Source of the DNA: a virus
Virus record (IMG/VR): IMGVR_UViG_3300031873_000043
Span: 1 to 24,381 of that record
Strand: one strand, 5' to 3'
Length of the DNA: 24,381 bases
A program made the position numbers and the translations under genes. Shown here piece by piece: positions 1 through 24,381 of this stretch. Positions within the stretch are counted from its first letter, which is position 1; each line of letters opens with the position of its first letter. Under the pieces are notes generated by a model that ran no database searches, was not told the DNA's origin, and saw only the letters and a list, made by a program, of their open reading frames with translations.

Positions 1-1
1 C

Positions 2-151
2 TGCAATTTAGCCGAAGGGAATAGTCTAATTATGGGTGCCAATCATATACGCGAAGGAATAGTAGTGCAACCGTTGCTTAATAGAATAGACCCGAAAATT
101 GGTAGAATAAAACTTAAAATTGTTAGTAATGCATATTTACAAAAGGATTAA
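2..151 (+). CDS. RNA ligase C-terminal end (partial)
   Basis: The reading frame is open from the left edge to a TAA at 149-151. Its last 49 residues contain an EGIVVQP stretch (ligase motif IV, EGxVxR-like) and GRIKLKIVSNAYL, which matches motif V (LK.vs..yl) of T4 Rnl2-like or DRB0094-like RNA ligases. Such enzymes adenylylate themselves on a lysine and seal RNA nicks. The catalytic lysine and the start are outside the window. A DNA ligase is less likely, because no OB domain follows motif V. The next gene starts four bases after the stop. A kinase-like gene and a phosphatase near the right edge could be partners in RNA repair, but that is inference. Confidence 0.7.
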   Translation, partial: CNLAEGNSLIMGANHIREGIVVQPLLNRIDPKIGRIKLKIVSNAYLQKD

Positions 152-154
152 GAA

Positions 155-409
155 ATGGAGTCAACTTTCTTCGAATGCCAATGTACATCTTCGGAGCATA
201 CTTTGAAGTTCATTTACGACGAGGAGGACAAAGAACTTTATACAAGTATATATTTATGCCAATATAGGAATATATTTAAAAGAATCGGGATTGCCGTAAA
301 ATATATTTTTGGTTATAAGTGTCGCTACGGCGAGTGGGATTGTTTCTTGTTCAAAAACGAAGATATTAAAGAATTACAAAAACTATTGGAGAAAATAATA
401 AATGAATAA
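155..409 (+). CDS. conserved small phage protein, unknown function
   Basis: An 84-residue soluble protein with the look of a family common in phages: an N-terminal ECQC segment followed by EHTLKFIYD, ELYTSIYL, then KYIFGYKCRYGEWDCF and a C-terminal helical tail. I recognise the general pattern (FIYD...LY.S.YL...iFGYK..YG.WD) from other phage genomes, but no function is known to me. Four of its cysteines are not arranged as a clear zinc finger. The start ATG lies four bases after the RNA ligase stop, and the 3' end overlaps the next gene by 8 bases, so it looks cotranscribed. Confidence 0.75.
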   Translation: MESTFFECQCTSSEHTLKFIYDEEDKELYTSIYLCQYRNIFKRIGIAVKYIFGYKCRYGEWDCFLFKNEDIKELQKLLEKIINE

Positions 410-632
410 AAAATCAAAATTTTATGAAAATATGGGTTTATGTTTTAGTCATAAAAAATTATATTACACACCAAATGGTTTTATAAAATGGACGCCACGG
501 TGTTTTAAAAGATTAATTGTTAAAATATGGAACAAAATTTCTTGTTTGATATTTGGACATTATTATTTCCAAGACAAAAGAGGCAAGGTTTGTGTAGATT
601 GTATGAAAAGGAAAATTCACCATGGAAAATAA
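402..632 (+). CDS. small basic protein with possible zinc-binding tail
   Basis: A 76-residue, lysine-rich protein of unknown function. The C-terminal third reads FGHYYFQD...KVCVDCMKRK, a GH...C..C pattern that could bind zinc as a short treble-clef or ribbon. The middle (about residues 35-52) is hydrophobic and aromatic but too short and charged for a confident membrane helix. It overlaps the upstream gene by 8 bases and the downstream gene by 11 bases. No named family is recognised. Confidence 0.65.
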   Translation: MNKKSKFYENMGLCFSHKKLYYTPNGFIKWTPRCFKRLIVKIWNKISCLIFGHYYFQDKRGKVCVDCMKRKIHHGK

Positions 633-825
633 AAAACTAATTACTGTTATTGTAGAGGGCGGATGTATTCAAGAAATATTAGATATCCCAGATGATATTA
701 AAATAGAGGTTCGAGATTTTGACTGTGATAGTCTTCCAGATGCGGGTGATGAATATAATTGTGCAAGAGAAAATGAAGATGGGGATATTTACTGGGAAAG
801 TATGTGGGAGAACAATGATGTCTGA
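622..825 (+). CDS. conserved small acidic phage protein
   Basis: A 67-residue, strongly acidic protein. The N-terminus (ITVIVEGGCIQEILDIPDDIKIEVRDFDCD) matches a widespread small phage/bacterial family with the pattern VxVxGGxVQxV..LP..x.v.v.DyD. The function is unknown. It starts inside the preceding gene, and its last bases overlap the ATGATG of the next gene. Confidence 0.75.
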   Translation: MENKKLITVIVEGGCIQEILDIPDDIKIEVRDFDCDSLPDAGDEYNCARENEDGDIYWESMWENNDV

Positions 826-1309
826 CAGATTCGGTGTAGAAATTCAAATTGGTGGACAACTTCCGCTAGAAAAGGTACAAGATTTAATTGACGCAATAAA
901 TTCAGAGGGGATGGGTTTAGATTGGGGCGAATGCCCAATTAGATTAAAAAAGAAGGAAGATCTAATCAATTGTCTAGCCTCTAAAGAATCACCTATTATT
1001 TTAGTAGACGACGAAAGAGCGTGGGGAGATATTGATGGTTTAGAAGAAACTTGTAGAAATCTTAAATTAAATTTTAAAACATTTGTTGAGCCGAAGTACG
1101 AGTATAATGGAGAACTAAGATATTTTAGTACTGAAACTGGTTTAATTGAATTATCAGCAGATGTAGATGGAAGACCAATAGTATCACAGGAAGATTTACA
1201 AGAAATTTTATCTTTATTAAATTTAGGGAAGACAGACGGCGCGATAAATAAGATTAAGGAATTTACAAGAAGTTTTATTGTCCCAAAATTTGAAATTGTG
1301 GAGAAATAA
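818..1309 (+). CDS. conserved phage protein, unknown function
   Basis: A 163-residue protein starting MSDRFGVEIQIGG. The N-terminus, followed by an LIDAINSEGMGLDWG segment and a KYEYNGELRYF segment, resembles a conserved protein seen in many phages, whose function is not known to me. Two adjacent ATGs occur at 815 and 818. The second has better spacing (7 nt) from GGGAG at 806-810, so it is chosen. The frame is open further upstream, but that part overlaps the preceding gene and has no supporting signal. A homing endonuclease gene starts immediately after its stop. Confidence 0.75.
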   Translation: MSDRFGVEIQIGGQLPLEKVQDLIDAINSEGMGLDWGECPIRLKKKEDLINCLASKESPIILVDDERAWGDIDGLEETCRNLKLNFKTFVEPKYEYNGELRYFSTETGLIELSADVDGRPIVSQEDLQEILSLLNLGKTDGAINKIKEFTRSFIVPKFEIVEK

Positions 1310-1837
1310 GTGAAAGAAATATGGAAAGATATTCCCGAATATGAAAAACTTTACCAAGCATCTGATTACGGAAATATTAAAGCCTATTTAAGAGAAGGAT
1401 CTCACGGCAAAATTTTAAAACCAGAAAAAATTAAATTTGGTTATTTACGAGTCTGTTTATGTAAAAATAAAACACGTAAAAGATATCTCGTTCATAGATT
1501 AGTATTAGAAACTTTTGTAGGCCCGTGTCCTCCTGGGATGGAGTGCAGACATCTTAATGGCATTAGAACAGATAATAGACTGTGTAATTTAAAATGGGAT
1601 ACTCGTCAAAATAATATAGATGATCAAATCAAACACGGCACTAGATTTAATAAAGCGAGAGGATCAAAACACGGAAATGCAAAATTAGTAGAATTAAACA
1701 TACCAAAAATTAAAAAGTTACACGAACAGGGATTATCTCAAAGAAAAATTGCAAAAATTTTTAATGTTACCCAAAGAGTAATTTGGGGAATAATAAATGA
1801 TAATTCTTGGAAACATGTAAATAGGGGAAACAAATGA
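1310..1837 (+). CDS. NUMOD4-HNH homing endonuclease
   Basis: A 175-residue free-standing homing-type nuclease. Residues 1-55 (EIWKDIPEYEKLYQASDYGNIK...) are a NUMOD4-type module. Residues about 60-105 are an HNH_3 nuclease (HRLVLETFVGPCPPG, then CRHLNG...DNR...NLKWDT). Residues about 125-170 (HGNAKL...GLSQRKIAKIFNVT..VIWGII) are a helix-turn-helix for DNA recognition. The start is GTG directly after the upstream TAA. The end overlaps the next start by 4 bases, and the AGG GGA codons near its end form a usable Shine-Dalgarno for that gene. It is a close paralogue of the gene at 7247. The likely role is self-propagation by cutting alleles that lack it. Confidence 0.92.
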   Translation: MKEIWKDIPEYEKLYQASDYGNIKAYLREGSHGKILKPEKIKFGYLRVCLCKNKTRKRYLVHRLVLETFVGPCPPGMECRHLNGIRTDNRLCNLKWDTRQNNIDDQIKHGTRFNKARGSKHGNAKLVELNIPKIKKLHEQGLSQRKIAKIFNVTQRVIWGIINDNSWKHVNRGNK

Positions 1838-2322
1838 TTATTAGAAGAAAAATCCATGATTTATGGTATTGGTTAAAATGCAAACTTTTTCATCCATATA
1901 ATGTGGTTAAAATTAAATCGCTTCCTTGTACATGGACGGACAGGGACCATATAATGGCCCATGTACTTTTTCAGATTCTCGACGACTTCATTAACAAGGA
2001 AAAGCCGGATTTAATAATAGACTGGGATTCAGATCCAGAGCACCGTCAAGCACGAGATAAAATGACAGAAATTATTAACTGGTGGAAAAATGTTTTTCTT
2101 AAATTTGATGAGTGGGAAGGAATTGAGTTGGATTTCACAAAAAATCACGACGATATGTTTATACAATGTAAAGACAATCCTCATCTTTACGAAATGAAAC
2201 CATGGTCGGATTCGGATAAAGAAAAAATGGATATTGTCAACGCAAGAGACCGGGCAATGGAAGAAGAACTCGAAAAGAAATTAAGGGAAATTCTTGATAT
2301 TAGAAAATACATGTGGACATAA
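1834..2322 (+). CDS. conserved phage protein, unknown function
   Basis: A 162-residue soluble protein. The N-terminus has a characteristic run, YWLKCKLFHPYNVVKIKSLP, followed by TWTDRDHIMAHVLFQILDDF. I recognise this as a phage family of unknown function. It is rich in Trp, Asp and Glu, and the C-terminal third (about residues 125-158) is a charged helix that may be coiled coil. Its ATG overlaps the stop of the upstream nuclease gene. Confidence 0.75.
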   Translation: MIIRRKIHDLWYWLKCKLFHPYNVVKIKSLPCTWTDRDHIMAHVLFQILDDFINKEKPDLIIDWDSDPEHRQARDKMTEIINWWKNVFLKFDEWEGIELDFTKNHDDMFIQCKDNPHLYEMKPWSDSDKEKMDIVNARDRAMEEELEKKLREILDIRKYMWT

Positions 2323-2323
2323 C

Positions 2324-2629
2324 ATGAACAAAGAAAAGGCATTAGAAGAAAAAATAAAAAACCCAGATTTATTATGTGTCGGAGGATCGAATTTATACGG
2401 AACAGCAACTCCGGAAAGCGACAAAGACTTAAGGGGGTTTTTAGTTCCGCCATATGAATATTTAATAGGTTTATCAAATTTTGAACAATCTATAAAAAGA
2501 GAACCAGACACAATAAATAGACTTAGAGATTTGATACAAGTTCTAGGAGGAGATCCTGGTGCAGACATTTTTACCAGTTCCCAGCTTTATGGAAACAGCA
2601 AAGATCTTGGACTGGAGAAGACTTTCTAA
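2324..2629 (+). pseudogene. truncated nucleotidyltransferase (Pol beta superfamily), N-terminal part
   Basis: The 101-residue product starts with the nucleotidyltransferase signature GGSNLYGTATPESDKDLRG: GGS at 20-22 and metal-binding Asp33 and Asp35. This is the pattern of phage 'predicted nucleotidyltransferases', which usually run well over 200 residues. Here the similarity fades near residue 78 (LGGDPG). The remaining 22 codons lie entirely inside the next gene in another frame and look like accidental sequence. The ATG at 2324 directly follows the previous stop; an upstream TTG at 2294 is rejected. The gene may be a fossil, or a short protein with altered function. Confidence 0.65.
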
Positions 2630-2987
2630 GCAACGAGTAGAAGCACGCCAAATTCTAGACGGCTTTTTAAATCCAGTTAAAAACGGATGGAAAAATCACC
2701 CAGCTAGTCGTATGTGGACCGGACATCTTCCCGCCTTAGCACAATATATGAATTGTATGATCAAAGAATGGATAAATCGTGGATATAACAATACCATGAA
2801 ACTATCTGATTTGCCCGACAAAAATATTGTGGTGTATCCGTCGTGGCTTGGCACAGAAAAGTATCATTCTGCTTACCGAGCCATATTACTTGCGAAAAAT
2901 TATGAATATTATAGTAAATTTGGATGGAGAGAGATTCCTAACATAGCAATCTGGCCATATCCGGTGGACAGACTTTCTAGGAGATAA
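2559..2987 (+). CDS. Pyr_excise / MSMEG_6728-like protein (putative pyrimidine-dimer glycosylase family)
   Basis: A 142-residue protein with GTG start and a strong AGGAGG at 2545-2550. Residues 1-30 (MQTFLPVPSFMETAKILDWRRLSKQRVEA-RQIL) match the conserved opening of the MSMEG_6728 family, related to T4 DenV-type pyrimidine-dimer glycosylases: Leu-rich start, LD..RL.KQRVEA. GWKNHPASRMWTGH and PSWLGTEKYHSAYRAILL...YYSKFGW are further conserved blocks. If active it would begin repair of UV-damaged DNA, but activity is known only for DenV relatives, so this is family-based. It overlaps the truncated nucleotidyltransferase by 71 bases. Confidence 0.75.
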   Translation: MQTFLPVPSFMETAKILDWRRLSKQRVEARQILDGFLNPVKNGWKNHPASRMWTGHLPALAQYMNCMIKEWINRGYNNTMKLSDLPDKNIVVYPSWLGTEKYHSAYRAILLAKNYEYYSKFGWREIPNIAIWPYPVDRLSRR

Positions 2988-2993
2988 ATATTT

Positions 2994-3593
2994 ATGATTA
3001 AAGATACGTGGGTGAGTATTGATCTTGATTATTGGGCTCCTCTGTCCTGGAAAAGGGGTAAAAGAATAAGTTTTGACAGATTTTTAAAATCAATTCCAAA
3101 CAATATTAGGTGTTTCTTAACTATAGAGCATCACGAGGTTCTTCGCCCCCTGAGAAAAGCTATTAAAGAAGGCGATCTGTCATTACCAATGAACATTATT
3201 CATGTCGATACTCATCATGATTACTATTTTAATATAGCTCGTGGTAAAAAAATCGACTGCGGGAATTTTATGTGGAAGATTCCCCAGAAATGGTACAAGC
3301 AATTCAGATGGTATCAACCACATTTTCCAGAAGAATGGGATTGGGAAAAGGCTCAAGAAAAATTAAAAAATAAGACAAAAGTTTGTAACGAAAAACCAAA
3401 AATAAACTGGAGTAGGGTGGGATTAATAACTTTTACATTGTCTCCCGATTATTGCGAAGAACTTATATATAAAGCAGAAAAAATGATAGAAGCAATTACC
3501 AAAAAGTTTAATCTAAATAGAACTATAGAAAAAAGAGATGCAAAATCAGACAACAGCGTCGAATCGTGGGGATATAAATTATTGAAGGGATAA
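2994..3593 (+). CDS. arginase-fold-like protein (UPF0489-like)
   Basis: A 199-residue protein. DLDYW at 10-14, EHHEVL at 45-50, HVDTHHDYY at 70-78 and CGNFMW at 89-94 are the type of Asp/His motifs that bind metals in arginase/deacetylase-fold proteins, and the arrangement resembles UPF0489 proteins. Members of that group include peptide-arginine-modifying enzymes, but whether this one hydrolyses guanidino groups cannot be told. The C-terminal part is basic with a helix. The start ATG is preceded by AGGAG. The substrate is unknown. Confidence 0.55.
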   Translation: MIKDTWVSIDLDYWAPLSWKRGKRISFDRFLKSIPNNIRCFLTIEHHEVLRPLRKAIKEGDLSLPMNIIHVDTHHDYYFNIARGKKIDCGNFMWKIPQKWYKQFRWYQPHFPEEWDWEKAQEKLKNKTKVCNEKPKINWSRVGLITFTLSPDYCEELIYKAEKMIEAITKKFNLNRTIEKRDAKSDNSVESWGYKLLKG

Positions 3594-3596
3594 ACA

Positions 3597-4034
3597 ATGT
3601 CTTATATCCGTTGTACTTCAAATCCGGAAGGATTATATGTTTTTGAATCTACAGAAGGATTAGAATTTTCCACCGATGAAACCACTTCGGCAGACGATAG
3701 GATTCTGATCAATCCCAAAGATTTTAAAAATTTTATTAGAAAAATTCTAAAATTAGACAATTATATTATAGAAAAACCTATAAAACATAAAAATATTTCG
3801 ATAAAAGAAGTAAGTGTTTCTATTCATAAAAAAACAGGAAAATTAAAAATATGGAATAAAGAACCGTCTTTCAAAGTGATGTTTGGAACTTTAAAAAATG
3901 AGTCAAAATATAACTGGAGAACCCTACACTGTTTAACAATAAACGGAAGAAATATACTTCTTTACAAAGTTACGTGGGATTATTTTTATAACAGTTATTT
4001 AAATCAGGAACTATTTGACCACAGGAGGGTATAA
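3597..4034 (+). CDS. conserved small-protein domain plus unknown extension
   Basis: 145 residues. The first ~55 (MSYIRCTSNPEGLYVFESTEGLEFSTDE...LINPKDFKNFIRK) match a small phage/bacterial protein that usually ends soon after this point. Here it continues with ~90 residues that I do not recognise (lysine-rich beta-like segments, then WRTLHCLTINGRNILLYKVTWDYFYNSYL). The stop overlaps the next ATG (TAATG). The extension may be a second domain, or family length may vary. Confidence 0.65.
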   Translation: MSYIRCTSNPEGLYVFESTEGLEFSTDETTSADDRILINPKDFKNFIRKILKLDNYIIEKPIKHKNISIKEVSVSIHKKTGKLKIWNKEPSFKVMFGTLKNESKYNWRTLHCLTINGRNILLYKVTWDYFYNSYLNQELFDHRRV

Positions 4035-4255
4035 TGGAATTTTGTTTTAATTGCAGACAAAAAACAAATTATATGGAAGATGGAAAATTTAAAGAATGTA
4101 AATGCGGAACGTATAGACAAGATCCATCAGAAATTGCAGGAGAAATTTTTTGTAATGATAATGTGGTCGATCAATTGTGGGCAACCGCCCGAATCCTTAC
4201 AGGATTAGAAGAACGCATTTGTCTTTTAGAAAGACCGGAGGAACGAGATGACTAA
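4034..4255 (+). CDS. small zinc-ribbon protein
   Basis: A 73-residue protein with CFNC at residues 4-7 and CKCG around residues 23-26, a CxxC...CxCG zinc-ribbon pattern at the N-terminus. The rest is an acidic helical tail (WATARILTGLEERICLLERPEERDD). The function is unknown; such ribbons in phages often contact nucleic acid or protein. It overlaps both neighbours: TAATG at the start and 8 bases at the end, where GGAGGAACG provides a good Shine-Dalgarno for the next gene. Confidence 0.7.
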   Translation: MEFCFNCRQKTNYMEDGKFKECKCGTYRQDPSEIAGEIFCNDNVVDQLWATARILTGLEERICLLERPEERDD

Positions 4256-4498
4256 AGAACAGGCAAATTTTTTTAAATGCGCACTAGATAATGACGACAT
4301 ATATCCTGTCGAAATACGAGACAATTATTCTGGAAGAGGAATGTTTGGAAAAACCACATTCGCCATCGCGACGGACAGTGTTTCCGATCTTATACCGGCC
4401 CTTTGCGTCAGGCCCAGGAAGATCCAGAATCAATGCCAGATTTTTCAATTTTTAAATTAAGGCAAGATAATATGGGACTTGGAATTGTGTTGTATTAA
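4248..4498 (+). pseudogene. frameshifted small phage gene
   Basis: The start at 4248 is supported by GGAGG just upstream. The first ~50 codons (…EIRDNYSGRGMFGKTTFAIATDSVSDLIPAL) read as a normal protein. In that frame it continues as a low-quality tail (CVRPRKIQNQC…) to a stop at 4460. From about 4403 a different frame (-1) gives LRQAQEDPESMPDFSIFKLRQDNMGLGIVLY and stops at 4498. This second part has normal protein character and ends at the usual distance from the next gene. A single-base loss near 4401-4405 would explain it. It may be a real mutation or a sequencing error. The intact product would be about 83 residues of unknown function. Confidence 0.75.
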
Positions 4499-4515
4499 TT
4501 TGGAGTAATAAAATA

Positions 4516-4707
4516 ATGTACGTATGGTCCTATTTTAAAAATAATAAATGCATACAAGCTGTTCCAGAAATAAAATCAAACCCATTAACTCCAATGCAAG
4601 TAGTAATGTTAAAGGCTAATGGAATAAAACGAATCCTTTGCGAAATTCAAGAGGGTTTTGATCCGACTGGAAAAAACGAGGAAGAATTAAAAGAATATTT
4701 GAGATGA
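4516..4707 (+). CDS. small hypothetical protein
   Basis: 63 residues, starting MYVWSYFKNNKC. It is compact, with a central AVPEIKSNPLTPMQVVMLKANGIKRI segment that looks like a short helix, and an acidic C-terminus. A weak Shine-Dalgarno (TGGAGTA) lies 9-15 bases upstream. No family is recognised. It is separated from the next gene by 83 bases that hold an inverted repeat with a -10-like hexamer. Confidence 0.55.
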   Translation: MYVWSYFKNNKCIQAVPEIKSNPLTPMQVVMLKANGIKRILCEIQEGFDPTGKNEEELKEYLR

Positions 4708-4733
4708 ACGTCCTAATAATAAAATTTCCTCGA

Positions 4734-4758
4734 ATTATACAATAAGTTTTCGTATAAT
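4734..4758 (+). promoter_or_regulatory. inverted repeat with TATAAT: possible promoter or operator
   Basis: ATTATAC (4734-4740) and GTATAAT (4752-4758) are perfect 7-base inverted copies separated by 11 bases. The right arm contains an exact TATAAT -10 hexamer. There is no good -35 box at the right distance. It lies in an 83-base spacer between two small genes, one of the few non-coding places here, upstream of a strong AAAGGAGAG Shine-Dalgarno. It could be a promoter overlapping an operator, or chance in AT-rich DNA. Confidence 0.3.
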
Positions 4759-4790
4759 GTAATGTTGATGTTTTTTAAAGGAGAGATAGT

Positions 4791-4973
4791 ATGTTGGCAG
4801 TATATAGTGGAATAGACGAAGTGATCGTTATACAATGTGATAAAAATAACAAACCAAACAGAAAAGAATTAAAAGAAAATTTTGGCCCCGGCACCGGAAG
4901 AGATATAGACGAGTATGATCTAGAAATGAATCCTAAATCTGTTCATATACAACCAATGTTAACGACACGATAA
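4791..4973 (+). CDS. small hypothetical protein
   Basis: 60 residues (MLAVYSGIDEVIVIQCDKNNKPNRKEL…). A strong Shine-Dalgarno AAAGGAGAG lies 7-16 bases upstream of the ATG. The protein is acidic, with a beta-like N-terminus and a Gly/Pro-containing middle (FGPGTGRDIDEYDLE). No family is recognised. It stands alone between two spacers (83 and 61 bases) instead of overlapping its neighbours, which suggests it has its own transcription signals. Confidence 0.6.
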   Translation: MLAVYSGIDEVIVIQCDKNNKPNRKELKENFGPGTGRDIDEYDLEMNPKSVHIQPMLTTR

Positions 4974-4976
4974 AAA

Positions 4977-4984
4977 TATAAATA
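4977..4984 (+). promoter_or_regulatory. TATAAATA, T4-late-promoter-like box
   Basis: The 8-base sequence TATAAATA is identical to the T4 late-promoter -10 element, which works without a -35 box. It lies in the 61-base spacer about 50 bases upstream of the gene at 5035. In AT-rich DNA such a word is expected by chance at times. A similar TATAAATC at 20735-20742 precedes the GIY-YIG/HNH gene. Confidence 0.2.
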
Positions 4985-5034
4985 TGGTGTAACGTAGTTG
5001 GTTTTCATTTACTTTTTTTAGAAGGAGTGATCCG

Positions 5035-5280
5035 ATGACAGAAGAGACGACTCAAATCAAAGACGTGAATCATGCTTATGAGATTCTCGAAAGAAATATG
5101 GAAGAGGGAACAGTGGTTGTAAAAATTAATAAAGGAATTCTTGGCGCAATGTCTAACCAATTAAAGGCATCGTCAGATAAAAAAAGGAAGGGAAGCAGTA
5201 TACTTCGTCGATTGGGATACGACTTAGGGGATTGTGGAGATTTTCTCTACAGTAAACAAAATCGGGGAAGTGCGGTTTAA
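5035..5280 (+). CDS. small hypothetical protein
   Basis: 81 residues, ATG preceded by a very good GAAGGAG Shine-Dalgarno. The N-terminal half (VNHAYEILERNMEEGTVVVKINKGILGAMSNQL) is helix-strand-helix; the C-terminal half is basic, then irregular. No family is recognised. An HNH homing endonuclease gene starts four bases after its stop, so the 3' end of this gene may have been reshaped by that insertion; the last ~20 residues (DLGDCGDFLYSKQNRGSAV) look less regular. Confidence 0.6.
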   Translation: MTEETTQIKDVNHAYEILERNMEEGTVVVKINKGILGAMSNQLKASSDKKRKGSSILRRLGYDLGDCGDFLYSKQNRGSAV

Positions 5281-5284
5281 AAGA

Positions 5285-5980
5285 ATGTTAGATTTAAAAG
5301 ATAAAAAATTTAATAGACTAACAGGTATCGAACCTACAAATAAAAGAAAAGACAATAAAATAGTTTGGCGATTTAAATGCGATTGTGGGAACGAATTTGA
5401 GACCGTTGGAAGGGAAGTTAAAAATGGTCACACAAAAAGTTGTGGGTGTTTAAATATAGAACGAATAACCGAAATGGGAAAAGCCAATAAAATTCACGGT
5501 CATTCCAGCAACGGCATAATATCTCCGACATATATGGTTTGGGATAGTATGAAACAAAGGTGTGAAAATCCTCTTCATAAATCATATAAGAATTATGGCG
5601 GTCGAGGAATTACTGTTTGCGACAGGTGGATAGAGCCAAATGGTCAAGGATTTATGAATTTTTTAGAAGATATGGGAGAAAAACCAAAAAATAAACAATT
5701 AGATAGAATTGATAATAATAAATTAATAAATAGTTATTCTCCAGAAAATTGTCGTTGGACAACATCCAAGGCAAACAATCGCAACAGAAGAAGTAACCAT
5801 CTCATGCCATACAAAGGAAAGGAAATTTGTATAGCAGAAGCGTCAGAAATAACCGGAATCCATAAGGCTACTATTAGACGCAGATTAGCCGCCGGTTGGA
5901 CTCCCGAAGAAACCTTAACAATCCCACCAGACACAAGACATAATTGGAGAATCAAAAATGAATTACCAAGAAGCAAGTGA
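5285..5980 (+). CDS. HNH homing endonuclease, zinc-ribbon type
   Basis: 231 residues from the ATG at 5285; an in-frame GTG at 5234 lies inside the upstream gene and is rejected. Residues 2-13 are the DLKDKKFNRLTG opening shared by the paralogues in this window. Cys32, Cys34, Cys53 and Cys55 form a zinc-ribbon-like set. Residues 84-160 hold the nuclease region (VWDSMKQRCENP, NYGGRGITVCDRW, LDRIDN at 139-144, NCRWTT at 155-160). Residues ~171-212 are a NUMOD1-like recognition helix module ending in PEETLTIP. The end overlaps the next gene by 23 bases, and its TGG AGA codons supply that gene's Shine-Dalgarno. Confidence 0.92.
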   Translation: MLDLKDKKFNRLTGIEPTNKRKDNKIVWRFKCDCGNEFETVGREVKNGHTKSCGCLNIERITEMGKANKIHGHSSNGIISPTYMVWDSMKQRCENPLHKSYKNYGGRGITVCDRWIEPNGQGFMNFLEDMGEKPKNKQLDRIDNNKLINSYSPENCRWTTSKANNRNRRSNHLMPYKGKEICIAEASEITGIHKATIRRRLAAGWTPEETLTIPPDTRHNWRIKNELPRSK

Positions 5981-6740
5981 GCTATTCTCAAAAAAGAGCA
6001 AAGGAAAAGAATTCCCAATAACCCAAGAGGACCAAGTAGAAAAAAATACAGTTCAACTAGAAAAAAATGTGACCTTAGAAAAAGTCAATAAATCTTTTAT
6101 AATTAATTTATATTCTACACCAATAATTACCATACTACCAAACGGATTATTCAGATTATCTACAAATGGACAATTAACAAATCTAACAAAATCACGAATG
6201 GAAAAATATAGTCCCATTAAATTAAAACAAATAGATGGCTGGTTTTGGATAATTGATAAAAAAGAAAAGATATTGTCTTTATATTATGAAAGAGTTTTAA
6301 TAGATAGAAATGGTAAACCAACAATAAAAATAAGTGAAAAATCTATAATATTTAAGCGATTGGTTTTAATTTTAAACAAGATGATAAACCAAATAGCTGA
6401 TCGTAAAATTAATGATATTTTATATAAATCTCCTGCAAATAATGCAATAAATAATTTAATACAACTTTTAAAATTTTCTTCAAAAGATTTAAAATCAATA
6501 TATCTTTATTCTTGCAATTATGGTATAAGTTTAAATATGGATCAATTAATCTCTGATATGTTGAAATTTGGCGGAATTAAAAATTATAATACATATTTAA
6601 ATGCGAAAAACAATATCTTTAAATCTCTGGAAAAGCTAATAAAAGCATATTTTATCCCATATGCAATAAATCAATTAAAATTTGTTTTAAAAACAAAAGA
6701 AAAGGAAATAGTGCGTGCAAGACAAACAAGTGCGGTGTGA
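5958..6740 (+). CDS. conserved phage protein with unrecognised C-terminal domain
   Basis: 260 residues. The N-terminal ~125 (MNYQEASELFSKKSKGKEFP…INLYSTPIITILPNGLFRLSTNGQLT…SRMEKYSPIKLKQIDGWFWII…DRNGKP) match a common phage protein of unknown function with the pattern LY.T.I....P.G...L...G..T..T..R...Y.P. The C-terminal ~130 residues are helical, lysine-rich and unrecognised. The start lies inside the end of the upstream HNH gene, behind GGAG at 5946-5949. The 3' end overlaps the next gene's GTG start by 26 bases. Confidence 0.7.
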   Translation: MNYQEASELFSKKSKGKEFPITQEDQVEKNTVQLEKNVTLEKVNKSFIINLYSTPIITILPNGLFRLSTNGQLTNLTKSRMEKYSPIKLKQIDGWFWIIDKKEKILSLYYERVLIDRNGKPTIKISEKSIIFKRLVLILNKMINQIADRKINDILYKSPANNAINNLIQLLKFSSKDLKSIYLYSCNYGISLNMDQLISDMLKFGGIKNYNTYLNAKNNIFKSLEKLIKAYFIPYAINQLKFVLKTKEKEIVRARQTSAV

Positions 6741-6951
6741 ACTAAGAAGAATCCTCCAAAAAATGGGTTCGGATGTAGAAATTACCAATAAAAAGCTGTC
6801 CGCCAAGCACGAGGACGAGACAGAATTATTATTGCAACACTTGGCTATGTCTATAGAATATTTACTCTTAGACGCACAAGCAAGTCGTAACGAACTTTTT
6901 GATTTAAAGCGGTTGAATGAATACGGAGACAACAATGGAATATTTAATTAA
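6715..6951 (+). CDS. small helical protein
   Basis: 78 residues starting at GTG (6715) with AAGGAAATA upstream. The protein is almost entirely helical and charged (RRILQKMG, then HEDETELLLQHLAMSIEYLLLDAQASRNELFDLKRL), possibly a coiled coil. The function is unknown. It overlaps the previous gene by 26 bases and the next, frameshifted, gene by 17 bases. Confidence 0.55.
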   Translation: MQDKQVRCELRRILQKMGSDVEITNKKLSAKHEDETELLLQHLAMSIEYLLLDAQASRNELFDLKRLNEYGDNNGIFN

Positions 6952-7235
6952 GGAAATAGATTGGGACCAATGGGAATTTATTGGGGATTCTAATATAGTA
7001 ACGCATAAACCATGCTCTATGGCGTGGTCTTTTATTCCTGCTCCTTTTTTGGGATCAATATATTGCAAATGATACTTTGAGAGAATGTATTGCTCATCAA
7101 AAAATTTGTCCTATGAAATCTTTTGCCGATCACCAGATATCCCGCGAAGAATGGGAAGACAATATGCAAAGATCTCGTGGAAAAGATAAAATAGATAAAA
7201 AACGAGACGATATTTTTAAACAGATATTTACTTAA
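6935..7235 (+). pseudogene. frameshifted phage gene (T6 run)
   Basis: The ATG at 6935 opens a frame reading MEYLIKEIDWDQWEFIGDS…PCSMAWSFIPAPF and then FLGSIYCK before a stop at 7071. In the +1 frame from the T6 run at 7045-7050 the reading continues FWDQYIANDTLRECIAHQ…CPMKSFADHQISREEWEDNM and ends …DDIFKQIFT at 7235. Both halves have strong protein character and removal of one T joins them into one ~99-residue protein. It is either a homopolymer error, a real frameshift mutation, or a +1 slip. Without the repair, about two thirds of the gene is lost. The Cys and His content (C..H…C) may bind metal; the family is not named. Confidence 0.8.
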
Positions 7236-7246
7236 AAGAAAAATAA

Positions 7247-7747
7247 ATGAAAAATGAAATTTGGAAAGATATCTCAGGTTATGAAGGACTATATCAAGCT
7301 TCGAATTTTGGTTGTATTAAAAGTTTTCCAAGACTGGGAACATTTGGTGGAATATTAAAACCAAGATTGTCTAAAACGCATTATTGCGTGGTTCTTTATA
7401 AGAATAATATATTAAAGAAATATTACATTCATAGATTAATTTTAGAAACTTTTATTGGCCCGTGCCCACCAGGAATGGAATGCAGACATTTAGATAATAA
7501 TCCACAAAACAATAGGTTGGACAATTTAAAATGGGATACGCACTATAACAACATGCAAGATAAAATAAAATTTAACACAGGATATAGAGGATGCGATAAC
7601 GCAAAATTAATAATAAAAGAAATAATAGAAATTAAAAAATTATTAAAAGAAAAAATACCGCAACGAACGATAGCAAAGTTATTTAATATAAGTCAATCAA
7701 CAACAAGTAATATAAACAGGGGTATAAATTGGGGAGATATTCAATAA
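7247..7747 (+). CDS. NUMOD4-HNH homing endonuclease
   Basis: 166 residues, the same architecture as the gene at 1310: NUMOD4 opening (NEIWKDISGYEGLYQASNFG), HNH_3 core (HRLILETFIGPCPPGMECRHLDNN…NNRLDNLKWDT, about residues 60-105) and a C-terminal helix-turn-helix (about 125-160, IPQRTIAKLFNISQSTTSNI). The two share long near-identical blocks around the GPCPPGMECRHL motif. It has no good Shine-Dalgarno of its own. Its TAA overlaps the ATG of the AAA ATPase gene, and GGGGAG inside its last codons (7731-7736) is that gene's likely ribosome site. Confidence 0.92.
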   Translation: MKNEIWKDISGYEGLYQASNFGCIKSFPRLGTFGGILKPRLSKTHYCVVLYKNNILKKYYIHRLILETFIGPCPPGMECRHLDNNPQNNRLDNLKWDTHYNNMQDKIKFNTGYRGCDNAKLIIKEIIEIKKLLKEKIPQRTIAKLFNISQSTTSNINRGINWGDIQ

Positions 7748-9315
7748 TGAACAATAAATTTCAAGAAGATTTAGAGAATTACGTTCTCAGCGGTCATGCC
7801 CTGCTGTCTATAGATACGTTCGAAAAATCTCGCGCGATCGAACACATAATTAAAACTAATTTTCAAAAAGGTTCGGGAGAAAAACTGCAAAAGGAATTTT
7901 TTATATGGTCAGCTTCCTGTGGATGGGTTGACAAAAACGGAGTTCCAATTAAGGAAAACGCCCAAATTCCTCCAGAAGAAGTTATTAAATCAATAAACGA
8001 TATGCCAGAAAACTCTATTTTCATATTAAAAGAATTCTGTATATATTTACATCACGAAACATACAATTCATTTGATATGGCAATTTCGTGGCTAGAGGAA
8101 ACAAGAGAAATTTTAAGTAATTCGTGTAAAACAATCATCTTCTTGGATTCAGCTTTCAAAGCCCCGAACTGTTTAAAAAATGATATAACTAACATTGACT
8201 TCCCTCTACCACAAAAGAACGATATCGAAAATAATATAAAATTCATTTGTGAAGGCGTAAGTACAAAAGATGACACTAAATTTGAACCCACCCAAGAACT
8301 ATTGCCAGACATTATAAAGTCTTGTTGTGGAATGACTAACACCCAAATAATTGATCGTCTAGCTCTTTCAATAAGAAAACACAAAGATTTTAATCAAGAT
8401 GCTTTAAAAACTATCTTGTCAGAAAAGGCTTCGGTAATAAAAAAATCTGGAATATTGCAGTATATAGAACCCCCTCCAGGTGGATTGAATAATATTGGTG
8501 GATATGGCGCGTTAAAGAATCATCTAAAATTAGACAAACCATGCTTCTCTGATGAAGCTAGGGAGTTTGGTATCAGATATCCTCGCGGACTTATGCTGGT
8601 GGGAATTCCTGGTTGTGGAAAATCTTTGATTACAGTTGCAATTGGATCTGAATTTAACTTGCCATTAGTAAGTTTAGATATTGGGTCGATTATGTCACAA
8701 TATGTAGGTAGTTCAGAAAGTAATATGCGAGAGGCGATTAAAATTATAGAAAGTGTTGCTCCGTGTGTACTTGTTTTGGACGAAATAGAGAAAGGATTGG
8801 CAGGCTCCGGCGACTTAGACGGTGGAGCAAGTCGGCGAGTATTTGGTACATTTTTGAAATGGCTTTCTGATAGAATAGCACCAGTTTATCTTGCGGCTAC
8901 GGCAAATGATATTACTAGTATTCCCGTTGAATTTTTGCGAAGTGGTCGATTTGATTGTGTTTTTGCACTGGATTTACCTAATGATCTTGAAAGAAAATCA
9001 ATTTTTAATATTCATATATCAAAAAGAAAACGAGAACCATCAAATTATGATATGAAATCTTTAGTAGAAAAAACAAATGGGTTTACGGGAAGTGATATTG
9101 AAAATAGTATTGAACTAGCATTGAAAATTGCTTTTTGTCAAAAAACAGAATTATCCCAGAGTCATTTAGAAATAGCAATTGAATCTACAATTCCATTATC
9201 TAAACTTGAACCAGAAAGAATTCAGAAAACAAGAGAATGGGGACTAAAACATGCTCGTAATGCCAACAGTCCAACAGAAAGAATTGTAGATAAAAAAAGA
9301 AAGATTTCGACGTAA
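7747..9315 (+). CDS. Ycf46-like AAA ATPase
   Basis: 522 residues, about the usual length for Ycf46-like proteins. Residues 1-~245 form an N-terminal domain with a degenerate ATPase look (ALLSIDTFEKSRAIEHI … CKTIIFLDS), as in Ycf46. The C-terminal AAA module has Walker A GIPGCGKS (286-293), pore-region QYVGSSESNMREA (318-330), Walker B VLVLDE (341-346), sensor 1 ATAND (384-388) and arginine-finger region FLRSGRFD (R398, R401). The run RRVFGTFLKWLSDRIAPVYLAATAND is very Ycf46-like. All catalytic residues are present. It is followed, with homing genes between, by DUF3150 and DUF1257 genes, likely functional partners. The substrate is unknown. Confidence 0.88.
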   Translation: MNNKFQEDLENYVLSGHALLSIDTFEKSRAIEHIIKTNFQKGSGEKLQKEFFIWSASCGWVDKNGVPIKENAQIPPEEVIKSINDMPENSIFILKEFCIYLHHETYNSFDMAISWLEETREILSNSCKTIIFLDSAFKAPNCLKNDITNIDFPLPQKNDIENNIKFICEGVSTKDDTKFEPTQELLPDIIKSCCGMTNTQIIDRLALSIRKHKDFNQDALKTILSEKASVIKKSGILQYIEPPPGGLNNIGGYGALKNHLKLDKPCFSDEAREFGIRYPRGLMLVGIPGCGKSLITVAIGSEFNLPLVSLDIGSIMSQYVGSSESNMREAIKIIESVAPCVLVLDEIEKGLAGSGDLDGGASRRVFGTFLKWLSDRIAPVYLAATANDITSIPVEFLRSGRFDCVFALDLPNDLERKSIFNIHISKRKREPSNYDMKSLVEKTNGFTGSDIENSIELALKIAFCQKTELSQSHLEIAIESTIPLSKLEPERIQKTREWGLKHARNANSPTERIVDKKRKIST

Positions 9316-9984
9316 ATGAATAGGTTCATAGATTTAACCGGACAAAGATTTGGAAAACTTATCGTGGATAAATATATAGGTAAAAACAAATGGAGACATA
9401 TCAGGTGGCTATGTTCGTGTGATTGTGGGAATAAATCCGAAATAAGCGGATGTAATTTATTGTCTGGTAAAACTAAAAGCTGTGGATGTTTTGCGAAACA
9501 AATTAAAACAAAACATGGATACGCCAAGAGAAATAAAAAATTAAGAGTTTACCAAATATGGTGTGATATGAAGAAAAGATGTAATAATAAAAATGCTCAA
9601 TTCTATAGAGACTATGGCGGCAGAAATATTAAGGTTTGTTATAGATGGGCAAATAAGAAAAATGGATTTCAGAATTTTCTAGAAGATATGGGTGAACCAC
9701 CATCAACAAAACATCAAATTGACAGAATTAATAATAGTCTAGGATATTACAAAGAAAATTGTCGATGGGTTACATCCAAAGAAAATAATAGAAACAGAAG
9801 AGATAATCGTGTATTCAAATATAATAATAAAGATCAGTGCGTTTCAGCATTGGCCGAAAAATATAATATTAAAAGATCAACATTGTCATCAAGAATAAAT
9901 AGAGATAAACTTTCAATAGAAGAAGCTTTAACAATTCCTATAAATAAACAACAGCGGAGAAAGAAAAATGCCAGAAGAAATTAA
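9316..9984 (+). CDS. HNH homing endonuclease, zinc-ribbon type
   Basis: 222 residues; its ATG abuts the TAA of the ATPase gene. Opening FIDLTGQRFGKL, zinc-ribbon cysteines 33/35/37 and 56/58, nuclease region with YQIWCDMKKRCNN, DYGGRNIKVCYRW (99-111), QIDRINN (134-140) and ENCRWVTSKENN (147-158), then a NUMOD1-like module from about 165. The tail QQRRKKNARRN contains CGG AGA, whose GGAG (9956-9959) is the Shine-Dalgarno for the DUF3150 gene starting inside this gene at 9968. It interrupts the ATPase/DUF3150 pair. Confidence 0.92.
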   Translation: MNRFIDLTGQRFGKLIVDKYIGKNKWRHIRWLCSCDCGNKSEISGCNLLSGKTKSCGCFAKQIKTKHGYAKRNKKLRVYQIWCDMKKRCNNKNAQFYRDYGGRNIKVCYRWANKKNGFQNFLEDMGEPPSTKHQIDRINNSLGYYKENCRWVTSKENNRNRRDNRVFKYNNKDQCVSALAEKYNIKRSTLSSRINRDKLSIEEALTIPINKQQRRKKNARRN

Positions 9985-10912
9985 ATTATTTGATCTTGGA
10001 TGTTTAATAAATTTAAAAATCGGCTATTGGAGTGCTCGCAAAATGGTTTCACGAGCCGACTTAATAAGCGTTGGCCTTGATCCAGACGCATTGCCGAAAG
10101 ATCTTGTGAACTATGGGCGCAAATTATTGGTTTCTAAAAATGAAATTCAAGCCATAAGCAAGGTCGAACAACGTGCCCGTTCATATCTTGCAAAATATAG
10201 TGCTCCTTTTGAAGCGGCTAATTGTTTCTTCGTTCCAAATAAAATGATTCCAGATCTAGAACACAATCTTAAATGTTTTAGAAAAGATTTTTTTGATGTA
10301 GTAGACAGCTTTATTTCTCGTTTTAATGACCTGAAAGACGAAGTAAAGAAACAGCACCCTGAATTTTTTGAAAAATGCTTAAGACAATTCTATCCGTCAA
10401 CAGCAGAATCTTTGAGGTCAAGATTTTATTTTGAGTGGCATATGTTCACAATCAGTAATATTAATTCAATACAACAAACCTCTTCTGAAGAAATTGAATT
10501 AAAAAGAGAAAAATTGCAGAAAGAAGCAAATAAGTTTGCAGAAAATTATATTCAAACTATGAGAAAAGAAGTTGTTGATTTTTGTACTTTGATGGAATGC
10601 AGAGTTAATGGAAAAATTTATGGTGATGAAAGTGATCCAAAACAGCTTACAGGAAGAAGTTTAGCATTTTTTAGAAAATATGTAACAAAATTCCGAAACA
10701 TGAATATATTCGGCGACAACGAAATTGAAAAAATGCTTATCGAATTTCAAAACAACTATTTGGATCTCGGAGTTACATCAAAAAGTTTTGACAGCGCCGC
10801 AATGAAGACGGCGGTATCACTATCTTTGTCAAGCATCCGCAAACAGGCGTCTCTTGAGGAAGGGGGGGGCTCGCAGTTTATCAACTCTCTCAAGAGAAAG
10901 GTCATTATCTAA
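9968..10912 (+). CDS. DUF3150 family protein
   Basis: 314 residues. The opening (LGCLINLKIGYWSARKMVSRADLISVGLDPDALP…VNYGRKLLVSKNEIQAI…VEQRARSYLAKYS…FFVPNKMI) matches DUF3150, a phage and bacterial family of unknown function often found beside AAA ATPase genes. The middle is helical (residues ~100-200), consistent with a coiled-coil or adaptor role. Near the C-terminus a G8 tract (10862-10869) encodes three glycines; the frame is kept, and the protein ends LKRKVII. An HNH remnant begins at the stop codon. Its job is probably tied to the ATPase at 7747, but this is inference from association. Confidence 0.85.
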   Translation: MPEEIKLFDLGCLINLKIGYWSARKMVSRADLISVGLDPDALPKDLVNYGRKLLVSKNEIQAISKVEQRARSYLAKYSAPFEAANCFFVPNKMIPDLEHNLKCFRKDFFDVVDSFISRFNDLKDEVKKQHPEFFEKCLRQFYPSTAESLRSRFYFEWHMFTISNINSIQQTSSEEIELKREKLQKEANKFAENYIQTMRKEVVDFCTLMECRVNGKIYGDESDPKQLTGRSLAFFRKYVTKFRNMNIFGDNEIEKMLIEFQNNYLDLGVTSKSFDSAAMKTAVSLSLSSIRKQASLEEGGGSQFINSLKRKVII

Positions 10913-11135
10913 TAACAAGGGGTACTTTCCAGGTAACTGGAGATGGGCAACAAACAAACAACAACATAGAAACATGAGAACTAACATAAACATTAATGGA
11001 TTGTGTTTAAAAGATCATTGCAAAAAATTTAATCTAAATTATCATACGATAATGACAAGGATAGATACATACGGATATTCTATGGAAGAAGCTTTAACAA
11101 TACCAATAAGAAAATATAATAGGAGAAAAAAATAA
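10911..11135 (+). pseudogene. remnant of zinc-ribbon HNH homing endonuclease (C-terminal third)
   Basis: The reading starts NNKGYFPGNWRWATNKQQHRN and continues with the NUMOD1-like segment (LKDHCKKFNLNYHTIMTRI) and the typical EEALTIPIRKYNRRKK ending. This equals the last ~75 residues of the paralogues at 9316, 12809 and 20790 (compare NNKGYYPNNWRWATPKEQ). There is no start codon or zinc ribbon, so about two thirds of the gene is deleted exactly at the DUF3150 stop. The retained AGGAG in the Arg-Arg codons (11121-11125) still supplies the Shine-Dalgarno of the DUF1257 gene at 11135, a reason it may have been kept. Confidence 0.88.
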
Positions 11136-11548
11136 TGTCCCTTTATTGTCAAATTAAAACTGCTATGAAAAATCAAGAAGCTTTAATTTTTGCTTTGATG
11201 GAAACTGGCTTGTGGCAAAGGGAACAAATAGAAATTTATGATGAACCACAACATCTTTTCGGATATAGGGGAGATTTAAGACAAGATAAAGCTAATATTA
11301 TTATTCGTCGTAAAAATGTGGGAATGTCTTCAAACGACCTGGGATTTATTAAAAACGAAGATAATACCTATACGGCTATTATATCAGAATTTGACAAAAC
11401 TAAATATTCGGAACACTGGACGAATAAGTTGAAACAAAACTACGCTTTCCAAGCAATTCGCCTTCAACAAGAAAAGAGGGGCAGACAAGTATCTAGAACT
11501 AAATTACCGGATGGTAAGCAAAGGGTCGAGATAAAAGGATATCGCTAA
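11135..11548 (+). CDS. DUF1257 / Ycf35-like protein
   Basis: 137 residues. The sequence MSLYCQIKTAMKNQEALIFAL…GYRGDLRQDKANIIIRRKNVG-SSNDLGF…YTAIISEFDKTKYSEHWTNKLKQNYAFQAI matches Ycf35/DUF1257 over its whole length. The family is conserved in cyanobacteria, plastids and many phages, with unknown biochemistry. In other genomes it is often next to a DUF2997 gene; here a DUF2997-like gene is 7 kb downstream at 18641. It lies after the ATPase and DUF3150 genes, which suggests one functional group. Confidence 0.9.
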   Translation: MSLYCQIKTAMKNQEALIFALMETGLWQREQIEIYDEPQHLFGYRGDLRQDKANIIIRRKNVGMSSNDLGFIKNEDNTYTAIISEFDKTKYSEHWTNKLKQNYAFQAIRLQQEKRGRQVSRTKLPDGKQRVEIKGYR

Positions 11549-11817
11549 TGAAAGTGGAATGTTATTTTAAAAACTAGGGTTTTGAATTTATTTATGAACG
11601 ACATAAAAATCTGTACCAATCTATTCTTTTAATTATCGGTAATAAAAAATGGAAATCCAAAAAACATATATGATTTTTAATAAAAAATATTTCAAAGATC
11701 TGAGCAATAAACATTTTTACATTAAATATTTACCATTCAATATTATGCACACTGGGGTTGACATAAACCATAAAAATATTCCATTTATGTTTACTTTACA
11801 TATGTAGGGAGAATAAA
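11548..11817 (+). pseudogene. probable decayed small gene
   Basis: An ATG overlapping the DUF1257 stop (TAATG) opens MKVECYFKN and then meets TAG at 11575-11577. The same frame goes on GFEFIYERHKNLYQSILLIIGNKKWKSKKHI to a TGA at 11671. A further ORF (11670-11807, MIFNKKYFKDLSNKHFYIKYLPF…) follows in another frame and ends at TAG. Together they look like one ~86-residue gene broken by a nonsense codon and a frameshift. The 11670-11807 ORF could also be a separate small gene. The segment has no gene that is clearly intact. A Shine-Dalgarno for the next gene lies at its end (GGGAGAATAAA). Confidence 0.4.
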
Positions 11818-12009
11818 ATGCAAAAAATATTATATTTTAATAAGGGGGGGTATTGCGTTACCGAAAGAGATCAGAATACTATTTTTACTATGTTTTGTGA
11901 ATTGCCAAAAGATTTTATTCCTGAAGGAATACCTATTGAAGAATTTGTTTGTAATCCAAAATTTAGAATAACAAATGGTCGCCATGTAAATAAAGGAAAT
12001 GTATGTTAA
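11818..12009 (+). CDS. small hypothetical protein
   Basis: 63 residues (MQKILYFNKGGYCVTERDQNTIFTMFCELPKDFIPEGIPIEEFVCNPKFRI…), Shine-Dalgarno GGGAGAA upstream. A G7 tract at 11844-11850 encodes Lys-Gly-Gly near the N-terminus. No family is recognised. A second ATG-containing frame overlaps its 3' end, just before a GIY-YIG gene. Confidence 0.5.
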   Translation: MQKILYFNKGGYCVTERDQNTIFTMFCELPKDFIPEGIPIEEFVCNPKFRITNGRHVNKGNVC

Positions 12010-12015
12010 AATTTT

Positions 12016-12687
12016 ATGTTTATTAAAGGTTATATCTCTGGTATTTATAGAATAACCTGTTCATCAACAGGAAAATTTTATATAGGAAGTGCTATTAATC
12101 TTAAAAGACGGTTCGAGTTTCATTTATCTAGATTAAAAAACGGAAATCATATCAATACCTATTTACAAAACTCATGGAATAAATATGGAAAAGAAAATTT
12201 TAAATTTGAAATAATTGAAATTGTTTATGATATAAAAAAATTATCAATAAAAGAACAATTGTGGTTAGACCAAACAAAATGTTATAATTCAAATATTGGA
12301 TTCAATATTTCTAAAAATACTATTACTCCAATGTTGGGCCGGAATCATACAAGAGCAACAAAAGAAAAAATAAGCAATTCTAAAAAAGGAACAAGGCTCA
12401 CCAAAGAACATAAATTAAAATTAAGTATTGCTTTAAAGGGACGACACCGACCCAGTTTAGTTAAGGAAAAAATTAGAAAAGCACAGATTGGTATCCCGAA
12501 ACCACAATCAAGTCAACCAGGAAGTAAGCACGGAGCAGCTACAATAAACGAAAAAACAGCGATAGACATTATAAGAGATCATAAAAAAGGATTGTCTTAT
12601 AAGGAATTAGTTATAAAATATGGAGCCAGCTATAAAACAATTTGGTTATTGACACATAAAATAACATGGAAACATATCAAGGAATAA
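12016..12687 (+). CDS. GIY-YIG homing endonuclease with NUMOD3 repeats
   Basis: 223 residues. GIY at 9-11 and YIG at 22-24 in GKFYIGSAINLKRRF, the Arg region at 30-32, and the Glu-containing KEQLWLDQTKCYN (about residues 78-90) make a complete GIY-YIG nuclease core. Residues ~112-165 hold three short repeats (KEKISNSKKG, KEHKLKLSIALKG, KEKIRKAQIG), typical NUMOD3 DNA-binding units. Residues ~184-222 are a helix-turn-helix (LSYKELVIKYGASYKTIWLL). It has no Shine-Dalgarno. It ends just before the orphan GMP reductase 5' fragment, whose Shine-Dalgarno (AAGGA) lies in its last codons. Confidence 0.93.
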   Translation: MFIKGYISGIYRITCSSTGKFYIGSAINLKRRFEFHLSRLKNGNHINTYLQNSWNKYGKENFKFEIIEIVYDIKKLSIKEQLWLDQTKCYNSNIGFNISKNTITPMLGRNHTRATKEKISNSKKGTRLTKEHKLKLSIALKGRHRPSLVKEKIRKAQIGIPKPQSSQPGSKHGAATINEKTAIDIIRDHKKGLSYKELVIKYGASYKTIWLLTHKITWKHIKE

Positions 12688-12692
12688 AATAA

Positions 12693-12809
12693 ATGAGCGA
12701 TTTAGTCCGATCATATAATTTTAAGGACGTAGCAATTTGCCAAAAAGAAAATATTTGTAATAGTAGGCTAGACGCAAAAAATAGAGGGGAAATAAGGGAA
12801 TATAGGTAA
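12693..12809 (+). pseudogene. orphan 5' fragment of the GMP reductase gene
   Basis: The 38-codon ORF encodes MSDLVRSYNFKDVAICQKEN followed by ICNSRLDAKNRGEI and then REYR and a stop. It aligns without gaps to the start of the complete GMP reductase at 13435 (SYKFSDIAIYQKENICKSRLDTKIKSEI): about 18 of 28 residues identical, after which the two differ. It is therefore a leftover first piece of the gene, separated from the rest by the HNH gene (12809-13435) that starts on its stop codon (TAATG). It has its own Shine-Dalgarno. Alternative: a chance match; the length and order of shared motifs make that unlikely. Confidence 0.88.
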
Positions 12810-13435
12810 TGGGCAAATTTATTGATTTAACGGGATTAAAATTTGGAAGATGGACAATTCTTAAACAAATAAACACCAACAAAAAGAAATCTAGATGGAA
12901 ATGTGAATGTAGTTGCGGAATCATAAAAAATATAGACGGATATAGTTTAAGAACAGGAGATTCAAAAAGTTGCGGATGCCTGCACAAAGATATAATGACC
13001 AAACATGGGCTTAGCAATTCTCATATTGATAAAATATGGAAATCTATGATTCAAAGGTGTACCAACCCCAAAAATCCAAGATATAAAGATTACGGAAATA
13101 GAGGCATTACGGTTTGCAAAAGGTGGTTGCCTAAAAATAACGGATTTATTAATTTTCTTAATGACATGGGACTACCGCCAAGCAAGAAGCATCAGATAGA
13201 TAGAATTGATAACAATAAAGGATATCATAAAAAGAATTGTCGATGGAGCACCAATAAAGAAAATAATTACAACAGAAGAGATAGCCATATGTTAACATAT
13301 AAAGGTAAAACACAATGTATTGCAGCCTGGGCCGAAGAATATAATCTTCCTTACGATACACTTCGGACAAGAATAAGGAGGGGTTGGAATATTGATAGAG
13401 CATTAAACGAACCCATCAGGAGAAAAATAAAATAA
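12809..13435 (+). CDS. HNH homing endonuclease, zinc-ribbon type, within the GMP reductase locus
   Basis: 208 residues. Opening FIDLTGLKFGRW, zinc ribbon (KCECSCG … KSCGC), nuclease region (IDKIWKSMIQRCTNP, DYGNRGITVCKRW, QIDRIDNNKGYHKKNCRWST) and NUMOD1-like segment (KTQCIAAWAEEYNLPYDTLRTRIRRGW) ending NEPIRRKIK. The ATG overlaps the stop of the 5' GMP reductase fragment, and the TAA overlaps the ATG of the complete gene. Its AGG AGA codons (AGGAG 13418-13422) supply the Shine-Dalgarno for the complete gene. The position suggests it targets this gene's 5' region. Confidence 0.93.
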   Translation: MGKFIDLTGLKFGRWTILKQINTNKKKSRWKCECSCGIIKNIDGYSLRTGDSKSCGCLHKDIMTKHGLSNSHIDKIWKSMIQRCTNPKNPRYKDYGNRGITVCKRWLPKNNGFINFLNDMGLPPSKKHQIDRIDNNKGYHKKNCRWSTNKENNYNRRDSHMLTYKGKTQCIAAWAEEYNLPYDTLRTRIRRGWNIDRALNEPIRRKIK

Positions 13436-15501
13436 TGTTTAAAAAATCATATAAATTTTCTGACATAGCAATTTATCAAAAAGAGAATATTTGCAAAAGT
13501 CGGCTTGACACAAAAATAAAAAGCGAGATAATTCGCGGAGTAATCCGTCCACTTCCCCTTTTGGCAGCGAATATGTCAACAGTCACGAATGCGGAATTCT
13601 CGATAGGGCTTTATAGGCTTGGGGCTATGGGGGTTTTACACAGAGCTTTTCCAAATACAGATGATTATATATCGGAAACAAAAAAAATAACAAAGGAAAT
13701 TCCCTCTGTTGCGGTTTCCATTGGAATAAAAGATTCAGATTATATATTGGTTGAAAAATTAATAAAAGCTGGATCCAACATTATTTTCGTCGATGTAGCT
13801 CATGGTTTTAATAAATATGCATTACAAATGTGCCAACATATAAAAAAATTCTATCCAACAATAAAAGTTGTCGCCGGAAATACTATTAATCCTGATATGA
13901 TAGGGATGTTCAATGATTATGTAGATGCAATAAAAATCGGCATAGGTGGTGGTAATTCCTGTTCGACGGCGACAGTAGTTGGTTGTACAAAAAATCAATT
14001 TTCTGCTATCTATGATTTAAAAGAAATCTCACAAAAATATGGTATGCCAATCATTAGTGACGGGAACATTCGTTGCCCCGCCGATTTCACCAAAGCTATC
14101 GGGGCAGGAGCTAGTTGTGCTATGGCTGGTAGTATATTCGCCAGATGCCCAGAGAGTGCTTCAGAAACGATAGAAATTGATGGGATAAAGAAGAAAATTC
14201 TGGCGGGCATGTCATGTTATAGCGACGACACAGAAATATTAACCATCAATGGATGGAAAAATTTTTCAGAAATAAAATTATCTGACGATTTAGCAACTTT
14301 AAATACAGAAACAAAATTAATGGAATTTCAAAAACCAACAAATATTTTTAATTATAATTATAACGGGGAAATGATAAATATAAATCATAAAGCTATTGAT
14401 TTATTAGTAACACCAAATCACAGAATGTATGTTGCTAAACGAGCAAGAATTAAGGATGGATATAAAGAAAAATTTAAATTCGTTAAGGCGGAACGGTGTT
14501 GTAAGGAAAATTTTAAGTATCAAAAAATATGCGGATGGAAGGGAGAATATTCCAAATTTTTTAAGATACCCGATGTTGTCTCTGGATATAAAAATAAATA
14601 TAAGAAAATAGGAACAAATTTTCTGACAGAAGAATGGATTGATTTTTTTGGATTCTGGTTAGCAGAAGGGTGGGCAAATAAAAGAATATCAAAATCAAAA
14701 AAACATATCAGTTATAATCCTAATCATTTTGTGTATTCCATAAGTATTTCAAATAATAATAAAAAATTGATAAATCATTATGTAACCTTATTAAGAAAAT
14801 ATAATATTGGTTCCTTTGTAAGAAAAAGGAATAAAAATTATGAACTTACAATACAAAACATGCCCCTTTGCAGTTATTTGATGAAATTTGGGAAGGCTCA
14901 TGAAAAATTTATTCCGAAAAAAATTAAAAATCTACCGACTAAATTATTAGAGATTTTAATAAATTCAATATTTCTCGGTGACGGTTGTAAAAACAGAAAT
15001 TCTATAACTAGTTCTTCCACTAAATTTATAGACGATATATCAGAGATATGTATAAAATGTGGATTAACTCCAACAATTCACTTGAATCATCCAAAGGGAT
15101 CTTTAGGAGAAATTAATGGGAAAAGTTTCGTTAGAAAATATGATTCATTTTCTGTTTATGTAGGTAAATATTGGCATAACCCCACCATCCTCCCAAAACA
15201 CTATAGTTTTATAGATTATAGTGGCAAAGTGTATTGCGCAGAGGTTCCTAATGGAATATTATGTGTAAGAAGAAACAATAAATATACGTGGTGTGGCAAT
15301 AGTGAATATGTCCAGAATAAATGGAAGGGTGGTTTAAAACCAGGAACTTCGGCAGAGGGCAAATTAATTCATCTTGACATAGGAGAACCAGTAGAATCAC
15401 TTTTAAATAGGTATGCGGGGGCATTAAGAAGCGCGATAAGTTATGCCGGTTTTGATAACATTCAAGATTTTCAGAGGGGGTGTGAATTTCTTCTGATATA
15501 G
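13435..15501 (+). CDS. guaC: GMP reductase (IMPDH/GMPR family) with an intein
   Basis: 688 residues: 260 extein residues, a 362-residue intein, then 66 extein residues; the spliced protein is 326 residues, the normal GMP reductase length, without CBS domains. It should reduce GMP to IMP with NADPH. LLAANMSTVTNAEF (42-55), the IKIGIGGGNSC active-site loop with catalytic Cys176, ISDGNIRCPADFTKAIGAG and, after splicing, GMSSEYVQNKWKGG…SAEGKLIHLDIGEPVESLL-NRYAGALRSAISYAG match GuaC. IMPDH is the alternative; the C-terminal EGK…G.V…..GGLRSA-like block favours GMPR. Phages use such enzymes to balance purine pools. The intein sits in the conserved GMS/S motif. The 5' end was rebuilt after an HNH insertion. 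Confidence 0.9.
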   Translation: MFKKSYKFSDIAIYQKENICKSRLDTKIKSEIIRGVIRPLPLLAANMSTVTNAEFSIGLYRLGAMGVLHRAFPNTDDYISETKKITKEIPSVAVSIGIKDSDYILVEKLIKAGSNIIFVDVAHGFNKYALQMCQHIKKFYPTIKVVAGNTINPDMIGMFNDYVDAIKIGIGGGNSCSTATVVGCTKNQFSAIYDLKEISQKYGMPIISDGNIRCPADFTKAIGAGASCAMAGSIFARCPESASETIEIDGIKKKILAGMSCYSDDTEILTINGWKNFSEIKLSDDLATLNTETKLMEFQKPTNIFNYNYNGEMININHKAIDLLVTPNHRMYVAKRARIKDGYKEKFKFVKAERCCKENFKYQKICGWKGEYSKFFKIPDVVSGYKNKYKKIGTNFLTEEWIDFFGFWLAEGWANKRISKSKKHISYNPNHFVYSISISNNNKKLINHYVTLLRKYNIGSFVRKRNKNYELTIQNMPLCSYLMKFGKAHEKFIPKKIKNLPTKLLEILINSIFLGDGCKNRNSITSSSTKFIDDISEICIKCGLTPTIHLNHPKGSLGEINGKSFVRKYDSFSVYVGKYWHNPTILPKHYSFIDYSGKVYCAEVPNGILCVRRNNKYTWCGNSEYVQNKWKGGLKPGTSAEGKLIHLDIGEPVESLLNRYAGALRSAISYAGFDNIQDFQRGCEFLLI
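14215..15300 (+). mobile_element. LAGLIDADG intein in GMP reductase
   Basis: It spans residues 261-622. Block A starts CYSDDTEILTINGW with Cys1. Block B is LLVTPNHRMYV (TxxH type, about 324-333). Two LAGLIDADG endonuclease helices are FFGFWLAEGW (404-413) and ILINSIFLGDGC (507-518). Block F is VYCAEVPNGILCVRRN, and block G is TWCGN followed by Ser of the C-extein. The Cys1, terminal Asn622 and Ser+1 needed for splicing are present; the penultimate residue is Gly rather than the usual His. Ends: tgt at 14215-14217 and aat ending 15300. It can home by cutting intein-less guaC genes. Confidence 0.93.
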
Positions 15502-15510
15502 AGACTAAAT

Positions 15511-15834
15511 ATGTTAAATAAAGATACAGTATTCTGTTTTACTGGCAAAGGCCCATTCTCTCGTAACAAAATGACAGATATAGCTATCAAGGCTGGAGCA
15601 TCGGTCACAAAATCTGTCACTAATAAAACAACTATACTAGTTATAATGGATATGAATAGCCAATCTATCAAGGCAAAAAGGGCTCGTGAAAATGGCATAG
15701 ATTTGATTGGCCCACAAACATTTTTTGTAATGTGTAATATAAAAAATAATACGTATACTGAGCATAAAGCTGAGTTTGAACAAAAAATTATTGCAGAACA
15801 AACCAAAAAACTATTGAGGAAAATAATTCTATGA
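15511..15834 (+). CDS. stand-alone BRCT domain protein
   Basis: 107 residues. The first ~75 form one BRCT domain: DTVFCFTGKGPFSRNKMTDIAIKAGASVTKSVTNKTTILVIMDMNS-QSIKAKRARENGIDLIGPQTFF, with the FTGKG...R......I...GA.v..sVt..t..LV and K...A.. G...I....F core. Only a short charged tail follows. In bacteria such domains sit at the end of NAD-dependent DNA ligase. Here it is separate, 6 kb upstream of an ATP-dependent ligase; it may recruit repair proteins to DNA ends. It lies ten bases after the GMP reductase gene. Confidence 0.85.
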   Translation: MLNKDTVFCFTGKGPFSRNKMTDIAIKAGASVTKSVTNKTTILVIMDMNSQSIKAKRARENGIDLIGPQTFFVMCNIKNNTYTEHKAEFEQKIIAEQTKKLLRKIIL

Positions 15835-16070
15835 AAATTAAAAAAATAGGAAACACAACGAGGGTGTGGTTGTCCCAAAACGACACGTTTAAATGGAGTC
15901 GCAGACCTAATGCGCAATGGCCCTGTTCTACAATAAGCGACAGAAGAGTATATGTAGAATTAAATGGTGCAAACGATATCGTTAATGTAAAAATAAATGG
16001 GAGAGATGCAAAAGATCTAGATTCCCACGAACTGAGATGTTGTCTTAATGATTTGACGAAAGGAAAATAA
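15831..16070 (+). CDS. conserved small phage/bacterial protein
   Basis: 79 residues. The pattern TRVWLSQNDTFKWSRRPNAQWPCSTISDRRVYVEL-NGANDIVNVKINGRDAKDLDSHEL matches a widespread small protein of unknown function (W..rp...WPCS.l...r........dG......D..E). The start overlaps the BRCT gene's stop by four bases. Confidence 0.75.
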   Translation: MKIKKIGNTTRVWLSQNDTFKWSRRPNAQWPCSTISDRRVYVELNGANDIVNVKINGRDAKDLDSHELRCCLNDLTKGK

Positions 16071-16071
16071 A

Positions 16072-16287
16072 GTGTTTATATATCTGTTGGGCATTGTTGT
16101 TACACTTATTATATTAATTCTTTTAAATAGAAAATTTAATTTTGGTTCCGACATATTTTGTGCAGGAATGTTTATACTGTTCCTTTGTGTTGTATGGCCA
16201 TTAACTATAATTTTATCAATAATATTTCTATTAATTGTGGCAATTGGTAAATTAAGTTGTAAAAAAGGATATTGGTTAAATGAATAA
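16072..16287 (+). CDS. small membrane protein
   Basis: 71 residues from a GTG at 16072. Two strongly hydrophobic segments (residues about 3-18 and 28-58) predict two or three membrane helices, with a short basic C-terminus (KKGYWLNE). There is no signal-peptide cleavage site or family I recognise. It resembles in style the membrane protein at 19087 (both contain a WP[LF] motif before a hydrophobic helix). Confidence 0.6.
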   Translation: MFIYLLGIVVTLIILILLNRKFNFGSDIFCAGMFILFLCVVWPLTIILSIIFLLIVAIGKLSCKKGYWLNE

Positions 16288-16339
16288 AACAACAGATACT
16301 TTTATAACCGAATTTAAAAAAATCATATGGCCAAATTAA

Positions 16340-16477
16340 ACGATTGATAATACATGTTATAAGAAGATTAATAAAAAGTGGAATTTTACTCAAAAAGAAA
16401 TAGGTGAAATATTTCGAGTTTCACAAGCCACAATTAGTGAAATAAAAAATAGAAAAAAATGGAATCATGTGAGATAA
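16340..16477 (+). pseudogene. remnant of NUMOD4-HNH endonuclease (C-terminal helix-turn-helix)
   Basis: The reading in frame to a TAA at 16475-16477 gives NFTQKEIGEIFRVSQATISEI…RKKWNHVR. This equals the C-terminal helix-turn-helix of the paralogues at 1310 (LSQRKIAKIFNVTQRVIWGII…SWKHV) and 7247. Upstream, VIRRLIKSG in another frame is the expected preceding part, so a frameshift lies near 16380. The NUMOD4 and HNH parts are missing. A short ORF (16280-16339) precedes it. Confidence 0.75.
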
Positions 16478-16479
16478 GG

Positions 16480-16737
16480 ATGAATATACCAACTATTGAA
16501 ATTGATTCAAATGGTAATATGTCAACACTTTATAACGAAGATATCGACCTTTATAGTCTTGGTCTAGTAACACATGTGCGTCGAGCAAGTTTCATAAATT
16601 TTAATGAAATAAATCAGGGGTGGGAAATAATCCATGCCAAAACGGGAAAAACAATTGGTTACTATAAAAATCGAGAAAAAGCCATAGAAAAAGAAATAGA
16701 AATATTTCAACCGGGCGGGAAATATTATGAAGAATAG
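16480..16737 (+). CDS. conserved small protein
   Basis: 85 residues starting MNIPTIEIDSNGNMSTLYNEDIDLYSLG. The pattern I..D..G....LY.d......LG...v.RAS.......G.W.....-G...G....R..A...E. matches a common phage-associated small protein of unknown function (HVRRASFINFNEINQGWEIIHAKTG, NREKAIEKEIEIF). An ATG at 16459 in the same frame lies inside the HNH remnant, so 16480 is preferred. The stop is TAG, overlapping the next gene. Confidence 0.7.
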   Translation: MNIPTIEIDSNGNMSTLYNEDIDLYSLGLVTHVRRASFINFNEINQGWEIIHAKTGKTIGYYKNREKAIEKEIEIFQPGGKYYEE

Positions 16738-17204
16738 ATTTTCTATTAATAAAATAACACGAATCGTAACGGTGGAATTGACCCAAGGTAAATATATGAC
16801 CATCGACGAATCACAAATACCGACAATCGCGCCATATCGGTGGTATGCCAACCATATTGGCCACACTTTCTATTCCCAAACAAATATTAGGAAGGATGGG
16901 CATCAGATATTAATAAGATCTCATCGTCTCTTAATGAATTGTTCGTCTGGAGACGGTGTAATAATAGATCATATAGATGGGAACGGACTGAATAATATAT
17001 TATCGAATTTACGAGCATGGGAAAAGACAGGTGCTTGGCAATATCCCAACGAGCCAGTTTCCAGGGGTACATTGGGATAAGAGGGAAAATAAGTGGATGG
17101 TACGAATCAGACTTGCGGGAAGGCGCGTACACCTTGGGTATTTCGATGTCGAAAAGGACGCAGCAGAAGCTTATGTTCGCGCCAAGACCATTCATGTTCC
17201 ATGA
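16727..17204 (+). pseudogene. frameshifted HNH-AP2 homing endonuclease
   Basis: The first frame (to about 17014) encodes an HNH domain of the HNH_3/AP2 class (SINKITRIVTVELTQGKYMTIDES, PYRWYAN, RSHRLLMN, IDHIDGNGLNNILSNLR). After SNLR it would read into a poor tail and stop at 17080. From 17013 the +1 frame gives EHGKRQ…TSQFPGVHWDKRENKWMVRIRLAGRRVHLGYFD-VEKDAAEAYVRAKTIH and a stop at 17204. This is a clear AP2 DNA-binding domain. The gene is thus split by one frameshift near the HNH/AP2 junction and is probably inactive, unless the shift is a sequencing error. Confidence 0.88.
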
Positions 17205-17298
17205 TCTTATAACAAAAACCAAAAATAGTTTATCAGAATAAAAGAAAAATGTATTGAATGGGAAATAATCAATTTCGGCTGTGGAGGAAAATATTATA

Positions 17299-17526
17299 AT
17301 GGTTAAAGAAAAATTGGACATTAGATTCGCGTTATTCAATTCCCACATAAACAATGCCTTTAACAAAGCATCAATATGTTTTATAGAAAAATTTGGAGCA
17401 GCAAAATATTGTGATATTATAGCAAAATGTTATAACGAAGGAATAATGTCAATCTTTAGTAGCCCGCCAACAGAAAAAACAAAATATTTTGTTGAAAAAG
17501 TACAGGAAATAGTTAATGAAGAATAA
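17299..17526 (+). CDS. small hypothetical protein
   Basis: 75 residues (MVKEKLDIRFALFNSHINNAFNKASICFIEKFG…YCDIIAKCYNEGIMSIFSSPPTEKTKYFVEKVQEIVNEE). Mostly helical. The ATG at 17299 has GGAGG (17283-17287) upstream; an in-frame GTG at 17281 would sit in that ribosome site and is rejected. The end overlaps the next start by 11 bases. No family is recognised. Confidence 0.55.
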   Translation: MVKEKLDIRFALFNSHINNAFNKASICFIEKFGAAKYCDIIAKCYNEGIMSIFSSPPTEKTKYFVEKVQEIVNEE

Positions 17527-17785
17527 GACCATATATGGAGCAGCCATAAATCTTGTTGGAGTATGGGGGCCGCTGAAGATGAGGTGGAACGAAAATTGTA
17601 AAGAATTTTATGATAAAACAGGAAATTTTTCAATTTCTAAAATTGGATTAAATATCAAAGAAGATGTTATAGAATTTAGTTCAATAAATAAAAAAGAAGT
17701 AAAGATATGGGTAAATGGAATAAAATGTGCTTTTAAAAGATTGTCGGAATTTACCTTTCAGGGAAAGGAAATAAAAAATGCCTAA
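17516..17785 (+). CDS. small hypothetical protein
   Basis: 89 residues, basic, mainly beta-like segments (INLVGVWGPLKMRWNENCKEFYDKTGNFSISKIGLNIKEDVIEFSSINKKEVKIWVNGIKCAF). No family is recognised. It overlaps the gene before it by 11 and the gene after it by 8 bases, so it is part of the same packed transcript. Confidence 0.55.
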   Translation: MKNKTIYGAAINLVGVWGPLKMRWNENCKEFYDKTGNFSISKIGLNIKEDVIEFSSINKKEVKIWVNGIKCAFKRLSEFTFQGKEIKNA

Positions 17786-17945
17786 ATTTAAAGTGAAATG
17801 GGATGGAAGCATATTTGCAACCTCTATTATCATCGCAGAAAATAAAGAAGAGGCAATAAGAAAAGCAGAAGATGGTGAAGTGGACATGGATAGTGTTGAT
17901 AATATAGATGATGTGGTGGTTGAGGAATGCGATGAGATTGTTTAA
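17778..17945 (+). CDS. small acidic protein, DpnD/PcfM-like pattern
   Basis: 55 residues, too short for usual gene-length cutoffs. MPKFKVKWDGSIFATSIIIAENKEEAIRKAEDGEVDMDSVDNIDD-VVVEECDEIV is a strand-strand-helix-strand arrangement with the EA.NKEEAIRKAE block found in small DpnD/PcfM-like proteins. A GGAAATAAAA ribosome site precedes the ATG. It overlaps the gene before it (8 bases) and the gene after it. The similarity to that family is weak and based on pattern only. Confidence 0.6.
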   Translation: MPKFKVKWDGSIFATSIIIAENKEEAIRKAEDGEVDMDSVDNIDDVVVEECDEIV

Positions 17946-18279
17946 TAAATATGACGAAGAAAATAATTTCAGGTGGGTAGGTTTCTATATTTTTAAAATG
18001 GTATTTGGCTTTGGATTTTCGTTTGGAAAACCAGTTTGGTACATACCATATCTTGAATTTGTTTTAAACGATAAAAATATACACAATAACACCAGAAAAT
18101 ATTTTAGTGTTTCTTTTGGATGGTTATTATTTTGTGTCGCTATTGAAATAATTCATAAATATACACCGATATCGAACGACACCTATATTTCGGTTCCACC
18201 AAAACGTGGTAAATATGTTAAAACAAAATATGTCTACAGAGGAAAAGGTAAACCATTACCATATACGAGGGATATTTAA
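17932..18279 (+). CDS. small protein with hydrophobic segments
   Basis: 115 residues from the ATG at 17932, with GAGGA upstream at suitable spacing; an upstream ATG at 17908 would overlap the previous gene more. Aromatic-rich: residues ~18-45 (FYIFKMVFGFGFSFGKPVWYIPYLEFVL) and ~59-77 (YFSVSFGWLLFCVAIEII) are hydrophobic and may be membrane-associated. The C-terminus is basic with Pro and Gly (PPKRGKYVKTK…RGKGKPLPY). No family is recognised. Confidence 0.55.
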   Translation: MRLFNKYDEENNFRWVGFYIFKMVFGFGFSFGKPVWYIPYLEFVLNDKNIHNNTRKYFSVSFGWLLFCVAIEIIHKYTPISNDTYISVPPKRGKYVKTKYVYRGKGKPLPYTRDI

Positions 18280-18644
18280 TGTTAAAAACAGCCGACAATT
18301 TTGAAATAAAGCAATATAATTACTATTATATTGTTTGTTTAAAAACCGCCACTATCAAAAAGGTAAAATGCATAGATGTTTCTTTGGCTAAACCACTACT
18401 TGCCGGAAATGATCCTAAGAGTATATTTTATTTGTTTAAAGAAGACTACTGTGTGTTTAGCGATAATTGGCGAATAAAATATGTACAAAAAGAAACTAAA
18501 GGGTTTGTTTATAGAGATTTTAATTTAGCAAAAAATTCTTTATTGAAAAAAATAAATGGCCTTAAAGGATTTTATACCAAAAAATATAAACAAACAATTC
18601 TTTTAAAGAAAAAAGATTTAAAAGTAGAAAAGGATGAAACATGA
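18279..18644 (+). CDS. hypothetical protein
   Basis: 121 residues, lysine-rich (MLKTADNFEIKQYNYYYIVCLKTATIKKVKCIDVS…YCVFSDNWRIKYVQKETKGFVYRDFNLAKNSLLKKI). Looks like a compact beta-rich protein followed by a basic helical tail. The start overlaps the previous stop (TAATG), and its TGA overlaps the next ATG. No family is recognised. Confidence 0.55.
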   Translation: MLKTADNFEIKQYNYYYIVCLKTATIKKVKCIDVSLAKPLLAGNDPKSIFYLFKEDYCVFSDNWRIKYVQKETKGFVYRDFNLAKNSLLKKINGLKGFYTKKYKQTILLKKKDLKVEKDET

Positions 18645-18832
18645 ATAATAAAAAAATAATAGTTGACATATCGGAAACCGGAGATATTTCTATAAATGGA
18701 GAGGGCTTCATTGGCCCCGAATGCCACAACCTAATAAAAGAAATAGGTGACGCGATAGGAAAAACAACTCATTCTGAAAAGAAAAAAGAATATAATATAA
18801 AAACCAATGTCAAACAGAAGGAGAGAAATTAA
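18641..18832 (+). CDS. DUF2997-like small protein
   Basis: 63 residues. IIVDISETGDISINGEGFIGPECHNLIKEIGDAIGKTTHSEKKKEY follows the DUF2997 pattern (I.i.i...G...i...GF.G..C......le..lG.......K..y). DUF2997 genes commonly neighbour DUF1257 (Ycf35) genes; here the Ycf35-like gene is at 11135. The function of the pair is unknown. A good GGAGAG ribosome site for the next ORF follows it. Confidence 0.75.
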   Translation: MNNKKIIVDISETGDISINGEGFIGPECHNLIKEIGDAIGKTTHSEKKKEYNIKTNVKQKERN

Positions 18833-18835
18833 ACT

Positions 18836-19041
18836 ATGTCCAAAAAGCATAAAAAAGCTAAAAAAAATTATAAATTATTCCCGCAAAAGTTGATTCTCCA
18901 ATAATGGCACCTAATATAAACTACTTAAGTGTTTGGAAAGAAAAGAAAGCAGATGGAGTTGAATTAAAATTGCCAAAATGGTTGTGGGAATGTATAAAAA
19001 ATGAATGTAAAGAAGCATATGAAAAAGTAAAAATGATTTAA
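18836..19041 (+). pseudogene. frameshifted gene, or two coupled mini-ORFs
   Basis: The ATG at 18836 (GGAGAGAAATT upstream) opens MSKKHKKAKKNYKLFPQ…LQ and stops at 18904. The ATG of a second ORF overlaps that stop: MAPNINYLSVWKEKKADGVELKLPKWLWECIKNECKEAYEKVKMI to 19041. The second frame reads back into the first as IPAKVDSPIMAPNIN, so a single ~68-residue gene broken near 18880 is equally possible. No family is recognised. Confidence 0.5.
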
Positions 19042-19086
19042 GAGATGAATTAAAATCAAAATTGGGAATTTAAAAGGAAATACTTT

Positions 19087-19320
19087 ATGGTTGGAGAAAT
19101 ATATTTAATTGGTATAGCTGTTACTATTTTATTGGTTATTGGTTTTTTGCCAAATAAACCTTCGTCTGTGTCACGTTTATTATTTTTTGGTTTAACAGGA
19201 ACTAATGGCATAACTGTTTTAATGATGGGAATAGCGTGGCCATTTTTGATTTTTTATTCAATTTTAAGATCTACGATATATCTATTCGATCTCTTGATAA
19301 AAATCCGTAATAAATATTAG
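19087..19320 (+). CDS. small membrane protein
   Basis: 77 residues, two or three hydrophobic helices: residues 3-21 (GEIYLIGIAVTILLVIGFL), 30-52 (LLFFGLTGTNGITVLMMGIAW) and 53-72. AAAAGGAAA upstream of the ATG is its ribosome site. The short basic C-terminus (KIRNKY) suggests a cytoplasmic end. It resembles the gene at 16072 in layout; no family is recognised. Confidence 0.6.
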   Translation: MVGEIYLIGIAVTILLVIGFLPNKPSSVSRLLFFGLTGTNGITVLMMGIAWPFLIFYSILRSTIYLFDLLIKIRNKY

Positions 19321-19330
19321 GAGTTAATAC

Positions 19331-19519
19331 ATGAACAGCATTTTAAATCAATCCGCCTGCAAGAAATTTATATTAGCTAAATTTTCTAGTATGCGTCCCG
19401 GTATGCCAATAACAAGAGTTTCTAAGGACGCAATAGAAAAATTAGAGGCAAGATTACGAGCATGGATTATAGACGAAGTGCAAAAGGCACCAAGCATAGG
19501 GAAAACATTTAAATTATAA
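19331..19519 (+). CDS. small conserved phage protein, possibly histone-fold-like
   Basis: 62 residues: ILNQSACKKFILAKFSSMRPGMPITRVSKDAIEKLEARLRAWIIDEVQKAPSIGKTFKL. The shape (long N-terminal helix, RVSKDA..KLEARLRAWI long helix, short tail ending PSIGKTFK) resembles a small phage family with histone-fold appearance. DNA-binding is inference only. Strong TAGGAG ribosome site 6-11 bases upstream. A non-coding structured segment follows. Confidence 0.6.
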   Translation: MNSILNQSACKKFILAKFSSMRPGMPITRVSKDAIEKLEARLRAWIIDEVQKAPSIGKTFKL

Positions 19520-19524
19520 AATAT

Positions 19525-19686
19525 GGGCCGTCCGGTGTGCGGGGAAATGCACACACTTGGTTTATGATATTTGGCTACCGCCATAAGGGGTGTGATAAAT
19601 GGCCACACTGGTTATCATGAGTTAAGTTCTAGGTCGCCACAGGGTTGGTGCGTCTGCCACTAGACGAGCCTTTTAAGGCACGGCCC
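19525..19686 (+). ncRNA. GC-rich, highly foldable non-coding segment (putative structured RNA)
   Basis: This 162-base stretch is visibly richer in G and C than its surroundings and has no usable ORF. Its ends, GGGCCGT (19525-19531) and ACGGCCC (19680-19686), pair perfectly. Nested inside are GTGTGC/GCACAC (19535-19540/19549-19554, 8-base loop), a 9-pair helix with several G-U pairs (19561-19569/19613-19621) enclosing GGTGTG/CACACT (19589-19594/19604-19609), and CGTCT/AGACG (19651-19655/19662-19666). It lies between a small gene and the gene at 19713. It is not a tRNA: the T arm is absent. The class is unknown; it could be a phage ncRNA, a riboswitch or a ribozyme. Confidence 0.6.
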
Positions 19687-19712
19687 TTCACTTTTTTAAA
19701 AAAGGATAATAC

Positions 19713-20024
19713 ATGAAATTTAAAATGCTTACTCGTCAACAAGTATTAAATCGTCTTCGTTCACATCTTTTATTATTTCAATGGGAATGTGGGTGGTATT
19801 TCTCCCCACAAGAAAGAGTTGGAAGTATAGACGCTAACTGGTTGTTGAAAAATGAATATGTTATATTATTGCGCCAAAATACTGTTTGGCCTGTTCTTGG
19901 TCAATACGGAAAAACCCATCTTTGTCCCATCCTAGACACAGAAAAATCACAATCTTTCAAAAATAGAAAAATGATAGAGGAGAACGTAAACAATGAAAAA
20001 ACAAAATGTATACGAAGAGCATGA
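19713..20024 (+). CDS. hypothetical protein
   Basis: 103 residues (MKFKMLTRQQVLNRLRSHLLLFQWECGWYFSPQERVGSIDANWLLKNEYVILLRQNTVW…). The middle is aromatic; the tail is charged. A ribosome site AAAAAAGGATAA precedes the ATG. It is the first gene after the structured segment, so it could be regulated by it. No family is recognised. It overlaps the next gene by 32 bases. Confidence 0.55.
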   Translation: MKFKMLTRQQVLNRLRSHLLLFQWECGWYFSPQERVGSIDANWLLKNEYVILLRQNTVWPVLGQYGKTHLCPILDTEKSQSFKNRKMIEENVNNEKTKCIRRA

Positions 20025-20268
20025 AAAATTAAAAAGTGTAAAAAATGAATCGGAAATAATTGGACAATTTCTGGAATGGCAAAAAACAAAAGATAGAGAT
20101 TTGTGTACATTTGATTCTAAGTTTGATGAATTTACACCAGTGTTTCATGGATCAATTGAAAAAATCCTTGGTGAATATTTTGAAATAGATCTTAATAAAC
20201 TAGAAAAAGAAAAACAACAAATGATAGAGGGGTTAAGATGTGTCAATGGGGCAAATCCAAAAAAGTAA
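19993..20268 (+). CDS. conserved small phage protein
   Basis: 91 residues. VYEEHEKLKSVKNESEIIGQFLEWQKTKDRDLCTFD…FTPVFHGSIEKILGEYFEIDLNKLEKEKQQMIEGLR matches a common phage protein (EHEKL..v...S..IG.FL.W........…….LL..YF.ID...LE.EK..ML..L). Mostly helical; function unknown. GGGGTTAAG near its end is the ribosome site for the gene starting at 20238. Confidence 0.75.
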   Translation: MKKQNVYEEHEKLKSVKNESEIIGQFLEWQKTKDRDLCTFDSKFDEFTPVFHGSIEKILGEYFEIDLNKLEKEKQQMIEGLRCVNGANPKK

Positions 20269-20480
20269 AACTTTGTCAACCAAAAGAAATTAGTAAAAGA
20301 ACTGTTGTTGATGTGGATTATTGCATAGCCGATATTGTCCAAAGATTAAATGATAAAAAAATTAGAACACTAGGATGCTGTTGTGGACATTTTAAAAATC
20401 CTGGTGAAATTATTATAGAAGATAAAGATAAAAAGATAATATTTATGTCAATAGAAGAAGCTAAAAAATTGGGAGAATAA
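20238..20480 (+). CDS. conserved small phage protein with CCCGH motif
   Basis: 80 residues beginning MCQWGKSKKVKLC. The pattern MC.WG.....V..........…D.CIA.IV..L....I.T..CCCGH....GEIII matches a phage/bacterial small-protein family. Cys2, Cys13 and the CCCGH cluster may bind zinc. The function is unknown. It overlaps the previous gene by 31 bases. Confidence 0.75.
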   Translation: MCQWGKSKKVKLCQPKEISKRTVVDVDYCIADIVQRLNDKKIRTLGCCCGHFKNPGEIIIEDKDKKIIFMSIEEAKKLGE

Positions 20481-20481
20481 A

Positions 20482-20721
20482 ATGACAAACTGGAAAAGAG
20501 AAATAAAATTAAAACACATTCTAAATTCTAGACCAGAACTTATGGAAGAAGACGATCTTCCTATAGATATTTCAGAAACAGTTTGTGAAATTCTAGAAAA
20601 AGATCCGGAATTAAATATCTTTTCCGATGAGATAAGATTATGTCAAACAGTAGAAGAATTTAATGGGGAAATGGATAACGTATATGACTATTGCGATGGT
20701 AATAAAATTTTAATAAATTAA
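20482..20721 (+). CDS. conserved small phage protein
   Basis: 79 residues (NWKREIKLKHILNSRPELMEEDDLPIDISETVCEILEKDPE…VEEFNGEMDNVYDYCDGNKILIN). An acidic helical protein resembling a phage family with NWKR.I.LKH near the start and a DN.YD....N.I.I end. Function unknown. Followed by a 68-base spacer that has a Shine-Dalgarno but no gene behind it. Confidence 0.65.
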   Translation: MTNWKREIKLKHILNSRPELMEEDDLPIDISETVCEILEKDPELNIFSDEIRLCQTVEEFNGEMDNVYDYCDGNKILIN

Positions 20722-20789
20722 ACGCGGATAATTGTGTATAAATCAAAGGAGTAAATCATCTGATAAATATAATTTATAAAGGGAAATAA

Positions 20790-21749
20790 GTGGCTGAACA
20801 ATGTGGTATTTATAAAATCACATGTAAAAATAATAGCAAATTCTATATAGGAAGCAGTATAAATATTAATAGAAGACTCAGGGATCATATTAGGTTGCTA
20901 AAACGGAATAAGCATAAAAATAAACGTTTACAAGATTCTTGGGATAAATACGGTGAGGAAAATTTCAAATACGAGATTGTTGAAACCATTAATGATGTAA
21001 AACAATTACACATAAGAGAAAAATGGTGGATTGATAATACAAATTGTTATAAAAAAGAAATAGGTTTTAATATTTCTTCTGATCCTCGCAATCCTCCAAC
21101 GGGAGGATTTATTGATTTAACAGGACAGAAGTTTGGAAAATTGAAACCAACCAAATATTTAGGTGAATCTAAATGGTTGTGTTTATGTGATTGTGGAAAA
21201 GAAAAAATAATTAATAGTAAAAGTTTTAAAAATGGTCACACCAAAAGCTGTGGTTGTCTATATAAAGACAATAAAAATGGTTTAAAACATGGTTATTATA
21301 CGAACAAAAAAACATCAAAAATACATAAAATATGGAAACATATGATAGAAAGATGCACAAACCCTAATGTAAAACAATATAAAGATTACGGAGGACGCAA
21401 AATAAGGGTCTGCTATAGGTGGTCTAATAAAAATCCAAAAGGGTTTGAAAATTTCTATAAAGATGTGGGAGATCCACCAAAAGGAAAATCTCTCGATCGT
21501 GCAAATAATAATAAAGGATATTATCCGAATAATTGGAGGTGGGCAACTCCGAAAGAACAAGCCAATAACAGAAGAAACAGTATTTTAATAACATTTAATA
21601 ATAAAACTCAATCACTCCAAAAATGGGCGATAAAATATAATATTAATCCCAATAGATTATGGCGCAGATTATATCAATTAAACTGGCCTATAGAAAAGAC
21701 TTTAATAACACCAATAAAAAAAATAAAAAGGAGATTAAATGATAATTAA
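20790..21749 (+). CDS. GIY-YIG / HNH double-nuclease homing endonuclease fusion
   Basis: 319 residues with two complete nuclease parts. Residues 1-~96 are a GIY-YIG domain: CGIYKITCKNNSKFYIGSS with GIY 6-8 and YIG 19-21, Arg28/29, and REKWWIDNTNCYK with Glu78. Residues ~107-319 are a zinc-ribbon HNH protein of the local family: FIDLTGQKFGKL, cysteines 131/133/135 and 154/156, YGGRKIRVCYRW, DRANNNKGYYPNNWRWATPKEQ (236-257), NUMOD1-like segment. A GTG start follows a TAA directly. The tail has AGG AGA, giving AGGAG (21729-21733) for the ligase gene, which it overlaps by 11 bases. Fusion of a GIY-YIG nuclease to an HNH nuclease is uncommon. The shared frame is unbroken. Confidence 0.92.
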   Translation: MAEQCGIYKITCKNNSKFYIGSSININRRLRDHIRLLKRNKHKNKRLQDSWDKYGEENFKYEIVETINDVKQLHIREKWWIDNTNCYKKEIGFNISSDPRNPPTGGFIDLTGQKFGKLKPTKYLGESKWLCLCDCGKEKIINSKSFKNGHTKSCGCLYKDNKNGLKHGYYTNKKTSKIHKIWKHMIERCTNPNVKQYKDYGGRKIRVCYRWSNKNPKGFENFYKDVGDPPKGKSLDRANNNKGYYPNNWRWATPKEQANNRRNSILITFNNKTQSLQKWAIKYNINPNRLWRRLYQLNWPIEKTLITPIKKIKRRLNDN

Positions 21750-22857
21750 AAATTTCCCCACACTTTATTCAAAAAACAATGATGGTTCAATCCAACAATG
21801 GAATATATCTGTAAAAGATAATATAATTATTAAAAAATATGGTAAAATAAATGGCAAAATCCAGGAAACAAAAGACGAAATAAATGCAGGGAAAAACATC
21901 GGAAAGGTCAATGAAACTTCCCCAGAAGAACAAGCTTTGTCGGAAGCCCAAGCTCAATGGGAGAAAAAATTAAAATCAGGATACTGTCAAACAGAAACGG
22001 AAGCAAGACAAGGAAAGGTGGATAAGGAGTTTATAACTGGGGGCGCGGAGGTGATGCTTGCCCATCGGTTCAAGGATCACGAATCAAAAATTATTTATCC
22101 TTGTTACTCTCAAAGTAAGCTCGACGGTCATCGCTGTGCCTGTGTTGTAAATAATGGGAAGTGTACTTTGTGGTCTCGCACCCGCAAACCAATAACTAGT
22201 GTTCCCCATATTATCAAAGTAATGGAAGCAACATTTCCAAATGAAAGTATTGTTCTTGATGGGGAGCTTTATAATCACGCCTATAAAAATAATTTTGAAG
22301 AAATAACATCCTTCATAAGATCACAGAACCCAAAACCTGGATATGAAGTGGTCCAGTATCATGTTTATGATTTAATAGATGATTCTTTGACTTTTGAAGA
22401 AAGAACAGAAAAAATTCAAAAAATAAAATTTGCCGGAAGTAAGGTTGTAAAAGTTGAAACTCGGAAAGTCAACAATGTCGAAGAATTGATGGATTTATTT
22501 GAAAAAGATTTGGCCGGGGGGTGGGAAGGAAGTATGGTACGCAATGCTCAAAGTTTGTATAAACACGGTAGGTCTTATGATTTACAAAAAATAAAATTAT
22601 TCTCCGACGATGAATTCGAAATCATAGGTGTAAAAAATGGGAAAGGGAGAATGGTAGATTGTGCAATTTTTATATGTAGGACGAAAACGGGTAATGAATT
22701 TTCCTGCAAAATGGAAGGGTCTTTGGGAAATCTTAAAAAATATCTAATTAATCCAGAAATAGTTATTGGAAAACAAATAACTGTCAAATTTCAAAATCTA
22801 ACCTCTGATGGATTACCACGATTCCCTGTCGGAGTTCGTGTTGAAGAAGATATTTAA
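21739..22857 (+). CDS. ATP-dependent DNA ligase with N-terminal WGR domain
   Basis: 372 residues. Residues 1-~80 resemble a WGR domain (TLYSKNNDGSIQQWNISVKDNIIIKKYGKINGKIQETKDEI). The adenylation domain has motif I SKLDGHR with catalytic Lys127, motif III VLDGELYN (172-179), motif IV EGSMVR (263-268) and motif V DLQKIK (281-286). The rest is an OB fold (DDEFEIIGVKNGKGRM…FSCKMEGS…VKFQNLTSDGLPRFPVGV). It should seal DNA nicks using ATP. WGR domains are also found in PARP proteins. The GIY-YIG/HNH gene lies directly upstream and supplies its Shine-Dalgarno. A BRCT protein is encoded at 15511. Confidence 0.92.
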   Translation: MIIKNFPTLYSKNNDGSIQQWNISVKDNIIIKKYGKINGKIQETKDEINAGKNIGKVNETSPEEQALSEAQAQWEKKLKSGYCQTETEARQGKVDKEFITGGAEVMLAHRFKDHESKIIYPCYSQSKLDGHRCACVVNNGKCTLWSRTRKPITSVPHIIKVMEATFPNESIVLDGELYNHAYKNNFEEITSFIRSQNPKPGYEVVQYHVYDLIDDSLTFEERTEKIQKIKFAGSKVVKVETRKVNNVEELMDLFEKDLAGGWEGSMVRNAQSLYKHGRSYDLQKIKLFSDDEFEIIGVKNGKGRMVDCAIFICRTKTGNEFSCKMEGSLGNLKKYLINPEIVIGKQITVKFQNLTSDGLPRFPVGVRVEEDI

Positions 22858-22876
22858 AAGGAAGGATATATCGTGA

Positions 22877-23521
22877 ATGAAATTTGTTGATTTAACAGGA
22901 TTAAAATTTAACAAATTAACAGTTATAAAATATGTTGGTAAAGATAAGTGGGGTAATGCAAAATGGCTATGTAGATGCGATTGTGATAAAACTAAAATTG
23001 TTTTAGGATTAAGTTTGAAAACCGGAAATACCAAAAGTTGCGGATGTTCTTCATCTGAAATGATTTCTAAAAAAATAACAAAGCACGGGATGAGTAACTC
23101 TAAAACATATCATGTGTGGGAAGCTATGATCCAAAGATGTACAAATCCAAAATGTAAAGCATATAAAAACTATGGAGAAAGAGGAATCAAGGTTTGCAGG
23201 AGATGGTCAAATAAGAAAAATGGGTTTGAAAATTTTTACGCAGATATGGGTAATCCACCAAAAGGAATGTCTCTTGATAGAATAGATAACGATGGAGATT
23301 ATTGTGCAAAAAATTGCCGATGGGCCACAAGAAAAGAGCAAGCTAGAAATCAACGAAAAAATCTTTTAATTACATTTAATGGGAAAACACAATGTTTATC
23401 GGCCTGGGCCGAAGAATATAAAATTCCATATGATGTTCTGTATGATAGAATAATTATAAAAAAGTGGCCAATAAAAAGGGCCTTAACGACTTGTGTTGGA
23501 AAATATATTAAAAAGATATAA
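22877..23521 (+). CDS. HNH homing endonuclease, zinc-ribbon type
   Basis: 214 residues. FVDLTGLKFNKLTV opening, zinc ribbon (LCRCDCD … KSCGC), nuclease region (YHVWEAMIQRCTNP, NYGERGIKVCRRW, SLDRIDNDGDYCAKNCRWAT) and NUMOD1-like segment (KTQCLSAWAEEYKIPYDVLYDRI). Between the ligase stop and this ATG lies AAGGAAGG followed at good spacing by GTG (22873), which opens only a five-codon frame overlapping the HNH start. The next gene abuts its stop and has no Shine-Dalgarno of its own. This copy's tail (GKYIKKI) lacks the Arg-Arg ribosome site. Confidence 0.92.
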   Translation: MKFVDLTGLKFNKLTVIKYVGKDKWGNAKWLCRCDCDKTKIVLGLSLKTGNTKSCGCSSSEMISKKITKHGMSNSKTYHVWEAMIQRCTNPKCKAYKNYGERGIKVCRRWSNKKNGFENFYADMGNPPKGMSLDRIDNDGDYCAKNCRWATRKEQARNQRKNLLITFNGKTQCLSAWAEEYKIPYDVLYDRIIIKKWPIKRALTTCVGKYIKKI

Positions 23522-23989
23522 ATGAAAAAAAAACATAAAAAAATATTGGCGATATTAATTGGGGCTCCCGCTAGTGGAAAATCATATTATTGCGCACACA
23601 CATTATATAATTACTATAGAATCTCACAAGATGAACAAAAGAAGGGCCATTACAAGAAATTCCTAGAAACATTGTTGTCTGGCCAAGATTTGATTGTAAT
23701 TGACCGTATGAATTTTAACTTTGTTCAACGTTTACAATACGTCTTACCGGCACAAAAACTTAAATATAAAATAATGTATTATTTTTTTACTTGCCCGGAC
23801 AATATCCTCCTTCAAAGGATGAGAGATAGGAAGGGGCATCCTACAGTTAAAAGTAATGATTATAATAAGCATAAAGAATTAATAGAATTTTTCAAGAATA
23901 ATTATGAAGAACCTGGAAGTCTTGAAGACTTTGATATGACAGAAATTAAGACGGGGGAAGAAAATGACCAAAGAAATCAAAAAACTTAG
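23522..23989 (+). CDS. P-loop kinase, polynucleotide-kinase-like
   Basis: 155 residues. Walker A GAPASGKS at 14-21 after a short basic start. YRISQDEQKKGHY (about 33-45) and LIVIDRMNFNFVQR (57-70) fit the T4 Pnk N-terminal kinase or AAA_33 class, which phosphorylates 5'-OH ends of RNA or DNA. The lid region LLQRMRDRKGHPTV has the usual Arg residues. There is no phosphatase domain in this protein; a PPP-type phosphatase is encoded shortly downstream. An RNA ligase end lies at the left edge of the window. The start has no Shine-Dalgarno. Confidence 0.8.
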   Translation: MKKKHKKILAILIGAPASGKSYYCAHTLYNYYRISQDEQKKGHYKKFLETLLSGQDLIVIDRMNFNFVQRLQYVLPAQKLKYKIMYYFFTCPDNILLQRMRDRKGHPTVKSNDYNKHKELIEFFKNNYEEPGSLEDFDMTEIKTGEENDQRNQKT

Positions 23990-24200
23990 AACTTATGAGA
24001 AAAAATTAAAAGATAAGTTGTCAATATTTGAACACCAATTATCTCTATTAGAACACACCGAAGTAGACGGTAAGCCAACCGATGTACATAGACTTAAATG
24101 GTTGTCTAAAATGGTTTCTGAAATACAAAATGTATGTGATAAAACGAGTACCATTTTATATAATATGATTCGATCCCATAAAGAAACTTATACAAAATGA
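23964..24200 (+). CDS. small coiled-coil protein
   Basis: 78 residues, nearly all helical. Residues 3-35 (KEIKKLRTYEKKLKDKLSIFEHQLSLLEH) have heptad-like Leu spacing. GGGGGAAG upstream is its ribosome site. It overlaps the kinase gene by 26 bases and the phosphatase gene by 4. No family is recognised. Confidence 0.6.
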   Translation: MTKEIKKLRTYEKKLKDKLSIFEHQLSLLEHTEVDGKPTDVHRLKWLSKMVSEIQNVCDKTSTILYNMIRSHKETYTK

Positions 24201-24381
24201 GAAAATTAGCTAAAATTTTAGATTTATCGCATTTAAAAAATAAAAGATTCTTAGTAATCGGTGACATACATGGAACATTCGACCAACTAATAGAGCTTTT
24301 ACAAAAATGTAATTACAATAAAGAAAAAGATATTATAATAGCGACAGGAGATCTTGTAGATCGTGGCCCAAGTTCTGTAGA
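24197..24381 (+). CDS. PPP-family serine/threonine-type metallophosphatase (partial)
   Basis: Start of a gene that runs off the right edge; 61 codons visible. GDIHG at residues 22-26 and GDLVDRG at 51-57 are the first two metal-binding motifs of the PPP family (GDxHG, GDxxDRG), as in lambda phosphatase. The GNHE motif would lie outside the window. The ATG overlaps the previous TGA. Substrate class (protein or nucleotide) cannot be decided from this part. Confidence 0.9.
   Translation, partial: MRKLAKILDLSHLKNKRFLVIGDIHGTFDQLIELLQKCNYNKEKDIIIATGDLVDRGPSSV

What the first reader, a model, noticed from the sequence alone, without database searches (positions are those of the whole stretch)
19525..19686. 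GC-rich structured non-coding element
Seen: 162 bases with strong G+C contrast to the AT-rich genome, no ORF, a perfect 7-pair closing stem, and at least four internal helices, two with perfect 5-6-pair stems. AT-rich phages keep high GC only where structure demands it. It is one of the few non-coding spaces here. It matches no RNA class I can name: tRNA, hammerhead and tmRNA were considered and do not fit. A T6 tract lies shortly after the closing stem.
Basis: partly seen in the sequence, partly recalled or inferred. Interest (0 to 1): 0.8.

Follow-up and report, generated by a model that had tools for sequence, protein, structure and literature searches.

The report
New structured RNA in phages
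A 162-base stretch between two phage genes is a real folded RNA: a related phage carries the same fold with matching base-pair swaps, at another spot in its genome, but no known RNA family fits and its job is unknown.

Summary
Bases 19525-19686 are non-coding and GC-rich (54% against 32%), with a perfect 7-bp closing stem and several hairpins; predicted energy is -61.1 kcal/mol (z -2.2). No tRNA/tmRNA is found, no Rfam family matches at E<=5, and BLAST finds nothing in phage or plasmid records. A covariance model built from this one sequence found one homologue among the virus records searched (about 110 in all): a related phage (G012; L113:9614-9757), next to its RNA-repair kinase gene, matched over full length. 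A reciprocal model recovers the window copy (35 bits, E 1e-6). Of 44 shared base pairs, 18 are changed on both sides and none is broken, so this is a conserved structured RNA. The best consensus is a four-way junction with conserved loop sequences (CACAGGGU, GUGCGUCUGCCA) and a U6 tract exactly 5 nt after the closing stem. The RNA sits at different places in the two genomes, before unrelated ORFs, and is absent from close relatives (empty site). It behaves as a movable accessory module. Most likely it is a free-standing trans-acting phage RNA; cis-acting roles are not excluded. Function is unknown; RNA-repair genes lie nearby.

The parts
19525..19686 (+). conserved structured RNA, whole element (P1 to P1')
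   Evidence: Full-length CM match to L113:9614-9757 (24 bits with R1; reciprocal 35 bits with R2); covariation
19525..19534 (+). P1 5' strand GGGCCGU plus inner CG; pairs with 19680-19686 and 19665-19666
   Evidence: Homologue pairs GGGUUAUCCG/CGGAUAACUC; 3 pairs changed on both sides
19535..19554 (+). P2 hairpin GUGUGCG GGGAAA UGCACAC
   Evidence: Homologue AUCUA UUUU UAGAU; 3 pairs changed on both sides
19555..19627 (+). P3 arm, 15 bp (19555-19569/19613-19627) carrying two apical hairpins
   Evidence: 7 pairs changed on both sides, none broken
19581..19588 (+). P3a mini-hairpin CC AUAA GG
   Evidence: 2 pairs shared with the homologue, invariant; weak
19589..19609 (+). P3b hairpin: 6 bp, 9-nt loop AUAAAUGGC (homologue AUCAAUAGG)
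   Evidence: 2 pairs changed on both sides, 1 on one side; equal stem and loop lengths
19628..19664 (+). P4 arm: UCUAG (19628-19632)/CUAGA (19660-19664), enclosing P5
   Evidence: Homologue GCUGU/ACAGC: 3 of 5 pairs changed on both sides, 0 broken; this helix was not in the model that found the homologue. Not favoured by energy for the window alone
19635..19652 (+). P5 hairpin CG[C]CAC AGGGUUG GUGCG
   Evidence: Paired bases identical in the homologue (CG[U]CAC AGGGUACUAA GUGCG); conserved, not covarying
19653..19659 (+). strictly conserved internal loop UCUGCCA
   Evidence: Identical in both copies
19668..19679 (+). P6 hairpin GCCUUUUAAGGC, inserted in the 3' strand of P1; absent from the homologue
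19692..19697 (+). U6 tract, exactly 5 nt after P1 in both copies, just before the next Shine-Dalgarno
   Evidence: Window TTCAC-TTTTTT; L113 AAATA-TTTTTT; T6 runs are scarce on the + strand: 18 in 24 kb and 9 in 13 kb
19331..19519 (+). upstream 62-aa ORF, conserved in relatives, where it is not followed by the RNA
19713..20024 (+). downstream 103-aa ORF, no relatives found; not homologous to the ORF after the RNA in G012

Best explanation
The element encodes a discrete, conserved, structured phage RNA of about 145-162 nt. SHOWN: its helices are kept by compensatory changes in a related phage, its loops CACAGGGU and GUGCGUCUGCCA are unchanged, the + strand folds better, and it sits at different places in the two genomes and is missing from very close relatives. 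INFERRED: it is made as part of the accessory-gene transcript that reads through it (or from a nearby phage promoter), with P1 closing its ends and the U-tract marking or helping to form its 3' end. It folds into a four-way junction (P1-P4) that places the P3 tip and the P4/P5 loops side by side, and acts in trans by presenting these conserved loops to a host or phage protein, as an accessory takeover or counter-defence RNA. The idea that it works with the RNA-repair genes nearby (kinase, phosphatase-RNA ligase, RlaP-like), for example as a decoy for host RNA-cutting defences, is only a guess from the neighbourhood. That this is a conserved structured RNA: about 0.95. That it acts in trans: about 0.5.
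For: Homologue found by a single-sequence CM, full length, the only match at E<=1 in the first 61 phage records; reciprocal match with E 1e-6; no match with the two-sequence model in 20 whole bacterial genomes at E<=1 nor in 296 more at E<=0.01. 18 of 44 shared pairs changed on both sides, 0 broken; 16 such pairs on the CM alignment against 8.0 +/- 1.9 in shuffles and 0-2 when slid. The homologue folds with z -3.20, 0/200 shuffles. G-U pairs and better energy favour the + strand. Position: after the 62-aa gene in the window; in G012 the homologue of that gene is at L113:5103-5297 but the RNA is 4.3 kb away, after the kinase gene. The following ORFs are unrelated. Empty site in G001/G002.
Against: Only two copies are known, so the consensus rests on one comparison. 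There is no expression evidence and no convincing promoter. The energy model prefers an alternative 3' domain for the window by about 10 kcal/mol. In both copies a Shine-Dalgarno and ORF follow directly, which would also suit a cis-acting leader. The link with RNA repair is neighbourhood only: the kinase directly precedes the RNA in G012 but lies 4 kb away in the window, and relatives with the same repair genes lack the RNA.
Confidence: 0.5

Rival explanations
1. Cis-acting leader or attenuator: the RNA senses a ligand or protein and decides between two 3'-domain folds (P4 arm or the CGUCUG/UAGACG hairpin), controlling termination at the U6 tract or access to the Shine-Dalgarno of the next ORF.
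For: U6 at a fixed 5 nt after P1 and a Shine-Dalgarno right behind it in both phages. Two mutually exclusive pairings of the same 3' strand can be drawn in both copies, with opposite energy preference.
Against: Downstream ORFs are unrelated and the RNA changes place among genes. The alternative hairpin has no double change and a U.C mismatch in the homologue (sequence).
Confidence: 0.25
2. Cis-acting element of the long transcript itself, not tied to one gene: a processive antitermination RNA (works like phage HK022 put or the EAR/eps element) or an mRNA-processing or stability structure.
For: It lies inside a tightly packed same-strand gene run, a few bases after a stop codon and before a Shine-Dalgarno, and is not linked to one gene.
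Against: No Rfam match to any such element at E<=10. It is absent from close relatives that carry the same flanking genes.
Confidence: 0.15
3. Self-cleaving or otherwise catalytic RNA that trims the polycistronic transcript.
For: Compact multi-arm fold with strictly conserved internal-loop bases next to covarying helices.
Against: No match to any ribozyme family in Rfam; I recognise no known catalytic core.
Confidence: 0.06
4. Chance similarity: a GC-rich foreign fragment that happens to fold, with a chance CM hit in G012.
For: The first hit had only 24 bits, E 0.001 for one record, with about 60 records searched.
Confidence: 0.04

Closest known systems
ROOL and GOLLD RNAs (phage/prophage ornate RNAs)
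   Same: Structured, non-coding, encoded in phages and prophages, function unknown (PMC12286853, read).
   Different: GOLLD members often exceed 800 nt and ROOL is also a large RNA, while this is about 145-162 nt; they often lie near tRNA islands, while ARAGORN finds no tRNA in this window; no Rfam match to either.
phi29 packaging RNA (pRNA)
   Same: Similar length (174 nt, from my own knowledge), phage-encoded, possible loop-loop contact (GGU in the P5 loop with ACC before P3a).
   Different: No Rfam match; no packaging gene recognised in the window; four-way, not three-way junction; the loop contact is untested.
Processive antitermination RNAs (HK022 put, EAR)
   Same: Cis RNA structures inside phage or polysaccharide operons without a fixed downstream gene (own knowledge).
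   Different: No sequence or structure match in Rfam at E<=10.
Phage T4 RNA-repair system (Pnk + Rnl1 against PrrC)
   Same: The neighbourhood carries a kinase, a phosphatase-RNA ligase of the T4 Rnl1 family and an RlaP-like gene; T4 Pnk/Rnl1 repair tRNA cut by a host nuclease (PMC3014915).
   Different: I know of no structured RNA of this kind in the T4 system; this is a neighbourhood, not a membership.

Membership tests
any Rfam 15 family | covariance-model match at or above the gathering score | tested here: not met
   No match at E<=5 in the whole window; only sub-threshold chance matches at E<=10 for either copy
tRNA / tmRNA | cloverleaf or tmRNA detected by ARAGORN | tested here: not met
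   0 genes
ROOL / GOLLD | match to the Rfam model; near tRNA islands | tested here: not met
   No Rfam match; no tRNA in the window
new family defined here (window + G012) | homologous fold with compensatory changes | tested here: met
new family defined here (window + G012) | perfect four-way junction P1-P4 | tested here: inconclusive
   Drawn in both and P4 covaries, but the window sequence alone prefers another 3' domain
cis-regulatory leader (riboswitch-like) | conserved downstream gene | tested here: not met
   Following ORFs unrelated; position differs
cis-regulatory leader (riboswitch-like) | ligand- or protein-dependent control of the next gene | not testable with these tools
   Needs reporter or probing experiments
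trans-acting small RNA | accumulates as a discrete transcript | not testable with these tools
   No transcript data; promoter-like sites no more frequent than in shuffles

The most novel reading that the evidence does not exclude
A movable phage RNA that is part of the phage's RNA-repair and counter-defence kit: a four-way-junction RNA that baits or senses host RNA-cutting defences, possibly by switching its 3' domain between two folds.
Probability: 0.1. Interest if true: 0.85.

Novelty: new variant of a known kind. Interest (0 to 1): 0.52.

Why it matters
Phages keep almost no non-coding DNA, so a conserved, mobile, structured RNA in the accessory region points to a selected function, probably in the contest with the host. 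It adds a compact RNA family, with a testable fold and invariant loops, to the few phage structured RNAs known (ROOL, GOLLD, pRNA), none of which it matches.

Tried and rejected
BLASTN of either copy against phage records, and of the window copy against plasmids: only chance fragments. Exact-pattern scans of viral and genome contigs with loop or motif patterns: chance hits only, apart from G012. The downstream 103-aa and 91-aa proteins as baits found no relatives in viral contigs by pattern scan (the 91-aa one has a relative in G004). Two-sequence model R3 in ~100 virus records, 20 bacterial genomes and 296 more: no third member. The RNA-ligase neighbourhood as bait gave 7 loci, none with another copy. 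Rejected: protein-coding (a 41-aa frame across the G012 copy is not open in the window copy); rRNA, RNase P and intron fragments (no Rfam match).

Full report
CHECK. Bases 19525-19686 lie in a 193-base gap between a 62-aa ORF and a 103-aa ORF, all genes on the + strand. GC is 54% in a 32% window; it is the highest-GC segment, though a coding stretch at about 17051 comes close. The closing stem is perfect. MFE is -61.1 kcal/mol, z -2.23, 4 of 200 shuffles as good. No tRNA/tmRNA, no Rfam match at E<=5 in the window or above threshold in focused searches. By folding alone this would be suggestive only; a composition-corrected sliding scan of the window did not pick it out.

RELATIVES. The window is a 24-kb metagenomic phage record. 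DNA ligase finds relatives. The two closest (G001, G002) match 11808-16070 at 98-99% but lack 19520-21729: there the 62-aa gene runs straight into DNA ligase. The RNA therefore lies in a variable accessory block.

HOMOLOGUE. A covariance model from the window sequence alone (R1) matched one place in the first 61 phage records: G012:45580-45723 = L113:9614-9757, full length, 24 bits, E 0.001 for that record. A model from that copy (R2) recovers the window element with 35 bits, E 1e-6 for 37 kb. The homologue folds with z -3.20, 0/200 shuffles.

COVARIATION. On a hand alignment of eight helices, 44 pairs are present in both: 18 changed on both sides, 2 on one side, 24 the same, none broken. On the model-fitted alignment 16 pairs are changed on both sides, against 8.0 +/- 1.9 in shuffles and 0-2 when the partner is slid. 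That alignment was fitted to the structure, so it leans towards it; but helix P4 (UCUAG/CUAGA; GCUGU/ACAGC) was not in R1 and still shows 3 of 5 pairs compensated. P5 is sequence-identical and says nothing for or against pairing.

ANATOMY. P1, P2, P3 and P4 meet with no unpaired bases in the homologue; in the window the same junction can be drawn, with the extra hairpin P6 bulged from P1. P3 ends in two stacked hairpins (P3a, P3b; equal stem and loop lengths for P3b). P4 holds P5 and the invariant loop UCUGCCA. A possible contact GGU (P5 loop) with ACC (before P3a) is conserved but does not covary: a guess. In both copies a U6 tract follows P1 after exactly 5 nt and is followed by a Shine-Dalgarno. 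In G012 the flanks AUAUUU/AAAUAU extend P1 down to the U tract.

AMBIGUITY. The energy model prefers, for the window, two separate hairpins (CGCCA/UGGUG and CGUCUG/UAGACG) over P4/P5 by about 10 kcal/mol; in G012 P4 is preferred (pair probability 0.8) while P5 is not (0.13). The alternative hairpin does not covary and has one mismatch in G012. Both may form in turn, but two sequences cannot settle this.

CONTEXT. Gene order around the ligase is shared, but the RNA has changed place: behind the 62-aa gene in the window; in G012 behind the kinase gene, 4.3 kb from its 62-aa homologue. The following ORFs are unrelated. The neighbourhood encodes a kinase, a calcineurin-like phosphatase fused to a T4-Rnl1-type RNA ligase, and, 17 kb upstream in the window, an RlaP-like ORF. 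Relatives with the same repair genes lack the RNA, so co-operation is not shown.

SEARCH FOR MORE. No third copy in about 110 virus records, 20 whole bacterial genomes or 296 further genomes of one phylum, although these searches use pre-filters and models of one or two sequences. The family appears rare or confined to little-sampled phages.

VERDICT. A real, conserved, structured phage RNA that belongs to no family in Rfam. Its independence from any gene and its mobility favour a free-standing trans-acting RNA (about 0.5) over gene-linked leaders (0.25) or general cis elements (0.15). Function is not shown.

Noticed in passing
13435-15501: IMP dehydrogenase/GMP reductase-like gene apparently interrupted by an intein with a LAGLIDADG domain.
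   Followed up: no
2294-2629 and 2559-2987: RlaP-like ORF (RNA repair pathway polymerase-beta family) overlapping a pyrimidine dimer DNA glycosylase ORF.
   Followed up: partly
23522-23989 and 24197-24381: RNA-repair pair: kinase, then the start of a calcineurin-like phosphatase fused to a T4-Rnl1-type RNA ligase, cut by the contig end; full-length relatives in G001, G002, G004 and G012.
   Followed up: partly
5234-5980, 9316-9984, 10854-11135, 12016-12687, 12809-13435, 20790-21749, 22877-23521: Many HNH-like and GIY-YIG homing-endonuclease-like genes; blastn shows repeated similarity among them and with relatives.
   Followed up: no
20482-20721: 79-aa ORF with a homologue at L113:7799-8035, on the other side of DNA ligase: another accessory gene that changed place like the RNA.
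   Followed up: no
15511-15834: Single BRCT-domain protein, conserved in G012 at 70% identity.
   Followed up: no
L023:14863-14936: ARAGORN reports a tRNA with a four-base anticodon (acaa) in relative G003, in a tRNA-bearing stretch.
   Followed up: no
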